Source: Deltaproteobacteria bacterium
GTDB lineage: Bacteria > Desulfobacterota > Desulfomonilia > Desulfomonilales > Desulfomonilaceae
Assembly (NCBI GenBank): GCA_021777225.1
Contig: JAJYDQ010000005.1
Coordinates: forward strand, 1 to 64,000
Reading direction: 5' to 3'
DNA length: 64,000 bases
The notes under the pieces: model-generated
Databases searched by the model: none
Told to the model about the DNA's origin: nothing
What the model saw: only the letters and a program-made list of their open reading frames with translations
In this document: positions 1 to 64,000 of the stretch, one piece after another
Numbering within the stretch: the first letter of the stretch is position 1
How the letters are laid out: every line of letters begins with the position of its first letter
Program-made: the position numbers and the translations under genes

Positions 1-655
1 AATCTTGACGTGTCCCCTGACCATTTTTGTACATAAGTCCGAGATTGTTCTGAGCATCCGGGAGGCCCTGTTCAGCGGCCTTAACATACCATTTTAAGGC
101 TTCATTGAAATCTTGACGTGTCCCCTGACCATTTTCATACATGACCCCAAGATTAAATTGAGCGACTGAATACCCTTGTTCAGCCGCGAGACGATACCAC
201 TTCAAGGCCTCAATGTGGTTTTGAGCGACTCCTAAACCATTATCGTACATAAAACCAAGGTTGCTTTGAGCGACTGAATACCCTTGCTCCGCCGCGAGAC
301 GATACCATTTAGCAGCCTCTTTGAAGTCTCGAGGACCGGTCAAGCCGTTTTTGTACATGAGTCCGAGATTGTTCTGAGCATCCGGGAGGCCCTGTTCAGC
401 CGCCTTACGATACCATTTAGCCGCCTCCTTGAAGTTTTGAGGCGCCCCCTGACCTTTCTCATACATCCCGCCCAGTTTGAATTGGGCCATTGAATAACCC
501 TGTTCGGCAGACTTATGGTACCATTTTACAGCTTCTCTGTCGTCTTGAGGCGCTCCAAAGCCATTATCGAACATAAAACCCAAATTGAATTGAGCAAGTG
601 GGTCATTATGCGCTATCGCCATTCTTCTGATTCGATCTATCTCAGATTTTGCCAT
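1..655 (-). CDS. Sel1-like repeat protein, C-terminus outside the window
   Basis: The reading frame stays open from an ATG at 655 to the window edge, giving about 218 visible residues; the C-terminus is missing. After a short N-terminal segment (residues 1-18) it is built entirely of 36-residue Sel1-like repeats with the pattern AQxNLGxMYxxGxGxxQ(D/N)xxEAxKWYxxAAEQG; five full repeats and the start of a sixth are visible. Sel1 repeats are alpha/alpha solenoids used as protein-binding scaffolds. No signal peptide is visible, so I infer a cytoplasmic protein or an unusual start. A GGGGAG stretch lies 12 bases before the ATG. The repeats are also nearly identical at the DNA level (see findings). 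The family is clear; the specific role is unknown. Confidence 0.85.
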   Translation of the reverse strand, partial: MAKSEIDRIRRMAIAHNDPLAQFNLGFMFDNGFGAPQDDREAVKWYHKSAEQGYSMAQFKLGGMYEKGQGAPQNFKEAAKWYRKAAEQGLPDAQNNLGLMYKNGLTGPRDFKEAAKWYRLAAEQGYSVAQSNLGFMYDNGLGVAQNHIEALKWYRLAAEQGYSVAQFNLGVMYENGQGTRQDFNEALKWYVKAAEQGLPDAQNNLGLMYKNGQGTRQD

Positions 656-1083
656 CTCAGAATATATCTCCCCGAGCTATAACTTGTGAACCCCAATTTG
701 TCTAAATCCGACAATCAATTAACAGCACTTAAGCTGATTCACCTGTATCCCGAATGAAATGCCACACACCCTGAACCGCTTGCTCAGTGGCGTCTTTCAT
801 CCCGGAATCCGCAAATGATGGCTTTCTAATAATTCACCGTCGGCCGTCAGGTCAAGCATGATCATGCAATTTTAGGCATGAAGAATAGAAGCAAAGACAA
901 GATAATCAGGCCCTCCGTAGAGAAATTACTTCACAACAAGCATTTTTCCCTTTTTAATTACGAAAGCCGGAGAGTTGTGGCCTTGTCTTAATTATGTATA
1001 TCTCATAATTTGTTATTGTGGTAAGATTTATAAGATAAAATGCGCTTATCTGAAATAGTTGGGAACTTCTTGAGGACAAAGAA
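656..1083. other. Intergenic region without a recognisable gene
   Basis: It separates the leftward Sel1-repeat gene from the rightward polysaccharide block and should hold the divergent promoters. I see a 12-base palindrome GCATGATCATGC at 855-866 and an AT-rich stretch around 990-1040, but no convincing -35/-10 pair and no ORF with a ribosome binding site. Confidence 0.5.
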
Positions 1084-2103
1084 ATGAGCAATCAAACCCC
1101 ATCAAAGAAGGTCGTCCATTTCTTGAGAGAAAAATTGGGGCTTTTGCCCCCAAATTATCAGACTATCGTTAAAGGAATCCTTAGTTATCTGCCTGGAATA
1201 TATACGTTTGTCGACCAGACGAGATCTGCGTCCACCCGTTTTTGTTATTCTGTGTGGATGAGACATCTTGTGATCTCTTGGGAGTGTGGGGGGCTAACGT
1301 CTTTCCCAAACTCGTTGCTGGAACTTGGGCCGGGCAGTTCTTTTGGGGTAGGGTTAGCGGCCATGTTGACAGGGACTAATCGATATTACGCGCTCGACGC
1401 TATAAAATTCACAGACCTGAAAACCAATCTCGAAACGCTTGATGAGTTGGTTCGCCTATTTCAGGACCGAGTTCCTATCCCTCACGGAGAGGAGTTTACT
1501 ACCGAGGTCAGGCCACATCTGAAGACTTATGATTTTCCGACTCACATACTAGACGACGAACATCTTAAAAAATGTTTGTCTGTGGAACGAGTTCAACTCA
1601 TAAAAGAAGCCCTTAAAAGAGCATTCTCGGAGTCAGATCAAAAACAAAACTCCAAAATCCAAATTTTTTATCTTGCTCCTTGGTCGGACTATAAGGTCTT
1701 GCCTGAAGGCTGCGCTGACATGATTCTGTCTAATACCGTTCTCCAGTGTGTCGATAACCTAAGTGACGTTTATGAAAGTTTCCATTACTGGCTTGCGCCG
1801 GATGGTTTCATGTCCCACAATATAGATTTCAGCTCTTATGGCGCCACAAAAGAGTGGAATGGGCACTGGGCGTGTTCGAAACTGGAGTGGTCTCTGATGA
1901 GGGGCAAACGCCCTTATCTTATAAATCGTGAGCCATATTCAAAACATGTAGGTTTGTTAAAACAACTGGGGTTTAATATCGTTTGCGACATTAAGTTCAC
2001 TACTGAATCTGGAATAAAACGTTACGAGCTTGTCGAAGAATTCAAGGACCTGTCGGACGATGATCTCTACACTTCAGGATCAATGCTTCAAGCAACTAGG
2101 TAA
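1084..2103 (+). CDS. Class I SAM-dependent methyltransferase-like protein
   Basis: 339 residues; GAGGAC lies just upstream of the ATG. A glycine-rich motif I (LLELGPGSSFGVG, residues 78-90) is followed by an acidic residue after the next strand (YALDA, Asp105), as in Rossmann-fold methyltransferases. A later segment, ADMILSNTVLQ near residue 218, fits the strand that follows the SAM site. The C-terminal half resembles methyltransferases that act after a WLAPDG-type motif. The substrate cannot be read from the sequence. It starts a rightward run of five genes (methyltransferase, beta-helix protein, small secreted protein, flippase, glycosyltransferase), so a role in modifying a surface glycan or its precursor is an inference from context. 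Confidence 0.72.
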   Translation: MSNQTPSKKVVHFLREKLGLLPPNYQTIVKGILSYLPGIYTFVDQTRSASTRFCYSVWMRHLVISWECGGLTSFPNSLLELGPGSSFGVGLAAMLTGTNRYYALDAIKFTDLKTNLETLDELVRLFQDRVPIPHGEEFTTEVRPHLKTYDFPTHILDDEHLKKCLSVERVQLIKEALKRAFSESDQKQNSKIQIFYLAPWSDYKVLPEGCADMILSNTVLQCVDNLSDVYESFHYWLAPDGFMSHNIDFSSYGATKEWNGHWACSKLEWSLMRGKRPYLINREPYSKHVGLLKQLGFNIVCDIKFTTESGIKRYELVEEFKDLSDDDLYTSGSMLQATR

Positions 2104-2117
2104 CAAGGGAATTCTTC

Positions 2118-3770
2118 TTGTATAAAAGACTAGGGCAAATCTTTCATGGGCTTTTGCTGTGGACCTTGATGCTTGGGTTTGGCGGGGCTCCTTGCGCTAG
2201 TGCTACCATATATCATGTTGATGTAAATTCCGGAGATAACAGTTTCCCTGGGACGGAAGAAAAACCTTTCAAGACTATCAACCAGGCATCCAAAGTAATG
2301 GAGCCGGGGGACAAGGCGATAATCCACGAGGGAATATACCATGAACAGATAATGGGTGGAAAATCGGGACTACCTGACAAGCCCATAGTTTATGAGGGAA
2401 CTAACAGGGATAAAGTCATACTTCAAGGATCGGTAACAGTTAGAGACTGGAAAAAAGTGGGACAAGTATGGTTTATGGTCGGCTTGAAACCTATCACGAG
2501 AAAAAATCTTTTTGTGATGGTTGACGAAAAATATAAACTCAAGCAGGTCGAACAGCCTCATGGAATGCCTGAAGGCAGTTTTTGTCTTGACCGCGACAGC
2601 AATTACTTTGTCAGACTCGCTGGGGACGCCAACCCTAACACCGACCATGTAGTTGATGTTTATGAACTGGATCTCGGTTTCAACGCTGGCGACAGGTGGG
2701 GGGGAACTGCAAAGAAATATATAATATTACGGAATATGACCATACAGAAATATGGCGCCTATGGGGTTTCGGCCGCTCCGGACCAACATGAACAGAATGG
2801 GCATTGGGAACTCGCTAATCTTAAATGCCAGTTTAGCTCCTGTGGAGTTTTTTCCGCTTTGGATGACTGGTATATTCATGACTGTCAATTCTTGCGAAAC
2901 GCGATTCACGGGTGTCAGATCGATGGATGCAGGGTGAGGTTTGAGAATAATGTCAGTAATGAGAATGAGTATTTTGGACATTCAGGTTACGCAGGCGCCG
3001 GACTGTTGATAGGACCCAACTCGTGGGCAAATTCATGTGAAATCAAGGGAAACACATTTAGAGACAATGGATATTCTGACGGATATGGCGCCGGAATCTA
3101 TTTAGAAGGACGATCTGAAAAAAATACTGTTGAGAATAATTTTATCTATGGAGGGACTCACGCTGGGATTTGTTTTTATGGTTCATCCTATAACAAGGTA
3201 TTTAACAACTTGTTAGTCGATATAGCTCCGAAGAATACTTGGGAACTTTGCGCTGCTTTTGTAGTTTCACATAGTCGTGAGGGAGTGGCAACTCAATCTG
3301 TTGGGAATGTGATAGCGTATAATACAGTTTATAGATGCGCTTCTCCTGTGGCCCTTTCCAAACCCGAAAGCCAAATACCTCAAGATCAATTGAATCAATT
3401 TTTAGATAATGTTTTCTCATATTGTCGCCGCATGCTGCCCAAGCCTTCTCAGTCAGTAGCTATATTCAAAAACAATGGTTGGTTCAGTTGTCCCGAGCAA
3501 TATCAAAAGCCACCTTCGAATTTTGAAGAAACCGTAAAGAATTTGTACGAGAGTTACCTCATTTCCGGCGTGGGTTCTCTGGATTCAAGCCCTATAAAGG
3601 GTACGGATCCTTTGTTCGAAAATCCGAGCCGTCAGAATTTTGCGCCGTCCCAAAATTCTCCTCTTCTTGATAAGGCTACACCTCTTGATTTTGTTAAAAA
3701 GGACATTCGTGGAATATCTAGACCGCAGGGGGTTGCTCCCGATATTGGCGCTTACGAGCTAACTCAATAA
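2118..3770 (+). CDS. Secreted right-handed parallel beta-helix protein
   Basis: 550 residues from a TTG start, with AAGGGA seven bases upstream and only 14 bases after the previous stop, so probably co-transcribed. A signal peptide is clear (hydrophobic residues about 11-27, likely cleaved after ASA). The mature protein opens with a segment typical of beta-helix polysaccharide-active proteins (VDVNSGDNSFPGTEEKPFKTI, with conserved GT..KPF.TI). It continues with coils rich in Asn/Gly such as ENNFIYGGTHAGICF and NSCEIKGNTFRDNG. Such folds occur in polysaccharide lyases, C5-epimerases and NosD-like proteins. Export to the periplasm or surface and action on a glycan are inferred; catalytic residues cannot be assigned. 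Confidence 0.8.
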   Translation: MYKRLGQIFHGLLLWTLMLGFGGAPCASATIYHVDVNSGDNSFPGTEEKPFKTINQASKVMEPGDKAIIHEGIYHEQIMGGKSGLPDKPIVYEGTNRDKVILQGSVTVRDWKKVGQVWFMVGLKPITRKNLFVMVDEKYKLKQVEQPHGMPEGSFCLDRDSNYFVRLAGDANPNTDHVVDVYELDLGFNAGDRWGGTAKKYIILRNMTIQKYGAYGVSAAPDQHEQNGHWELANLKCQFSSCGVFSALDDWYIHDCQFLRNAIHGCQIDGCRVRFENNVSNENEYFGHSGYAGAGLLIGPNSWANSCEIKGNTFRDNGYSDGYGAGIYLEGRSEKNTVENNFIYGGTHAGICFYGSSYNKVFNNLLVDIAPKNTWELCAAFVVSHSREGVATQSVGNVIAYNTVYRCASPVALSKPESQIPQDQLNQFLDNVFSYCRRMLPKPSQSVAIFKNNGWFSCPEQYQKPPSNFEETVKNLYESYLISGVGSLDSSPIKGTDPLFENPSRQNFAPSQNSPLLDKATPLDFVKKDIRGISRPQGVAPDIGAYELTQ

Positions 3771-3879
3771 ATTTTTTCTCAGGATTATTTGATAAAAAGC
3801 CACTTGAAATTCCTTTCGGTTCAAGGATATGAAGACTGCAGAATTTTTATATGGAACTGCTTAGTGGGATGAACTCTCC

Positions 3880-4446
3880 ATGAAAGTTAAAGGTTGTTTT
3901 GGTTTAGTTCTGGTTTTTTTAATGTCATCTTACCTGTTTGGGCAAGAAGTGCCATTTATTGACGCCCTTCATCCTCCTGACGAACAGGATATAACCGAAG
4001 CGACCCTTTTCAAGTTAAGCCGTATGCTTATGTACTCAGACATGTATTCGGTTATAAGGATTAAGGATGGCTTGCCGGTAGGTTACGCGCCTTGGGACAG
4101 AATCAACAGACGTTGGACCCTTTTTAATATGCACGGAGAGTATAGGGGAATTATCCAGGCGATAGTCGGTCAACAATTTATCAAGCATCAGAGAGTAGAC
4201 ATTTGGTACCAATATTATACCCAATATTTGTTCTATTTTAAGGACAATGTTTATAGAGGGGTAATGATAGCTTCTCTCGGAGGCAGGCCCAAAACTGAAA
4301 CCCTACCAGAGGGTGAACTAGGTGGCAGTCTCGATCTTTACCCGATTGGAAACATACCTTTGAAGCCTCCGGGCATATCCATAAATATTGATCCGGCCAA
4401 GCGCCCTATGGGGATTGATATTTCAATTATATATCGTTTGCGCTAG
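3880..4446 (+). CDS. Small secreted protein of unknown function
   Basis: 188 residues beginning with a convincing signal peptide (MKVKGCFGLVLVFLMSSYLFG, cleavage near residue 21). The rest is a compact, aromatic-rich domain (WYQYYTQYLFYF) with no motif I recognise. GGGATGA lies 8-14 bases upstream of the ATG. It sits inside the polysaccharide block, 109 bases after the beta-helix gene and just before the flippase, so a periplasmic accessory role is plausible but unproven. Confidence 0.6.
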   Translation: MKVKGCFGLVLVFLMSSYLFGQEVPFIDALHPPDEQDITEATLFKLSRMLMYSDMYSVIRIKDGLPVGYAPWDRINRRWTLFNMHGEYRGIIQAIVGQQFIKHQRVDIWYQYYTQYLFYFKDNVYRGVMIASLGGRPKTETLPEGELGGSLDLYPIGNIPLKPPGISINIDPAKRPMGIDISIIYRLR

Positions 4447-4480
4447 AAGTTTTTCGAACTTCAGCGCCCACTTGAAATAC

Positions 4481-5950
4481 ATGTCGCTGGAATCTAAAAA
4501 AAGCCTTCTGAAAAATACTCTGGCTCTATCAATCCCTAGCGCTGTCAATCCATTTGTTTCCCTGGCCCTGGTGTATGTTGTTTCGAGAAGATTGGGCGTG
4601 GAAGGAATGGGGCAGTATTCTCTCCTCCTGTCATATCTGAACATTTTTACGACTGTCGCTTCATTAGGGCTGGGAGGGCTTATAGTCCGAGAAGTGGCTC
4701 GAAAACCTGAGGATGTCCACACACTCACAGGCAACGCCCTCCTTTTTGGTCTCGTTTCCAGTAGCATCGCCATGGTTTTAATGGATTTCGGGGTCACTTT
4801 TTTACGATATGACAATGAACTACTAACAGCCTTTTTGTTAGGTTCCGTAGCCCTTATTCCAGCGAGTTGCTCCCGATTTCTTGAGGCTAGCTTTCGGGCT
4901 ATTGAAAGGTCGGAATTCATAGCTTTGGGTCAGTTCATGGAAAATGTGTCCAAAGTGATTCTGTGTACGGCCGTTGTTTTGACCGGATATGGAATTGTGG
5001 CTATTTCCGCTATGACAGTGCTTACAAAGCTGCTGGCCCTGGGCTTGCTTCTGGTCTTCTACTTTAATGTTGTAGGCGTTTTTTCAATAAGATTTAAAAA
5101 AGATATTTGGACAATGCTATTTAGGGAAGCCCCAACATTCATGGGCATCGCCATTTTCTCCACCATACATTTAAATGTGGACATGATTTTGCTTTCGAAA
5201 CTAGCAGGCGTCTTGTCGGTGGGGATTTACGGGGCAGCCTTAAGAATTAATCAGATGTGCGTCATTGTTCCTATGGCCTTTTCTTTGGCTATACTGCCGA
5301 TATTTTCACGACATTTCGGTTATGGATTGGAAAGCCTGCGAGAGAAAACAGAACTTTCCATCCGCTATGTCCTGATAGTTTGTTTACCAATGGCCATAGG
5401 CATGATTCTTCTGGCCGACAAAGTCATCTTTCTGATTTATGGCAACAAATTTGCTCAGTCCGTTTTCATTCTGCAGCTCATGGCGCCTTCTTTGATCCCT
5501 TATAGTCTCGTATTGATACTTGCCCAAACGCTTATCGCAGCAAACCAGCAGGGGCTCGACATGAAAATTAATATGGTCGCCGCTGCCATGGCCACGGTCC
5601 TGAATTATATATTAATCCAACATTTTGCTGAGGTCGGGGCAGTGATGGCGAACATCATCACCATAGTAGCGTTTGTAATCCTCCAGCTTTTGTTCGTTAC
5701 TAAAAATTTGTTCCCGGTGCAACTTGTTCAGATATCGAAAAAACCGCTTTTAGCAGCGACTGGAATGGCATTTGTGACTTACTTGCTTCGTGAGTTTAAT
5801 ATGTTTTTAAATATTGTGATTTCAGCGGTAGCTTATTTCGCACTTTTGTTTTGCCTCAAAGGTTTGTATCCTGAGGAAATCGCGACGATAAAAAGTGTAG
5901 GGCAAAAAATTGGGCAACGCAGCTTTAATTATATCCGGCGCCGATTATGA
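4481..5950 (+). CDS. Polysaccharide flippase, Wzx/PST-type membrane protein
   Basis: 489 residues from the ATG at 4481. An in-frame upstream start at 4388 would add 31 residues inside the previous gene and is less likely, because MSLESKKSLLKNTLALSIPS begins just as flippases of this family usually do. About 12-14 hydrophobic membrane segments cover the protein, with the early signature RRLGVEGMGQYSLLLSYLN typical of the polysaccharide transporter/MATE-like superfamily. The predicted role is flipping of lipid-linked oligosaccharide across the inner membrane. The gene overlaps the downstream glycosyltransferase by 41 bases, indicating translational coupling. The ribosome binding site is weak. 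Confidence 0.82.
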   Translation: MSLESKKSLLKNTLALSIPSAVNPFVSLALVYVVSRRLGVEGMGQYSLLLSYLNIFTTVASLGLGGLIVREVARKPEDVHTLTGNALLFGLVSSSIAMVLMDFGVTFLRYDNELLTAFLLGSVALIPASCSRFLEASFRAIERSEFIALGQFMENVSKVILCTAVVLTGYGIVAISAMTVLTKLLALGLLLVFYFNVVGVFSIRFKKDIWTMLFREAPTFMGIAIFSTIHLNVDMILLSKLAGVLSVGIYGAALRINQMCVIVPMAFSLAILPIFSRHFGYGLESLREKTELSIRYVLIVCLPMAIGMILLADKVIFLIYGNKFAQSVFILQLMAPSLIPYSLVLILAQTLIAANQQGLDMKINMVAAAMATVLNYILIQHFAEVGAVMANIITIVAFVILQLLFVTKNLFPVQLVQISKKPLLAATGMAFVTYLLREFNMFLNIVISAVAYFALLFCLKGLYPEEIATIKSVGQKIGQRSFNYIRRRL

Positions 5951-7046
5951 TTCGGATTCTGCTTATCAGTACCGAATCAAGAAATTTGCAGAGCTTCTAG
6001 AAGAACACTCAATAGGATGTGATTTTCTTTTTACTTCTGAGGCCCTGCCTATTAAGAAAGTAACAACTTCATCGCTATTTATGCCGTTACGGTTGAATCA
6101 ACTTCGAAATTACAGATATATCTACTGTGGGGCGCCATTCGTAGGGCAGTCGCTATATTGGGTTCATAAACTTATTCCAGGTATTGTCACCCTGGATATG
6201 CATGGGGATGACATAGGTCAGTCGGCTCAAGCCAATCAGCTACGCTCAGGAGATCCTTCGGCAGGACCTTCTTTTCTGCATAAATTGCAGTATTACATGG
6301 CATTGCGCTCAGCGGATTATATCCTTACACAGTCTGAGTGGCATAAGGCCGACTTGGTTAAAGCTGGCGTCAAGCCTGACCGAGTCGGTGTAGTAAGAAA
6401 TGGGGTGGACCTTGAACTTTTTCGACCTTTACCTCAAGTGGAAAGCCCTAAATTTACATTTGGTTATGCGGGTGAATTCCAGACTTGGCAAGGCATAAAC
6501 GATCTCATATCCGCTTTCGAAATGGTTTCTGACCCCAAAATAACCATGTTGCTGATTGGTTTTAGAAATTCAGATCAAAGTGTCAAACAGATTTTTTCAG
6601 AAAAATTCGGCCATAGGGTTAAATTGGTAGACAGAACAGATCGAAAAACAATGCTTAACTTATTAGGGTCCGCCTCCATTCTTATTTCCCCCAGACCAAA
6701 CCACATAGCTTCAAGAGCGGCTTTTCCGGTTAAATTTGCGGAATATGCGGCGCTCGGTCGCCCAATTCTAGTTAATGACGTTGATGAAACAACTGACTTT
6801 ATTCATAGATATGAATGCGGATTCGTATCATCTCCCCCAGACCCTAAAAATCTTGCCAAGACAATGGAACTTGCCGCATTTACTCCACGGGATTTGTTGA
6901 TTCAAATGGGAATTAAGTCTCGCAAAATGGCTGAAGAGAATTTTTCATGGCCAAAGATCGGGGCCGGATACGCTACACTAGTAAAAAGCCTAATTGAAGA
7001 AACGCGCTCCAAAGATCTCAAAAAAACCGGACTTTTTCGAAAATAG
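5910..7046 (+). CDS. Glycosyltransferase, GT-B fold (family 4-like)
   Basis: 378 residues from a TTG at 5910 with AGGG about 10 bases upstream, overlapping the flippase gene. The N-terminal half holds the acceptor-side Rossmann domain (DMHGDDIG). The C-terminal half has the expected linker and nucleotide-sugar signatures: NGVDLELFRPLP near residue 166, GYAGEFQTWQGI, and PVKFAEYAALGRPILVND near 275. The first Glu of the usual E-x7-E motif is not evident (ASRAAFPVKFAE), while the second is present. It probably adds a sugar to the lipid-linked glycan handled by the adjacent flippase; donor and acceptor are unknown. Confidence 0.82.
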   Translation: MGNAALIISGADYDSDSAYQYRIKKFAELLEEHSIGCDFLFTSEALPIKKVTTSSLFMPLRLNQLRNYRYIYCGAPFVGQSLYWVHKLIPGIVTLDMHGDDIGQSAQANQLRSGDPSAGPSFLHKLQYYMALRSADYILTQSEWHKADLVKAGVKPDRVGVVRNGVDLELFRPLPQVESPKFTFGYAGEFQTWQGINDLISAFEMVSDPKITMLLIGFRNSDQSVKQIFSEKFGHRVKLVDRTDRKTMLNLLGSASILISPRPNHIASRAAFPVKFAEYAALGRPILVNDVDETTDFIHRYECGFVSSPPDPKNLAKTMELAAFTPRDLLIQMGIKSRKMAEENFSWPKIGAGYATLVKSLIEETRSKDLKKTGLFRK

Positions 7047-7065
7047 TCGGGCGTATACAAAATGA

Positions 7066-7098
7066 AACCGGGAGCTTCTTTTATGAAAACTCCCGGTT
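7066..7098 (-). terminator. Stem-loop terminator between convergent genes
   Basis: A perfect 9-bp inverted repeat, AACCGGGAG (7066-7074) and CTCCCGGTT (7090-7098), with a 15-base loop. Read leftward it is followed by a T-rich stretch (TTTCATTTT), so it best serves the short leftward gene at 7128-7211; it may also stop the rightward glycosyltransferase transcript. Confidence 0.6.
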
Positions 7099-7127
7099 GT
7101 TAGATTCATGGTAAAAATTCTTTTGGC

Positions 7128-7211
7128 TTACATGCCGGACCAGTCTTTTTTGTTACCAAACGCAAGCCACAATATAGCTGTACCTACGGAGACTAAAAAT
7201 AGAACCTCCAT
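7128..7211 (-). CDS. 27-residue single-pass membrane protein
   Basis: The ORF encodes 27 residues beginning MEVLFLVSVGTAILWLAF, a single hydrophobic span, followed by a charged tail (GNKKDWSGM). Expression signals are unusually good for so short a gene. There is a strong ribosome binding site, GGAGG, eight bases before the ATG. A near-consensus sigma-70 promoter lies just upstream (7235-7262), giving a leader of about 17 bases, and a hairpin terminator follows (7066-7098). Its neighbours on both sides are separate transcription units. I do not recognise the family. Small one-span proteins often bind and tune larger membrane proteins, but no partner can be named here. The complete set of signals is why I call it a gene. 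Confidence 0.65.
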   Translation of the reverse strand: MEVLFLVSVGTAILWLAFGNKKDWSGM

Positions 7212-7234
7212 GTCCCTCACCTCCAACTCTACAA

Positions 7235-7262
7235 AATATACGTGGCTTTTTATATATGTCAA
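7235..7262 (-). promoter_or_regulatory. Sigma-70-type promoter for the 27-residue protein
   Basis: On the minus strand TTGACA (7262-7257) is separated by 16 bases from TATATT (7240-7235). Transcription should begin near 7228, about 17 bases before the start codon. Confidence 0.6.
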
Positions 7263-7300
7263 CATGAAAATTAACGCGTTCTCACGAACTTATGAAAATC

Positions 7301-8407
7301 CTACAGTTGTCCTCCCATGGATTTCGCGTATCCGGTCAGTTCTACGTAGCCACTACCTCTGACAGGTTGATTTCCCACAATACCGGTAACCCTTGCGGCG
7401 CCTTCCCAATAACTTGTTTCGCCGCCCTTTTTGGCCGTAAGCTCCTGGTCCCTTATCGCAGGTACTATTTTCAATTTAAGTTTTTTTTCTGGGACTTCTA
7501 TTACCCATTCCAAAGGATATCTGGCTTTCGTGTGAGGACTTACCCAGAAATTTGTGGGTGTTATAGATATTGAATCTCCGGAGAGATGGACATAGTTACC
7601 CGATGAATCAACAAATGTCGCAAACGGCTTGTCGAAGGAACCATCCTGGTTGCGCAAATGGAAAGCCATTAACTCGGTTTTGTCATCAAATTGAATACTG
7701 AACCAATCCCAACCAACTTGGTCCTTGCTTAATATCGACGACCCAAATTCATGGTCCATCCACATCAGACCAGAGACCTGATGTTCTACCCCGTCGAACG
7801 ACAAGGTACCTTGGGCGCTAAGCCTTGTATATGAATAGTAATAGCTAGCTTGATTCATATCGCTTCCCTTAACACTGAACCCCTTGTCTCCGTGTAAAAC
7901 TACCGGTTTCTCAGGAGTGAGCGTTAAGTCTATCGCATAACGTTCTTCTTTTGCCTTTATCCGTATTTTTTCGCCATTCTGTGACGCGCTCCAATTCCTA
8001 ATATGCACATTTAAACTATCGTTAGCCGCGCCTGACAATCCCGGGCCCTTCCGTGAAATGATTTGGGTATGAAAAAATTTGTTGTCAGTGATATCTGTAA
8101 TAGCAAAATGAGCTGGATATAAATCTCTAACGCGCCACGTGGAACCATTTCTTGCAGGTTTTTTAAAAAGACCACGACGGAAGAATGTCAGTTGCGTTCC
8201 CCATTCATGATTTTTTGAAGCCAGGTTTCCTGTAAAATACCACCACTCGGTCTCAAAGTCCGGGTGTTTACCGTGATCACGAGGGAAAGTTATGGCTCTA
8301 TTTTGAGTCGCCTTTTCAAATTCATCGCAATATGAAAAACACGCGAACATTAGAAGAAAAAGGCCTAGTAATAGAAAACAAATTGCCAATCGACTGGAAA
8401 ATCTCAT
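7301..8407 (-). CDS. AttH/CrtC-like secreted lipocalin-type protein
   Basis: 368 residues with an N-terminal signal peptide (hydrophobic residues about 8-26). The segment HPDFETEWWYFTGNL (about residues 48-62) is the hallmark of the AttH/hydroxyneurosporene synthase-like family, which pairs two lipocalin-like beta-barrels; MWMDHEFGSS in the middle is another conserved element. Family members are exported and often annotated as predicted secreted hydrolases or carotenoid hydratases. No carotenoid genes are near, so the hydratase role should not be assumed. It is transcribed away from the HtrA-like gene, sharing a 160-base divergent promoter region. Confidence 0.8.
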   Translation of the reverse strand: MRFSSRLAICFLLLGLFLLMFACFSYCDEFEKATQNRAITFPRDHGKHPDFETEWWYFTGNLASKNHEWGTQLTFFRRGLFKKPARNGSTWRVRDLYPAHFAITDITDNKFFHTQIISRKGPGLSGAANDSLNVHIRNWSASQNGEKIRIKAKEERYAIDLTLTPEKPVVLHGDKGFSVKGSDMNQASYYYSYTRLSAQGTLSFDGVEHQVSGLMWMDHEFGSSILSKDQVGWDWFSIQFDDKTELMAFHLRNQDGSFDKPFATFVDSSGNYVHLSGDSISITPTNFWVSPHTKARYPLEWVIEVPEKKLKLKIVPAIRDQELTAKKGGETSYWEGAARVTGIVGNQPVRGSGYVELTGYAKSMGGQL

Positions 8408-8570
8408 TGTGTGTCTCCAGCTTTGAAACCATGGCCAGCTTTCGGTTGACTAAAGTTGTTAAGCGCACTCATGGATTAAACTTCCTCTCTTGCTTCCGAC
8501 CGTCAGTTTATACTATGAGAATTTTTCGCCAACTCAATATTACAGATTTGCCTTTAGCAAAGGAGTTTTT

Positions 8571-9566
8571 ATGTTTCCACACTGTCCAGATCGCAATTTC
8601 TGCAAATCCAGGATAAGAATTTCGTTCAACATAACCCAGATTATTTTCGCAATTACGTTTATTGCTCTTTGCTCGTGGGGATCAACATCCTGCGCTCAGT
8701 CTGGTCCGAGGAATGGGGCTAAAGATCTGCAGGAATCTTTTAGGGCTGTGGCCAAGAACGTTCGCCCAGCGGTTGTAAACGTGTCATCCGTCAGGGTAGC
8801 GCAAGCTCACGACGAAGGGCCAGCGCTTGATCCTTTCTTTGAAAATCACCCTTTTCGGGAATTCTTTGGAGATGACTTTTTCAAGCGTTTCTTCGGCGCT
8901 CCTCCGGGCGGCGGCGGGAGAATGCGCCAGCAGGGGCTTGGTTCCGGCTTCATCTTTGATAGTCGCGGCTACATTTTAACTAACCGTCATGTTATAAAAG
9001 GCGCTGATGAAATCATCGTTACCCTGGAAGGCAAGAAGAAATACAAAGCCAGGGTAGTGGCAGCGGACCCCAAAACTGATGTCGCCATACTTAAAATAGA
9101 AGGTAAAGATTTTCCTCACGTCGTTTTCGGTAATTCATCCAACTTGCAAGTCGGTGACTGGGTCCTGGCAATCGGCAACCCATTCGGCCTGACGCAGACA
9201 ATGACTGCTGGTATAGTCAGCGCAAAGGGGCGTAATGATATGGGAATTCTTGAATATGAAGATTTTATTCAGACTGATGCGGCGATCAATCCGGGAAATT
9301 CCGGAGGTCCGCTAGTTAATATCGATGGACAGGTGATCGGTATGAACACTGCAATCCTGTCCCGTAGCGGAGGATATATGGGCATCGGGTTTGCTATTCC
9401 TATCAATCTCATGAAACAGGTTGTAGATAGGATGATGCTGAAACAGGCCGACTTGACGCGAACTCCGTTTCGTGCGCCCCAAGGAACGCGCCCACTGGCG
9501 CCTCCGGGTCGAACCCACAACAAACTTGACCGCGTTTTTCCACCTGGCGCAGGGGACCGAATTTGA
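8571..9566 (+). CDS. HtrA/DegP-like periplasmic serine protease lacking PDZ domains
   Basis: I choose the ATG at 8571, which has AAGGAG five to six bases upstream; an upstream in-frame TTG at 8490 has none. The product is 331 residues with an N-terminal hydrophobic export segment (about 20-36). The trypsin-like domain has the full triad: His140 in TNRHVI, Asp170 in KTDVAIL and Ser244 in NPGNSGGPL. An acidic/aromatic-rich loop ([21 protein letters not shown]) precedes it, as in DegP-type proteins. The chain ends in a short Pro/Arg-rich tail where one or two PDZ domains would normally follow, and no PDZ sequence is visible downstream. It is probably an envelope quality-control or signalling protease with altered activation. 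Confidence 0.88.
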
Positions 9567-9726
9567 AAGCGTTGTATAAGAATTCGGCTAAATTTGCCAT
9601 AAATCATGGCGATAAACAGTTTTGAGCAAGCAACAGTAATTTTTTTTCAGAAATTGCTATTTTATTTTTCAAATTTTTTCACATATTTAGTATAATTGTC
9701 CGCAATTATCCCCCTTGGAGGATTTT

Positions 9727-10191
9727 ATGAAAAAAAGCTGGGCCCCTATGGTCATCGCTATGAGTATTCTATTTTCACTTGTATTATTGTCTGCTTCGTT
9801 TGCTGGACCCAAGCCACCTGAAGGTTATCGGGACATACGGCTTGGAATGACGAAGCTACAAATTTTGGATATTCTTAAAAAACAAACAGGGACATCTTCA
9901 TTTGAAGAAATTGGGGACGAGATTGGGGAAATTATTAGAAATGATAATCTGTTTAGGTTTGCCGCGTATAAATTTGATCCGAAAGGCGCCCTCATCGAAA
10001 TTGATCTACAAATGCGAGAAATACTTGGTAGAGACAAAGTCCTTGAACTTTTTAACGCCCAATACGGGCTCAATGTTTCTCCCTCCAAGAAATTTGTTGA
10101 TTCCAACCGTTCAGTTGAAGTTCAAGACAATATTTTGATAATTAAGCTTGCTTCAGATGACCGAAAGCGTTCCGCCAGGAGTGAACAGTAG
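9727..10191 (+). CDS. Small secreted protein with a BamE-like opening segment
   Basis: 154 residues. The ATG at 9727 is preceded by TTGGAGG at optimal spacing; an in-frame TTG four codons earlier lies inside that binding site and is rejected. A signal peptide ends near residue 28 (ASFAG). The mature start GYRDIRLGMTKLQILDILKK resembles the first helix-turn of SmpA/BamE-type domains, but the rest gives no secure match. It is followed by two hairpins, the second a strong terminator, so it is a single-gene unit. Periplasmic location is supported; function is unknown. Confidence 0.65.
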   Translation: MKKSWAPMVIAMSILFSLVLLSASFAGPKPPEGYRDIRLGMTKLQILDILKKQTGTSSFEEIGDEIGEIIRNDNLFRFAAYKFDPKGALIEIDLQMREILGRDKVLELFNAQYGLNVSPSKKFVDSNRSVEVQDNILIIKLASDDRKRSARSEQ

Positions 10192-10264
10192 GTTTTATTG
10201 TCCACCATGGAGCGTATAAACGCTCCCACTTGATCGTCCATTCAATACCTTTGTATGATAACTC

Positions 10265-10302
10265 GCTTGAGGTAAACTTTTGTGTTTGCCTCAAGCTTTT
10301 TT
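10265..10302 (+). terminator. Strong intrinsic terminator
   Basis: A 13-bp stem (10265-10277 with 10284-10296, one G-U pair), a six-base loop, then six T residues. A smaller perfect hairpin, GGAGCG-TATAAA-CGCTCC, lies upstream at 10209-10226 and has no T tract. Confidence 0.85.
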
Positions 10303-10356
10303 ATGTGCTTCCCCAACTGCGCCCCCATTAGGACTGCGTCCTAATCAAACGGGAGA

Positions 10357-11136
10357 TCAATACACTTGCGCGGTGTGTCTTATCAACCCCTTCAACCAAT
10401 AGAAGATGCGGCCATAATATTCATGTAAAGCTATTTCTGAATTATACAGGCCGTCCGCATTCGGGGAAAGCAATACAAACAAAGGCTGTCGCCTCTTCGC
10501 CCTGAAATCGCAAGGACATGGCAAAGGGTTCATCCCTTTACCCGAGAAAAGCCTTATCGCCCTCGGAATATGACTTGCTGACGTAACCAGAGCGAATGGC
10601 GCAGCTCCAACAATGGGTTTAAAAAGGTTGGCCTCATCATCTGTGTCGAGAGCGCGGGTCTCGAGTATTAGTGATTCTCTCGGGACCCCGAGGCGTATTG
10701 GCAGTACCGCCATCATCTCTGAGGAACTTGGAGCGCCGCCTGATAGAACCAGTTTAGCTTCGGGTATCTCTTTCCATAACCTGATACCCTCCAACAACCT
10801 GAGCACAGACCTGTCCCAAATATCTGAAGCGCTCATCTCTTTAGTGAACGATGTGCCTCCCAGTACCACAATATATTCTACGCCGGCCGCTCGTAATTTG
10901 GCAGGATCCGCGTAAGGGCCGGCTTCATTCTCCAACGGCCGTAGCAAGGCCAGGCCTGTCCAAACCAGCGAGAAGGCGAGTAGTGTTATTCCCGCCAAAC
11001 TCAACAGCACAACGCCCGATCGATTACGTTTTTTTATGAACATGACAAGAGCCATAAACCCGAGCGCCAAAGTCAGGCCAACCGGATATATCATAACGCT
11101 TACCACCTTCTTGGTGACAAACAAGAAATATTGCAT
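10357..11136 (-). CDS. DUF218 membrane protein, ElyC/YdcF-like
   Basis: 259 residues. Two hydrophobic segments (about 12-32 and 40-65) precede a DUF218 domain that begins at GVEYIVVLGG (about 85-94) and continues with RLLEGIRLWKE and KLVLSGG, then DTDDEANLF and LVTSASHIPRA. This architecture matches ElyC, an inner-membrane factor needed for envelope (peptidoglycan precursor lipid) homeostasis in enterobacteria. The family is clear; which envelope step it serves here is inferred. It is transcribed as a single leftward gene and ends just beyond the preceding terminator. Confidence 0.82.
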   Translation of the reverse strand: MQYFLFVTKKVVSVMIYPVGLTLALGFMALVMFIKKRNRSGVVLLSLAGITLLAFSLVWTGLALLRPLENEAGPYADPAKLRAAGVEYIVVLGGTSFTKEMSASDIWDRSVLRLLEGIRLWKEIPEAKLVLSGGAPSSSEMMAVLPIRLGVPRESLILETRALDTDDEANLFKPIVGAAPFALVTSASHIPRAIRLFSGKGMNPLPCPCDFRAKRRQPLFVLLSPNADGLYNSEIALHEYYGRIFYWLKGLIRHTAQVY

Positions 11137-11387
11137 AACCTTGTTCCTTTATTTGACCGTGTTAGCTTTGAACCATCACCTTTCTTTTTTTATCATAGTA
11201 CTATATAATTTGGATGACATGAAAACGATTATCAGAGAGTATTTTCCTTGAATGACTCTTTTGTTGAAAATGTCACTATCATTGAGACGCCCAATCTGGA
11301 AATTAATAAATTCTTCATCTGAGCTTCCAGTTTCGGCATGTCTCGGCCCACGATCCTGTCATCAGTCGTGGCGATCTAATTGTCACT

Positions 11388-11945
11388 ATGCGATTTAGTG
11401 AAGGCATCCCCCCCCGATATCCTGAAGGAAAACCCCTCGAAGAGGACTTGGGGTTGTGGTGGGTAATCCACTCAAAGCCCAACCGTGAATGGAAACTTGC
11501 TAGATACCTCCTGAACCAGGAAATAAGTTATTACATGCCGCTGTACGACCACAAAATTAGAATTGGCAAGCTTCACGAGAAAATTATAAAAGCGCCTTTG
11601 TTTAGGGGGTATCTCTGCGTTGCGCTCGATAGGGAAAAGTATTGGCGTCTGTACGATACCCATGATTTTACCAGAATTATTCAGATAAAGGAACAAAACT
11701 CATTCGTCAAAGAACTGCAATCCGTATCTAGAGTCCTTGCGGTCGAACAGGATCTTTTAGTAAAACCGGGACTACTCAAAGGTCGGAGAGTAGTGGTCAC
11801 ATCAGGCCCCCTTAAAGGGGTCGGAGGGATGGTTGTGGGGCGTTCCAGCAAGGGTCGGTTTGCCATAACGGTAGAAATGTTCAACCGGACTGTCATTGTA
11901 AACGTAGACCCTCTTACGGCCCTGGAAATCTTACCATTGTCCTGA
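11388..11945 (+). CDS. Specialised NusG-family transcription elongation factor
   Basis: 185 residues with the NusG N-terminal domain (WWVIHSKPNREWKLARYLL, about 25-43) and a C-terminal KOW domain (VKPGLLKGRRVVVTSGPLKGVGGMVVG, about 127-153). NusG/RfaH/LoaP-type paralogues bind RNA polymerase and promote read-through of long operons, frequently for surface polysaccharides. It is not the housekeeping nusG, because the expected secE and rplK neighbours are absent. A hairpin (CCACGA 11348-11353 with TCGTGG 11366-11371) lies in its leader and could be regulatory. No long operon follows it here, so its targets are elsewhere, perhaps the polysaccharide block at 1084-7046. Confidence 0.8.
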   Translation: MRFSEGIPPRYPEGKPLEEDLGLWWVIHSKPNREWKLARYLLNQEISYYMPLYDHKIRIGKLHEKIIKAPLFRGYLCVALDREKYWRLYDTHDFTRIIQIKEQNSFVKELQSVSRVLAVEQDLLVKPGLLKGRRVVVTSGPLKGVGGMVVGRSSKGRFAITVEMFNRTVIVNVDPLTALEILPLS

Positions 11946-11967
11946 CATCGCAACTGGCGTTCAGCTT

Positions 11968-12160
11968 ACTCGTTTTATAGGGAGAGCAATCAAGGCAACC
12001 CCAATAACTCCCACACCAGTGCTAAATGGAAAAGAAGCCGCAAATTTTCTCAGGATGCTTCTTGAAGATCAGGTAGTTAAAATTCCATAAAAAAATGGCG
12101 CGAAAACTTGAAAAGGCGCGAAAACAAATTCGTGAAGACGCTATAAAGAATGACAAATAG
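11968..12160 (+). pseudogene. Relics of small antitoxin-like ORFs
   Basis: Two coding-like pieces lie in different frames. The first (to 12090) reads ...TPTPVLNGKEAANFLRMLLEDQ and ends in a stop without any standard start codon upstream. The second (12095-12160) reads MARKLEKARKQIREDAIKND. Read together across a frameshift they resemble a short helical antitoxin-like protein. I infer a decayed gene in front of the nucleotidyltransferase; the family name is not secure. Confidence 0.35.
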
Positions 12161-12299
12161 CATATATTACGAAGGCTTTGTTCTAGAACCAATCACCAAA
12201 GACATGTATCCGCTTGATTTTGATTGCGACGACTCCGATATAAACGAGCCGGCTGCTATTGAATACGACCAAGCATTTAGTTTTAAAGGACAATCGTGA
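12150..12299 (+). CDS. Small acidic protein coupled to the nucleotidyltransferase
   Basis: 49 residues, beginning MTNSIYYEGFVLEPITKDM and strongly acidic (FDCDDSDINEP). Its TGA overlaps the GTG start of the next gene (GTGA at 12296-12299), the usual sign of translational coupling. The ribosome binding site is poor. It has no motif I recognise, and it is far too short to be the HEPN partner normally paired with MNT proteins. Confidence 0.45.
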   Translation: MTNSIYYEGFVLEPITKDMYPLDFDCDDSDINEPAAIEYDQAFSFKGQS

Positions 12300-12649
12300 C
12301 TAAAGCCCTAAAACACTTGCAACCAGCCAGGTCTTTAGACCAAATAACCAGCGTGATTATACCGATTTGCCAACGATACGCCATTATAAAGGCCATTGTG
12401 TTTGGATCTTTTGCAGTGGGTGATATTTCTAAACGCAGCGATTTGGACTTGATGCTTATTATGGAGACGGATAAGAGGTTTCTTGATCGTTATGATGGGA
12501 TTTACCGAGAAATAACAGATGCGGTCAAACATCGCGCTGTTGATCTTCTCATTTACAAATCCGGTGAATTTCAGAAGATGCAGGACGAGCCTTTTATGCG
12601 CCGAGCTGTCGAGGAAGGTGTTGTATTTTATGGCCGAAACGAAGAATAG
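12296..12649 (+). CDS. MNT-type minimal nucleotidyltransferase
   Basis: 117 residues from a GTG that overlaps the previous stop. The polymerase-beta-like core is intact: VFGSFAVGDISKRSDLDLML (about 40-59) carries the G-S and D-x-D metal-binding elements, and VDLLIY near residue 82 provides the third acidic position. MNT proteins are usually the antitoxin half of HEPN/MNT modules and act by adenylylating the HEPN toxin. No HEPN gene is adjacent: upstream are a 49-residue ORF and gene relics, downstream is a convergent transporter. It is therefore an orphan or belongs to a decayed module. Confidence 0.8.
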   Translation: MTKALKHLQPARSLDQITSVIIPICQRYAIIKAIVFGSFAVGDISKRSDLDLMLIMETDKRFLDRYDGIYREITDAVKHRAVDLLIYKSGEFQKMQDEPFMRRAVEEGVVFYGRNEE

Positions 12650-12656
12650 ATTAGTG

Positions 12657-14498
12657 TCAAGCGCTTGATGGATGCAATTTCGCCATCAACCCACGTTCCT
12701 CCAATGCGTGATTATAAGCGGACAAAATGTCACTCTGGGAAAGTATCCCAACGATTTCCTCATGACCGTCAGCGCCTGAAATTACAGGAAGGTGTTCAAT
12801 GCCATTTTGATTGATGAGCTGAAGGGCCGTCGCTAAATTGTCGTCCGGTGTGACGGATATAGCCGGTATGGTAGCAATATCTCTTGCAATCACGATATCG
12901 AAAAGACTGTCTTCAAAAACGATTTCTCTAAAGTCTTTAAGGGATAACATCCCGGCAAGCCTGTTTTGATTATCCATGACAGGAAAAGTCGAATGTTTGC
13001 TCTTTTGCAGGACATTTATGAGTTCACGAAGACGAGTATCTTCTCGAATAGTTTCGGGGTGTTTGGTCATAAAGTCCTCTACGCGCATGCTTTTTAGCAC
13101 ATTAACGTCGCGACCGGCCCGTATGTCAACTCCTCTCCTCAGCAACTTCATTGTGTAGATCGATTCCTTTTTGACGCTGCGGGCTACGAATGTCGATATG
13201 ACACAGCAAATCATAATTGGAGCGATAATCTTATAATTCTGGGTGAGTTCAAAGAGTATAAGAAAAGCTTGAATAGGGGCTTGAGTCGTACCAGCCACTA
13301 ACGCGCCCATGCCGACAATAGCGTATGCCCCCGGTTGGGCCGTGTGATACGGAAAGAGGTAATGGGCGCCTGCTCCAAATGCCCCACCAAGCATGGCCCC
13401 CATGAATAACGATGGCGCAAAAATTCCTCCTGAACCACCAGAGCCTATTGTTATTGAAGTCGCCAGAATCTTCAATGGAACCAGTAACAGTAAAATGGTC
13501 CAGGTTTCCTGGCTCAGTAATGCTTTTGTGATTGAGTGGTACCCAACCCCCATGATTTGAGGGAACCCGAGCGCGATAGTTCCGATTACGAGACCTCCTA
13601 TTGTCGCTTTGAGGTATTCGGGAAACTTCCATGCGTCCCAAATATCTTCAACTTTATAAAGCGTCACGGTAAAGCTAACAGCTACTACCCCTGCAATTAT
13701 TCCCAGGATGCAATAGAGAATGAGTTCCTGAGGAAACAGCAAATCATAGGGCGGGACCTGGAATGCGGGATAATTTCCAATGAGGATACGGGACACTTCG
13801 GTAGCCATTACGGACGCTAGAATGATAGGAGTAAACGTTGGCAAAGCAAAATCGCCCAAAATAATTTCCAGGGCGAATATGGCCCCTGCGATAGGCGCAT
13901 TGAACGTAGCCGCAATGCCGGCCGCCGCGCCGCATGCTACTAACACCCTCACCTGATTATCGGTCAATCTTAAGATTTGGCCGATACTGGAACCAAGCGC
14001 GCTGCCGATCTGGACTATCGGACCTTCCCGTCCTACTGATCCCCCCGAACCGATACAAATTGCTGAAGCGAGAATTTTAACAAACGCCACCCGTTTTCTT
14101 ATCCTGCCGCCTTTGGTGGCTACAGCGTCCATAACTTCCGGGACTCCGTGTCCTTTAGCTTCCCTGGCGAAGAAGTACACCAGGGGTCCAACAACAAGTC
14201 CGCCGATGGCCGGGCCCAACACGATCCTCCACCAGGGAAGCGTAGCAGCGGCAGTGGTTAAATCACCACTAGTAGAATAGATAAGTCCCTGAAAGAGACC
14301 TATAAGGTATCTGAAGGCGACAGCCCCGAATCCCCCAAGGAGGCCGACAACTATTCCCAGTATAGGCAGAATAAGCCCTGTTTCGCTAAAGAAAGTTTCC
14401 AACTGAAATGTTTGAGATAATTGGTGGAAAAATCTCCTGAGCCTGTCAGTAGCCAATTGATCGACAACGGACTCAGGAGGAGTTGTAACATCAGACAT
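12657..14498 (-). CDS. CLC-family chloride channel/transporter with C-terminal CBS pair
   Basis: 613 residues from the ATG at 14498, which has GAGG seven bases upstream; a TTG 18 bases earlier is less likely. The membrane domain has the CLC signatures GSGGSVGREGPIVQIGS, including the gating Glu in GREGP, and GSGGSGGIFAPSLF in the second half. The last ~130 residues form two CBS domains (VEDFMTKHPETI and ARDIATIPAISVTPDD), which typically sense adenine nucleotides. Predicted role: inner-membrane chloride transport or chloride/proton exchange, modulated by energy status. It ends eight bases from the convergent MNT gene. Confidence 0.92.
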   Translation of the reverse strand: MSDVTTPPESVVDQLATDRLRRFFHQLSQTFQLETFFSETGLILPILGIVVGLLGGFGAVAFRYLIGLFQGLIYSTSGDLTTAAATLPWWRIVLGPAIGGLVVGPLVYFFAREAKGHGVPEVMDAVATKGGRIRKRVAFVKILASAICIGSGGSVGREGPIVQIGSALGSSIGQILRLTDNQVRVLVACGAAAGIAATFNAPIAGAIFALEIILGDFALPTFTPIILASVMATEVSRILIGNYPAFQVPPYDLLFPQELILYCILGIIAGVVAVSFTVTLYKVEDIWDAWKFPEYLKATIGGLVIGTIALGFPQIMGVGYHSITKALLSQETWTILLLLVPLKILATSITIGSGGSGGIFAPSLFMGAMLGGAFGAGAHYLFPYHTAQPGAYAIVGMGALVAGTTQAPIQAFLILFELTQNYKIIAPIMICCVISTFVARSVKKESIYTMKLLRRGVDIRAGRDVNVLKSMRVEDFMTKHPETIREDTRLRELINVLQKSKHSTFPVMDNQNRLAGMLSLKDFREIVFEDSLFDIVIARDIATIPAISVTPDDNLATALQLINQNGIEHLPVISGADGHEEIVGILSQSDILSAYNHALEERGLMAKLHPSSA

Positions 14499-14589
14499 GA
14501 TTTGGCCTCGATACAAGTTAGAAATGACATGAGTAAAAGATATAGCGCTTTTTAAGAAAAAAATTAATGAGTGGGTATTGCTATAACTA

Positions 14590-14626
14590 AAAAGACGAGA
14601 GGAAAAGCGGTTTTCCCTCGTCTTTA
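14590..14626 (-). terminator. Hairpin terminator, second behind actP
   Basis: AAAGACGAG/CTCGTCTTT with an inner GGAAAA/TTTTCC stem and a GCGG loop; read leftward it ends in a short T run. It lies after the stronger actP terminator and before the CLC promoter region. Confidence 0.55.
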
Positions 14627-14676
14627 AGCTAGGGGACCAAAGATTCTGGAGCTGAGACGTCAGGCTAGGTTCATTG

Positions 14677-14716
14677 GAAAAAATAACAGCCTCGGAATCA
14701 GAGTCCCGAGACTGTT
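14677..14716 (-). terminator. Intrinsic terminator of the duf485-actP transcript
   Basis: AACAG-c-CTCGG (14685-14695) pairs with CCGAG-a-CTGTT (14706-14716). Read leftward it is followed by TTATTTTTT. It starts ten bases beyond the actP stop codon. Confidence 0.8.
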
Positions 14717-14725
14717 ACAGTCAAC

Positions 14726-16636
14726 CTAGTGTTTTAAGACATCGGCCACACCAATGCCCGTGTTTTGTTTGACATAGAGTTCATCGAAAGCGTCTTCTTC
14801 CTTCTTACTTCTGAACAGAAGGGCAAAAATAACGGCAGAGAGGAACCCTATCGGGATTGAAACGATACCGGGGTTCTTCAGTGGGAACCATGGCTTATCC
14901 AATCCCATCAATGATGTTCCATCCTTGTTTTGCTCATATTGGATTTTGGATTTGGCTAGGTTTGCCTTTTCTGCGTCAGTAAGTACCGCTCCACCCGCCT
15001 GTTTCTTTTCTAACGCAACGACTATTTTTTGAGCTCCTGCTGCAATTGTTTTGGGATACATCATGTTTGGAGAAACGAGCACTAACAGAATCGAAAGTGC
15101 AGTTCCAATTATCAGGCCGGCAATTATTCCCGCTGTATTAAATTTGCGCCAAAATAGTGAAAGAATGACAACCGGAAGGTTCCCGGAGGATGCGACTGCG
15201 AACGCGAGAGCGACCAGATGAGCTACGTTTTGTCTTTCGGATGCAATCCCGATGATGACGGCTACGGCGCCGAAAACTATAGCTGCAATTCGCGCTGCTT
15301 TCACCTGCTCGTGCTGGTCGGCGTGACCGTCTCTAATTATGTTGACCCAAATATCATGAGAGATGGCCGCTGAAGCCGCAAGCACCAGACCTGACACAAC
15401 AGCGAGGATGGTCGCAAATGCGACAGCGCACAGGAACGCCAGCAAGAAATCTCCGACGAGAGGCGCAATCTGATTGCCGAGCATTTGAGCAAGGAGCAAA
15501 TTCGCCATATTGCCGCCTGGATCCACATGGGAAATAAGTTGTGGGCTGACATTGATAGCGGCCCCGAATCCGAGAAGTGTCGTCAAAATGTAGAATGTTC
15601 CGATAATGAACATTGCCCAAATAACTGACTTTCGAGCGGCCTGGGCTGTGGGGACCGTGAAGAAACGCATGAGGATGTGGGGCATGCCTGCTGTTCCAAG
15701 AACAAGGGCCATACCGAGTGATATCTGGTCCCAGACATCCTTTAGCAACAACCCTGGTTCAAGGAAACGCTGACCATAATCAAAACCAGCCTTGGGTATC
15801 GCTTCATGAAGGAGATTGATTTGCACCCAAGTCTTGATTTGCGTATTGGTAGCTACGTCGGTGAAAAACTGGACTGGATTAAACCCGCATTTAGCAAGAA
15901 CCAGGATGCAAAGTACAATTGCCCCGGTCATAAGCAAACATGCCTTTATGATCTGGACCCATGTAGTAGCGATCATGCCGCCAAAAACGACGTAAATGAT
16001 CATCAACGCTCCAACGCCTGATATAGCTAGTTTGAATGGGATCCCGAGGAGCAGTTCCATAAGTTTTCCAGCGCCGACCATCTGAGCTGTCAAATAAAAG
16101 ACGGAGACGCAGACAGTAGATATAGCGGCAGCGGCCCTGACTGGTTTGGGATTCGAACGGAATGACAGAATGTCGCCCATTGTGAATTTTCCCGCGTTTC
16201 GGCAGGGTTCCGCGACTATCAGCAAAACCGTGACATAGGCTACCAACCAACCAACTGAATACATGAATCCGTCATAACCGTAGAGTGAGATAAGACCTGC
16301 AATACCAAGGAACGAAGCAGCGGACATATAATCCCCTGAGATCGCCCATCCGTTTTGAAGCCCCGTTATGGCCCCGCGTGCAGCATAGAAGTCTGCCGTT
16401 GTTTTTGTTCGTTTTGCGGCCCAAATTACGATGCCGAGGGTGATTAAGACAATTATTACAAAAAGAGTAATTGTAATTGTTTTGTTCGCTTCAACTTTGT
16501 GAACAGTAGGGGCCTGAGCGGTAATCGCCGCGGCTATTGAATTTTCTGCTCCGGCCAGGCTGATACTAGGTAAAATAACGTTTATTGTTACGCCCAGAGT
16601 GAGGGCGACTATCATAATTACCAAAAATTTCTTCAT
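14726..16636 (-). CDS. actP: Cation/acetate symporter (SSS family)
   Basis: 636 residues. A signal-like first helix is followed by the core of the sodium:solute symporter family with about 13 more membrane spans. Diagnostic segments are KTTADFYAARGAITGLQNGWAISGDYMSAASFLG (about 82-115) and FTMGDILSFR, which match ActP acetate permeases rather than PutP-type carriers; a ~50-residue hydrophilic insert (KKQAGGAVLTDAEKANLAKSK) precedes the last spans. It follows a DUF485 gene by 14 bases, the standard actP arrangement. Predicted role: secondary uptake of acetate (and similar short acids). With the acyl-CoA synthetases to the right it supplies the acetate-activation pathway. Confidence 0.9.
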   Translation of the reverse strand: MKKFLVIMIVALTLGVTINVILPSISLAGAENSIAAAITAQAPTVHKVEANKTITITLFVIIVLITLGIVIWAAKRTKTTADFYAARGAITGLQNGWAISGDYMSAASFLGIAGLISLYGYDGFMYSVGWLVAYVTVLLIVAEPCRNAGKFTMGDILSFRSNPKPVRAAAAISTVCVSVFYLTAQMVGAGKLMELLLGIPFKLAISGVGALMIIYVVFGGMIATTWVQIIKACLLMTGAIVLCILVLAKCGFNPVQFFTDVATNTQIKTWVQINLLHEAIPKAGFDYGQRFLEPGLLLKDVWDQISLGMALVLGTAGMPHILMRFFTVPTAQAARKSVIWAMFIIGTFYILTTLLGFGAAINVSPQLISHVDPGGNMANLLLAQMLGNQIAPLVGDFLLAFLCAVAFATILAVVSGLVLAASAAISHDIWVNIIRDGHADQHEQVKAARIAAIVFGAVAVIIGIASERQNVAHLVALAFAVASSGNLPVVILSLFWRKFNTAGIIAGLIIGTALSILLVLVSPNMMYPKTIAAGAQKIVVALEKKQAGGAVLTDAEKANLAKSKIQYEQNKDGTSLMGLDKPWFPLKNPGIVSIPIGFLSAVIFALLFRSKKEEDAFDELYVKQNTGIGVADVLKH

Positions 16637-16650
16637 TGCGCCTCTCCTCC

Positions 16651-16965
16651 TTACCGTAGTTTCAGTTCATCAAGAAGTTCATTGGTTAACCTGTCGGAAA
16701 CTCGATTAGCCCATGAAGCGTAATAAATCGCGATTGCCCAGGACACGAAAAACTGTGAGAGCGCAAATAAATATCCAAAATTGATATGCCCAATGAGCTG
16801 GACACTGAACAACCCCTGCGCTGATCCTGCGCCTATGGGTAGCAAGAAATAATAAATGTTGGAAAAGATCCACCATCCGAAAAGAAAAGAACTTTTCCTA
16901 CGATGCAATTCGATGAACTTTGGGTTCCTCGCAATTGCCGCCCAATCTGTTTGTTGCTGCGCCAC
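16651..16965 (-). CDS. DUF485 inner-membrane partner of ActP
   Basis: 104 residues from a GTG with AAGGAG nine bases upstream. Two membrane spans (about 27-49 and 60-83) and the segment FIELHRRKSSFLFGWWIF identify DUF485, which is almost always encoded directly before actP (yjcH in E. coli). It probably forms a complex with or stabilises the symporter, though its biochemical role is not established. Only 14 bases separate it from actP, so the two form one operon. Confidence 0.88.
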   Translation of the reverse strand: MAQQQTDWAAIARNPKFIELHRRKSSFLFGWWIFSNIYYFLLPIGAGSAQGLFSVQLIGHINFGYLFALSQFFVSWAIAIYYASWANRVSDRLTNELLDELKLR

Positions 16966-17005
16966 GGTACAATTCTCCTTCCTCTTTTGTTAGAGATTAA
17001 AGGAC

Positions 17006-17030
17006 AGAGAAGCCCCAGGCTTCTCTTTTA
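17006..17030. promoter_or_regulatory. Perfect hairpin with T tail upstream of duf485-actP
   Basis: AGAGAAGCC (17006-17014), loop CCA, GGCTTCTCT (17018-17026), then TTTA. In the rightward sense it has terminator form; in the leftward sense it would sit in the 5' leader about 40 bases before the duf485 start codon. It could end an unannotated rightward RNA or act as a leader structure of the acetate uptake operon. Confidence 0.5.
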
Positions 17031-18295
17031 GCCAGGCATCGATGGACTTGCGAACAGTGTCTACAGTTTCGTGACGTCGAATACGTTGTTTTGACGAATC
17101 AAGACACCGCCGCGCTACTGATAATCAAAAATCAACTGAAATATGTGTTTATGTTGTGTCCCAAAGATCAATAACATCAACGTGAAGCGCGCCAAATACA
17201 GCCGGCGCGCTACACAATATGCGGAGGCGATCTGCCGTTAACCAGAACCAAGAAGTGATTTCTATCTAGAAGGGTCAATAAGAGTTTTCCAAAACCATTT
17301 CTTCTTCTGGGCCTCAAACTGCGAATCGGACCCAACGTTTCTTCCAGACCGATTGAGTACAATAAGAAACGCTGCCTGTTCTTATCGGGGATCATGGACA
17401 CTGTAGATCTTAGAAGTGACAACAAAGGAAGGAGTCGAGAATTAACGACGTAGATAGTCGATTTTGAACGGATAAACACCCCATTGAAGGAACCTATGCG
17501 GGCCGTGAAAAAACAGGCCCTGTTTTTCGTCGGAATAACTGATCGCGAATCAAGTCGAAGTATGTTGACGCGAGAGATTACGGAGGAGAACCAACTTATC
17601 GGCGAAATGCAACCAACTAAACATTTTATAAAATGACAGAAATTGGCAAGCGCCCCACGTGTAAAGCTACGAGGGGTGTTTTTAGAATGACAATCATCAA
17701 ACGCTCGCTGACACACTTGAGCGGCTCCTCGGCCATGGCCATAGTAAAAGGGTTAAAACCTAAAACAGGAACCAGTTGCCTATGATTAACTGAGCGCAGT
17801 TGCCTGGAACACTATTATAAAACCAATCAGGATCGCCCAGTACGAATCAATCGAAGTATAACAAGTTGTCAAACGGCTAATTATATGTTGGAACTGACTA
17901 ACTTGAACGTCAGTGTCGATAAGGTTAATTTGATTCGGGGTCCTCTGTCAACTCAATTTTTTCGATTTGTTGAATATATTAATCTTGTAAGGATGTTAGC
18001 ATCTCCAGCAAATTGCCACAGGTCTCACATTTCATAACTCGCTGATTTCTAAAAAATGACTTGCGCTAATGAAATAAAAAACGTAATCATAAAAACCTCG
18101 TCACGAAGAGACGTTGTACGCTCAAAAGCGTCCTCACACATATACTGATTAGTAACGTAGCGAATCTAATGATAATTTGGTTTATATGCCGGTTCTTTTG
18201 AAACCATTCACCTAGGAATTAATTCACGACTTGGCTATGTTCTTCGGACAAACCCGATAGGGTTATAATTCTATAGACGCGTCTTGGGGGTAACT
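17031..18295. other. 1.26-kb region without a convincing gene
   Basis: It lies between the divergent actP operon and the PrpE-like gene. A 168-codon leftward frame (17210-17716) exists but has no ribosome binding site or recognisable domain. Structures visible: an 8-bp perfect stem AGCGCGCC/GGCGCGCT (17186-17111 region, arms 17186-17193 and 17204-17211), a small ACGCT-CAAA-AGCGT hairpin near 18118-18131, and a TATAAT hexamer at 18265-18270 about 25 bases before the PrpE-like ATG. Regulatory sites for both acetate genes are likely here, but I cannot assign operators. Confidence 0.45.
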
Positions 18296-20188
18296 ATGAC
18301 GTATGCGGAAGCTTACAGGGAATCTCTGGAAAGTCCTGAAACCTTCTGGGGACGAGCGGCTGAGGCAATTGATTGGGACAAAAAATGGGATTTGGTTCTG
18401 GACCGGTCAAATCCGCCATTCTATCGATGGTTCCGTGGAGGGGTCCTAAACACCTGTTACAACGCTGTGGATCGTCATGTTGAGCGTGGCAGGGGTGATC
18501 AGGACGCCATAATTTATGACAGCCCGGTAACAAATACGATCCAGAAAATTACCTTTCGCGAAACTCAGAACAGAGTTGCAAAAATTGCGGGCATGCTGGT
18601 CAATCTTGGAGTGAAAAAGGGGGACACGGTCCTTATATACATGCCCATGATACCGGAAGCGGCTTTGTCAATGCTGGCCTGTGCGCGTATCGGGGCTGTT
18701 CATTCGGTGGTTTTTGGAGGATTTGCTCCTCGTGAACTGGCGGTCCGCATCGATGACGCCAAACCGGATGTCATATTGTCAGCCTCTTGCGGCATTGAGG
18801 TTAAACGGGTAATCCCCTATAAACCCCTGTTGGATGAAGCCATTGAAATAGCGGGACACAAACCCACAAAATGTGTGATCTGTCAAAGGCCAATGTCTGT
18901 TGCGGACCTAAAACCGGGGAGGGATTTCGACTGGGAGGAAAAAGAAGCGGCCGCGAAACCGGCGGACTGCGTAAAAGTTCAAGCTACTGACCCCCTTTAT
19001 ATCCTGTACACCTCAGGCACAACAGGAAAACCCAAAGGTGTGGTACGTGACAATGGCGGCCATGCGGTGGCTCTAATATGGAGCATGAAGCACATATACA
19101 ACATCGAACCTGGTGATGTTTACTGGGCCGCTTCGGATGTAGGCTGGGTCGTCGGGCATTCTTACATAGTCTATGCCCCACTTTTTATGGGGGCTACCAC
19201 CGTTCTGTTCGAAGGTAAACCGGTAGGGACACCTGACCCCGGGGCCTTCTGGAGAGTGATCTCTCAACACAAAGTTAAGGCCCTTTTTACCGCTCCTACC
19301 GCTATTCGGGCAATCAAGAGAGAAGATCCCAAGGGGGTGTTTCTAAAAGATTACGATCTTTCCAATTTTGAAACTCTTTTCCTGGCAGGGGAACGATTGG
19401 ACCCGGATACGTATTTCTGGGGCACCGACCTGTTGAAAAAGCCCGTCATAGATCATTGGTGGCAAACTGAAACAGCGTGGGCTATCGCCGGTAACTTCCG
19501 CGGCCTTGAGTTGTTTCCCATCAGGCCCGGTTCCGCAACCATGCCAATGCCTGGCTACAATATCAAAATTCTTGACCCTGTTACCGCTGAGGAACTAGGC
19601 CCTAACCAAAACGGCGTCATAACAGTGAAACTGCCATTGCCGCCTGCGAACTTGCCCACCCTGTGGAATGACGACAAACGTTTTGAGGAATCTTACGTCA
19701 ATCCATTTCCAGGTTATTATCTGACTGGAGATGGAGGTTACATCGACGAAGACGGCTACGTCTTTGTCATGGGCCGCATAGATGATGTCATAAATGTTGC
19801 AGGGCATCGTTTGTCGACAGGAGGCATGGAAGAAGTTCTGGCAAGACATCCCGATGTGGCGGAATGCGCCGTAGTAGGTGTAGCCGACGATCTCAAAGGT
19901 CAGGTACCCGTAGGGTTTGTTGTGCTCAAAGCTGGGGTGACCAAGCCTAAAGAGGAAATAGTTGACGAAGTCATTAAAATGGTTCGTAACGACATCGGAG
20001 CGGTCGCTTCATTCAAAAAAACCGTTGTTGTCGATCGTCTTCCCAAAACAAGGTCTGGAAAAGTTCTGAGGGGAACCATGAGGAAGATTGCGGATAATGA
20101 AGCGTATTCAGTCCCTTCGACCATCGATGACCCGGCTACTCTTGATGAAATAGGATCTGCTCTCAAAACGATCGGTTATGCCGTATAG
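18296..20188 (+). CDS. Acyl-CoA synthetase, propionyl-CoA synthetase (PrpE)-like
   Basis: 630 residues from the ATG at 18296, preceded by GGGGG at good spacing; a TTG four codons earlier is possible. All ANL-family motifs are present: YTSGTTGKPKG (P-loop), DHWWQTETAW, TGDGG, GRIDDVINVAGHRL and the C-terminal LPKTRSGKVLRGTMRKIAD with the catalytic Lys that is also the usual acetylation site. The stretch ASCGIEVKRVIPYKP is characteristic of PrpE rather than Acs. It therefore probably converts propionate (or acetate) plus CoA and ATP to the acyl-CoA. It is transcribed away from actP and overlaps the convergent exonuclease gene by 13 bases. Confidence 0.85.
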   Translation: MTYAEAYRESLESPETFWGRAAEAIDWDKKWDLVLDRSNPPFYRWFRGGVLNTCYNAVDRHVERGRGDQDAIIYDSPVTNTIQKITFRETQNRVAKIAGMLVNLGVKKGDTVLIYMPMIPEAALSMLACARIGAVHSVVFGGFAPRELAVRIDDAKPDVILSASCGIEVKRVIPYKPLLDEAIEIAGHKPTKCVICQRPMSVADLKPGRDFDWEEKEAAAKPADCVKVQATDPLYILYTSGTTGKPKGVVRDNGGHAVALIWSMKHIYNIEPGDVYWAASDVGWVVGHSYIVYAPLFMGATTVLFEGKPVGTPDPGAFWRVISQHKVKALFTAPTAIRAIKREDPKGVFLKDYDLSNFETLFLAGERLDPDTYFWGTDLLKKPVIDHWWQTETAWAIAGNFRGLELFPIRPGSATMPMPGYNIKILDPVTAEELGPNQNGVITVKLPLPPANLPTLWNDDKRFEESYVNPFPGYYLTGDGGYIDEDGYVFVMGRIDDVINVAGHRLSTGGMEEVLARHPDVAECAVVGVADDLKGQVPVGFVVLKAGVTKPKEEIVDEVIKMVRNDIGAVASFKKTVVVDRLPKTRSGKVLRGTMRKIADNEAYSVPSTIDDPATLDEIGSALKTIGYAV

Positions 20189-20904
20189 GAGTCCCGGTCA
20201 GAAGAAAAAGCGGCCCTGCTTTGGGCCGCAATCATATCTCTGAGAGTTGATATCCCGACATTCCTGAGCCTTTTGGCAAGAAAGAGGAAAAGATAAGCGG
20301 TTTGCATTGCGTCCTCGAGAGCGTCATGCTTTTCGAAAAGCGGCAAACCGTATTTTTTTGCAAGATCATTGAGACCAAAAGACAACCTCGAAACCCGGTC
20401 CTCGTAATAGTTTCTTTTTCTGTAGTCTTCATAAAACTGAGCCATTTTCATGGTGTCAATTACGGGATTCTTTATTGTGCCCCCCAAAAAATTTCTTGTA
20501 GCCCGGTTTAGAAAGTTCATGTCAATATTCACGAAATGCCCAACAATTACTGCGCCACTTGTGAAATCGACAAAATCCGGTAGTGTTTCAGAAAGTGGAG
20601 GAGCGTCGATTATCTGGCTTGGTGTAATCCTGTGGATCAAAGTGCTATCTTTGGGAAGGGGCTTATTAGGCCTTGCATAACAAAAGAAATTTTTGCCCAG
20701 GGCAATCCGGAGTTTTTGAACCCGTACGGCGCCAATAGAGACAATTTCGTCAGTGCGCGGGTCAAGTCCGGTTAACTCTGTATCGAAAACGACAAAATCG
20801 TAATCTTCCAGTGACTTATTACGATTAAAATCATAAAATTTTTGTCGATTTTTTTTCAGGGTTTCGTGTTTGGATAATCCAAGCCACTTTAGTATGTTGC
20901 TCAC
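20176..20904 (-). CDS. DEDDh 3'-5' exonuclease, DNA polymerase III epsilon-like
   Basis: 242 residues from a GTG, four bases after the stop of the cNMP-CBS-DUF294 gene. Three exonuclease motifs are intact: FDTELTG (Asp41, Glu43), GHFVNIDMNFL and HDALEDA (His-x4-Asp). In many bacteria this exonuclease is encoded beside a CBS-DUF294 protein and acetate-uptake genes, exactly the arrangement here, so it is probably not the replicative proofreading subunit. Its nucleic-acid or nucleotide substrate in this setting is unknown. It is the last gene of a leftward three-gene operon. Confidence 0.87.
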   Translation of the reverse strand: MSNILKWLGLSKHETLKKNRQKFYDFNRNKSLEDYDFVVFDTELTGLDPRTDEIVSIGAVRVQKLRIALGKNFFCYARPNKPLPKDSTLIHRITPSQIIDAPPLSETLPDFVDFTSGAVIVGHFVNIDMNFLNRATRNFLGGTIKNPVIDTMKMAQFYEDYRKRNYYEDRVSRLSFGLNDLAKKYGLPLFEKHDALEDAMQTAYLFLFLAKRLRNVGISTLRDMIAAQSRAAFSSDRDSYTA

Positions 20905-20908
20905 GTCA

Positions 20909-22840
20909 TTATTCCAGGACCCTGAATTCGGTTTTTACATATGCCTGAATCCTGCCAATTACTCCAAAGGCTTCCTTGAGAGTTTGTTTCTCAACGTCTG
21001 TAAGTTCCGACGGGTCAATATAATTGTCCGGCTGTTGACCGGACTCTAGAAGTCTCAATTGATGGATTAAGCGAATTTGTGTTTGAAATTCATAAGCTTC
21101 CACAGTTTCTGTATATAATTCATTAGGAATGGCTCCAGCTTCTCCGAGCATTCTTAGTCTAGTCAGGGTATTAGTTTCTGTTAGTCCATTTCTTAATGCC
21201 ATAATTCTGGCAAAGTCAACAAATGGGGTTAATCCGCGTGTCTTTATGTCAAGTCGGTCTTTGTGTTCTCCATTTTTCTCGACCAGAAAACCTCTGAAAA
21301 AAGAAAGGGGTGTCTTGGTGGACATGCAATCACGCGCCAGATGCATAAGAAATATGCCTCTATTAGGCGCCTGTATGACGACGTAATCTCTGAGACGCTC
21401 CGCAAGTTTTAAATAACCATGCCCAGGCCTAAAATCGAAGAAAATGGTGGCATGCAAAACAGCTTGGGGTTCCGGCGCGCTCATCCATCTGTCAAAGTAA
21501 TTCCTCCATACGGCGAAGGGCTTGCGCCATTTCGGATTTGACGCCATTATTTCACCCTTACAAAGAGGATAACCGCAGGCTTCGATATGCTGAATGGCGA
21601 GATTTCCAAATCGGCGGAAATACAGTTTTGCTTCTTTAACATGGTCCCAATCTTCAGGGGGTGTTTCATAAATCAAGGCATTGTCCTGGTCCGTCTTGAA
21701 AGTCTGTTCCTGCCTACCTTCGCTACCCATGAGGATCCAGCAATATGGGTAAGGCGGTGGTCCAACCTGTTTTTCCAGAAGAATGAGGACACGGTTAACT
21801 ATGTGGTCGTTTAAGGCTGTAATCATGCGTGCCACGTCGTTGGCTTTAGCTCCTTCTGTTATAAGTTTTCTGACTATGAGCGTGGTCGCTTCAGACAACG
21901 GGTAAAGACCTTCTATCTTCGTCTGGGAAACGATTTCCCTGTATAATGACATCGGAGAAACGCCTTGATCGACCATGATGTCATGGGTTGACACAACGCC
22001 CACGATCTTGTTGCCCTCGTTTACAGCCAGATGATGCGTTTCAAGGTTCATCATGGTAATCAAAGCGTCGAAGCAAATGGTTTCCGCAGATATTGATTTG
22101 ACTGGAGATGACATTGCCTCCATTACCGGGGCCTGTGAACTCAAGCCTTTTGAAACTACTTTGGTCCTGAGATCGTTGTCAGTGACGATACCAATTATGT
22201 CTCCTTTTTCATCCGTGACCAGCACGGAGCCAACGCCGTTTTCAGTCATGCTCGTGGCTGCGCTCTGAATCGTGTCCGAGGCCGCTACTACTTCTAGAGG
22301 CCTTTTTAATATGTCTTTAACTCTCGAAGAGAAAAGCCGCAAACCCTCTTCCGATCTGGGCTCTAACTTTTGACTCCGTAATTCTTCATACGCGATATCC
22401 ATTACGTCACTTGAGAATTTTTCCCATAGATGTCCGGCAAAAGTTGGGATTCTCTTCAGGAGATCCAGAAAGATTTCCTTTTCGAGTAGATAGCAGAATG
22501 TATCTTCAATCGCTTCAACGGTAAACAGGGACTTGACTCCACGAATAATGGACAGTGCGCCAAATTGACTGCCCTCGCCTCTTACATCCTGAAGGATTGA
22601 CCTGTTCTCCGAATCTATGAGGTTGATTTTTATGGCTCCGCGAAAGATCAGAAAAAGGTGGGAAAGTTGAGATACATTCTGTTCCAGTATGACAGAGCCC
22701 TTTTCAAAAAAGTCAACGGACATCCTTTTGGAAATTCTCTCAAGGACCTGCTCCTCAAGGTCGCTGAAAGGCCTGATCGATTTGAGAAATTCTAGAACCG
22801 CTTCTGGGTCCGCCTTATGCGAATCATTTTTTTGCGGCAT
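20909..22840 (-). CDS. cNMP-binding/CBS/DUF294 nucleotidyltransferase-like regulator, active-site motif intact
   Basis: 643 residues with GAGGAG upstream of the ATG. Domain order: cyclic-nucleotide-binding domain (about 15-135), two CBS domains (about 175-295), a DUF294 nucleotidyltransferase domain and the DUF294 C-terminal helical domain (about 500-640). The GlnD-like active-site signature is complete: MGSEGRQEQTFKTDQDN, with Gly372-Ser373, Asp384 and Asp386. Such proteins are cytosolic and thought to couple nucleotide sensing to modification of an unknown partner. It sits between its paralogue and the exonuclease in one operon within the acetate island, so a role in controlling acetate metabolism is inferred. 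Confidence 0.88.
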   Translation of the reverse strand: MPQKNDSHKADPEAVLEFLKSIRPFSDLEEQVLERISKRMSVDFFEKGSVILEQNVSQLSHLFLIFRGAIKINLIDSENRSILQDVRGEGSQFGALSIIRGVKSLFTVEAIEDTFCYLLEKEIFLDLLKRIPTFAGHLWEKFSSDVMDIAYEELRSQKLEPRSEEGLRLFSSRVKDILKRPLEVVAASDTIQSAATSMTENGVGSVLVTDEKGDIIGIVTDNDLRTKVVSKGLSSQAPVMEAMSSPVKSISAETICFDALITMMNLETHHLAVNEGNKIVGVVSTHDIMVDQGVSPMSLYREIVSQTKIEGLYPLSEATTLIVRKLITEGAKANDVARMITALNDHIVNRVLILLEKQVGPPPYPYCWILMGSEGRQEQTFKTDQDNALIYETPPEDWDHVKEAKLYFRRFGNLAIQHIEACGYPLCKGEIMASNPKWRKPFAVWRNYFDRWMSAPEPQAVLHATIFFDFRPGHGYLKLAERLRDYVVIQAPNRGIFLMHLARDCMSTKTPLSFFRGFLVEKNGEHKDRLDIKTRGLTPFVDFARIMALRNGLTETNTLTRLRMLGEAGAIPNELYTETVEAYEFQTQIRLIHQLRLLESGQQPDNYIDPSELTDVEKQTLKEAFGVIGRIQAYVKTEFRVLE

Positions 22841-22899
22841 GAATCGCTCCTCTCTAAAAAAACCGAATTCGTTTCAAACCTCGGGTTCTTACAAACTAT

Positions 22900-24819
22900 T
22901 TATAAGAACGCTTCTTTTACAATTACCTGAAACCGACCAATCAAGGCAAAAGTTTCTTTGAGAGTTCTTTTTTCGAGTTCAGTTAAGTCCATTTGATCAA
23001 TTGTATAGCTTGGAACAGTATTGACAGCGAGCGATCGCAATTGGTTCATCAGAATCAACTGGGTTTGAAATTCATATGCTTCCAGGGCTTCAGAGCAAAG
23101 ATCTTCACTTATAGCGCCCGCATGCGCCAACGATTTTAGTCGTGTCAACGTGTTTGTTTCGGTAACCTGATATTTGAAGGACATTATTCTTGCAAAATCG
23201 GTAAAGGGCTCAGCCAGGCGGTTTTCCAAATCAAGTCTGTGGAGTTGAGTTCCATCAGCTTCCACAATCGTGTTCCTGAAAAAGGACACGGGCGGCTTAA
23301 TGCTTAAAAACTCTTCCGCCAGACCCTTCATAAAATTCTTGCTGCAGGCTATCCTTTCAAACAGCAAACTTTTAAGAGATGTGGAAACTTTATCTTCTCT
23401 TGGGACAGCGCGCATATCCAGAAAATTCTTGGCAATCGCAATCTCGGGAGGAATAGGGTTGTGTGTCCATTCGTCAATATAGCTCGACCAAACATCAATT
23501 GGCTTGCGCCACCTTGGATTGCCTGCGGATATCTTTAATCTAAGAGTGTCTCCGAAACAACTGGAGAAAAAATCATTTAGTCGCTCCGTGATGTTTTCCA
23601 GACACATTTCTTTTTCATCGGCGCCAAGTGAATTCTGATCATTGTTATAAACCGCCAGATAATCATAGACAGGGACAAAGGTCTGTTCCATTCTGGCGGC
23701 CCTTCCAAGAAGTATGAAACTAGGCCTGAAAGGGCCCAATTCCGGGCAGCGAGCAATCAAATCGAGCGCTCTTCTGAATATTCCGTCATGAAGCAGAGTG
23801 ATCACGTTGGTACAGTGGCTGGCCTTGGCTCCTTCTTCCATCAAATTTCGGATCATGCCCGGAGTATTGCGAGTCAGCGAATTCATAGCTTCAGGGGTTT
23901 CCCCGGATTTTATCTCACGCAATATAATTATCGGTGAGGTTATCTGATGGACCATGATATCCCGTTTTGTAACGATACCAACCACTTCATTTCCCTGAGT
24001 GGCCGGGAGGTGATTAATCCGCTCCCTCACCATCCTCAGCGCAGCCTCAAACAGTCTTGCCTCAACTGGAATAGTCCTGATTGGCGCCGACATGATACGC
24101 TCGACCGGCAGTTTGTAATTGAGGCCACGGGCTACCACTTTTGAGCGGAGGTCCTTTTTTGTGACTATCCCGATGATCTTTTCGGAGTTGTCCCTGATAA
24201 GGACTGAGCCGATGCTGAATTGTGTCATGGTCTCGGCCACTTGCTGAATGGTTGAGTTCAAGTCTGTAACGTGAAAATTGGGCCTTATAATGTCAGAAAC
24301 GCGAATAGTGAAATAATCAAAACGCTTGAGGCCGATAGTGCGAATTCGTTCGTTTCTAGTTTCCGAATAAGCATGCGAAATTCTGTCTTTTTGAAACTCG
24401 TTCCGGAAGAATTTATCGAACGAAGGCTGTTCTGATGCTAGCTTGAGAAATATGTCCCGAGGCAGCAAGAAGCAAAAAGTATCTTCCAGCGCCTCAACAG
24501 TAACATCAGGTTTTTGGTCCGCCAAAAGCCATGATCCTCCCAACATTTCTCCTTCACCGCCAATGCTCTTGAGCGTGAAGGAGTCTCCTTCGCTCCGAAT
24601 AAAAACCCTCACACTACCTTTCTGGATGATGTGTAGGTGGGGAACATCGGTAAAATGCGGTCCAAAAATTGGAGCGCCTTTGGGGTAAAATTCGACCTCA
24701 AGATCTCCGACAATGTCTTGGATTAATGAAAGACCAAGCTCTTTGAATGGAGAAAACCTCCCCAGAAATTGAACGGCGACCTTAGATTGTACAGTGTAGC
24801 CCTTTGAATTGTCGATCAT
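22900..24819 (-). CDS. cNMP-binding/CBS/DUF294 paralogue with a degenerate active site
   Basis: 639 residues from the ATG at 24819. This start aligns it residue-for-residue with its paralogue; a TTG at 24948 with a fair GAGG site would add 43 odd, Cys-rich residues. Domain order is the same as in the paralogue: cNMP-binding, two CBS, DUF294, DUF294_C. The nucleotidyltransferase signature is broken, reading LGRAARMEQTFVPVYDY where the paralogue has LMGSEGRQEQTFKTDQDN: Ser373 is Arg, Thr383 is Pro and Asp384 is Val, while Asp386 remains. I infer loss of transferase activity with the sensing domains kept. It is the first gene of the leftward operon, 59 bases before its active paralogue. Confidence 0.85.
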   Translation of the reverse strand: MIDNSKGYTVQSKVAVQFLGRFSPFKELGLSLIQDIVGDLEVEFYPKGAPIFGPHFTDVPHLHIIQKGSVRVFIRSEGDSFTLKSIGGEGEMLGGSWLLADQKPDVTVEALEDTFCFLLPRDIFLKLASEQPSFDKFFRNEFQKDRISHAYSETRNERIRTIGLKRFDYFTIRVSDIIRPNFHVTDLNSTIQQVAETMTQFSIGSVLIRDNSEKIIGIVTKKDLRSKVVARGLNYKLPVERIMSAPIRTIPVEARLFEAALRMVRERINHLPATQGNEVVGIVTKRDIMVHQITSPIIILREIKSGETPEAMNSLTRNTPGMIRNLMEEGAKASHCTNVITLLHDGIFRRALDLIARCPELGPFRPSFILLGRAARMEQTFVPVYDYLAVYNNDQNSLGADEKEMCLENITERLNDFFSSCFGDTLRLKISAGNPRWRKPIDVWSSYIDEWTHNPIPPEIAIAKNFLDMRAVPREDKVSTSLKSLLFERIACSKNFMKGLAEEFLSIKPPVSFFRNTIVEADGTQLHRLDLENRLAEPFTDFARIMSFKYQVTETNTLTRLKSLAHAGAISEDLCSEALEAYEFQTQLILMNQLRSLAVNTVPSYTIDQMDLTELEKRTLKETFALIGRFQVIVKEAFL

Positions 24820-25422
24820 GATATTTCTCGACTGGACCGGCTGACTGTTCGCGTTTGAATTGCAATAGACAGGTCTAAGTGATACGCCCTCGACGCAAAA
24901 AAAGCAAACGACGATTTGAAATGAGAAGATTTCCCTATTATGGACCAATATGTATTCCTCATCTCTCTAATATCGTAACTGAAATCGTTCAACTTTTGTG
25001 GAAGATCCGGTTGTGGCTATTTTAACATGCTTGACAATGACCGCCTTCCCATTGTAACAAGATAGTAATGTCAACTTCAGACAAATCATCAATCCTGTCC
25101 GAATAAAATGCGAGGCCGAAGCGGGATCTCGTGACAATAGTGTTCGCGTGGATGTTTTCGGTGGCTCCGGGGACATAAAATTTCCTGGCGCCATGCGAAT
25201 TGTTTACGGTCGCCGGTATTCCAAAAAAATTGTGTTTGTGGAGCGAGTGCAAATTTCTCGGCTTTTAGCCATGTCTATTATAAGTGGCTTGGTAGGTAGC
25301 GATCCGGAAAAAGCTCTTTAGCTAATTCAATGAAAGGGGGAATGAGATAACCTAAGGGGATATAATGGGAATAACTTTGTCAAGTCTCTACCTAAACAGT
25401 AACCAGAAAGGAGGGTTTGCTC
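24820..25422. other. Divergent control region between the DUF294 operon and acs
   Basis: No gene is supported. The region must carry promoters in both directions. A TATAAT at 25361-25366 lies 56 bases before the acs start but has no good -35. No clear sigma-54 (GG-N10-GC) element was found. Confidence 0.45.
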
Positions 25423-27381
25423 ATGGAGAATGCCCCAAAGTGGTATGATGTCCATCTTGAAGGGTACAAAAAAGTGGCCTACGTGAAGGGGATGGATCAG
25501 TATAACGATATGTACAGAAGGTCACTCGAAGATGTTGACAACTTTTGGGCCGAACAGGCAAGAGAGTATCTCACCTGGGACAAAGAGTGGGATTCCGTGC
25601 TCAATTATGATTTCCACAAAGCAAATATCGAATGGTTTGCGGGTGGGAAACTCAACGCTTGCTATAATGCCCTGGACCGACATATCGATCAGTTGAAGAA
25701 CAAGGTCGCCTACTACTGGGAAGGTGACAACCCGGCGGAATCAAAGACGGTCACTTACCTCGACCTTTACAAGGATGTGAACAAATTCGCCGCCGCCCTG
25801 CTTGCTAAAGGCGTCAAGAAGGGCGATCGGGTTATCATTTATCTGCCGATGATTGTGGAATTGTCAATAGCCATGCTGGCTTGCGCCAGGATCGGGGCCG
25901 TTCATTGTGTTATTTTCGGCGGTTTCAGCGCGGAATCAATAGCTAGCCGTATTCATGATTGCGGCGCAAAAGTGGTCATCACCGTTGATGGAGGATACCG
26001 CGGCGGAAAAGTTCTTCAGTTGAAAAAAACCGTGGACGATGCTTTACAGCAATGCCCCGGAATAGAGACGGTTGTAGTATTGAATAGATGTGGCCTGGAT
26101 CTCAAACTGGACCCCAAAAAGGAATTTTGGTGGCACGAATTAGTTTCAGACCCCAAACTACCGGCGTATGTGAAACCTGAAACGATGGACGCCGAGGACC
26201 CGCTATTCATTCTTTATACAAGCGGTAGCACAGGGAAACCCAAAGGTGTTTTACACACTCACGCAGGGTACCTTCTTTACGCTGCCATGACGTGTAAACT
26301 GGTGTTTGACATCAAGCCTAATGAGACGTTTTGGTGCACCGCCGACATAGGCTGGATTACAGGTCACACATACATTGTTTACGGACCTTTGATTGACGGA
26401 TTCACGAGCGTCATGTTTGAAGGCATTCCAACTTATCCGGGCTTTGACCGGTACTGGGAAATTGTCGCCAAAAGAAAGGTAGACAAATTTTATACAGCGC
26501 CAACGGTAATCCGTTCACTAGCCAAAGAGGGAGAAACGCATGTCCAAAAGCATGATGTTTCGTCCCTGAAACTTCTTGGGACGGTCGGGGAACCGATAAA
26601 CCCGGAGGCGTGGAGATGGTACTTCCACCATGTCGGTCGTGATTGGTGTCCAATAGTGGACACATGGTGGCAAACCGAAACAGGTGGGCATATGATGACT
26701 CCACTACCCGGAGTCGCTCCAATCAAGCCTGGGTCATGCTCATTCCCGTTCTTTGGCGTAGATCCGGTGATTTTGGACCCAGAGACTGGAGAGGAAGTTA
26801 CAGTACCTAATCAGGAGGGCGCTCTGTTCATCAAGAAACCGTGGCCCGGAATGGCCAGAACGGTGTACGGAGATCATGATCGTTTCGTCGACACTTATTT
26901 TTCAAGGGTCCCAGGATTGTATTTTACTGGTGACGGAGCCAAAAAGGATGAAGACGGTTTCTTCTGGATTACTGGAAGAATAGACGACGTGCTTAACGTT
27001 TCAGGTCATAGGCTTGGGACAGCGGAGGTTGAGTCTGCGCTAGTGCTCCACCCAAAAGTCGCGGAAGCAGCGGTTGTCGGTTTCCCGCATGAAATAAAGG
27101 GACAGGGCATTTACGCTTTCGTTACGGTGAACACAGGCGTGGAAAAGACCGATGAATTGAAGAAGGAACTGGTTAAGCTAGTTCGGACGCAAATCGGCCC
27201 CATCGCTTCACCGGACGCTATCCAGTGGGCAGATGGATTACCAAAGACACGAAGTGGCAAAATTATGCGTCGTTTACTAAAGAAGATCGCGGCTGGAACA
27301 GTCGAAGACCTTGGTGATACCACAACGCTTGCAGATCCGACAATTGTGGCGCATCTGGTAAATGATCGCGTAACTATCTAA
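25423..27381 (+). CDS. acs: Acetyl-CoA synthetase
   Basis: 652 residues, the usual Acs length, from an ATG eight bases after AAGGAGGG. All motifs are intact: YTSGSTGKPKG, DTWWQTETGGHMM (including the Trp that limits the acyl pocket to acetate), TGDGAKKDEDG, GRIDDVLNVSGHRL, and the C-terminal PKTRSGKIMRR with the catalytic Lys. It activates acetate to acetyl-CoA through acetyl-AMP in the cytosol. An AcuC-like deacetylase follows, which suggests that the catalytic Lys is controlled by reversible acetylation. Confidence 0.95.
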   Translation: MENAPKWYDVHLEGYKKVAYVKGMDQYNDMYRRSLEDVDNFWAEQAREYLTWDKEWDSVLNYDFHKANIEWFAGGKLNACYNALDRHIDQLKNKVAYYWEGDNPAESKTVTYLDLYKDVNKFAAALLAKGVKKGDRVIIYLPMIVELSIAMLACARIGAVHCVIFGGFSAESIASRIHDCGAKVVITVDGGYRGGKVLQLKKTVDDALQQCPGIETVVVLNRCGLDLKLDPKKEFWWHELVSDPKLPAYVKPETMDAEDPLFILYTSGSTGKPKGVLHTHAGYLLYAAMTCKLVFDIKPNETFWCTADIGWITGHTYIVYGPLIDGFTSVMFEGIPTYPGFDRYWEIVAKRKVDKFYTAPTVIRSLAKEGETHVQKHDVSSLKLLGTVGEPINPEAWRWYFHHVGRDWCPIVDTWWQTETGGHMMTPLPGVAPIKPGSCSFPFFGVDPVILDPETGEEVTVPNQEGALFIKKPWPGMARTVYGDHDRFVDTYFSRVPGLYFTGDGAKKDEDGFFWITGRIDDVLNVSGHRLGTAEVESALVLHPKVAEAAVVGFPHEIKGQGIYAFVTVNTGVEKTDELKKELVKLVRTQIGPIASPDAIQWADGLPKTRSGKIMRRLLKKIAAGTVEDLGDTTTLADPTIVAHLVNDRVTI

Positions 27382-27406
27382 TTAATTTGTAGATTCAACA
27401 GGTCCA

Positions 27407-27455
27407 TCTGGTAGCCTGACCGGCCTGTCTATCAGGAAGCTGGTCAGGCCCCAGA
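27407..27455 (+). terminator. Imperfect hairpin after acs
   Basis: GCCTGACC (27414-27421) pairs with GGTCAGGC (27442-27449) and is extended by TCTGG/CCAGA on the outside. There is no T tract, so this may be a Rho-independent-like attenuator or an mRNA-stabilising structure between acs and the deacetylase gene. Confidence 0.4.
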
Positions 27456-27558
27456 CCTTCTTTAAACGGAAACACCAAAACGCTTGCCAAATTGCCACGA
27501 ATAGCGCTAGTTTTCATTGCTGGACAATTTATTGTTTCCGAGTTGAGGCCCAACTAAT

Positions 27559-28596
27559 TTGACTCTAAAGGTCGGAGTAATTCGTGACGCTAAATACCTG
27601 GAACATAAGCCTGGACTTGTGCATCCTGAGAGCCCCAGTCGTTTGCGAAGCGTCTACAGAATGCTCGACAAAGACTTTGGGAACCGGCTTGTTCAAATAG
27701 AACCCAAACTCGCCACTCTTGAACAGATCCAGATGGCCCATACTCCCTCCTATATAGACCTAATCATGAGCACAGCGGAGAGAGATTTTACACCACTGTC
27801 TTCAGATACATTCGTCAGCGCCAAATCTTATCTAGCGGCCTGGTTGGCGGCTGGCGCCGGTGTAGCCGCAATAGACGCTCTAATGGCCGAAGAAGTGCGG
27901 GCGTGTTTTGCTCTTGTTAGGCCACCAGGGCATCATGCGTTGGCTGACCGCGCTGGGGGGTTCTGCATTTTTAACAATCTGGGGATCGCTGCAAAATACG
28001 CGATGGAAAGATATGGCCTCGAACGAATACTTATTATAGATTGGGATATTCATCACGGTAATGCGCTTCAGGAACTGTTCTACAAAGATCGCCGTGTGCT
28101 CTATTTTTCGAGTCATTATATGGGCTGGTATCCTAATACAGGTCACTGGGAAGAAACCGGAGAGGGTGAAGGGCTTGGGTACACCGTTAATGTGCCAGTC
28201 CCAAAGGAACTCAAGGATGAAGATATAATTTGTGTCTACCAAAACGCCCTTAATCCAATAGTGCGAAAATTCAAGCCTCAGCTCATTATGGTCGCAGCCG
28301 GGTTCGACGCTCATGAGCGAGACCCACTGGGACGGACGAGGCTAACTGAAAAGGCTTACAGCAGCCTTACTCAAATTGTCCTCCAGTTGTCGGACGCAGG
28401 TAATGGAGCGCCGTTGTTCTTCTCGCTGGAAGGTGGATATGACAGTCGAGCCCTTGCTAATTCCGTAAGAGAAGTGCTTGGCATGTTGGCTTTTCAGGGT
28501 AGAAGGGAGAGAATATCAATTCCGACCACTGGACGGGCTGAAGAAATATTGCAAAGATTAAGGCGGACGCACCGCAAACACGGAATTTGGGTCTAG
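27559..28596 (+). CDS. acuC: Histone-deacetylase-family protein, AcuC-like
   Basis: 345 residues from a TTG. The class I/II deacetylase fold is clear: the tandem His pair in RPPGHHAL (125-126), zinc ligands in DWDIHHGNA (Asp163, His165), and GFDAHERDPLG carrying the third ligand. The Tyr-containing loop near LEGGYD is also present. AcuC enzymes remove acetyl groups from the catalytic Lys of acetyl-CoA synthetase and so reactivate it. Its position 177 bases behind acs supports that role over polyamine deacetylation. No matching acetyltransferase gene is in the window. Confidence 0.85.
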   Translation: MTLKVGVIRDAKYLEHKPGLVHPESPSRLRSVYRMLDKDFGNRLVQIEPKLATLEQIQMAHTPSYIDLIMSTAERDFTPLSSDTFVSAKSYLAAWLAAGAGVAAIDALMAEEVRACFALVRPPGHHALADRAGGFCIFNNLGIAAKYAMERYGLERILIIDWDIHHGNALQELFYKDRRVLYFSSHYMGWYPNTGHWEETGEGEGLGYTVNVPVPKELKDEDIICVYQNALNPIVRKFKPQLIMVAAGFDAHERDPLGRTRLTEKAYSSLTQIVLQLSDAGNGAPLFFSLEGGYDSRALANSVREVLGMLAFQGRRERISIPTTGRAEEILQRLRRTHRKHGIWV

Positions 28597-28755
28597 TGAC
28601 ATGTCGGATTTATTTGATGCGGGTATAACGATTATATATCATTAAAATGTGTGGGTATTTTGGACGGCGCCGAATTGGAAGCGCCGGCGATCGGGCGATA
28701 AACCTTGCTGACACTCTTGAATATTGTAACTTCAAGGAAACTATTCAGTAGAAAG

Positions 28756-30474
28756 ATGATCAAGACAAGGCTCAGACCTGAGAATCCCGAGGCTAACCTA
28801 AAATCTTACTATGAGGTTTACCGTGGATTTTCGTGGCCTTTTGTTAACGATCTTTTCCCGAGCTATAGTTCCGGTTCATCAAATATTGTCTCAGAAGCGG
28901 TAGACCGTTGGGCCGCAGACCCTAATTCCTGCGACAGAACAGCGCTTATCTTCGAATATGCCGGAGAAGTTCAGCGTTTGACCTACGCTGACTTGAAAGA
29001 TCAGTCATCACGCATGGCTAATCTCATCCTGCAACACGGCATGCGTAGGGGTGACACGCTGTTAATTTGTTCCAAACCCTGTCCGGAAGTCCATATTGCT
29101 GTACTTGCCTGCGCAAGAATCGGAGCAAGGTTCTGCAACCTTGGCGATTGCCTTATCCATGAACAGCTCCATGCGGCGCTAAGCCTTATTTGTCCCAGAG
29201 GGGTCCTGATCCACAATGACATGGCTGACGTGGCCATGATCGGCGACCTGAATGAGGTGGAAGCCATCTTTATCGCCGGTGAACCCGAAAGTGAGCCCAC
29301 AGATAACAAGATATATCTGCACAACGTACTGCCTGAAATGGATCCGGAATTTAAGAACGTCAACCTTCCCGTAGAGGAGCCTCTATATCAAACTCTTGTT
29401 TGGGAGTCCTCCGGAGAGCTTAGGCTGATAACTCACGCCCATAGAGACATGATGGGCGCGTTTGTTACCGGGAGGTTCGTCCTTGATCTGAAATCCGACA
29501 GCGTTTTATGGACAGATGCGAACCCGGGGGCTGTAGCAAGTGTTATTTACGGAATTTTTGCTCCTCTACTTTGTGGTTGCGCTACAGTTATTCAGGGCGA
29601 CGTATTTGCCGCGTCAACCTGGTATTGGACACTGGAAAGACTCGGCGTATCCGTGTGGTGCACGGACACCTTTAAGCTCAAAAGATTTAAAGCCGAGGGA
29701 GACGATATAGCTAAAGGGTACGATTTTTCCAATCTTCAACACATGATTGCAATTGGAGAGCCTTTGACAGCCGAACTGTTCCAATGGTCACGGGAAAGAT
29801 TCAAGAGGCTCCCTCACGAAGTGTGGATGTCTGATGAAACTGGGATGGTTTGTTTTGCGAATTTCGCTTCAGAACAAATAAAGATAGGCTCTATAGGAAA
29901 ACCAGTTCCAGGAATTCGCGCCGAAATTCTCGATGAGCAAGGCCAATCTTTACCTATCCTGACTCTTGGGAGGTTGGCGATAAATTCCGCCTTTCCAAAT
30001 CTTGCTCTTGAGATGTCGACTAAAAGCCCTATGAATCGTATGCGATTTGTAGATGACTGGTTCCTGACGGGCGACCTGGCGCTCAAGGATGAAGACGGCT
30101 ATTTTTACTATTTTGGTCGTGTTGATCATCTTGTAAATATTGGTCAATTGTTAACCGGCGCTCCGGAAATCGAAAACGTCCTTTTACGTCATCCTGAGAT
30201 CAATGACGCAGGTGTTATCTCGAAGAAGTGTTTTGGGTCTGAGACTTGTTTCAAGGCGTTCTTGAAGTTGAAAAATTCGCATGCTCCTTCGCCGGAGTTG
30301 TTAGATGAAATTACAAAATTCGTCAGACAGCGGTTAAGGGAGGAGATCCCAAATCTAGAGTTAGAATTTATTAATGATTTCCCGGTTGCAAGGTCCCGGA
30401 GGCTTTTACGAAGGGTCTTGCAAGCGAGGGAGCTGGGCCTGCCTGTTGGAGACATCTCAAATCTGAAAGAATAA
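28756..30474 (+). CDS. Acyl-CoA synthetase-like protein lacking catalytic motifs (probable pseudoenzyme)
   Basis: 572 residues from the ATG at 28756; a TTG at 28705 would add 17. The ANL fold is visible: an N-terminal WAADPNSCDRTALIFEYAG-like segment, VLACARIGARFC, and TGDLALKDEDGYFYYFGRVDHLVN near the hinge. The catalytic elements are gone. The P-loop (YTSGSTGKPKG in Acs) reads VWESSGELRLITHA, WWQTETG reads VWMSDETG, the hinge Arg in SGHRL is lost (GQLLTG), and the C-terminal PKTRSGKIMRR reads PVARSRRLLRR, without the essential Lys. The frame is intact and long, so this is a kept gene and not debris. A regulatory or scaffold role next to Acs and AcuC is inferred. Confidence 0.75.
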   Translation: MIKTRLRPENPEANLKSYYEVYRGFSWPFVNDLFPSYSSGSSNIVSEAVDRWAADPNSCDRTALIFEYAGEVQRLTYADLKDQSSRMANLILQHGMRRGDTLLICSKPCPEVHIAVLACARIGARFCNLGDCLIHEQLHAALSLICPRGVLIHNDMADVAMIGDLNEVEAIFIAGEPESEPTDNKIYLHNVLPEMDPEFKNVNLPVEEPLYQTLVWESSGELRLITHAHRDMMGAFVTGRFVLDLKSDSVLWTDANPGAVASVIYGIFAPLLCGCATVIQGDVFAASTWYWTLERLGVSVWCTDTFKLKRFKAEGDDIAKGYDFSNLQHMIAIGEPLTAELFQWSRERFKRLPHEVWMSDETGMVCFANFASEQIKIGSIGKPVPGIRAEILDEQGQSLPILTLGRLAINSAFPNLALEMSTKSPMNRMRFVDDWFLTGDLALKDEDGYFYYFGRVDHLVNIGQLLTGAPEIENVLLRHPEINDAGVISKKCFGSETCFKAFLKLKNSHAPSPELLDEITKFVRQRLREEIPNLELEFINDFPVARSRRLLRRVLQARELGLPVGDISNLKE

Positions 30475-30557
30475 TTCCCACTCAAAACCCTAAAAACCTA
30501 ATGTTGGTAATTCTTTATTCCACGTGGTGGCTCAGTCCTCACTTTGAAGTTGTCGGG

Positions 30558-33215
30558 TTAATAAGACAACTGTCTCAATTTTAATGTGAAGAATCCGCAC
30601 AAATTGATCCCGATCTGCGGGTAGATCCGCATTATACCCTGGAACTGGCTATGTCTCAAAACATAAGCTTCTGTTGGCTCCACGGCGATACATGTGGCGT
30701 TTGGAGCCTGCCGTGTAAATAGACTCAATTCTCCTAAAAATGAGCCCGGTCCAAGCACAACCTTTTCAATCTGCTCAGATGTTCCATAGTCCTTATAAAT
30801 GGCGATCTTTCCTGTAACCACAAGGTAAATCGAAGAATTCTGCTCATTTTCTCTTATCATTATATCGCCGGGTTGAAAGTGTTCGACATTAACGACAGAT
30901 GAGATCGCCGCGAGTTCTCGAACACCCATGCCTTCAAATATTCCGAATTGTTTCAATTGGTTTATTCTCTCGATTACGTCCGGCATTTCAGCCACCTCGT
31001 TGTTAAGCCTTTTCAAAGCGTAATCAACAACCTGAAGCACATCCTCACTCTCATCATCCCTATGAGATTCTATCGTAGGCATGAAAAGCTTTGTAGGTTG
31101 ATTTTCAGCAATAACAAACAAAGCCAGAATTTTGGTAAGGGTATCGTCAGAATTTGCAAGAAAGGTTAGGATGCGCTCAGGGCTTTCGTTTCTGATCAGA
31201 GGGAAGAGCTTACGCCCCCGCTCAATTTTTTCATGTAAAGGAATGTCTTCTATCAAAGGAATAAGATAAGGAACTGTTTCCTTCTCAATTGAGTTTTCTA
31301 CCAATTCCACTGCTATAGAAGCCGTTTCGGATTGCAATGCCTGATACATAAGTCTCATGTCGGCGTGATATACCCAAAGCGCATAAAAAATCAGGCTAAG
31401 TGTCTCATCGTTAAGTTCTTCGAGATACTCTTTGAGCATATCCACGCTTGACGATTTGGGCATGGCGCCAAGCACATGTATTGCGACAAGATTGGAATAG
31501 GCAAGGCCGAGTTCCTGACCTAGAAATGGCACCATTTCGAAGTCCTTTAGACCCGATAGACGAATAACCTCTAGGATCCCCTGTTTGGTGCGGATTGGCG
31601 CATTGAGAAGTGACACTTCAAGAAACGGTAGAATTTCGTCCTTGTATGCCATCAATGCCTCGATAGCGGCCTTTCTGGGCTCTTCGTCCATATCATTGAG
31701 GAGTTCTACAAGGCGACCTACCGCTCGTACATCACGCGAACATGCGAACGAGAGGGCCGCTTCGGCCCGTGTCGCCGAATTTTCGTCATAAAGCAGACGA
31801 AGAGCTGTTTCAGGATCAACATTAGGGGCAGCTAGATGCAACAAATCAGGATCCAGCTTCGTAGAACGTTCTTCTACTGACAATGGTCCAAATTGAACTG
31901 TGGCCGTGCCGCTGTCCATTGCGCGAACTGATTCAATCTGGTCGAAATCAATTTCCTGTTCTACTATCACCTGTTTGAGTGTTTTTTTGTAATGTTTCCG
32001 GAAAACAAGGGTCTCGTATAACCAGTAGAGGGCCAGGATGAGGGCGATTATGGAAAACTGCTCAGCATTCATGACCGGCTTTAGGATGATCATGATCAGA
32101 GAGCCTGTAAGCATTCCAACCTTGAGGACTGTTCCTCGGATGAATGTGCGAGCCCAGGACATAAGTTCAGAAGGGATAACGTTGAAAAAAACCTTGTTTA
32201 TCGGGCCTGCTACGGCCCTTTGTATGAGCAGGGATGTAAATTGTCCGTAAGCGGCCACGTATATGTTGAAGAACATAGTTAGGGCGCCAAACAACGCTGC
32301 GAAGTTGAAGGGTTGTACCAGCGAAGCGTTTGTGAGTCCCATGGATTGATATATGCGTCCCATGAAAAAGAGCAGCACAAAAGACACCGACGTTGTTAGC
32401 CCGCGAAACACGCTAAGAAATGTAATAAGTGTCTGCTCTGAAGCGAAGGTATGGTTGGCTATTACACTGAACTGGTACGAGAAGATAGGTAACAGGATAT
32501 TTGGTATCAGACCGGTGATTATAAGGTATCTCACAATAGGATATTGCGCTATCAATCCCGGCGCTTCCGTGATTTTTTTGCTTTGCGTCTTTACCGTAGC
32601 TGATTTGGGGGTTAACTTTCCAAGAAACATTTGGCCGGTAATCATCATGAATACGCCGACTCCGAACGACACAGCGCTGAACAGAATCAGTGTAGGATCC
32701 TGGCCGACGAACGCAGTGAAAGGGCCCGTGCCGAAACTGCCAATCGTACTTGCAAGAACTTGAGCTGCTGTGACGTAAGGAAACAACCTTTTCCCCTGTC
32801 TGGCGTCAAACAGATCTCCGGCGACGTTCCAGAGATACACGAGAAGTATTGAATCCAGCAGGTTTAAGATCTGGTACAGTATCGGATATGCAAGGGTGAT
32901 GTCAGCCTTCACCATAAAAAAGAGGATCAGAACCGATACACCACAAAAAATCAGTAGCCATGACAGAATGGTGTGATCAAGGAAAAGACGGTTCAGACGA
33001 TTTGCCGCTCCGAAGACCACAAAGGTAAGCAACGCGTTGATCGCCAACATATATGGAATATACTGAGGGCCGTACCTCTTGAGGAATGAGGCGTCCACAT
33101 AATTTCTAAAAAATGCGAAACCGAGGAAAATAACGAAAAATATTCCTGATATCCAAACAAATCTGGTGATTTCGTGAGGATAGATCTTGAGGTATTTTTC
33201 AAGGAATTTATTCAT
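30558..33215 (-). CDS. Nucleotide-transporter-like membrane protein fused to HEAT repeats and a cNMP-binding domain
   Basis: 885 residues. Residues 1-420 hold about 12 membrane spans resembling the ATP/ADP translocase (Tlc/Npt) branch of the major facilitator superfamily. Residues about 465-740 are HEAT-like helical repeats (ALSFACSRDVRAVGRLVELLNDMDEEPRKAAIEAL). Residues about 755-885 form a cyclic-nucleotide-binding domain (PGDIMIREN, GSFLGELSLFTRQAPNATCIA). Nucleotide exchangers are best known from intracellular parasites, so transport of nucleotides should not be assumed; the regulatory C-terminus suggests a sensor or gated carrier. The gene is single and converges with the Acs-like gene. 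Confidence 0.78.
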   Translation of the reverse strand: MNKFLEKYLKIYPHEITRFVWISGIFFVIFLGFAFFRNYVDASFLKRYGPQYIPYMLAINALLTFVVFGAANRLNRLFLDHTILSWLLIFCGVSVLILFFMVKADITLAYPILYQILNLLDSILLVYLWNVAGDLFDARQGKRLFPYVTAAQVLASTIGSFGTGPFTAFVGQDPTLILFSAVSFGVGVFMMITGQMFLGKLTPKSATVKTQSKKITEAPGLIAQYPIVRYLIITGLIPNILLPIFSYQFSVIANHTFASEQTLITFLSVFRGLTTSVSFVLLFFMGRIYQSMGLTNASLVQPFNFAALFGALTMFFNIYVAAYGQFTSLLIQRAVAGPINKVFFNVIPSELMSWARTFIRGTVLKVGMLTGSLIMIILKPVMNAEQFSIIALILALYWLYETLVFRKHYKKTLKQVIVEQEIDFDQIESVRAMDSGTATVQFGPLSVEERSTKLDPDLLHLAAPNVDPETALRLLYDENSATRAEAALSFACSRDVRAVGRLVELLNDMDEEPRKAAIEALMAYKDEILPFLEVSLLNAPIRTKQGILEVIRLSGLKDFEMVPFLGQELGLAYSNLVAIHVLGAMPKSSSVDMLKEYLEELNDETLSLIFYALWVYHADMRLMYQALQSETASIAVELVENSIEKETVPYLIPLIEDIPLHEKIERGRKLFPLIRNESPERILTFLANSDDTLTKILALFVIAENQPTKLFMPTIESHRDDESEDVLQVVDYALKRLNNEVAEMPDVIERINQLKQFGIFEGMGVRELAAISSVVNVEHFQPGDIMIRENEQNSSIYLVVTGKIAIYKDYGTSEQIEKVVLGPGSFLGELSLFTRQAPNATCIAVEPTEAYVLRHSQFQGIMRIYPQIGINLCGFFTLKLRQLSY

Positions 33216-33340
33216 ATGCCCACGGTTGCTCGTCAGAGTTTTTCCAGTCTAGATTTATACAAGAGAGACTTTGTTTGTTATAAGCAAAAAGCCTCAAACA
33301 AACAATTATAATGTGTAGGGCTATGGGACTGTGGACTTCG

Positions 33341-34369
33341 CTACTTGACCATGTATCCTTCGTTCTCGAGCAGTTTCTTGACTTTTGCTCCAGTTCCTTG
33401 CGGAGTCCTTAAAAGATAACCATTTGGAGAGCGTTTGTCCGTTTTGGGTAGGACTGCGCTCATGATGTCAACTCCAGTGTTCAATTTCCAAATATTTCTG
33501 GAAATCGTGCCCGTCCATTTAGCGACCATACTCAGAGGAAGGTCCTTTGACAGCCTTATCCTGCCAAGATTATCAAAGGCGAGTGGTTTGTCCTGGGTTA
33601 TGTTGACGCAATAGAAGTTTCTGTTCTGGAGTAAGATCTTAAGAGCAATTAATCTTGGAATCAGCAGGTCCGACGTTGGTGGGGTGATGATGTCCCAGTA
33701 AGAAAAGCCTGGAGATTTCGTTAGAATTGGATTTATTTTATCGGAGCCGTCTAGAAAAGTTGAAATGATGAGCAACCAGTCGTATTTGGGCTCCCTTTTT
33801 CGGAGCGTCTGAAAAAACTGAGCCGCAATATAAGTGGAAATTTCAGGGTCACGCCGGTCATCCCATTCACTTGTTGAAACCCACGGGACAATGTTCTTGG
33901 TAGAGCCGTCCCTGGATGGTCCAAGCGCCCACCATCCAATTCCACCAGAACGGGTCTTGTGGTTTGGGTCCAACTCACTCAGGAGAATTGACAGATATAC
34001 AAGGTCTACCGGCACATCGTTCTTTTTCAATGAACCGGTAAGAATAGGCCCATAAGCCACAAAACGATTGAACCATTCAGTTACCGACGCGCGCCTGTCC
34101 ATCAGGAGGTAATTCAATTGTTCGACAATTCGCTCATGAACTCCTGGACGCTCAACCGGGACCCTGCTACCCGCAAAAGAGATCCCGTCTTTGATCAGGT
34201 TGGGCGGTAGAACGTAACCACCTCTACCAGCGCCATGTTCTGTGATCCAGGCATCTGAGTAAACGCCCCCGAACGTCAGCGTAAATAGAGTTACAATAAG
34301 CGCGACCAGTAAGAATAGGCTGATGCGAGGTTTCTCACGCGGTGTAAAAATATTTTCACTCAATTTCAA
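33341..34369 (-). CDS. Lytic-transglycosylase-like membrane-anchored protein without the catalytic Glu
   Basis: 342 residues from a TTG with AGAAGG upstream. A single N-terminal membrane anchor (about 16-36) is followed by a domain resembling MltD-type transglycosylases: VPVDLVYLSILLSELDPNHKTRSGGIGWWALGP (119-151) matches the MltD consensus around its catalytic site. Where MltD has V-E-S-x-F-(D/N)-P, this protein has L-L-S-E-L-D-P, so Leu130 replaces the catalytic Glu. The last ~60 residues (LPLSMVAKWTGT ... GYLLRTPQGTGAKV) look like the LysM-like tail of such enzymes. It may bind rather than cleave peptidoglycan. Family assignment is moderately secure. Confidence 0.65.
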   Translation of the reverse strand: MKLSENIFTPREKPRISLFLLVALIVTLFTLTFGGVYSDAWITEHGAGRGGYVLPPNLIKDGISFAGSRVPVERPGVHERIVEQLNYLLMDRRASVTEWFNRFVAYGPILTGSLKKNDVPVDLVYLSILLSELDPNHKTRSGGIGWWALGPSRDGSTKNIVPWVSTSEWDDRRDPEISTYIAAQFFQTLRKREPKYDWLLIISTFLDGSDKINPILTKSPGFSYWDIITPPTSDLLIPRLIALKILLQNRNFYCVNITQDKPLAFDNLGRIRLSKDLPLSMVAKWTGTISRNIWKLNTGVDIMSAVLPKTDKRSPNGYLLRTPQGTGAKVKKLLENEGYMVK

Positions 34370-34446
34370 AGGAACCTTCTTTTATGTTATCGGCCCCTTT
34401 CCCCCTCTTAACAGAGTTACACGACTTTGGCCATGCTCTGATGAAA

Positions 34447-34722
34447 TTACTTATTGATATTTTCTTTAAGTTCTTTTCCAGCTTTGAAAAATGGCAAACT
34501 TTTGTTCTGGACTACAATCTGTTCACCAGTCTTTGGATTTCTGCCCGTATAACCCATGTATTCCTTAACCACAAATGAGCCGAAACCTCTAATCTCGATT
34601 CGATCACCGCGTTCCAGGGCCTCTGACATGGTGTTGAAGACCATATCAACGATTTCTTCAGATTTCCTGATGGGGAGGTCCGTATCTTTTGCTAAGGTTT
34701 TCACGAGATCAGATTTGTTCAT
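34447..34722 (-). CDS. HU/IHF-family DNA-binding protein
   Basis: 91 residues with AGGAG six bases before the ATG. The full HU/IHF fold is present: the N-terminal helix-turn-helix MNKSDLVKTLAKDTDLP, the signature RIEIRGFGSFVVKEY (about 41-55), and the arm GRNPKTGEQI (61-70) with the intercalating Pro. It bends and compacts DNA in the nucleoid. The IHF and HU subtypes cannot be separated with certainty; the IEIRGFGSF and GRNPKTGE wording leans to IHF-alpha-like. It is a single leftward gene. Confidence 0.93.
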   Translation of the reverse strand: MNKSDLVKTLAKDTDLPIRKSEEIVDMVFNTMSEALERGDRIEIRGFGSFVVKEYMGYTGRNPKTGEQIVVQNKSLPFFKAGKELKENINK

Positions 34723-35153
34723 TGCAATCTCCTATTCATCGTCACCGACAACGGTTCCTGAACTACTATTTTTAAGCAACTCTAAGTTGAATTACAAAAA
34801 ATAGCAAATTCGAGGAGTTAAACACAACAAATTTTTCTTGTCCCTTCTAAATGAAGGTTCTTGACAAAAGCCTTTCCTAAAACAACACTAAGCCAATTTT
34901 TCATGGGTAATCCCCAAAACAGGGCCCGTTAAAGATCAAGGTGGTCATTCCTGACTTCCGGCAGGAGTTTGACCTTAGAAAAAATTGGTCCATTAGTTTT
35001 TTGTTAGGGGCCAAAGATAACGATAATTTTTAGAGTTCTCATCAAAAAAAGTCAAGATAATTTGACCCATATTCTCATATGCTTGAAATACCAAGATAAT
35101 TTATGGAACGTAATCACAAATGTATAACCCAATGAAAATATTAAGGAAGACCC
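34723..35153. other. AT-rich divergent region between the HU-type gene and the EndoQ-like gene
   Basis: No gene is seen. The 11-mer CAAGATAATTT occurs twice, at about 35053 and 35093, the first inside the inverted repeat GTCAA-GATAAT-TTGAC. Each copy contains a GATAAT hexamer that could be a -10 element for the rightward gene. Confidence 0.4.
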
Positions 35154-36497
35154 ATGACCTATTTTGCTGATCTTCACGTGCATTCAAAATACTCTCGCGC
35201 AACATCAAAGGACTGCGATTTGAACGGATTGTCGCAATGGGCTGCGCTTAAGGGAATAAGTGTGGTGGCAACCGGTGACTTTACCCACCCTGAATGGCGC
35301 AAGGAGTTACATGACAAGTTGGAGCCACGGGAAGACGGACTTTTTGGACTTAAACCAGAATCAACACCAATACCTTTAATTGATTCATCAGTTTTCTTAC
35401 CCGGTGACATGCGATTTATCCTCAATGTGGAGATAAGTTCAATCTACAAGAAAAACGGTAGAGTACGCAAAGCTCACAACCTTATTTTCATGCCTGACAT
35501 GGAAACTATGGATAATTTCTGCACGCGTCTCGGCAAAAGGGGGAATCTTAATTCAGATGGTAGACCCATACTGGGCCTTGATTGCAGGGACTTACTTGAA
35601 ATAGCTCTTGAGACATCGGAGCGATCTTTTGCCATTCCTGCGCATATCTGGACCCCCTGGTTCTCGGCGCTTGGTTCCAAATCGGGTTTTGACTCCATAC
35701 AGGAGTGTTTTGAAGACCTCACTGGCCACGTCCTTGCCGTGGAAACAGGACTTTCATCGGACCCAGAGATGAATTTCAGGGTGTCAGAACTTGACCGGTT
35801 CACGCTGGTATCCAATTCCGACACCCATTCACCGTCGCGTCTTGGTCGAGAAGTCAACATTTTCTCAGGACAACCTTCGTATCCCTCTATACGCGAATCG
35901 TTGCGCATTGGTGGCGCAGGTTCCAGGAATACGGAAAATTTCCTTGGCCCAAGACAATCAATAATGGAAGACAGACGGGTCAAGGGTGATGCGCCGGGAT
36001 TCGTCGGCACAATTGAATTTTTTCCCGAAGAGGGGAAATATCACATGGACGGGCACCGAAAGTGCGGGATTCGCCTGGACCCCCAAGAGACAGAGACCTT
36101 AGCAGGAAAATGCCCGGTCTGTGGTCACGCTTTAACCGTTGGGGTAATGAACAGGGTGAATCAGCTTGCAGACAGGCCGAATGGCTATACTCCAGCCAAA
36201 GCGGGTTACTATTGGAGGATGCTTCCGTTGATTGAGATTGTGGCTGATTGCCTTGGTTGTGGAGTACAGGCGAAGAAGGCCAAAGAACTTCATTTTCGAT
36301 TAATTAGGGACCTTGGCCCAGAGTTGGATATATTGTGGTCATTGCCGCTGAACGAAGTTGAAACATACGCGCCTCCAATAGTTGCGGAAGCGCTAAAAAG
36401 GGTAAGGGCTGAGCAGGTACGAATTGAAGCCGGTTATGACGGAGAATACGGTAAGGTTTCCATATTTGAAGATAGTGAACGTAAAAATTTTGGATAG
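35154..36497 (+). CDS. PHP-domain DNA endonuclease, EndoQ-like
   Basis: 447 residues. The chain starts with the PHP metal motif DLHVHSKYSRATSK (6-19) and continues with ATGDFTHPEW and VSNSDTHSPSRLGRE (219-233), completing the polymerase/histidinol-phosphatase-type metal site. A small zinc module follows (Cys304, Cys320, Cys323 and a later Cys pair, DCLGCG). This combination is typical of endonuclease Q, which nicks DNA 5' of deaminated bases such as uracil and hypoxanthine; the group is often misnamed UvrD helicase. Known in archaea and some bacteria. It is followed by an independent promoter, so probably a single-gene unit. Confidence 0.82.
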   Translation: MTYFADLHVHSKYSRATSKDCDLNGLSQWAALKGISVVATGDFTHPEWRKELHDKLEPREDGLFGLKPESTPIPLIDSSVFLPGDMRFILNVEISSIYKKNGRVRKAHNLIFMPDMETMDNFCTRLGKRGNLNSDGRPILGLDCRDLLEIALETSERSFAIPAHIWTPWFSALGSKSGFDSIQECFEDLTGHVLAVETGLSSDPEMNFRVSELDRFTLVSNSDTHSPSRLGREVNIFSGQPSYPSIRESLRIGGAGSRNTENFLGPRQSIMEDRRVKGDAPGFVGTIEFFPEEGKYHMDGHRKCGIRLDPQETETLAGKCPVCGHALTVGVMNRVNQLADRPNGYTPAKAGYYWRMLPLIEIVADCLGCGVQAKKAKELHFRLIRDLGPELDILWSLPLNEVETYAPPIVAEALKRVRAEQVRIEAGYDGEYGKVSIFEDSERKNFG

Positions 36498-36524
36498 GGA
36501 TACTTTTGAAAATTGAAAAGTTGC

Positions 36525-36553
36525 TTGACATAAATGTTATATTCAGATATATA
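36525..36553 (+). promoter_or_regulatory. Near-consensus promoter of the candidate selenoprotein-arsR unit
   Basis: TTGACA (36525-36530), a 17-base spacer and TATATA (36548-36553), with transcription predicted to begin near 36560 and a leader of about 95 bases. The -10 region overlaps ATAT-TCAG-ATAT (36539-36550), an imperfect dyad of the sort ArsR-family repressors bind, so autoregulation by the downstream ArsR protein is an inference. Confidence 0.6.
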
Positions 36554-36654
36554 TATAAAAGCGGTAAAGGCGCGTTTTGGGTCCCTATGAGAAGTGGATT
36601 TAGGTGACTCGAAATGTCCAAAGATCACATAACTCATTCAAAAGGGTTTTAGAA

Positions 36655-36813
36655 ATGGAACTTGCTATCATTATAGCTGTATTTGTCGGTTGGTTTGTTC
36701 TTAACCGTTGGCTTCTTCCTAAAATGGGTGTCTCGACATGAATGTCGGCAGGATGTTCCCCCGTGAACAGGGGATCGAACGAAGCGCATGATCCTGATAA
36801 CTATCGGAAATAG
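36655..36813 (+). CDS. Small membrane protein, candidate selenoprotein (in-frame UGA at codon 29)
   Basis: AAGGG lies eight bases before the ATG at 36655. The first 28 codons give MELAIIIAVFVGWFVLNRW and LLPKMGVST, a single membrane span plus a short cytosolic or periplasmic part. Codon 29 is TGA (36739-36741). If read as selenocysteine, 23 more codons follow to TAG at 36811-36813 (MSAGCSPVNRGSNEAHDPDN and YRK), giving 52 residues with a U-x4-C pair. A SECIS-like hairpin follows the UGA at the expected distance. If UGA is a true stop, the product is a 28-residue peptide. ArsR follows 21 bases later, suggesting one transcript. No selenocysteine machinery genes are in the window, so the reading is a hypothesis. 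Confidence 0.55.
36757..36774 (+). promoter_or_regulatory. SECIS-like stem-loop after the UGA codon
   Basis: TCCCC (36757-36761) pairs with GGGGA (36770-36774) around the eight-base loop CGTGAACA. The loop begins 20 bases after the UGA and has G in its second position, both within the known limits for bacterial SECIS elements. A competing stem TGTTC/GAACA can form in the same stretch, so the fold should be computed. Confidence 0.4.
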
Positions 36814-36834
36814 GGCATAGCTAAGGTGTTTGAT

Positions 36835-37272
36835 ATGGGTTTCGCTAATGAGCAGACAGGACGAGAGGTTTTTGATCCTACGGTTAACGGAGATTTTTCA
36901 GGTTCGGGCCAACCTTTTGAAGGCGTCGAAGAGGACCAGAAGAGTAAGGATGAGATTTTCAACCTGATCAAGAGGATGGAATTTACGAGAGAAGCCGAGA
37001 TTTTTAAGGCGCTTGGACATCCCATCCGATTGAAGATAGTCTATGGTTTGCTTAAAGTTGGTGGGTGCAATGTAAAGAACATGCAGGAATGCCTTGGTCT
37101 TCATCAAGCTACAGTTTCTCAGCACCTGATTCACTTGAAAACCCGGGGGATAATCCAGTCGTCCCGGCAGGGATTGGAAATGGTTTACACTGTCACCGAC
37201 AACTGGGCCAAATGTATTGTTGACAACATTGAGAAAAGCAACATGTTGGTATCCGACAATTCCATCGATTAA
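36835..37272 (+). CDS. ArsR-family transcriptional regulator
   Basis: 145 residues from the ATG at 36835, eight bases after AAGG; a GTG at 36826 is the alternative. After a ~45-residue N-terminal extension the winged helix-turn-helix starts at FKALGHPIRLKIVYGLL, then NMQECLGLHQATVSQHLIHLKTRGII (recognition helix) and the wing SSRQGLEMVYTV. ArsR-type repressors respond to metals or redox state through Cys/His sites. Here a Cys lies at GGCNVKNMQEC, a possible thiol sensor, but the classical arsenic site is not clear. It is encoded 21 bases after the candidate selenoprotein, which it may control. Confidence 0.88.
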   Translation: MGFANEQTGREVFDPTVNGDFSGSGQPFEGVEEDQKSKDEIFNLIKRMEFTREAEIFKALGHPIRLKIVYGLLKVGGCNVKNMQECLGLHQATVSQHLIHLKTRGIIQSSRQGLEMVYTVTDNWAKCIVDNIEKSNMLVSDNSID

Positions 37273-37471
37273 AAATGACTTCAGAAACGTTCCAGAATTA
37301 TCAACGTCTCAACTGCCTATTAGCCTCTATCTCTCCCAAAATACTCCGACACTTTAGTGTTATCTTTTAAAATGACAGTTTCTCTTTTTGCAAACAGGGA
37401 GGATCGTGTTATTATTATTTGTATAGTATGCTTCCTCCAAATAGACTCTATCAAAGAAAAGGGAATTATTA

Positions 37472-37891
37472 ATGCCTGAGCTTGTTAGGTTTGGCGTGTC
37501 GATACCGGATGATTTACTCGAAAAGTTCGATGAGTTGATAAACCAAAAGGGATACACGAATCGATCCGAGGCTATCAGAGACCTGATTCGAGATCGTCTG
37601 GTTGAAGATCAATGGAGCGAACCGGGCCACGAAGTGGTAGGTACGGTAACAGTTGTCTACAATCATGAACAGAGTGACTTGGCTCAAAAACTGACGGAGA
37701 TACAACACAGGACTCACAATCTGATCATTTCTGCGCTGCATGTTCACCTGGATGCTCACAATTGCCTTGAGGTACTCATATTGCGGGGTGAATCCGAACA
37801 GGTCAGGAGGACGTGTGAGTTGCTAATATCCACCCGAGGGGTGAAGCACGGCAAAATGACCATGACTACCACCGGCATGGAAATAGACTGA
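37472..37891 (+). CDS. nikR: Nickel-responsive regulator NikR
   Basis: 139 residues with AAAAGGG upstream. An N-terminal ribbon-helix-helix ([19 protein letters not shown] ... [14 protein letters not shown], 5-43) is followed by an ACT-like nickel-binding domain. The four nickel ligands of E. coli NikR (His76, His87, His89, Cys95) are all present, shifted by three: His79, His90, His92 (HVHLDAHNC) and Cys98. It senses nickel and represses nickel uptake genes; none is in this window, so its targets are elsewhere. Confidence 0.93.
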
Positions 37892-37912
37892 CCCGAGAAT
37901 AATTCCTGCAAA

Positions 37913-38971
37913 TCAGGAATATACGCGCGACAGATGTAACGGTCTGACATCACCGCGACAGGGTGGGGGTACCAGCAACTGCAGGTCCACATTAAGCCAT
38001 TGATAATCTGGATTAAGTTCCCTGATTTTGCAATCTTGGGGTGGAGTTGAGTGTTCGTTGTATTCGTACGACACCAGAAAGATTCCTACGCCATATTTTT
38101 CTGTTCGATCAATCAGATAACCGTTCACAAAATCTTTCTCGTCCATTTTCGCTTCTTGAGCGACGTCTCGTATTTCTTCATTGCTCAACCTTATCAAGAC
38201 ATATTTGGAAATACCCTGTTCAGCCAGCCTGAATAGAGTCCGTGACTCAGAAGAACAGATGTAAACAGTAGATATAAAATGGAACCTTGCGAGGAAACGA
38301 GCGGCGACAAGAGCCGCTGTGCGGCGTCCCCCAACAGTGTAGTGAAAGCCATAATATTCATAAAGCTTTTGCTGAATCAACTCTCCGACTTTGTCACCTT
38401 TTTCGTAGAGGTCCTTAGATATGTACCGCAGATATTTGGCAAGATCTTCGGCCGCCTGAGCTACCGGCCAGTCCACCCTTACGTGAAAATGAGTCAACCC
38501 ATATCGGTATCTTGCCCTTATGGTGGGATCTTGTTGCATCATAACGGCATAGTCCGACTTGAGAAGTTCCCGAAGCAGGATCGGAAATGCCGTATCTTCG
38601 AAGAATCTCATCTTTTGGTTAAAAAGTTCCTTAAGATCAAAAATCGCCAGATTAACGAGGTTTTCTTTTGTTATTTTGTTTGAGTCAAAGAAACGTATAT
38701 AAGTTTTTACTGAATTTGGCACAGTCCCTTCGTTGAAAATGAGTATGAAATGCGAGTGTTTTGTGTACTCTTGGCCAACAACACGCGCTCTAGGCTTGAG
38801 TTCCCGCATCTCAACAAATGGATATTCTTCTCCTGAATCCTTAAAAGCCTTATACGATTTTATAAGGCCTTCAGATATCAGGAGCCCATCGAGTTCGTCT
38901 CGCAGGAAAAAGTAAACACATCGTCTGAATCTCTCATTCCATCCTATTTCATTTCTTCTGAGAAATGGCAT
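37913..38971 (-). CDS. Protein of unknown function
   Basis: 352 residues from the ATG at 38971, with GAGG five bases upstream; a TTG at 39043 lacks a site. No signal peptide or membrane segment is evident. The chain is rich in aromatic and charged residues and alternates hydrophobic strands (HSHFILIFNEG, YAVMMQQDP, GVGIFLVSYEYN) with helices (AAEDLAKYLRYISKDLYEKGDKV). A short Cys-containing region lies near the C-terminus (PPPCRGD). I recognise no family. It is convergent with nikR and divergent from the S1-domain gene. Confidence 0.65.
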   Translation of the reverse strand: MPFLRRNEIGWNERFRRCVYFFLRDELDGLLISEGLIKSYKAFKDSGEEYPFVEMRELKPRARVVGQEYTKHSHFILIFNEGTVPNSVKTYIRFFDSNKITKENLVNLAIFDLKELFNQKMRFFEDTAFPILLRELLKSDYAVMMQQDPTIRARYRYGLTHFHVRVDWPVAQAAEDLAKYLRYISKDLYEKGDKVGELIQQKLYEYYGFHYTVGGRRTAALVAARFLARFHFISTVYICSSESRTLFRLAEQGISKYVLIRLSNEEIRDVAQEAKMDEKDFVNGYLIDRTEKYGVGIFLVSYEYNEHSTPPQDCKIRELNPDYQWLNVDLQLLVPPPCRGDVRPLHLSRVYS

Positions 38972-39222
38972 GAACGCCTCATTTTTCTTGACTGTAAAAC
39001 TAAGGGAGCCGGCTTGATTTAACAAACCGATTACGGATACCAAAAAAAGACCGGACCTCTAGTTTTGGATATCATTATCAAACTGTGAATTCGGATAAAT
39101 AATCCGAAAAAATTGGTGTGAGTTTGTATATCTTTACCACTATCTCAGTGTGCTTGCAAGGAAGAGGAAAAAAAGGTAAACATTCAAGGTGATATGATAC
39201 AGGGAAAGGCTTTTTCACTCAA

Positions 39223-40692
39223 ATGGCTCAAAATAAAGATCAAGAACTGAACAAAGATAATGCGCCCGATGACCTGGAGGAGGATTTCGCAGCGTTATTT
39301 GAAGCTTCTACTCAAGCTGATCATGAAACTATTACACACGAAGGCAGGATCGATGGGAAAATAGTATCTATTGGCGATGAATGGGTTTTTGTGGATATTG
39401 GAGGGAAAAGCGAGGGAGCGATCTCCAAGGAAGAGCTTCGTGATTCCGAGAAACGTCTGGATCTTAAAGTCGGGGATCCAATTACCGCTTACGTTGTAGC
39501 TCAGCGAGATGGGGATGTGCTTTTAAGTGTTAAAATGACACATGCCGCTTCAGAAGACGCCGTTAGAGGGGCGTTCCAAAGTGGAGTCCCGGTTGAGGGC
39601 CTGGTGATCGAAGAGAGAAAAGGCGGTTACAGTGTGACCGTATTTGGCCGAAACGCATTTTGCCCATATTCTCAAGTCGACATTGTTTCCGGAGGATTGC
39701 CGGAAAACTATATCGGTAAAAAATTCTTTTTTAAGATCACCGATTTTTCAGACAGGGGACGCAATATTGTTTTGTCAAGGCGAGAAGTTCTGGAACAGGA
39801 ACGCCGCCAGAAAATCAACCAACTCAAACAAACTCTTGCGGAGGGAGATGTGGTTCGTGGCGTAGTCCGTAAACTGGCTGCGTTTGGGGCGTTTGTTGAC
39901 ATTGGTGGCCCGGAAGGACTTATACCCATTTCCGAGTTGGCCTGGAGTCGAGTCGAATCGGTGTCGGATTTTATGTCGGTAGGTGATGAGATTTCAGTAA
40001 AAATTACCGGGCTTGATTGGGACAAGAACCGGATTTCCCTGAGTCTCAAACAGGTTCAGGATAATCCTTGGGATTCTATCACTTCGCGTTTCCATGACGG
40101 CCTCGAAACGGTAGGAGTAGTAACCAGGCTCACCAACTTTGGAGCGTTTGTTGAATTAGAGCCGGGTATTGAGGGATTGGTTCACATATCGAACTTTGGC
40201 AGGGGACGCAGGATCAACCATCCCCGAGAGGTAGTCAGTCCCGGAGAATCGATCAAGATTCGGATCATCTCTGTGAATAGGGATGAAAAAAGGTTAAGCC
40301 TCGAACAAATCCCCGACATTCAAGCACTTGGTTCGCAAGAACCGGATGTGGAGATTGTGGAAGGAATGGTCACAACTGGAGAGGTCCAGGCCATCAAGGA
40401 CTATGGACTATTTGTCAATCTTACAGGTGGAAAAACCGGATTATTGAGAAATGCCGAAATCGGCGATTTTAGCCCGAGAGAACTTAGAAAGAAATACCCT
40501 GTCGGATCCAGCATTACGGTAAAAGTCATATCCGTTGAGCCGGAAATCCGAAGGATTGGACTAAGTCTGAAAGCCTTGGAACACTCTGATGAACTCAATC
40601 AGGCCAAAGAATATCTTACTGCCGGCAGGTCCCGGAAATCCTTTGGTACCTTGGGGGAATTGCTTAAGTCCAAATTGGGAGAAAAGGAATAA
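39223..40692 (+). CDS. S1 RNA-binding-domain protein, ribosomal protein S1-like
   Basis: 489 residues. It contains about five S1 (OB-fold) modules: GKIVSIGDEWVFVDIGGKSEGAI, a divergent second one around VFGRNAFCPYSQVDI, then GVVRKLAAFGAFVDIGGPEGLIP, GVVTRLTNFGAFVELEPGIEGLVH and GEVQAIKDYGLFVNLTGGKTGLL. Full-size S1 has six, so this is a shorter S1-type protein, found in many anaerobes beside or in place of full S1. It probably binds mRNA in translation or RNA turnover. It has AGGGAAAGG upstream and ends in a small hairpin terminator. Confidence 0.85.
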   Translation: MAQNKDQELNKDNAPDDLEEDFAALFEASTQADHETITHEGRIDGKIVSIGDEWVFVDIGGKSEGAISKEELRDSEKRLDLKVGDPITAYVVAQRDGDVLLSVKMTHAASEDAVRGAFQSGVPVEGLVIEERKGGYSVTVFGRNAFCPYSQVDIVSGGLPENYIGKKFFFKITDFSDRGRNIVLSRREVLEQERRQKINQLKQTLAEGDVVRGVVRKLAAFGAFVDIGGPEGLIPISELAWSRVESVSDFMSVGDEISVKITGLDWDKNRISLSLKQVQDNPWDSITSRFHDGLETVGVVTRLTNFGAFVELEPGIEGLVHISNFGRGRRINHPREVVSPGESIKIRIISVNRDEKRLSLEQIPDIQALGSQEPDVEIVEGMVTTGEVQAIKDYGLFVNLTGGKTGLLRNAEIGDFSPRELRKKYPVGSSITVKVISVEPEIRRIGLSLKALEHSDELNQAKEYLTAGRSRKSFGTLGELLKSKLGEKE

Positions 40693-40709
40693 CCTTGCTA
40701 AGGTTTTTT
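40691..40709 (+). terminator. Short intrinsic terminator after the S1-domain gene
   Basis: AACCTT-GCT-AAGGTT followed by four further T residues; it overlaps the stop codon. A second perfect stem, GGGGTCAGG/CCTGACCCC (40713-40734), follows without a T tract. Confidence 0.6.
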
Positions 40710-40888
40710 GATGGGGTCAGGAATCCCTGACCCCGTCGGCAGATCCATAAAAGTTGGCTTCAAAAGTCAGCGTATCTAAACTTCATTACCTTAACTGCCC
40801 TGATACCTTGCCGGCTATAACTTTCTTCAAAGTGTAAACGCTACACTGAACCAATGTCATTTAAACTATCCCAAGTCCACAATAAAAT

Positions 40889-41290
40889 CTAATCACAGAC
40901 CACGGGTATTTTCCTTGGGATAGCCTTCTCCGACTTAGGCAGCTTTAGTGTAAGCACACCATCGTTCATTGAAGCGGCAATTTTAGCGTGATCGATTAAA
41001 TTGTTTACCCTGAATGTTCTGTAATATCCTCCTGTCCTATATTCGGTAAGCAGTTCCTGGCCACCAAATTCTTCGGCTTTGGCGTCACCGATAATAGTCA
41101 GAATGTTTTCCCTCAGATCAACTTCGACATCTTCTGAATTGATTCCTGGCATGTCAACTACGACAGTCAGCTCATTCGAATTCTCAAAAATGTCCACCGC
41201 AGGAGTAAAATATAGACCGTTACGTGTAATCTCACCGCTCTCCGGAGAAAGTTCCTTTTTGTCGACAACTTGTATTTCCTGATTCGCCAT
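40889..41290 (-). CDS. Small heat-shock protein, Hsp20 family (third copy)
   Basis: 133 residues with GGAGG upstream. The alpha-crystallin domain runs from LYFTPAVDIFENSNELTVVVDMPGINSEDVEVDL to GVLTLKLPKSEKAIPRKIPV. It includes the I-x-I/V-like C-terminal element (KIPV), here short. It has an unusual Gly/Tyr-rich loop, FGGQELLTEYRTGGYYRTF. Hsp20 proteins are ATP-independent holdases of the cytosol. It is the last of three leftward Hsp20 genes with gaps of 26 and 114 bases, likely one stress-responsive cluster. Confidence 0.9.
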   Translation of the reverse strand: MANQEIQVVDKKELSPESGEITRNGLYFTPAVDIFENSNELTVVVDMPGINSEDVEVDLRENILTIIGDAKAEEFGGQELLTEYRTGGYYRTFRVNNLIDHAKIAASMNDGVLTLKLPKSEKAIPRKIPVVCD

Positions 41291-41316
41291 GTTGGTTTTC
41301 CTCCGAGTTATGTTGA

Positions 41317-41775
41317 TTATTCGGTAGAAACAGATATTTTGCGAGGACCTGATCCTTTGTCCAATGGCAGAGTAATAGTTAGGACCCCGTTCTTGTAATT
41401 AGCGCCTATATTATCGGAATCGACTTTTTCCGGTAGACTGATGCTCCGCTGAAAAGAGCCATGAGACCGCTCTCGTCGATGATAGCTGACGTTTTCATCC
41501 AAATTCTCAGGTTTTCTCTCGCCCTTAATAGTCAGAGTTTCTCCCTGAACGCTCAAATCAATTTCGTTAGCCTTCACCCCAGGGAGTTCAGCCAGAATCT
41601 TGTAGTTCCCCTCATCCTTTAGTACGTTAATAGGTGGAAATAACCGACCCCTTCTCAAAAAATACTCTGAAGATGGAGAATTTTCATTGAGAGTTGAAAA
41701 AAGATTGTTCATGTTTTTCTGGAGTCGCATAAACTCACCCACCCATGGGTCTCTCTGTATATCCCAAATTGTCAT
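41317..41775 (-). CDS. Small heat-shock protein, Hsp20 family (second copy)
   Basis: 152 residues with GGAGG eight bases before the ATG. An N-terminal arm (MTIWDIQRDPWVGEFMRLQKN) typical of class A bacterial Hsp20s precedes the alpha-crystallin domain, which includes PPINVLKDEGNYKILAELPGV and GVLTITLPLDKGSGPRKISV. It lies between two further Hsp20 genes. Confidence 0.92.
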   Translation of the reverse strand: MTIWDIQRDPWVGEFMRLQKNMNNLFSTLNENSPSSEYFLRRGRLFPPINVLKDEGNYKILAELPGVKANEIDLSVQGETLTIKGERKPENLDENVSYHRRERSHGSFQRSISLPEKVDSDNIGANYKNGVLTITLPLDKGSGPRKISVSTE

Positions 41776-41889
41776 GTTTGAACCTCCACTCCATATTTTA
41801 TTCGACAGCTAAAATCGTTCGCCTTTATGTTCCCCGGCTTATCAAGCGGTTATAGAATGACGAGAGCTTTACTCTCGCCACTCAGTAGC

Positions 41890-42363
41890 CTACTTTACGT
41901 CAATTTTTATTGACCGTTTTTTGCTTGATTCAGCCTTGGAAAATTTCAAGTTCAATACGCCGTTTTTAAAATTAGCCTCGACCTGGTCCTCTTTGACCTC
42001 GCAAGGCAGGGTCACTGAACGTGAAAAACATCCGAAAGATCGTTCAATTCGATGCATATTCTCAGTTTTCTCTTCTTGCCCTTCCTTTTTTTCACCTTTT
42101 ACCGTAAGGGTCGTTCCCGAGAGGTCTACCTCAATATCTTTTGGATCTACCCCAGGCAATTCAGCTTTTAACAATATTTCTTCATCGGTTTCTGAAACAT
42201 CAAAAGCAGGCGTGAAACCTTTGCTAAAGTATGTTCCGGGCAACCACCCGGCGTTACCGAAAAATTGGTTGAATAGATCATCAACCTCTTTTCTAAATTC
42301 GGTCAGCGCGTTTTCTGGAACGCTCCGACCTTCTTTCCATCTCCAGGGAATGAGGCTACGCAT
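41890..42363 (-). CDS. Small heat-shock protein, Hsp20 family (first copy)
   Basis: 157 residues with AAGGAGGG at ideal spacing. Conserved Hsp20 features: MRSLIPWRWKEGRSVPENAL arm, FTPAFDVSETDEEILLKAELPGVDPKDIEVDL, HRIERSFGCFSRSVTLP, and GVLNLKFSKAE. It leads the Hsp20 cluster. The 180-base region upstream holds a TTGACA and a CCCCAT element but not at heat-shock sigma-32 spacing, so the control mechanism is not clear. Confidence 0.92.
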   Translation of the reverse strand: MRSLIPWRWKEGRSVPENALTEFRKEVDDLFNQFFGNAGWLPGTYFSKGFTPAFDVSETDEEILLKAELPGVDPKDIEVDLSGTTLTVKGEKKEGQEEKTENMHRIERSFGCFSRSVTLPCEVKEDQVEANFKNGVLNLKFSKAESSKKRSIKIDVK

Positions 42364-42546
42364 TTTCTAATACCCTCCTTTCGAAGTGATGGGGTTGAAG
42401 TTTCATGGACTTACGTTCCCATAATTCAAGAAACAGATGATCACGCGTTTGATGTTGTCAAGACCCCCGGGGTTAACTCTCGATCTGTGTGCGCTTATAA
42501 AAGATGCCGGAAAGATAAAGAATGAATTCGGGACACTCCGCAATTC

Positions 42547-44979
42547 CTAAAGGTTCGATTTGCGGTTCCTGACCGCCTCTGAAGCCCTTCCTATCAACTC
42601 TACAATATCCACAGGCTTCTCGATCACCAAGTCAATACCGGATTCCAATATTTTCTCCCGTTCAGATGTCTGTCCACCCCATCCAGTAAGAAGGATTAGA
42701 GTTGGTTTAGCCTTTTGCTTTTTCTTAAAGAAACTGACAATCCTTCTCCCGACCTCCCAACCGTTCATTTGAGGCATTCCGAGGTCGCAGGTTATGACGT
42801 CAAATTCCTCTTCTTCAAGAATGCGAAGCGCCGTTTTTCCGGAAGATGCAGTCTTCACGAATTGACCCAAAGAAATTAAAGCTTCTTTGAACAGAGACAA
42901 CAACATTTCATCGTCGTCAATTACAAGAAAACGCATCGATGATTCGGAAAGATTAGGAATCTGACCCTGGCGAGAACTATCTTTTTCAACACTGGCCAGT
43001 GGCAACGCAATTGTAAATGTAGACCCAAAATCAACTTCACTGTCAACTGATATGGAGCCGCCATGACTGGTGACAATCCCGTAAACACCGGCAAGTCCCA
43101 TTCCTGTGCTTTGTAGTCCTTTTGTAGTAAAGAATGGATCGAATATCTTTGAAAGGTTTTCTGGGGCAATACCTATGCCGTCATCTTCAACTTCGAGGAT
43201 TGCATAATCATCCCTGGGAAATGTCCTAACCCTTATTCTCCCACCATTAGAGATGGCGTCTATCGAATTCCTCATCAAGTTCAATGTGACTTCGAACAGG
43301 TCGTTTGATATCCCTGAAACCAGCAATTCATCGGTTATGTCGGCCTGAACTGATATGGAAACCCCATTTTTGACGGCAAGCGTGCGCCACAAGAGTTCAC
43401 TCATTTCCAGAGCGTCTCTAACTGCTTTGCTGAGATCAAATATCTGGTTTGTCCCTGATGTTACGTCTGAGCGGAGTTGGGCAAAACTCTGGAGCCTTTT
43501 AACGGTTTCAGAGCCGTTTCTCGAGTTTTGCGCAATCTCCATAAGGAGGGGTCGAACCGCCGATGGATCTCCCTGTTCGAGCCTAATTAGGGCTGACTGA
43601 CTACTAACAAGAATTTTCTGTAAAACGTTGTTAAAATTGTGTGCGACCCCAGTCGCCAGTTCAGCTACCGCCTTTAAAAGCTCGCTCTGTAAAAGAAGCT
43701 CTTCAGTCCTTTTTCTGTCTGTTATATCTCTTACCAGCGCAAGAACCCGATCCTGCCCATTCAATGTCACACGGCGCAAATGAACATCGACCCAAAAAGA
43801 GCGACCATCCTTTGCTCTGGCGCGCCATTCAAAAAACTGTGGATGACCTAGACCTGCTCGACGAATTTTCTTCAATGCCTTTTCAGCTTCAATGCCCTCG
43901 CCTTCCGCGCTAAAGAGTGAAACATCAGCGCCTATTGCTTGTTCCTTTACATAGCCGTACAACTCTGTAAATCGCTCGTTGACATCCAGGACGGCGCCGG
44001 TTTGAGGGTCATGGATGAAAATAGCGTCTTCAACAGAATTGACTATTGCCCGATAATTCTCCTCCGATTGACGCAACGCGGTTTCCGAGTGCTCACGCTC
44101 GGTAACGTCTGTTATAAATACAAGATCGGCTGTTCGACCTTCCCACTGGACAGAGTGACCGTATATCTCACCCCATTTTATTTTCCCCGAAGCGGTCAGA
44201 ATCCTTATACGATAGCGCTCCGGATTCACAGTGCCCTGAAGTCTCTCCACATAGTTTTCAAAAGTTTTTTGTCTGTCATCGGGGTGGATAAAGTTAATGA
44301 AGGGCTTTCCAACAATTTCATTTAAAGGAATTTCGGCAATTTGACTGGCATACGGATTCACAAATTTAATAATTTGGTCCTGGGCCACTAGAATAGCTTC
44401 CTTGGCGTGTTCGATAACAAGCCTGTATTTTTCTTCAGATGACTTTAGAGCATCTATCACCTGCTTTCGGTCTGTAACATCGCGCAGAATCACCAACATG
44501 CCGGCGATCTCGCCATGAGCGTCGCGGTAACAGGACGCGCTGATATTGACTTCCAGCGACTCGCCAGACTTAGTGAGCCTCTTTGTATCAAAGGTTACAG
44601 AAGATTCTCCGTCCTGGTAAAGCCTATTTATTGTAGCTGCAGTTAAAGCGGCCTCGGATTCAGGAACAAAAGGGACCCGACGCCCTGACACTTCTTGGAT
44701 CGTCCAGCCAAATATTTTTGTGAATCCTTTGTTGACGAATTTCACATGGCCTTTGGTGTCATAAACCACTATGGCGTCAGTGGAGGCTTTCAAGAGGCCT
44801 GAATAAAGCTCTCCCAAGGCTTTGGCGTTTTCGTAAAGGGCCTTGTAATCGACTTGTGTCTGGGAGTCATGATTCAAGGGAGGGAGCGTTGCCGAAGAGA
44901 TCAACAGGCCTGAATCCACCGAACCCGCGTCCGGGTCGGATGATAGGAAATTCTTAGTTTTTTGATTTTCAAAACTCAT
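42547..44979 (-). CDS. Multi-PAS hybrid sensor histidine kinase with C-terminal receiver
   Basis: 810 residues from the ATG at 44979 (AGGGGA upstream; a TTG 39 bases earlier is weaker). Three PAS domains are visible: about 55-175 (ASTDAIVVYDTKGHVKFVN), 180-300 (AKEAILVAQDQIIKFVN) and 305-430 (VEDAIFIHDPQTGAVLDVN). They are joined by PAC-type ends (LVILRDVTDRKQ, LVFITDVTER, LALVRDITDRKR). The dimerisation/phosphoacceptor helix is GVAHNFNNVLQ, with NLMRNSIDAI, DDGIGI and GMGLAGVYGIV boxes. A receiver domain ends the protein (VIDDDEMLL, TCDLGMPQMNG, phospho-Asp there). It is soluble; ligand unknown. It is encoded just upstream of the Hsp20 cluster, in the same direction but 183 bases away. Confidence 0.92.
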   Translation of the reverse strand: MSFENQKTKNFLSSDPDAGSVDSGLLISSATLPPLNHDSQTQVDYKALYENAKALGELYSGLLKASTDAIVVYDTKGHVKFVNKGFTKIFGWTIQEVSGRRVPFVPESEAALTAATINRLYQDGESSVTFDTKRLTKSGESLEVNISASCYRDAHGEIAGMLVILRDVTDRKQVIDALKSSEEKYRLVIEHAKEAILVAQDQIIKFVNPYASQIAEIPLNEIVGKPFINFIHPDDRQKTFENYVERLQGTVNPERYRIRILTASGKIKWGEIYGHSVQWEGRTADLVFITDVTEREHSETALRQSEENYRAIVNSVEDAIFIHDPQTGAVLDVNERFTELYGYVKEQAIGADVSLFSAEGEGIEAEKALKKIRRAGLGHPQFFEWRARAKDGRSFWVDVHLRRVTLNGQDRVLALVRDITDRKRTEELLLQSELLKAVAELATGVAHNFNNVLQKILVSSQSALIRLEQGDPSAVRPLLMEIAQNSRNGSETVKRLQSFAQLRSDVTSGTNQIFDLSKAVRDALEMSELLWRTLAVKNGVSISVQADITDELLVSGISNDLFEVTLNLMRNSIDAISNGGRIRVRTFPRDDYAILEVEDDGIGIAPENLSKIFDPFFTTKGLQSTGMGLAGVYGIVTSHGGSISVDSEVDFGSTFTIALPLASVEKDSSRQGQIPNLSESSMRFLVIDDDEMLLSLFKEALISLGQFVKTASSGKTALRILEEEEFDVITCDLGMPQMNGWEVGRRIVSFFKKKQKAKPTLILLTGWGGQTSEREKILESGIDLVIEKPVDIVELIGRASEAVRNRKSNL

Positions 44980-45338
44980 TAAATCCCCTGTGTGGGGCGG
45001 CACATTTGGGAAAAGCAAGAAATCAAGGCGTCTGAGCGCCGAGTTGTAGCAATTCTAAGGAGCGGGAAAATAAAATACAAGAAATATTCAATCGATTGAG
45101 GCTGTAAGGCCAGAACTTTGTGGTCGGAATTTGGTCAAAAAAAGTGGGGACGAAATGATCGTCCCCAAAGATAAGGAGGAAAATTGTTTGGTTAATGAAG
45201 GCCTGGCCGGGCCTCCATGTGGGGGTTTATGAAGAAGTGGTTAGAATTATAAGGTAATGATGATTTCCAGCAAAATTCACTTTGTGTTTCGTTAAGGAAT
45301 ACCAGACGGTTAATGGCCTCAAGTTGCCGCTTAAATGT
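44980..45338. other. Intergenic region upstream of the hybrid kinase
   Basis: It separates the Cys/Pro-rich secreted protein from the kinase. It holds the terminator at 45137-45166 but no other ORF or motif that I can support. Confidence 0.5.
45137..45166 (-). terminator. Intrinsic terminator of the Cys/Pro-rich protein gene
   Basis: GGGGACG (45146-45152) pairs with CGTCCCC (45160-45166) over a seven-base loop; read leftward it is followed by seven T residues. Confidence 0.75.
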
Positions 45339-46031
45339 CTACCAGTATTGTCCGGTAAGCGTCTGACCTTCTCGGGATGTGGCCACAGGACCCATGGCAA
45401 CGTTCGATTGAGCAGAAACCAGACTTCCCGATATAAGATTTAAAGGGATTTCCATGACACTGGCTAGGATCTTCAGTCCTCCCGGAAGGTCCTGTTTGAG
45501 ATCTTTTGAGGCCGTCACAGGCATTGCCATCATCATGGGATATGACGACAACGAGGGGTTAGAGACGGCCCCGTACCGCATGTAAGTTCGGCGTGGCGGC
45601 TTACACTTGGTGATCCCAGTAGGAACACACGCCGGAGGAGCGCACATGGGCGGCCCGCAAGGCGCCATTGGTCCACACGTAGGCGGCGCGCAAGTGGGCG
45701 GAGCACATGGAGGAGGGCATGGAGGGGCACAAAAATTGGGCCTGCATGAAGGACGTTTTGGAGCCGGAGACAGAATCCCCGCCATTACGGCCGAGGGGAT
45801 GCCGATTACGGCGCCGCAGATGTTGGTGCATGCGCCTAGCAGGGCGCCACAAATTCCAAAGGGAGACGGTGGACCCATTGGACCACATGCTGGCGGAGCA
45901 CAAGGCTGAGGCATAGGAGCGCAAACGGGTGCGACCTCAATCGGTGGACCGCCTGCGATTCCTGGAATTATTGAGATTGAGAATAAGAGCGTGGTGAGAA
46001 ACGCAAAGATAGCGACAACTCTCAGCGCCAT
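45339..46031 (-). CDS. Cys/Pro-rich secreted or surface protein
   Basis: 230 residues from the ATG at 46031 with GGAGG seven bases upstream; an in-frame start 14 codons earlier lacks a site. A signal peptide spans about residues 1-26. The mature N-terminal two-thirds is low-complexity, with 16 Cys in CAPP, CGPM and CAPPTC-type runs, interrupted by a hydrophobic segment (GICGALLGACTNICGAVIG). The last ~80 residues are a Cys-free tail (MPVTASKDLKQDLPGGLKI ... QTLTGQYW). Such composition suggests disulphide-linked or metal-binding extracellular material, but no family is recognised. It forms a single leftward unit with its own terminator. Confidence 0.75.
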   Translation of the reverse strand: MALRVVAIFAFLTTLLFSISIIPGIAGGPPIEVAPVCAPMPQPCAPPACGPMGPPSPFGICGALLGACTNICGAVIGIPSAVMAGILSPAPKRPSCRPNFCAPPCPPPCAPPTCAPPTCGPMAPCGPPMCAPPACVPTGITKCKPPRRTYMRYGAVSNPSLSSYPMMMAMPVTASKDLKQDLPGGLKILASVMEIPLNLISGSLVSAQSNVAMGPVATSREGQTLTGQYW

Positions 46032-46378
46032 ACCTGATCCTCCTTTTTTAACGCCCTTCAAGTAGCCGTTCAAGGGTTAGACTAAAATGAAGGCGTTTTA
46101 ATTCAGCCCATTATAGGGCTTGAATGACATGCGGCTTTAACATGGGGTTTATAGCTTGTCAAGTAAAAATATTTATTGTTGAAGGTTAACACTGAATATT
46201 ATTAAAAATATAATTTAGATAAGATATAATATTGTTTTAACGGGGTAATTATGTAATTATTAATGTTAAGAATTAGATGTTGAATTAAAGGCTGTTTCTA
46301 TTTGAGCCCCAACGGACGCCTCGCTTGATAATAAGAGACTTATGGAAATATCTTAAATTTAAGAGGTTTTTAAAAGGT
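46032..46378. other. Very AT-rich divergent control region
   Basis: It separates the leftward Cys/Pro-rich gene from the rightward TPR gene. TATAAT-like hexamers are frequent (for example near 46220-46232), so exact promoters cannot be named. No ORF is seen. Confidence 0.45.
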
Positions 46379-47668
46379 ATGAGAAAGGTAATGTATTTAA
46401 TCGTTTTAATTGGGTTATTTGTGGCTTATGGAGACGCTTACGCACAGGAAGAGGCTGTGGAATTTTACAACAGGGGAGTTGAAGCTCTTGCCCAGGACAG
46501 ACTGGACGATGCGATCAGCCTATTTTCCAAGGCCGTAAAAATAGATCCAGTTGATCACTACGCGTACAATAATTTAGGAGTAGCCTACAAACGTAAGGGA
46601 AACTATGAAAAGGCGATCCAGAATTATACCCGGGCTTTGGAGATCAAGCCAGATTATTACGCTGCCCAGATTAATCGGGGAATAGCCCGGTTCCGTAAGG
46701 GAGATTACGATCAGGCTCTTGAAGACCTGGAATCAGTGGCGCGCCTTAGGAAACGAGATCCAGCCATTTCTGCAACGTTGGGTTTAATATACAAAGAAAA
46801 GGGAGATTTTGACAAATCCATCAAAAACCTCAAGGACGCTATAGCGATGAACAAAAACGGTATTAGCGCTCAAAAAGCTTTGGGTGAGGTCTATGAGGCT
46901 AATAAGGATTACGGAAAAGCCCTGGATGTATATTTAAAATTACGGACGACTTTGGCCAAAAAGGGCGATCCAGGGAACATCGACAAAAAAATTGAACATC
47001 TGAGAAACTCGTACGTGTCTGAACTTTACAATCAGGGACTTGAAGAATACAGGCTCGGAAACGCAAAACATGCTTTGGCGATATGGGCGACTGGTCTCAA
47101 GGTTGATCCTAATAATTTACAGATACTTAGAGACCGTGGTTTGACATATTATAAATTGGGTCAGTACCAAAAAGCTCTGGAAGATTTTAATCACGCTGTG
47201 GAAATCGGGCCTGGTCAAGAAGAAATATACAGGGTTCGAGGCGATACGTATTACAAATTGAAGAAAGCGGACAAGGCTTTAGATGATTATCGTAAGGCCA
47301 TAGAAATGAATCCCCATGATGCGATATGCTACAACAATCTTGGCTTGGTGTTTCATGAAACCGGTGACATCGATCGCGCGTTGGAAGATTACTCGAAGGC
47401 AATCTCAATCGATCCATCCAATCCTTCATTCTACGAAAACCGCGCTCTAGTTTACTTGGCTAAACACGACAACATTCACGCGGCTGAAGACTATAAAAAA
47501 GCTCTCGGCCTGACTGATGACCAGAAAGCCAGGGAAATTATATCTCAGAAAATCGCTGGCTTGACAGGTCAGACTGGTTTGAATCCTGATCTACCTGTCT
47601 CCGAACCCAACGCCGCATCCGTCAGGGAACGCGGAAGCTCAGTTAGGGACATTCGTCCAGGGTGGTAG
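46379..47668 (+). CDS. Secreted tetratricopeptide-repeat protein
   Basis: 429 residues from the ATG at 46379; a TTG 18 codons upstream is possible. A signal peptide (MRKVMYLIVLIGLFVAYGDA, cleavage near AYA-Q) is followed by about ten TPR units in two blocks, for example AYNNLGVAYKRKGNYEKAIQNYTRALEIKP and CYNNLGLVFHETGDIDRALEDYSKAI, with a more charged linker around residue 210. The C-terminus is a short unstructured tail. It is probably a periplasmic or outer-membrane-associated scaffold. Confidence 0.85.
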   Translation: MRKVMYLIVLIGLFVAYGDAYAQEEAVEFYNRGVEALAQDRLDDAISLFSKAVKIDPVDHYAYNNLGVAYKRKGNYEKAIQNYTRALEIKPDYYAAQINRGIARFRKGDYDQALEDLESVARLRKRDPAISATLGLIYKEKGDFDKSIKNLKDAIAMNKNGISAQKALGEVYEANKDYGKALDVYLKLRTTLAKKGDPGNIDKKIEHLRNSYVSELYNQGLEEYRLGNAKHALAIWATGLKVDPNNLQILRDRGLTYYKLGQYQKALEDFNHAVEIGPGQEEIYRVRGDTYYKLKKADKALDDYRKAIEMNPHDAICYNNLGLVFHETGDIDRALEDYSKAISIDPSNPSFYENRALVYLAKHDNIHAAEDYKKALGLTDDQKAREIISQKIAGLTGQTGLNPDLPVSEPNAASVRERGSSVRDIRPGW

Positions 47669-47921
47669 AAATTTGATGACGATTTGGTTGAAGTCATATG
47701 TGCAATTTAATTAATATAAGAGATTAGGTTATTGAATGACGTACTGATTATTATTGACAAATTAATAATATCATAATAGAAGGAATGACGGATACGAATA
47801 AACTTGGTCATGAAGTAAGCTAATTGCTCTTCAACCGTTATTCGACGCTAAATTCAACAGAGTGTTTTCTTTTGCTGTCTTCGGCTGATATCTTGTTGTC
47901 GCCGCTTTACAATTCAGCCCT

Positions 47922-48545
47922 GTGAGTAAATGTATGAGTTTTATAGAAGCTAGTAATCCGATAGATATATTTATTCTGGCTACTATACTGATCACCTTCA
48001 TTCTCGGTTTCTGGAAGGGATTTGTAAGATCCCTGACTGCTCTAACAGGTCTTGCTGTTGGAGTATGGGCTGCCACCAGTTATTATCCCCTGGTTCAAAA
48101 TCAGCTTGGCAAGATATCGTCTCTTAATCCACAGATCTCAATCATAATTTCCATGGTGCTCGTTTTCGTTTTGGCGCAGGTAATATTTGTTGTTATTAGA
48201 CGCGTCCTGGAAGCAATTTTGGATTTCACACGCCTGGGTTGGCTAGACCGTGTTTTTGGCGCTGCCATGGGCGTTGTGACGGGGTTTTTAATTGCCGCTG
48301 CCGCTGTTCAGGTGACGCTGATCGCCGCCCCTGAGTGGCAGGCGGTAAAGTCCTCTGTTTTGGCGCTGCCGGTTGAAGGTATGACATACAAGCTCTTGGC
48401 TTATGTGCCACAGGGAACGAGAAGTCAGGTCCACGCGGTGATTTCAAAGTGGCGGGCCCCTCAGGAAGGTTTACAACAGGTCCCAGCAAGACTGGGAGCC
48501 CGAGTGCTTAGACCGGATGGCGATTTGGCCCCTGAGCCGAAATAG
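47922..48545 (+). CDS. CvpA-family membrane protein
   Basis: 207 residues from a GTG; an ATG four codons later is equally possible because neither has a good ribosome binding site. Four hydrophobic segments with the early signature NPIDIFILATILITFILGFWKGFVRSLTAL and the later RLGWLDRVFGAAMGVVTGFLI identify CvpA. CvpA proteins are inner-membrane and affect envelope integrity and bile/deoxycholate tolerance in enterobacteria; the mechanism is not settled. It is followed 35 bases later by the LysM lipoprotein, so the two may be co-transcribed. Confidence 0.85.
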   Translation: MSKCMSFIEASNPIDIFILATILITFILGFWKGFVRSLTALTGLAVGVWAATSYYPLVQNQLGKISSLNPQISIIISMVLVFVLAQVIFVVIRRVLEAILDFTRLGWLDRVFGAAMGVVTGFLIAAAAVQVTLIAAPEWQAVKSSVLALPVEGMTYKLLAYVPQGTRSQVHAVISKWRAPQEGLQQVPARLGARVLRPDGDLAPEPK

Positions 48546-48580
48546 ATTATGAAGTCGGTCACCTTTTTCAGGAGGATTTC

Positions 48581-49462
48581 ATGAAGCGATTCCTCTCGTT
48601 TTTTGCAATTTTAAATGTACTTGTTCTCTTCTCGGGGTGCGCCTACTTCCAGAAGAAGGATGAACCGCCCCCCTTACCACCCATTGAAGAAGTTAAGCCT
48701 CCTCTAACCATGAAAAGTGAATATTTTAAATCTTTTCCATGGTCAGAGCTTCAAAGCCCGAAAAAGGACGGCAATGATCAGGACACGATAACCGTCACGG
48801 TTAAAGAGGGTGAGACGCTGGACGGGATTGCCGAGAGCATGATGGGAAACGCCTCACAGGCCAGTGGACTTGCCACATTTAACAAGTTGGCGTCGGCAAA
48901 CAGTATCAGTCCGGGAGACAAACTGGTAATTCCATATCCTATTATCGGCGTCAGCAGTCAAATAATGATCAAGTCTAAGGGCGCGAAGGATTTTTCCGAG
49001 CCCGAAAACTTCGGGGCTCCTTTTAAAAAGGGCGATCAATATAAATTCAGATTTGAGAGCAATGTTGATGGTAATCTCTATATATACAGAAAAGGGGTTA
49101 AAGGTGTCGTAGCGCTTTACCCCGCTCCACTAAAAAAGAGCAAACGCAACAAGAACCCGGAACCTTTGATGAGAGATTCAGGGAAAGTTACAGCCTACGA
49201 TCCGGTATTGATCCCAATTGGAAAGACTGGCTTCGCATACAACCCCAAGAATGCCGGAGACATGATCTATGTGTTCCTTTCACTGCGCAAGATACCTGAG
49301 CTTGAGGACCTCAAGACCAAGCCTGCAATCAAGGTGGAAGATATCGAGGACGTCATGCATAGGGTAAAAGAAGGTGAAATAAAGAGTGATCCGCCTTTGC
49401 GTTTGTTGAGGATAAGCGATCCATCAGAAGTGCTTGGCTTCACGGTAAACATAGATGGCTGA
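48581..49462 (+). CDS. LysM-domain lipoprotein
   Basis: 293 residues with AGGAGG upstream. A lipoprotein signal peptide ends in the lipobox LFSGC (Cys20). A Pro-rich linker (PPPLPPIEEVKPP) and a LysM domain follow (TITVTVKEGETLDGIAESMMGN ... PGDKLVIPYP, about 70-120), which binds peptidoglycan. The C-terminal ~150 residues (KGDQYKFRFESNVDGNLYIYRKG) resemble DUF4384-type domains. Anchoring to the outer or inner membrane while binding the wall is inferred. Confidence 0.85.
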   Translation: MKRFLSFFAILNVLVLFSGCAYFQKKDEPPPLPPIEEVKPPLTMKSEYFKSFPWSELQSPKKDGNDQDTITVTVKEGETLDGIAESMMGNASQASGLATFNKLASANSISPGDKLVIPYPIIGVSSQIMIKSKGAKDFSEPENFGAPFKKGDQYKFRFESNVDGNLYIYRKGVKGVVALYPAPLKKSKRNKNPEPLMRDSGKVTAYDPVLIPIGKTGFAYNPKNAGDMIYVFLSLRKIPELEDLKTKPAIKVEDIEDVMHRVKEGEIKSDPPLRLLRISDPSEVLGFTVNIDG

Positions 49463-49470
49463 GAATGTGC

Positions 49471-49500
49471 TTGACATAGATTTACCTTGTAACTTATAAA
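49471..49500 (+). promoter_or_regulatory. Promoter of tRNA-Ala
   Basis: TTGACA (49471-49476), then TATAAA (49495-49500) after 18 bases (or TTATAA after 17). The tRNA begins 14 bases downstream. Confidence 0.7.
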
Positions 49501-49513
49501 TACAAGGTTGCTC

Positions 49514-49589
<76 letters not shown>

Positions 49590-49606
49590 AAGGTTTTGCT
49601 TTAAAT

Positions 49607-49646
49607 ATCGCCAAGTTGGCTTACGCTAGCTTGGCGATCCGTTTTT
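49607..49646 (+). terminator. Intrinsic terminator of tRNA-Ala
   Basis: ATCGCCAAG (49607-49615) pairs with CTTGGCGAT (49630-49638), with extra pairing inside the loop, and is followed by five T residues (49642-49646). Confidence 0.85.
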
Positions 49647-49707
49647 GTGGACGCTTTGTTGAATGATTTAGTGAATTCTAATTAACACCAACATTGGAGA
49701 TTTTGAT

Positions 49708-50877
49708 TTGAAAAGACTGAGGATTACCCTAATAGCGCTTTTGACGATTCTTGCAATTTCAACAGCCGCCTTCGCTGAAGACAAATTCAGGTTCGCAGTT
49801 TTCTCAGATACCAGAGGGAACCTGATAACCAAATCGTGTTTGGATGATAATGCGGGAGTTTCGTCAATACTACCTTTAGTTCGGGATCATGTCATAAAAA
49901 TTAACGAAACTAAGCCGATCCAGTTGGTCCTGTTCCCAGGGGACATGGTGACAGGCTCTTTCCCTCGAGACGCGGGTTCAACATCAGAATGTAATAGGGT
50001 CCAACTGAGCAAATGGCGAGAAGTGATGAAGCCGCTATTGGACAAGAGGATTCAGGTTCGAGTAACCGTAGGGAACCACGAAGTTGGGACGTTCGATCCT
50101 TCGAAAGAAGATGTTAGTTGTGGAAAACATGGACGAGCATATTTGCCGTCATATCAAAATTTCCAGGTTTTCAAGGATATTTTAGGAGATATGTTGGCGG
50201 AAGACAATGGCCCCAGTTCCGATCTGGGACTTACTTATTCTTTCGATGTTGATGGTTGTCACTTTACAGTCCTTTCAGCATACACCATGTATGAGAACAA
50301 TTCATTTTCCAATGAGACCATTCAATGGCTTGATAAAGATTTAGAGACCGCACGCGACAAGGGGTACAAACTATTTGTAACATCACATCCACCAGCTTTT
50401 CCGGGTGGAGGGCATACCTGGGATTGTTTACCCTTTTTTGACCCTAGTTACGCCTGTTGCGGCTATTCCGGGATCGATCGTAGAAAGGAAAGAGACAGAT
50501 TCTGGAACATATTGAGAAAACATGGCGTAGTGGCCTATTTTTGTGGTCATGAGCACAACACCCAAGTTCAGTTGGTGGATGACTGCTGGCAGGCCACAAT
50601 TGGCGGCTTAACCTCAAAACTCTACAAATTTAACGGGGCTGAAGGCGATACCGAACGCAATTCAATTTTGTACGACGGGCATTTTCAGAACCCTAAGGCT
50701 ACAGTTAACTGGCCATGGGATGAAAACGACAGGCAAAGCCATTGGGGATGGGCTCTAATTACAGTAGATGGTCAAAACGTAACGATGGACATTTATGGCA
50801 CGGAAAAACGACCGGAATCAGTAGATGATTTCAGAAAGCTCAAAACTTTTATTCTTCTGGGCAAAAATCAACATTAA
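49708..50877 (+). CDS. Secreted calcineurin-like metallophosphoesterase
   Basis: 389 residues from a TTG with GGAG eight bases upstream. A signal peptide (MKRLRITLIALLTILAISTA, cleavage near AFA) precedes the dinuclear-metal phosphoesterase core: FSDTRG, LVLFPGDMV, TVGNHEV, FVTSHPP and CGHEHNTQ. The Asp/His ligands of the family are all present apart from the usual His of the first motif (D-x-H is D-T-R here). Several Cys (CDCL, ACCGYSG) suggest disulphides. A periplasmic phosphatase or nucleotidase is expected; the substrate is unknown. Confidence 0.87.
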   Translation: MKRLRITLIALLTILAISTAAFAEDKFRFAVFSDTRGNLITKSCLDDNAGVSSILPLVRDHVIKINETKPIQLVLFPGDMVTGSFPRDAGSTSECNRVQLSKWREVMKPLLDKRIQVRVTVGNHEVGTFDPSKEDVSCGKHGRAYLPSYQNFQVFKDILGDMLAEDNGPSSDLGLTYSFDVDGCHFTVLSAYTMYENNSFSNETIQWLDKDLETARDKGYKLFVTSHPPAFPGGGHTWDCLPFFDPSYACCGYSGIDRRKERDRFWNILRKHGVVAYFCGHEHNTQVQLVDDCWQATIGGLTSKLYKFNGAEGDTERNSILYDGHFQNPKATVNWPWDENDRQSHWGWALITVDGQNVTMDIYGTEKRPESVDDFRKLKTFILLGKNQH

Positions 50878-50964
50878 AAATTATTTCAGGATAAAGACTG
50901 GGAATCATTGTTGATATTATTTTCAATGATTCAATGGAATACCCTGCGGTTGCTGAGGGAAACA

Positions 50965-51000
50965 ACAAAAAACGGTCGCTGGGCTTTTCCCAGGGACCGT
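50965..51000 (-). terminator. Intrinsic terminator behind tRNA-Pro
   Basis: ACGGTC-g-CTGGG (50972-50983) pairs with CCCAG-g-GACCGT (50989-51000); read leftward it is followed by six T residues. It may also work, more weakly, for the rightward metallophosphoesterase transcript. Confidence 0.8.
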
Positions 51001-51016
51001 AATTTATTGATTTAAT

Positions 51017-51093
51017 TGGTCGGGACGACTGGATTTGAACCAGCGACCCCTGCGTCCCGAACGCAGTGCTCTACCAGGCTGAGCCACGTCCCG
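51017..51093 (-). tRNA. tRNA-Pro (anticodon CGG)
   Basis: A 77-base cloverleaf with encoded CCA. The acceptor stem CGGGACG pairs with CGTCCCG. The anticodon arm CTGCG-TTCGGGA-CGCAG gives anticodon CGG. It lies 28 bases after tyrS in the same direction and may be processed from the same transcript. Confidence 0.96.
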
Positions 51094-51121
51094 ACAAAAA
51101 ATAACTATAACCTCTGTTTGT

Positions 51122-52381
51122 TTAAGTGTCCATGTTTTTTTGGTACTTTGTTTTGACTCGATAGAATTTTCTTTTCCCAATCTGCATGGTTGTTTCATTA
51201 GCTGAAAGAGTTATTTGGATGGATGGGTCTTCAATCTTAATGCCGTCGAGTTTCACGCCGCCCTGAGTAATAAGCCGCTTGGCTTCAGCTTTGGAAACCT
51301 CGCCGATCTCGGCGACCAGTTCATAAGCAGGGTAGTTCACAGCAGTCAACTGAACTAGAGGAATATCGCTTGGAAGCTCTCTCCTTTGGACAACCTTTTC
51401 AAAATGGTCTTCACCACGTCTAGCAGCCGACCAATCATGATATTCAGCTACGATGCTCCTTGCGAGGGCTTTCTTGATCTGCATGGGATGGAACGGGTCC
51501 CCGGCTTCCTGATGTTTATCCACTTCCTTCAAAGCTAATCCAAACCTGTTTACCTCATCGATATTTACATCAGTCAGCAACGTGAAATATTTTACAATCA
51601 GGTCGTCCTGAATGGACATAGTCTTGCCAAATATATCTTCGGGTGAGTCATCAACCGCTATATAATTACGTTCCGTTTTACTCATTTTTTTGGAACCATC
51701 TAAACCCTCGATTAATGGGGTCATCATTACAACTTGAGGTTCCTGCCCAAACTGAAGTTGCAGGTCCCGACCGGCCAACAAATTAAATTTCTGGTCCGTC
51801 CCACCTAACTCCACATTACATTTCAAGGCGACCGAATCGTACCCTTGCATAAGGGGATACAAGAATTCCGTAATGCTAATGGGTGAGCCTTCCTTAAAGC
51901 GCCTTTCAAAATCGTTTCTTTCCAGCATTCGGGCGACTGTCGACCTGTAAGCAAGATCAAGGCAGTCCGCGAATGACATTGGATCAAACCATTCCCCATT
52001 GTTGCGGATTTCTGTCTTCTGTTCATCCAGGATTTTGAATACCTGGTTTTTGTAATTTCTGGCGTGTTCCCAGACCTGATCCTTGGTAAGCCTAACCCTA
52101 GCTTCGGAACGTTCAGTAGGATCCCCAATCCGAGCGGTAAAATCTCCGATCAAAAATATGGCGATGTGTCCCATATCCTGGAAATGTTTAAGCTTTCTGA
52201 TTGTAACCATGTGTCCCAAATGTATGTCAGCCGCAGTGGGGTCTACCCCCAGTTTTACTCGAAGAGGCACACCGGTGTGAGCGCTTTTTGCAAGCATTTT
52301 GCGCAGTTCTTCTTCGTGGATGATTTCTTCCACCCCGCGCATGATGTGGCGCATTTGGGTTTCTATATCCGGGAACGACAT
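51122..52381 (-). CDS. tyrS: Tyrosyl-tRNA synthetase
   Basis: 419 residues from the ATG at 52381, with AAAGG seven bases upstream; the ATG five codons earlier has none. The class I motifs are present: HIGH-like DIHLGHMV, and KMSKT in the KMSKS position (DGSKKMSKTERN). The C-terminal S4-like RNA-binding domain follows (AKRLITQGGVKLDG). It charges tRNA-Tyr with tyrosine in the cytosol. It is of the TyrS2-type length and layout. Confidence 0.95.
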   Translation of the reverse strand: MSFPDIETQMRHIMRGVEEIIHEEELRKMLAKSAHTGVPLRVKLGVDPTAADIHLGHMVTIRKLKHFQDMGHIAIFLIGDFTARIGDPTERSEARVRLTKDQVWEHARNYKNQVFKILDEQKTEIRNNGEWFDPMSFADCLDLAYRSTVARMLERNDFERRFKEGSPISITEFLYPLMQGYDSVALKCNVELGGTDQKFNLLAGRDLQLQFGQEPQVVMMTPLIEGLDGSKKMSKTERNYIAVDDSPEDIFGKTMSIQDDLIVKYFTLLTDVNIDEVNRFGLALKEVDKHQEAGDPFHPMQIKKALARSIVAEYHDWSAARRGEDHFEKVVQRRELPSDIPLVQLTAVNYPAYELVAEIGEVSKAEAKRLITQGGVKLDGIKIEDPSIQITLSANETTMQIGKRKFYRVKTKYQKNMDT

Positions 52382-52497
52382 GATAAAGCCTTTCATTGAG
52401 TTTTGTTTTAGCGATGAGAATGTATCAAAAAAATGAATTCTAACTGACTAAGAGGTTGTTTTCAATTGAAAATGAATTGAACAGATAGAGGAAGGGA

Positions 52498-53256
52498 TCA
52501 GAAATAGGCTTTAGATGTGAGCATGAGATGCAACAAGAATTCATGATTCCCCTTTGGACCACGAAGGGGGGATTCAATCTGATTCAAGACCTCAAAACCG
52601 GAGTTAACCGCCGCTGTCCTGACATTGGCGACTGCTGCGGCAATAGCGTCAGAATCTCTAACTACGCCATGTTTCCCCACTTCCAATCTGCCGACCTCAA
52701 ACTGAGGTTTGACTAAAGGCACGAACCATGACCCCCGTGGAAGGATCTCAGCAATTTTTGAAAAGACAAGTTTCAGTGAGATGAAAGAGAGATCTGCAAC
52801 CGCGGCGTCGATGTGTTCACCCAGAGAAGCTAATTTCAGATGTCTAATATTAGTCCTCTCAATTAACCTGACTCTCGGATCAATGCGTAGTTTCCAATGA
52901 AACTGCCCATATCCAACATCCACTGCCACGATTCTGGTTGCGTCCCTTTGAAGTAGACAGTCCGTGAATCCACCAGTCGAAGCGCCTGCATCCAAGATGC
53001 TCAGACCAGCGGGATCAATTCCGAATTCATCAAGCGCCGCAGCGAGTTTAATACCTCCTCGACTTACATATGGTAGTGGTTCCTTGATCTCCAGTATCGC
53101 AGACCTCGAAATATCCTTGCCTGGCTTTTCAATCCTTGTCCCGTCAACTAGTACTTTACCTCCCATGATCAAGCCCCGCGCCTGTTCTCTGGAAGAAACC
53201 AGCCCTCTGTCCAACAACAATATGTCGAGTCTACACTTGGGATCTTTTTGAATCAT
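52498..53256 (-). CDS. tlyA: TlyA-family rRNA 2'-O-methyltransferase
   Basis: 252 residues from the ATG at 53256, the start that matches the family (CRLDILLLDRGLVSSREQA). A start at 53307 would overlap the upstream gene. An S4 RNA-binding domain (about 9-66, ending VLVDGTRIEKPGKDI) is joined to an FtsJ-like Rossmann methyltransferase domain: SILDAGASTGGFTDCLLQ (SAM motif I), IVAVDVGYGQ, and AVADLSFISL. TlyA enzymes methylate cytidines of 16S and/or 23S rRNA and affect capreomycin sensitivity. It is the last gene of a leftward three-gene run. Confidence 0.9.
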   Translation of the reverse strand: MIQKDPKCRLDILLLDRGLVSSREQARGLIMGGKVLVDGTRIEKPGKDISRSAILEIKEPLPYVSRGGIKLAAALDEFGIDPAGLSILDAGASTGGFTDCLLQRDATRIVAVDVGYGQFHWKLRIDPRVRLIERTNIRHLKLASLGEHIDAAVADLSFISLKLVFSKIAEILPRGSWFVPLVKPQFEVGRLEVGKHGVVRDSDAIAAAVANVRTAAVNSGFEVLNQIESPLRGPKGNHEFLLHLMLTSKAYF

Positions 53257-53272
53257 AAATGCGGTACAGGAA

Positions 53273-53851
53273 TTATGAACCCGGCATGATTGTAAAATCA
53301 AGAACATCCACTATACTGAAACCATAATATAAATAGATCATGCCGCTTCCAAGAAAATCTTCCGGTCTATGAATGGTAAAATGGTAATCAAACTCTCCTT
53401 GACGATTGGCAAGTCGAACGGTTTCTTCATATTGTCTTGAATCTGGCAATTTTATGACAAATTTCAACGGGGTATCAGATGTTGAAGCGCGATAGGAGAA
53501 GCGTACAATGAGCGTAAGGCGATCACCGAAAAGGCCTGCATTGAATGTCCTGCTATTACCTAAAAATTTCCACTTGTTTTGCTGAGCTATAGCTGGGCCA
53601 AACTGTAAATCATAGATCGAAAGTCGACCAGGCATCTCCCAGGAAAGTTCGCGACCTGGGGTTTCGTCGTTTCCTGGGACATTTTTCTTTACTGTGTCGA
53701 CAACAGGTTTTTTAGATGTGAAAGTTTCTGTCGCCGACGCAAACCTATCACAAGATATCGATATTATAATTAAACATATTCCAATGATATATGCTTGAGA
53801 AATCGGCCGAGAACGCCACTCGATCGTTCGAATAACGCTCCCTGCTTTCAT
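53273..53851 (-). CDS. Secreted or anchored protein of unknown function
   Basis: 192 residues. The ATG at 53851 overlaps the stop of the upstream gene as ATGA and has GGTGG five bases before it; a start at 53863 is less well supported. A hydrophobic stretch (AYIIGICLIIISISCDRF) near residue 20 looks like a membrane anchor or a signal peptide with a Cys near its end. The rest is beta-rich (FVIKLPDSRQYEETVRL, FDYHFTIHRPEDFLGSGMIYLYYGFSIVDV). No family recognised. Translational coupling to the 113-residue membrane protein suggests that the two act together. Confidence 0.62.
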   Translation of the reverse strand: MKAGSVIRTIEWRSRPISQAYIIGICLIIISISCDRFASATETFTSKKPVVDTVKKNVPGNDETPGRELSWEMPGRLSIYDLQFGPAIAQQNKWKFLGNSRTFNAGLFGDRLTLIVRFSYRASTSDTPLKFVIKLPDSRQYEETVRLANRQGEFDYHFTIHRPEDFLGSGMIYLYYGFSIVDVLDFTIMPGS

Positions 53852-54189
53852 GCGGCCCACCATCTGGGATGAATAGGCTTGGATATTGTTTGACCATCAT
53901 AAATCTGAGAACCGGGATAATTTACGTCCTCCGATTTATACGCGTTGTTGACTCCAGCCCTTGCTGGTTCAGGCCGAAGACGTTCATCCGGCGATTGACC
54001 ACCTATGGCGACTTTAAGAAATTGCTCCTGCAACCCTGGTTTTTCCGCTTCTTCGCTATTGTTGCTCATTTTCTTAACTTTAGAAGTGAGCATACTAAAA
54101 ATCCACCAAAAAGCAACAAGCAGTAATAAAGGAATTACGGTGCTTAATTCGACACCGAGATTTTTAAGCAGTTCGTCAATACTACGCAT
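53848..54189 (-). CDS. Small single-span membrane protein
   Basis: 113 residues with GGAGG nine bases before the ATG. One membrane span (STVIPLLLLVAFWWIFSML, about 16-35) is followed by a long hydrophilic, probably disordered tail containing DERLRPEPARAG. It is translationally coupled (ATGA) to the next gene and shares a leftward transcript with it and tlyA. Function unknown; an envelope complex is inferred. Confidence 0.68.
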   Translation of the reverse strand: MRSIDELLKNLGVELSTVIPLLLLVAFWWIFSMLTSKVKKMSNNSEEAEKPGLQEQFLKVAIGGQSPDERLRPEPARAGVNNAYKSEDVNYPGSQIYDGQTISKPIHPRWWAA

Positions 54190-54388
54190 TGTCCGACACC
54201 TCCGACAAAGCTAACTAATTATAACTAGTTAAAGAATCGCATAAAAGAAAATCATATCCACTTCAATTCTTTGTTATCCAAATCAGAGAAGACGTTGATT
54301 TTTGTTGAAAAGTTCATGTCCTTTCAACTATATTTTAAAACTTGTGTATTTTGATCAGCCCCTTCCATAGACTCAGGAGGTTCCTTAA

Positions 54389-55474
54389 ATGACCGCTCGC
54401 ATCCATAATTTCAACCCTGGTCCTGCAGCGTTGCCGCTAATCGTACTAGAAGAAACCCGTGAAGCCATGTTGGATTTCAAGGGTTCAGGTATGTCCATCG
54501 CTGAAGTTAGCCATCGCTCGACCGTTTTTGAAGATGTCGTTAACCACTCCGTATCACGAGTCAAACGTCTGCTCAATTTGAGTGAAGACTACAAAGTTCT
54601 TTTTTTACAGGGAGGAGCGAGTCTCCAGTTCAGCATGGTTCCCATGAACCTTATTCCTCAGGGTATGGCCGCCAACTACATCAACACTGGAACTTGGGCT
54701 ACAAAGGCCATAAAGGAAGCCGAGATCCTTGGCAAATCCTGCACGGTTATTGCCTCCAGTGAAGACCGGAATTTCAGCTACATACCAGAAAATTATCATG
54801 TGTCAACAGAAGCCGCTTACCTTCATTACACCTCCAACAATACCATTAAGGGAACTCAGTGGAATTCAGCCCCGAAGGCCGGCGGAGTTCCACTCGTTTC
54901 TGATATGTCTTCAGACATCTTCAGCCGCCCCTTTGTTCCTGATCCTTTTGGCTTGATCTACGCGGGCGCTCAAAAGAACCTTGGTCCGGCGGGGGTAACA
55001 CTGGTAATCATTCGTGAAGACATGTTAGAGAGGTGTCCCAAGAATATTCCAACCATGCTGCGTTACTCGACGCATGCGGAAAAGAATTCCCTGTACAATA
55101 CTCCGCCATGTATATCTATCTTTATGGTTAGCTTAGTCCTCAAATGGATAGAAGAAACCATCGGCGGACTCGAAGCCATGGATCGCCGTAACAGACAAAA
55201 AGCTACGATGCTATATGACTACATGGACAGCAGTGATTTTTACGTTGGAACTGCAGATAAGAACAGCCGATCTATGATGAATGTGACCTTTCGCCTGAAG
55301 TCGGAGGAACTGGAGAAGAAGTTCATCGCCGAATCCGCCAAGAATTCATTGGGTGGGCTAAAGGGACATCGTTCCGTAGGCGGTTGCAGGGCCTCAATTT
55401 ACAATGCTATTGAACCCGAATCAGTCAAGGCCTTAATCGATTTTATGAACGAATTCGCTAGAAAGAATGGTTAA
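54389..55474 (+). CDS. serC: Phosphoserine aminotransferase
   Basis: 361 residues with AGGAGG upstream. The N-terminus FNPGPAALPLIVLEE and the PLP-binding segment YAGAQKNLGPAG (Schiff-base Lys) identify SerC, and GGLKGHRSVGGCRASIYNA near the C-terminus is typical. It converts 3-phosphohydroxypyruvate and glutamate to phosphoserine and 2-oxoglutarate. It is followed six bases later by serA, so the two steps of serine synthesis form one operon. Confidence 0.95.
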   Translation: MTARIHNFNPGPAALPLIVLEETREAMLDFKGSGMSIAEVSHRSTVFEDVVNHSVSRVKRLLNLSEDYKVLFLQGGASLQFSMVPMNLIPQGMAANYINTGTWATKAIKEAEILGKSCTVIASSEDRNFSYIPENYHVSTEAAYLHYTSNNTIKGTQWNSAPKAGGVPLVSDMSSDIFSRPFVPDPFGLIYAGAQKNLGPAGVTLVIIREDMLERCPKNIPTMLRYSTHAEKNSLYNTPPCISIFMVSLVLKWIEETIGGLEAMDRRNRQKATMLYDYMDSSDFYVGTADKNSRSMMNVTFRLKSEELEKKFIAESAKNSLGGLKGHRSVGGCRASIYNAIEPESVKALIDFMNEFARKNG

Positions 55475-55480
55475 CTCGAT

Positions 55481-57109
55481 ATGCGTTCCAAGATTTTAGT
55501 AGCCGATGAGATTCACGAAAACGGGCTTGCAATTCTGCTGTCAACCCCAATGCTAGAAGTGGATCAAAAGGTTGGTTTGACTGCTGATGAGCTACATGCT
55601 TGTGTTCCGAATTATGACGCAATCGTGGTGGGAGAAACAACAGCAGTTCAAAAGGATCTGCTTAAGCTCGCCCCCCAGCTCAAAGTCATAGCGAAAGCCG
55701 GCGCTGATGTAGACAACATCGATGTTCAGGAAGCGACTCGCAGAGGCGTAATAGTGATGAACGCGCCGTCGAGTCACGTCGTTTCCGCAGGCGAACACAC
55801 CATAGCTCTTCTTATGGCCGTCCATAGGCATTTGCCGATAGCCGTGGAGTCTATGAAACAGGGTAAATGGGAGAAAAAGAAATTTCAGGGTCGAGAGATG
55901 GCCGGCAAAACCTTGGGAATAGTTGGGTTCGGCAAGACGGGAGCCCTTGTAGCCCGATACGCTTCAAGGGGACTCCGCATGAATATTTTAGTTTATGACG
56001 GAATTGTAACATCCGACATGATAAAACAACATGGATTTAGACCTGTTTCATTGCCTGAACTTTATGAGAAGTCCGATGTAATCTCGTTACATGTTCCTTT
56101 AAATCCCGACACGAGAAACATGCTCAACGAGAAGATCTTCAATTCGATGAAAACAGGAGTAATTATCATAAATACCGGAAGAGCGGGCTTGATCCAAGAA
56201 AGTGCGCTATTGGCCGCCCTGGACAGTGGCAAGGTCGCAGGGGCGGCCGTGGATATTCACTCGGAACTCTATCTTCAACACGGGCGACTGTTGAATCATT
56301 CAAAAGTAATATGCACTCCGGACCTTAGTGTGGCCACCGATGAGGCCCAAGCCAATGTATCACGATCAATAGCCGAATCCCTTAGGGATTATTTCCAAAA
56401 TGGGAGTTTGGGAAATGCCGTAAATGTGGCGGTTGTTGACCCGGTCCTTCGATCAAAGATTGGCCCTTATATTGAACTCGCCAGACGTCTTGGAATGTTT
56501 GTAGCGGGGTTGTCATCTGGAAACGCCGTCAAGATTGAGATAGGATATCGAGGGGAATTAGTGGGCTGGGATCTAAGGCCTATGACGACAGCGGTGTTGA
56601 TGGGATTTCTAAATGTCTTTAAAGGATCGGACGTTAACCTGGTGAACGCCAACTTTGTCGCCGAAGAGGCTGGAATACAAGTCCTCGAAACAATCCTCAA
56701 AGAATCTGTCGATGGTCGACCATCCATTACCTTGCAGGTTTTTTCGAAGCAAGGAAGCCTTGTTAAGATAGAAGGTGCGCTGATTCGGAGATTTGGGGAT
56801 GAGCCTCGAATCATAGGTATAAATGAATTCGTCACTGAAGCGGTTCCTGCAGGGCCGATGCTGATTGTCAAGAATGAGGACATTCCAGGAATGATTGCAG
56901 GGATTTCCGGCATTTTGGCCCAGAGGAACGTAAACATTGCGCAAATGAACCTGTCCCGAAATTGCGCAGGCGGTACGGCGATATCAATAACAAATCTTGA
57001 TTCTCCAGCGGATGACATTACATTGGAACAGATTAGAAGCATTAATGGTATACTGAATGTTCATCAAATAATTATCGACGGTTTACCCGAATTAAAAATA
57101 TGCAGTTGA
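55481..57109 (+). CDS. serA: D-3-phosphoglycerate dehydrogenase-like, catalytic dyad altered
   Basis: 542 residues, the length of the long PGDH type. Domain order: N-terminal substrate domain with NAD-binding GIVGFGKTG (147-154), an ASB-type intervening domain, and a C-terminal ACT domain (PGPMLIVKNEDIPGMIAGI). The catalytic Arg is present (Arg234 in NTGRAGLIQE). The Glu and His of the usual relay are not: D-V-F-x-x-E-P reads D-I-H-S-E-L-Y and T-P-H-L-G reads T-P-D-L-S (Asp281). Annotation as SerA follows from serC-serA order and overall fold; activity may be changed or lost (see findings). Confidence 0.85.
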   Translation: MRSKILVADEIHENGLAILLSTPMLEVDQKVGLTADELHACVPNYDAIVVGETTAVQKDLLKLAPQLKVIAKAGADVDNIDVQEATRRGVIVMNAPSSHVVSAGEHTIALLMAVHRHLPIAVESMKQGKWEKKKFQGREMAGKTLGIVGFGKTGALVARYASRGLRMNILVYDGIVTSDMIKQHGFRPVSLPELYEKSDVISLHVPLNPDTRNMLNEKIFNSMKTGVIIINTGRAGLIQESALLAALDSGKVAGAAVDIHSELYLQHGRLLNHSKVICTPDLSVATDEAQANVSRSIAESLRDYFQNGSLGNAVNVAVVDPVLRSKIGPYIELARRLGMFVAGLSSGNAVKIEIGYRGELVGWDLRPMTTAVLMGFLNVFKGSDVNLVNANFVAEEAGIQVLETILKESVDGRPSITLQVFSKQGSLVKIEGALIRRFGDEPRIIGINEFVTEAVPAGPMLIVKNEDIPGMIAGISGILAQRNVNIAQMNLSRNCAGGTAISITNLDSPADDITLEQIRSINGILNVHQIIIDGLPELKICS

Positions 57110-57170
57110 TTACGGGAAACGCGGACAAATTTTCAACCGTGGTCAGACTCATCAAGAAAGGCGATAACTT

Positions 57171-58460
57171 TTGAGCACTCTCGTAGTTGTAGGCGCCCAA
57201 TGGGGTGATGAAGGCAAAGGCAAGATTGTAGACCTGTTAACCAGTAGAGCGGACGTAGTAGTCCGTTTCCAGGGGGGTAATAACGCGGGCCATACGCTAA
57301 AAGTCGGGGGTGAGCAGGTAATTGTCCATTTGATTCCATCCGGGATCCTTTACCCGAATATTACGAATATCGTCGCTAATGGTCTGGTCGTAGACCCCTC
57401 CGTGCTCCTTCAGGAAAAGGTCGAACTTCGAGAGAAGGGACATTTTCAGAAGGATAGCCAACTGCTCCTTTCTGATCGCTCTCAGGTTATTATGCCTTAC
57501 CACAAGATTATAGACATGGGTCGTGAAGAATTTCTGGGAAAGGCTAAAATTGGAACTACTGGTCGAGGTATTGGACCAGCTTATGAAGACAAAGCTTCGC
57601 GCGTGGGAATAAGAATTGGAGATCTTATTAGACCGGCGACCTTCAGAGAACGAGTATACGCTGCTTTAGATGAAAAGAATTTTCTCATTGAAAGACGGTT
57701 TCGGAGACCAAAACTCAATCCGGAAGAGATTGTACAGGAATATCTTGCGTACGGGGAAAAGCTGGAGCGACATATTGCCGACACGTCTATCGCTCTTCAA
57801 AATTTTATCGCCGGAGGTAGACACGTTTTATTCGAAGGAGCGCAAGGGACCCTACTCGATATAGATCATGGCACCTACCCGTTCGTAACCTCATCAAACG
57901 TGGTGAGTGGAAACGCCTGCTCCGGCTCGGGAATCGGTCCCAACTTGATCGAAAAATGTTGGGGGGTTGTGAAAGCCTATACCACCAGAGTTGGTCAAGG
58001 GGCGTTTCCGACTGAGTTGACGGATAGACTGGGAGAAAATCTTCGTGAAAAGGGCGGCGAGTACGGCGCTACAACGGGGAGACCACGGCGCTGTGGATGG
58101 CTGGACATGGTCATTGTGAACCATAGCGTTCGACTCAATGGTTTGACTGGTATAGCCCTAACCAAGATGGACGTCTTGACGGGGATATCACCGATTAAGA
58201 TAGCCACAGGATACGAACTGGACGGCAAAGATCTTGACCATGTTCCATCGGACATAAATGATTTTGGTCGAGTTAAACCTTGTTATAGGGAAGTGAAGGG
58301 CTGGGATGAGCCATTGTCTGATTGCAGGTCCTTTGATGACTTACCGAAAAATGCTCGCGATTACGTTGAAATGATTGAACATTTATCAGGTGTTCCAGTC
58401 ACTTTGGTTTCCATTGGACCAGCTCGCGAGCAGAGCATACTAAGAAAAACACCGTTTTAA
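57171..58460 (+). CDS. purA: Adenylosuccinate synthetase
   Basis: 429 residues from a TTG with AAAGG 10 bases upstream. Signatures: GAQWGDEGKGKIVD (GTP-binding glycine-rich loop), QGGNNAGHT (IMP-binding His), GTTGRGIGPAYEDKASR, and TRVGQGAFPTEL. It converts IMP, aspartate and GTP to adenylosuccinate in AMP synthesis. It is the last gene of the serC-serA-purA run, 61 bases after serA. Confidence 0.96.
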   Translation: MSTLVVVGAQWGDEGKGKIVDLLTSRADVVVRFQGGNNAGHTLKVGGEQVIVHLIPSGILYPNITNIVANGLVVDPSVLLQEKVELREKGHFQKDSQLLLSDRSQVIMPYHKIIDMGREEFLGKAKIGTTGRGIGPAYEDKASRVGIRIGDLIRPATFRERVYAALDEKNFLIERRFRRPKLNPEEIVQEYLAYGEKLERHIADTSIALQNFIAGGRHVLFEGAQGTLLDIDHGTYPFVTSSNVVSGNACSGSGIGPNLIEKCWGVVKAYTTRVGQGAFPTELTDRLGENLREKGGEYGATTGRPRRCGWLDMVIVNHSVRLNGLTGIALTKMDVLTGISPIKIATGYELDGKDLDHVPSDINDFGRVKPCYREVKGWDEPLSDCRSFDDLPKNARDYVEMIEHLSGVPVTLVSIGPAREQSILRKTPF

Positions 58461-58580
58461 TCGTTGGAGACCATTATTTAAACGACGTTCTCTTTCAAAA
58501 GACAGTAGACCCTGAGAATGAGGTTTAAAGACTTCTCGCTCAATTGGAAGAGTCCCGATTGAAATAGATATGCACTAACG

Positions 58581-59819
58581 CTAATAATGGGACTCAAAAC
58601 TTAACGGATTGTCTGTGTGCAAAAACTGAACCTTGATTTTGTCGCCAGCTTTAAAAGGCGCCTTTTCAGTCGGCAGAATCATGAGGCCATCGGCCATGAC
58701 CATCGAACGCAAAGACCCCGAGCTTTGAGTTCCGGTTGAGACTGCAAACCTGATCCCATCTTTTTCGAATAATTTGCATCTCACAAGATGAAGTCTGCCT
58801 GGGGACACCTTGACATCCTGGGCCAACTCCGCATCCAGTAACGGCCTAAAAAGATTTTTCCGTCCCATCATTTTGAGCAGGGCCGGTCGCACAAATTGTT
58901 CAAACGAAATCATTGCGGACGTGGGATTACCAGGCAATCCAAAGACCGGTTTGGTTCCAATTGTTCCAAAAACTAGAGGTTTTCCGGGCTTCATCGCTAC
59001 TTTCCAGAATTTCACCTTCATGCCGACTTCTGTTAGAGTATCCTTGACGAGATCATATTTTCCTACGGATACGCCACCGGAAGTTAGAATCACGTCGGCC
59101 CTCAGGCCATCTCTCAATCTTGCCCGGAGATCTTCAATGTTATCTGAAGCTATCCCCAAAGAGAGCGGAATGGCCCCACAATCGAGTACTTGAGCAGCAA
59201 GACTATAAGTATTTGAACAAACAACCTTGCCACTGGTGAATGGTTCATCCAGATCAACAAGTTCATCGCCTGTGGAAAGAATGGCTACAACTGGTCGCTG
59301 ATAAACATAGACGTATGCGTGACCCAAGGTGGATAGCATGCCGACTTCAGGCGGTCTTATTAAATCGCCGCACTTAAAAACAGTCTCGCCGGCGCGGACA
59401 TATTCCCCGCCAAATCTTATGTGCGCATTGAATCCAGGATCAGTAAGGCAAACCATAAAATCGCCTTCACGCTCGGTATCTTCAACCATAATTACAGTGT
59501 CGGCGCCATTTGGGATAAGACCGCCAGTCATTATCCTGACCGCCTGCCCGGATTCTAATGTACCTGTAAAGGGTTTTCCCGCAGGTGATTCTCCAACTAC
59601 CTTTAAACGAACGGGCTTTGATGAATTCGCGCCTGCAATGTCCTTGTGCTGTACGCAATAACCATCCATGGCCGAGTTGTCGGCTGCCGGAACATCACGA
59701 ACAGCCTCGACATCCTGAGCCAAAACCCTGCCCAGCGCTTCCAGGATAAATAGTCTCTCTCGTCCTAAAACAGGAATTTCTTCCAGAACTTTTTGTTGAG
59801 CTTCTCCAATAGGTAACAT
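58581..59819 (-). CDS. moeA: Molybdopterin molybdenumtransferase MoeA
   Basis: 412 residues. Signatures: EALGRVLAQDVEAVRDVPAADNSAMDGY, MTGGLIPNGADTVIMVEDTE, STGDELVDLDEPFTSGKVVCSNTY, TSGGVSVGKYD, and GLPGNPTSAMISFEQFV. It inserts molybdate (or tungstate) into molybdopterin adenylate. An anaerobe would need it for formate dehydrogenase and similar enzymes, but none is in the window. The gene converges with purA and is followed by no obvious partner. Confidence 0.94.
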   Translation of the reverse strand: MLPIGEAQQKVLEEIPVLGRERLFILEALGRVLAQDVEAVRDVPAADNSAMDGYCVQHKDIAGANSSKPVRLKVVGESPAGKPFTGTLESGQAVRIMTGGLIPNGADTVIMVEDTEREGDFMVCLTDPGFNAHIRFGGEYVRAGETVFKCGDLIRPPEVGMLSTLGHAYVYVYQRPVVAILSTGDELVDLDEPFTSGKVVCSNTYSLAAQVLDCGAIPLSLGIASDNIEDLRARLRDGLRADVILTSGGVSVGKYDLVKDTLTEVGMKVKFWKVAMKPGKPLVFGTIGTKPVFGLPGNPTSAMISFEQFVRPALLKMMGRKNLFRPLLDAELAQDVKVSPGRLHLVRCKLFEKDGIRFAVSTGTQSSGSLRSMVMADGLMILPTEKAPFKAGDKIKVQFLHTDNPLSFESHY

Positions 59820-59893
59820 ATCAGACGCGTCCCCGTTTATAAAAATAGAGCTATACGTTCAACCTACGCTTTTAGCCCCAGTTTGAAGTTAGA

Positions 59894-60850
59894 TTAACAA
59901 TTTAAGCAATTCGGCGGTTTTTGTCCCATAAGCCCTGCGTTTAGGTTTTTAACCGCAAGCTTACCCATAGCGATTCTGGTTTCAATTGTGGCGCTTCCTA
60001 TATGCGGAGTGAGGACGGTGTTGTTGAGTTCCGCCAAGCCCTCAGCTAGCTTGGGCTCTTTTTCGTAAACATCCAGGCCGGCCCCAGCGATTTTCTTTGC
60101 TTTAAGAGCGTCCACTAGGGCGTTCTCATTGATTACAGGGCCCCTTGAGACATTTATTAGGAATGCCGATGGTTTCATCAGGTCCAGTTCATTTGCTCCT
60201 ATGAGACCTCTGGATTGGTCATTCAATAATACGTGTATAGAGACAAAATCAGATTCCTTTAATAAAGTTTCCAGATCAACGTATTTTGCGCCGAGTTGCA
60301 ATTCTTCATTCTCAGGGATACGCTTACGGTTGTGATATAGGATCGGCATCCGAAATCCTTTCGCTCTGCGGACGACTTCTTTACCAATTTGACCAAGGCC
60401 GATTATCCCTAGGGTCTTTCCTGTCACTTCAGATCCCAGAAAACTAAACGGCGCCCAAGGTCCCCACTTTCCTGAGCGGGTTCGGCCATCCCCTTCAACA
60501 ACCCGACGCGCAACCGCCAATATAAGTGAAAAAGCCAGGTCAGCCGTCGCGTCCGTAAGGACTCCAGGTGTGTTGGAAACCCTTATCCCTCTTGCTGTGG
60601 CCGCCGGCACATCGATGTTGTCGTAGCCCACTCCAAAATTTGCTATCATTTTCAGGCCCGGGGCGCAATCCATCAGCTCAGCGTCGATTCGGTCCGAAAT
60701 TGTGCAAAGTAATCCTTCTTTGTCCTGGATCTTGTCCAGGATATCGGCACGGGACATGGGAAAGTCGTTGGGATTCACAACTAGGTCATGCGCCGGTCTT
60801 AATGGGGCCAGAATTTCCTCGCTCAATCTTGCAGTCACAAGCGCTTTCAT
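59894..60850 (-). CDS. D-isomer-specific 2-hydroxyacid dehydrogenase (glyoxylate/hydroxypyruvate reductase-like)
   Basis: 318 residues from the ATG at 60850 with GAGGA eight bases upstream. Signatures: NFGVGYDNIDVPAATARGI, GIIGLGQIGKEVVRRAKGF (NAD(P)-binding), NVSRGPVINE (catalytic Arg), LDVYEKEP (catalytic Glu) and LTPHIGSAT (catalytic His). It is close to GyaR-type glyoxylate and hydroxypyruvate reductases. With its complete His-Glu-Arg triad it is a useful internal comparison for the altered SerA next door. A single leftward gene, 75 bases upstream of moeA in the same direction. Confidence 0.9.
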   Translation of the reverse strand: MKALVTARLSEEILAPLRPAHDLVVNPNDFPMSRADILDKIQDKEGLLCTISDRIDAELMDCAPGLKMIANFGVGYDNIDVPAATARGIRVSNTPGVLTDATADLAFSLILAVARRVVEGDGRTRSGKWGPWAPFSFLGSEVTGKTLGIIGLGQIGKEVVRRAKGFRMPILYHNRKRIPENEELQLGAKYVDLETLLKESDFVSIHVLLNDQSRGLIGANELDLMKPSAFLINVSRGPVINENALVDALKAKKIAGAGLDVYEKEPKLAEGLAELNNTVLTPHIGSATIETRIAMGKLAVKNLNAGLMGQKPPNCLNC

Positions 60851-60924
60851 AGTCAGTTTCCTCATCTACAAAAAACAATGATCAAGAGCATAGAGAATGC
60901 GATTTAGACACATGATATTACAGT

Positions 60925-61297
60925 TTATCGGAAATTTGCGAAACATGGCAAGTCCGAAGGCCCGACCAGCCTGTCGTAGAAAGTTGAAACTCGATTGAGC
61001 TTGTCCAGGGTTGCCTTATTGTCGGGCTTTGCCAATGTTGTGAGGATTTCCACCGCCGCCTCAAAAGGGAAAAGTATGCGATCTTTAAAAGCTTCAAATC
61101 TGGTTGTCGCCTCTTTCGAAACAGTATGGTCGATCTTTATGTGAGGGTTTAGAAATTTGCAAGCATTTCTATGAAAAGCAATGACGGGCCTTTTAATCCC
61201 ACTTATTGATTTCGTCCAGCAGTTGGCTCAGTTTTGGGTAAATGTTTGTTTGTTCATATCTCGACACGCTACATATCCAGTGGTTGACGGACTTCAT
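60925..61297 (-). pseudogene. Frameshifted ORF of unknown family
   Basis: A 34-codon ORF (ATG at 61297, stop at 61193) reads MKSVNHWICSVSRYEQTNIY and then PKLSQLLDEINKWD. A second open frame, displaced by +1 and without its own start codon, continues at once (GIKRPVIAFHRNACKFLNPH ...) through clearly helical sequence (FKDRILFPFEAAVEILTTLA) to a stop at 60925. Joined, they give about 125 residues. I infer a decayed gene or a single-base error. Confidence 0.4.
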
Positions 61298-61341
61298 CCA
61301 ATCAATACATTAGTTCGAAAGGACCGTCAAAACATGACACG

Positions 61342-61812
61342 TTGAAAACGCGTTTCAATTTGCAAATGACTGAAACGCGGAAACAAACTCTTGGTTATCG
61401 CGGATATCTCAGACCTATTTTTAAGGCTGGTCTCAGATACCACCCCACTAGGCTGAAAGTTTGGGTAGATGACCAGGAACCCGTCACGGGTGAGATGGTA
61501 ATGGTCCTTAAAACTCGCTATTATGGGGGTCTTTTAATATTTGATGAAGAAGCCCGCCCGAACTCCGGCTTTTTTCTTGTCCGTGTCTTTCCACATGGAA
61601 CACTGAAGTCTGTTTTAAAATACGGAGTAGCGGGTTTGACTCGACGAATTTGTCGATTTCACGAGGTGATTCGTTTGAAGGGATTGAGTGTGAGGATAGT
61701 GTCTCAGTCCAAAATGCCGTTACAGGTTGACGGCGATCACTGCTGTTGGACACCGGCGGAAATAAAGATGCATCCATGTTTGGTTCCAATAGTAGTTCCT
61801 TCGATGGCTTGA
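61342..61812 (+). pseudogene. N-terminally truncated diacylglycerol-kinase-like protein (remnant)
   Basis: 156 codons from a TTG without a good ribosome binding site. The sequence matches the second half of lipid/diacylglycerol kinases (YegS/DgkB type): a central LKVWVDDQEPVTGEMVMVLKTRYYGG and the family's end segment LSVRIVSQSKMPLQVDGDHC ... EIKMHPCLVPIVVP. The N-terminal ATP-binding half with the GGDGT motif is absent, and I see no trace of it upstream. It is therefore most likely a remnant, though a stand-alone C-terminal domain cannot be excluded. Confidence 0.6.
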
Positions 61813-61845
61813 CCTACCCGTCAGTTGGTCACAAATTGTTTGAAT

Positions 61846-62928
61846 TCATATGCTTGCGTTTAAAAGCATTATGCCTGCGGCAAGGCCAAACAATGTGTTG
61901 GCGGCCCAAGCGGCCACGACAGGAGGAATATAGCCCCCATGCCCCAATGCAATGAACATGGTATGGAGGATCCAATAACTGAATGCGATCACAAGTGACC
62001 CTGCCAGTCCTATAGCGACTCCGCCGCCCCTGGGTCCAATGCGCACTGAGAATGGGACACTTAAAGCCGCCATTATTAGACACACAAGCGGAAACGCTAT
62101 TTTGTCATGCCAATCAACCAGATAGCGGGTTGGTGTTCGTCCTTCCGCGTTTAATTGGTCTATAAGTTCTCCCAGTTGGGTGAGATTCATTTCCTTTGTG
62201 GGTGTTTCCCCCTTTTGGAAATCCCCCGGGGTTTTGTTTAATGGCCCTCTCATGGAAGGAATCACGTCTACAACGAACTTGCCATCTGGCTTCTTGATCG
62301 TGCGATTGACCCCATAGAAAGTCCATTGATCCTTCCACCATCTTGCCTTATCCGCAAAAAGCTTTTCAACGAAATTGAAATCGGGGTCCCAGCGCACGAT
62401 CGAAATTTTTTCCAAAGTATTGCTTGGCTTGTCAAATTTTCTGATGTGAGTGATCGAATCTGGCCCCTTGAGCCATATCTGGTCGAAATGTACAAAAGTA
62501 GTTTGTTTTTTACCGGCTATCTCAACATTTTGAATGTATTCACTATGACGGTTTGACCACGGAATAATGGTCTCATTGGCAAAAAACATTACAACGGACC
62601 CTATTAAGCCAACCAGGATCAATGGCCGGGCTATGCTGATAGCGTCAATGCCCCCAGCCTGCATGGCTATCAATTCCGAATGCTTGGCCATTGTCAGAAG
62701 CGAAAGCATTCCCGCCAACAAAATGGCCATTGGAAGAGTGAAAAAAAGATAACCCGGTATTTTGACAAGAAAATATTTCAGCATCAACATACCCGGAGGA
62801 TTATATTGAAAATAATATTTTATCTTGTCTGTGATTTCTATCAGCAGGAAAACGAAAACAAAGACAGTGAGGCAGATGACGAATATTTTGAAAAACTCTC
62901 GTATAATGTATCTGTCAAGAATCTTCAA
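61846..62928 (-). CDS. lptG: Lipopolysaccharide export permease, LptG/LptF family
   Basis: 360 residues from a TTG. Six membrane spans flank a large periplasmic beta-jellyroll domain (about 105-265). The N-terminus ILDRYIIREFFKIFVICL is typical of LptG/LptF, and the segment LPMAILLAGMLSLLTMAKHSELIAMQAGG carries the coupling-helix region that contacts the LptB ATPase. It helps to extract LPS from the inner membrane and pass it to LptC/LptA. Its partner lptF is not adjacent. It follows the epimerase gene by 25 bases in the same direction. Confidence 0.9.
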   Translation of the reverse strand: MKILDRYIIREFFKIFVICLTVFVFVFLLIEITDKIKYYFQYNPPGMLMLKYFLVKIPGYLFFTLPMAILLAGMLSLLTMAKHSELIAMQAGGIDAISIARPLILVGLIGSVVMFFANETIIPWSNRHSEYIQNVEIAGKKQTTFVHFDQIWLKGPDSITHIRKFDKPSNTLEKISIVRWDPDFNFVEKLFADKARWWKDQWTFYGVNRTIKKPDGKFVVDVIPSMRGPLNKTPGDFQKGETPTKEMNLTQLGELIDQLNAEGRTPTRYLVDWHDKIAFPLVCLIMAALSVPFSVRIGPRGGGVAIGLAGSLVIAFSYWILHTMFIALGHGGYIPPVVAAWAANTLFGLAAGIMLLNASI

Positions 62929-62953
62929 AGCGGTTTTGGCCCATATAGTTTCA

Positions 62954-63925
62954 TTAACCAGTTGATCCTACGAGGCGTGATTGGAGCAACCAGTCGTTTT
63001 TCAATAGATACCTGGCTGTGCGTCGGATACCTTCTTCTATAGACACTTGGGGCTCGAAACCCGCTGATCTAATTTTGGTAATATCAAGATGAACAAATGG
63101 ACTGTCTCCAATCCATCCTCTTGAGCCGCCAGTATAACGAAACTCGACGTCTTTGAGTCCCATTTCTTCGACTACTATTGACGCCAACCGTGTGACATTC
63201 ATGAAATCTTCATGGCCCAGGTTTAATACAACCTTGGGCTCGTGAATTTTCTCCAGGGCAAGAAAAATACCCCTAATCCCATCCTGGACATGAAGATATG
63301 ATTTCCTCTGGGCGCCGTCACCAAGGATCTCAAGTTCCTTAGGGTTGGACTTGAGCTTCCTTATAAAGTCATATACCACGCCGTGGGAGTATCTTTCTCC
63401 TATCCAGGAAACAAACCGGAACATGTAGCTACGGGTTCCAAAATATTCGCTATAAGCCTGGATCATGGCTTCAGCGGCCAACTTGGAAGCCCCATAAAGT
63501 GACGTTTGCAGTGGAGCGTAAGTCTCCGGGGTAGGAAAAACGTCCGGTTCACCATACACCGTAGCGGAACTGGTAAAGACGAGTTCCGGAATTTCGTTCA
63601 TTCTAACGGCCTCAAGTACATTATGAGTACCGATTATGTTTTGTTGGAGATCGACACGAGTTTTGGCTTTACCGCCTCGGACATCCGCATTTGCAGCGAG
63701 ATGGAATACCAATTCTACATCCTTCATTGAGTGGACGAGCTTCGGGTAATCGAGAATATCACCAATTACCAACTGCAGTCGATCATGGGCCGATCCGGAC
63801 TCTAAATGACGTTCAAATCCAGTGGAAAGGTTATCGTAAACCACGACATCGTAATCTCTGCGAATAAGTTCATCAACGATATGACTGCCTATAAAACCTG
63901 CTCCACCAGTGACAAGGGCCTTCAT
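62954..63925 (-). CDS. NAD-dependent nucleotide-sugar epimerase/dehydratase
   Basis: 323 residues with AAAGG six bases upstream. Extended short-chain dehydrogenase features: GGAGFIGSHIV (residues 7-17, NAD-binding), DNLSTGFERHLESG, SSATVYGE and YGASK (catalytic Tyr and Lys). The sequence resembles UDP-glucose 4-epimerase and related UDP-sugar epimerases. It likely provides a sugar nucleotide for LPS or exopolysaccharide, which fits with lptG directly downstream in one operon. Exact substrate specificity cannot be read. Confidence 0.87.
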   Translation of the reverse strand: MKALVTGGAGFIGSHIVDELIRRDYDVVVYDNLSTGFERHLESGSAHDRLQLVIGDILDYPKLVHSMKDVELVFHLAANADVRGGKAKTRVDLQQNIIGTHNVLEAVRMNEIPELVFTSSATVYGEPDVFPTPETYAPLQTSLYGASKLAAEAMIQAYSEYFGTRSYMFRFVSWIGERYSHGVVYDFIRKLKSNPKELEILGDGAQRKSYLHVQDGIRGIFLALEKIHEPKVVLNLGHEDFMNVTRLASIVVEEMGLKDVEFRYTGGSRGWIGDSPFVHLDITKIRSAGFEPQVSIEEGIRRTARYLLKNDWLLQSRLVGSTG

Positions 63926-64000
63926 GTCAAACCTTTCTTATTTGAAAAAGCCTGAGCATTAACTTCAGCCGTAGACAACTTTCGGGAAAGTTTCGCGGAT

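Follow-up and report, generated by a model that had tools for sequence, protein, structure and literature searches.

We conclude that a 27-codon open reading frame on the minus strand of the window (the whole 64,000-nucleotide stretch of DNA analysed here) is, by comparison with its orthologues, a genuine gene that has escaped annotation and is strongly conserved across the Desulfomonilaceae, a family of sediment bacteria. The pattern of substitution indicates strong purifying selection on the amino-acid sequence of the frame, and its predicted expression signals are conserved along with it. The product can be counted among the small single-pass membrane proteins (fewer than 50 residues), a broad kind, its membrane location being predicted, and, judged by searches of Pfam, NCBIfam, PDB and IMG/VR, it represents a new orphan family of such proteins.

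Architecture of the transcription unit

A sequence-only reading had proposed a promoter, ribosome-binding site, ATG, 27 codons, stop and hairpin within 7262–7066, and all of these parts were located on the minus strand. The unit comprises a −35 element TTGACA (7257–7262), a −10 element TATTTT after an 18-base spacer (7233–7238), the Shine-Dalgarno sequence GGAGGTGA (7217–7224), the gene with its stop codon, MEVLFLVSVGTAILWLAFGNKKDWSGM (7128–7211; ATG at 7211, codons to 7131, TAA at 7130–7128), and a terminator hairpin of 13 pairs (7066–7098) with a T-rich tail, followed by TCATTTTGTA. The promoter has 11 of the 12 consensus bases, and GGAGGTGA with a start codon 3–8 bases on occurs a single time when the whole 64 kb is scanned. 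The hairpin also lies directly beyond the end of the convergent glycosyltransferase gene. Shuffled versions of 7000–7420 contained on average 0.7 promoter-like and 0.5 terminator-like sites, against two and two in the real sequence. Together with the gene's recurrence in 12 of the 18 family genomes and its synonymous changes, this bears out the view that the unit carries more signal than chance would give.

The signals travel with the gene. TTGACA lies 50–57 bases 5′ of the start codon in all 12 orthologues, and a hairpin follows the gene in all 12; in 11 of them, at least five of the 12 bases beyond the hairpin are T. The Shine-Dalgarno sequence GGAGGTGA is kept in 11 of the 12 (the exception, L012, has GTGGGGAGAAGGG) and is embedded in TGGAGGTGAGGGA in most. 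The promoter had been read as TTGACA-N16-TATATT, and of this the −35 element stands while the −10 has to be moved. Two overlapping −10 candidates are present in the window, TATTTT (7238–7233) and TATATT (7240–7235). When the 12 upstream regions were aligned by anchoring on TTGACA, the next conserved bases were a T and an A at an 18-base spacer, each in 11 of 12; by reading, the “TA” of L010 lies at a 17-base spacer. Because the “TA” at 18 is conserved in 11 orthologues, we favor TATTTT as the −10 element. The upstream regions of L008, L010, L011 and L012 have a perfect −35 and a −10 that is poor except for its TA; poor −10 elements in several species may reflect an activator, another sigma factor, or a promoter carried by its −35.

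Elsewhere in the family, matches to the TTGACA...GGAGGTGA leader precede unrelated genes or none. A separate leader, TTGACA...AGGAGGTGA, was seen in two family genomes (L061, G014:C34:6382–6439, plus strand; L049, G015:C377:4172–4227, minus strand), where it precedes a similar, longer protein whose cysteine-rich start begins MVNHPEH or MANQQDH. A search of the window against Rfam at the gathering score returned two tRNAs only, with no match to an RNA family or leader at the 27-codon gene. Folding of the 12 predicted transcripts gave the ribosome site an unpaired probability of 0.00–0.50, a range that has no set of ordinary genes as control and within which the site is neither clearly open nor clearly closed. 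The first codons (7211–7185 in the window; also L003, L007 and L008) can form a hairpin in the closest species, for example GATACTA...TAGTATC in L007, which may be a codon coincidence or a means of translational control.

Purifying selection on the peptide

Conservation in relatives with synonymous substitutions had been named in the sequence-only reading as the check on the gene, and this is the pattern that we observed. The 12 orthologous peptides share 63–100% identity, and M1, L4, F5, S8, L14, W15, A17, F18, G19, K21, W24 and G26 are invariant in the 12 rows. Base changes between orthologues fall mostly at third codon positions, giving a mean pN of 0.139 versus a mean pS of 0.781 (ratio 0.18; 66 pairs, which are not independent). 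Orthologue L002, which comes from another genus, shows 21 changed bases without a single changed residue, an outcome that none of 20,000 random placements of 21 changes equaled. In-frame stops lie just upstream of the gene in G010 and G007, leaving open frames of 29 and 31 codons, and thereby fix the start codon.

Distribution among genomes

When 60 genomes, the window’s own among them, were searched in translation, 12 yielded full-length copies with E values of 1.7e-8 or lower, all from one family. With a profile built from these 12 rows, the peptide is found in 12 of 18 Desulfomonilaceae genomes, seven of the eight of good quality, and eight of 11 genera. Each carrier genome has one convincing copy; a second match in G009 (L040, E 0.0014) was rejected as a paralogue, as its tail is missing and it lies inside an unrelated 72-codon frame. 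The profile search left six family genomes without the peptide (G003, G005, G014, G015, G016 and G017). Absence from five of these says little because they are 82–86% complete. G014 is 99% complete and yields nothing at E up to 10, so the peptide is not indispensable to the family. The genus Desulfomonile is a member of the Desulfomonilaceae, and the second contig of G010 is identical to plasmid NC_018026.1 of Desulfomonile tiedjei DSM 6799 over the 10 kb tested. Since G010 carries the peptide (27 codons at G010:C1:2814906–2814986, minus strand), we infer that the gene is present in this cultured type strain.

Outside the family, the remaining 24 genomes of the class gave no credible match, a candidate at E 0.0016 being rejected for lying inside a 494-codon frame. 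Among 395 genomes drawn across the phylum, six match at E 0.01 or better, namely five Desulfomonilaceae and the chance match in the 494-codon frame, and 215 give some match when the limit is relaxed to E 5. We read 16 loci of weak matches from the phylum (E 0.001–5), picked mostly for short frames, 13 of them from the 395-genome draw, two from the translated search and one from the family profile search, and rejected them all: none combined a start codon, a ribosome site and a full-length match. Pfam gave no match to any of the 12 members with the E limit set at 10. The NCBIfam search returned PP0621_fam alone, for one of the 12 members at E 0.042, and the PDB profile search one match at E 1.6, both taken as chance; IMG/VR contains no match to the peptide. 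A global small-protein catalogue, according to the accessible part of its description, predicts frames from 30 nucleotides up (PMC11364881) and may hold the sequence. “Desulf” does not occur in the available portion of a paper on a finder of small membrane proteins (PMC10903887), and a search for literature on D. tiedjei small proteins or Desulfomonile Ribo-seq found nothing apparently relevant.

Genomic neighborhood

In the window, the gene lies between a convergent glycosyltransferase gene (5910–7046, plus strand), which is context outside the unit, and a co-directional upstream gene for a CrtC/lipocalin-type protein (7301–8407, minus strand; Pfam PF07143, PF17186). The glycosyltransferase neighbor (cluster 3) recurs in five of the 12 loci and is not conserved beyond the nearest relatives. 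The end of the CrtC-type gene is separated from the ATG by 89 bases, in which our scan of 7000–7420 found no terminator-like site, so that read-through from the CrtC-type gene is possible. In 10 of the 12 loci, a CrtC-type gene precedes the peptide gene in the same orientation, within 400 bases in nine and at 1.6 kb in G009; the G012 contig starts within the last codons of the CrtC-type gene. The peptide gene is elsewhere in G007 and G011, where CrtC is on another contig, and in G011 it stands beside the gene for ribosomal protein S2; with these different neighbors, TTGACA and the hairpin still accompany it. The unit had been described as independent of both neighbors; with no terminator-like site found between the two genes, its independence from the CrtC-type gene is only partly supported.

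In three genomes (G009, G010 and G013; L026, L028 and L029), the CrtC gene is adjoined by genes for an AAA/SMC-like ATPase of 1070–1100 residues and a phosphoesterase of the calcineurin type (clusters 10 and 11), a pair that we take to resemble the YhaN/YhaO type.

Predicted topology and proposed role

The expectation of one hydrophobic helix with a charged tail agrees with the hydropathy of the peptide: residues 3–19 have a mean Kyte-Doolittle value of 2.25–2.52 (hydropathy alone, computed for five of the 12 rows), preceded by an acidic residue and followed by two basic ones. At 17 residues, the span is rather short for a membrane helix. Under the positive-inside rule, an established principle of membrane topology, these flanking charges suggest an N-out, C-in orientation of the predicted helix. 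The most conserved stretch, LW.AFG.K..W.G, would then lie at about the level of the inner membrane face. No significant helical periodicity emerged when the conservation was tested by permutation (P about 0.5, three segments), and a one-sided packing face is therefore not demonstrated. Particular polar and aromatic residues (S8, W15, K21 and W24) are conserved beyond what hydrophobicity asks for, which appears to argue for specific contacts and favors a specific partner.

Packing of the predicted helix on a membrane partner is thus the most likely role that we infer. We give roughly even chances to the full proposal of a single-pass inner-membrane small protein, with its own promoter and terminator, that serves as an accessory helix on a membrane partner. 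Transcription would start at a sigma-70-type promoter of the gene’s own and end at its own terminator, with a near-perfect ribosome site for translation and possibly with additional expression by read-through from the CrtC-type gene. Residues 3–19 would cross the inner membrane so that the acidic N-terminus faces out and the K-K/R tail faces in. The invariant LW.AFG.K..W.G would form the docking surface that attaches the helix, as accessory subunit or regulator, to a single specific membrane partner whose gene is unlinked. Its mode of action could be in the manner of AcrZ, CydX/CydY (YnhF) or KdpF of other bacteria.

AcrZ is a small helix that modulates or stabilizes a large transporter, and KdpF is likewise a small accessory helix on a large transporter; for both, the likeness to the peptide is one of working only, not a demonstrated homology. 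As far as the excerpts of the sources go, CydX consists of one short helix with a cytoplasmic hydrophilic C-terminal part (PMC6853902, PMC4325964), and YnhF/CydY is a small subunit of bd oxidase encoded away from the operon (PMC6853902). Unlike CydX/YbgT, the peptide has no Pfam match, no link to cydAB and a different distribution, and it is not a member of that family by model or locus. More specifically, the peptide might serve a core Desulfomonilaceae membrane complex, respiratory or transport, as a family-specific orphan subunit or regulator encoded away from its partner’s operon, a tentative idea that we hold to be possible rather than probable. If it is correct, being encoded alone and off the partner’s operon would explain why such a subunit has been missed so far. 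Both cydA (18 of 18 family genomes) and COX1 (11 of 18) fail to track the distribution of the peptide.

Alternative explanations

Other readings assign the peptide no dedicated partner. It could be a stress peptide acting on the membrane as a whole, through fluidity, potential or lipid make-up, like YohP of E. coli, which is described in the accessible part of its source as a single helix of 27 residues (PMC12719787). The peptide equals YohP in length and in its one predicted helix, a resemblance short of demonstrated homology, and its gene is a stand-alone unit; however, twelve invariant positions, S8, W15, W24 and G26 among them, look too specific for a bulk effect, and we consider this reading unlikely. 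Type I toxins such as TisB, Hok and Lpt (the last of 29 residues) are short hydrophobic peptides with a charged end, encoded in stand-alone units. The peptide has the same build, and its predicted transcripts leave the ribosome site partly paired (a result that has no comparison with ordinary genes), as might suit a pore-forming or depolarizing peptide that an antisense RNA normally keeps silent. Unlike these toxins, it shows no antisense signal (no opposite-strand promoter-like site in 7000–7420, a scan that trans-encoded RNAs would lie outside), occurs once per genome, has no counterpart in IMG/VR and is strictly conserved across genera, its sequence being 100% identical between two of them, all of which makes a toxin improbable. 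A chance open frame, a leader peptide serving a gene downstream, or a small RNA in which the frame is incidental would agree with the shortness of the frame and the hairpin after it, yet each is contradicted by the pattern of synonymous substitution. A leader also fits poorly with downstream genes that differ between loci and, in the window, with a next gene that is convergent. We find these last readings scarcely credible.

Two further readings name a partner. A role with the adjacent CrtC/lipocalin-type protein or in its export would account for the co-directional CrtC-type gene upstream in 10 of 12 loci, but not for the separation of the two genes in G007 and G011, nor for G014, which keeps CrtC with nothing peptide-like within 1 kb after it. 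Nor do small hydrophobic frames follow CrtC in the 16 loci read for them (nine from other families, seven from Desulfomonilaceae; L114 and L145, read at offset coordinates, not counting), and we rate such a partnership as quite improbable. If it were a small subunit of cytochrome bd oxidase encoded apart from the cyd operon, the peptide would resemble E. coli YnhF, whose gene likewise lies outside that operon according to the part of the source at hand (PMC6853902). All 18 family genomes have cydA, and no hydrophobic small frame led by a Shine-Dalgarno sequence directly follows cydB (eight loci with a cydB-like frame among nine cydA loci), so the place of a small subunit beside cydB is not visibly filled. 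This makes a bd role possible but unsupported: two cydA genes are present in G014, which lacks the peptide, its cyd loci are equally devoid of a linked small gene, and no sequence relation to bd subunits is shown. The peptide gene adjoins none of the nine cydA loci read, and no cyd gene is among its scanned neighbors. We accordingly hold a bd subunit to be very improbable. At one locus of G014 (L154, G014:C276), a cydA-type gene without an adjoining cydB-like frame shares its contig with a COX1-type gene 1.5 kb away.

Implications

With 27 codons, the gene falls below the usual size limit and was established by sequence comparison alone. Peptide, promoter, ribosome site and terminator are conserved together across eight genera of one family, and presence of the gene in the cultured type strain D. 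tiedjei DSM 6799 opens it to experiment. As no Pfam or NCBIfam model covers it, the peptide would mark a component of the Desulfomonilaceae cell envelope outside the named families. Should it prove to be an orphan subunit, LW.AFG.K..W.G would be a new docking motif.

Follow-up and report, generated by a model that had tools for sequence, protein, structure and literature searches.

A small membrane protein with an in-frame UGA and a SECIS-type hairpin is probably a selenoprotein of a widespread, likely undescribed family

Does the TGA at positions 36739-36741 of this 64,000-nucleotide stretch of DNA (the window) end a frame of 28 codons, or is it read as selenocysteine (Sec) within a longer one? 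We re-read the sequence against a preliminary description of the locus, and all coordinates matched. A ribosome-binding site, AAAAGGG (36640-36646, + strand), precedes an ORF on the same strand (36655-36813) that reads MELAIIIAVFVGWFVLNRWLLPKMGVST-TGA-MSAGCSPVNRGSNEAHDPDNYRK-TAG, with ATG at 36655, 28 codons, the TGA, 23 further codons and TAG at 36811-36813. With the TGA translated, the product would have 52 residues (M1–U29–K52; MELAIIIAVFVGWFVLNRWLLPKMGVST-U-MSAGCSPVNRGSNEAHDPDNYRK). The re-reading also bore out the Cys five residues past the UGA, which is Cys34 (36754-36756, + strand), a candidate resolving Cys, as well as the hairpin at 36757-36774 (+ strand). This hairpin has a 5-bp stem, TCCCC (36757-36761)/GGGGA (36770-36774), and an 8-nt loop, CGTGAACA (36762-36769), which begins 20 bases after the UGA and has G at position 2. 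From the sequence comparisons described below, we conclude with a probability of about 0.9 that the ORF encodes a selenoprotein in which the UGA is read as Sec; standard gene callers should cut it at the UGA or miss it. Between the upstream gene and the ORF lies a promoter-like arrangement of TTGACA, a 17-base spacer and TATATA (36525-36553) that the consensus scan left unscored; that scan gave no scored promoter 5' of the ORF and no terminator.

The 52-residue query was compared with 60 related genomes, and nearly all clear matches contained one in-frame TGA at the same position. Close relatives kept this position with 65–85% identity on either side of it, and an alignment of 30 translated homologues showed that W13, P22, G25 and U29 were invariant and M1, W19, L21, T28, M30 and S31 nearly invariant. 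Of 395 genomes from the host's phylum, 173 contained the family in a protein search, and all of the matches listed carried TGA. In a scan of GTDB DNA, the pattern W-[x]-L-P-[KR]-x-G-[VI]-x-T-(TNN)-M left the site open to any of the 16 codons that begin with T; 80 loci were examined, a sample of the matches listed, in collection order. The site codon was TGA at 79 of these 80 loci and TGC at one (L151), while TAA or TAG occurred at none. By record titles, the 80 loci span more than 10 phyla, including Deltaproteobacteria/Desulfobacterota, Acidobacteria, Planctomycetes, Spirochaetes, Verrucomicrobia, Obscuribacter, Myxococcota, SAR324, Zixibacteria, LCP-89, Rokubacteria, Armatimonadetes and others. 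The preliminary description had proposed looking for a TGA conserved in Sec-using genomes and had named homologues ending here with other stops as evidence against Sec; the conserved TGA was found, and no homologue was seen to end at this codon with TAA or TAG.

About 53 of 247 Acidobacteriota genomes carried the family, 52 in the TGA form and one in a Cys form (genome G652, locus L199). Four Acidobacteriota matches without TGA that covered the helix part only (G523, G565, G641, G637) and two short matches with two TGA (G561, G628) were set aside as doubtful, and a candidate Cys paralogue (G019:C21) proved to be an unrelated frame. A tblastn search against plasmids gave no family match. Downstream of the TGA, the frame was open for 15 codons in 100 of 100 distinct TGA members, compared to 54 and 48 in the other two frames. 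Conservation past the UGA, for which the preliminary description had also called, extended in homologues to the Cys at +5, which 79 of 99 distinct members have. Roughly one member in ten had no Cys within 15 residues, so the U-x4-C pair is not essential.

We compared the distribution of the family with that of the Sec machinery. The host genome encodes selA, selB and tRNA-Sec, three of the four components named in the host check proposed earlier. In the host's phylum, selB was present in 165 of the 173 family-positive genomes, selA in 7 of the other 8, and tRNA-Sec in the last (G206). The association of the family with Sec machinery was significant (Fisher P = 5e-4) but only moderately informative, since Sec use is common in this phylum (selB in 353/395 genomes). 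In Acidobacteriota, selA was found in 48 of the 52 TGA genomes versus 113 of the 195 others (Fisher P = 1e-6), and all four TGA genomes without selA had tRNA-Sec. In other phyla, 42 of 48 TGA genomes contained selA; among the remaining six, four had a full selB, one had a partial selB-like match, and one, a fragmented Verrucomicrobia MAG of more than 1000 contigs (G428), yielded neither selA nor a full selB in searches for these two genes. All tested TGA genomes except this MAG hold at least one Sec-machinery gene. Cys replacement, suggested earlier as a check, was found as TGC/TGT in place of TGA at two loci (L151 and L199), and the searches of the two Cys-form genomes (G464 and G652) gave neither selA nor tRNA-Sec, nor, for G464, a full selB.

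The published model of bacterial SECIS elements (bSECIS) has an upper stem of 4–16 bp, an apical loop of 3–9 nt whose first or second base is G, and a distance of 16–37 nt between this loop and the UGA (PMC13188914). For each member we took the best short hairpin with a loop 14–25 nt past the UGA and used synonymous-codon shuffles as the control. The mean hairpin energy was -8.6 kcal/mol in 100 distinct members compared to -3.1 kcal/mol in the shuffles, and hairpins that reached -4 kcal/mol or less and had G among the first two loop bases were present in 88 of 100 members versus 25% of shuffles. The loops of the 100 members started 14–24 nt after the UGA, the prevailing ones being GGA, GTC and GGTC, with starts at 17, 20 and 23. 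In the commonest hairpin class, six stem positions were paired in 78% of cells versus 29–45% when slid, and compensatory stem changes of the CG, GC, TA and AT types occurred at several positions. These features, and those of the window hairpin, agree with the published model (PMC13188914). The Cys form L151 has a weak hairpin with the loop CCCCCGC and no G in the first two positions. An Rfam scan of the region gave chance-level matches only, with no model hitting the hairpin. Codon conservation, the Cys forms, the SECIS features and the co-occurrence with Sec machinery thus all support the earlier proposal that this UGA is read as Sec.

AlphaFold2 predicted a helix at residues 2-23 (codons at 36658-36723, + strand) followed by an unstructured tail, with a pLDDT of about 85–93 in the first 20 residues; the model is confident for the helix only. 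This segment is hydrophobic in all homologues, and the predicted helix agrees with the single membrane span described earlier. The span is followed by the invariant family motif W-x-x-P-x-x-G-x-x-T-U-(M), usually then by Cys at U+5. Mean net charge rises from -0.6 ahead of the span to +1.9 directly behind it, so under the positive-inside rule the N-terminus would be outside and the C-terminus inside. This charge pattern suggests that the Sec motif lies at the cytoplasmic face of the membrane.

The ORF is followed on the + strand by a gene for an ArsR-family regulator with conserved Cys in GGC, QEC and WAKC (36835-37272; Pfam HTH_5, NCBIfam HTH_metalloreg), starting at ATG 36835 or GTG 36826, and next by a NikR gene. 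The regulator scored 70.7 against NF033788 (cut-off 55), which places it in the ArsR/SmtB type, and 43 bits against the BigR sulfite/sulfide-sensing repressor model NF040642 (cut-off 155). It has a long N-terminal extension, and its conserved Cys lie in GGCNVKNMQEC and WAKC; its BigR/TsoR model matches are below cut-off. The regulator is possibly a thiol or persulfide sensor, and its gene is probably co-transcribed with the selenoprotein ORF. This adjacency is a feature of the host's taxonomic family, where the ArsR protein downstream keeps its Cys and the upstream gene is a TlpA-like redoxin in several genomes, and does not hold across the whole selenoprotein family. In the window, the upstream gene (35154-36497) resembles TIGR00375 below the family cut-off and encodes CPVC mid-gene and CLGC later on, two C-x2-C pairs; it is the conserved upstream neighbour in the host's genus.

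Near neighbours were defined as genes on the same strand within 700 nt (n = 106), and genes more than 2.2 kb away served as the far control; the two sets are imperfectly matched, since only the near one contains relatives from the host lineage. The Pfam tally of near neighbours comprised redoxin/AhpC-TSA/thioredoxin (11/106), Pyr_redox (4), DUF302 (4) and rhodanese (3), with NikR also frequent, and none of the four groups with counts appeared among the top families of the far control. Thioredoxin adjoins the selenoprotein at five loci (L112, L113, L146, L147, L153), and a pyridine nucleotide-disulfide oxidoreductase (L144), an MBL-rhodanese (L133), a TauE protein (L126) and a sulfide-quinone-reductase-like flavoprotein (L154) adjoin it at one locus each. 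The Cys form L151 adjoins a DsbD-thioredoxin protein, and the Cys form L199 adjoins a YgaP-TM protein and a flavin reductase-rhodanese fusion. RND efflux genes occur near L089, L112 and L121. Neighbours differ among lineages, and no universal partner was found. Proteins of DUF302, a Pfam domain whose function is unknown, sit next to the selenoprotein in several genomes of different groups (L080, L109, L122, L130), which may offer a hint at what this domain does.

Other readings of the locus were weighed against these data. The TGA could be a true stop whose following ATG opens a second small ORF by TGA-ATG coupling, giving two peptides and no Sec. In 98 of 99 distinct members the next codon is indeed ATG, and the segment downstream, which is hydrophilic, could form a peptide of its own; however, one member (L023) has ATC there, TAA and TAG are never used at the site in the 80 loci, a Cys codon joins both halves into one protein in the two genomes lacking Sec machinery, the distribution follows that machinery, and the hairpin has the loop features and spacing of a bSECIS element. 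These observations make the two-peptide arrangement very improbable. Even less credence is due to the idea that the short ORF and its hairpin serve the ArsR gene as a leader peptide or attenuator: the ORF lies directly 5' of that gene in the host's taxonomic family, but the selenoprotein family is kept in other phyla where the gene surroundings are quite unlike these, conservation covers both halves of the protein, and the scan gave no terminator-like site between the ORF and the ArsR gene. That the frame is merely open by chance past a normal stop could be argued from the commonness of short ORFs and the lack of an Rfam SECIS match, yet conservation in more than 10 phyla, TGA at 79/80 loci, 100/100 open frames and hairpins stronger than in shuffles refute it, leaving it a negligible likelihood.

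Under the selenoprotein reading, ribosomes would arrive at the UGA (36739-36741), SelB on the hairpin (36757-36774) would bring Sec-tRNA, and translation would continue to the TAG at 36811. The product would carry one N-terminal transmembrane helix, then the U-containing motif and usually the Cys five residues on; the selenol and this Cys would form a selenenylsulfide couple. Such a couple could link thioredoxin-type partners to a sulfur, thiol or metalloid substrate associated with the membrane, carrying either electrons or sulfane sulfur between them. The adjacent ArsR-type repressor would probably co-regulate the selenoprotein in the host lineage. We tentatively propose a membrane-tethered cytoplasmic selenol relay (redox/sulfane sulfur) as the most likely role, though at clearly less than an even chance; judging by the U-x4-C pair and the neighbouring genes, the product may be a redox protein, as proposed earlier. 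A relay in thiol/sulfane-sulfur redox is favoured because of the redox and sulfur neighbours. The main functional rival is a selenoprotein that binds a metal or metalloid through a membrane-anchored selenol/thiol ligand, in association with ArsR, NikR and RND efflux, instead of acting as a relay. The multi-Cys ArsR and NikR genes adjoining in the host's taxonomic family and the three loci with RND efflux genes speak for such a ligand, whereas neighbours of the thioredoxin, redoxin, rhodanese and disulfide-reductase types are more frequent and turn up repeatedly in several phyla, and NikR is limited to the host's lineage in this sample; we regard metal binding as unlikely.

The family had no match in Pfam, NCBIfam (release 20, June 2026, including selenoprotein models; curated cut-offs) or PDB sequences. 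None of the 119 prokaryotic selenoprotein families and subfamilies compiled in 2026 (PMC13188914) corresponds to it when compared by names, motifs and domain models; the families of Haft and Tolstoy 2025 were covered through the same table. The literature on TsoR-type and small membrane selenoproteins yielded no description of the family, which is probably, though not certainly, missing from published work; a C. jejuni paper from this search concerns SelW and was set aside. Very likely, this is an undescribed and overlooked selenoprotein family that occurs in more than 10 phyla, in about 44% of the genomes sampled from the host's phylum and 21% of those from Acidobacteriota, and almost only in the Sec form. 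Sec proteins usually have abundant Cys relatives, and the departure of this family from that rule suggests a function in which Cys seldom suffices. It would have been overlooked because truncation at the TGA leaves a 28-residue fragment and homology methods depend on Cys relatives; its near-lack of Cys forms fits the caveat of the deep-Sep authors that selenoproteins lacking Cys homologues may escape their method (PMC12013277). By its species range in this sample, the family would rank among the wider bacterial selenoprotein families, offering a compact model of about 50 residues for the role of selenium at the membrane and implying an added selenium demand in many anaerobic and soil lineages.

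Among known systems, the MerT-type and SO_0444-type selenoproteins (PMC13188914) are likewise membrane proteins with Sec but belong to other Pfam/NCBIfam families, and this family matches neither. Proteins with the YgaP-like transmembrane domain (PF11127) are also small membrane proteins, found together with rhodanese and flavin-disulfide reductases, although the selenoprotein family does not match the Pfam model. One such protein (L199:1717-1917, - strand), with the C-terminus GISTCSSSKGH, lies directly upstream of the Cys form and gave no significant pairwise match to it; the shared GxxTC is a resemblance only and may reflect functional convergence. No family in PMC13188914 is presented as a single-span membrane protein of 50 residues that bears a GVxTUM motif, but like the prokaryotic selenoproteins compiled there, the present family appears to use UGA as Sec, with a bSECIS within the spacing limits, an occurrence in Sec-using genomes and a U with a nearby Cys.
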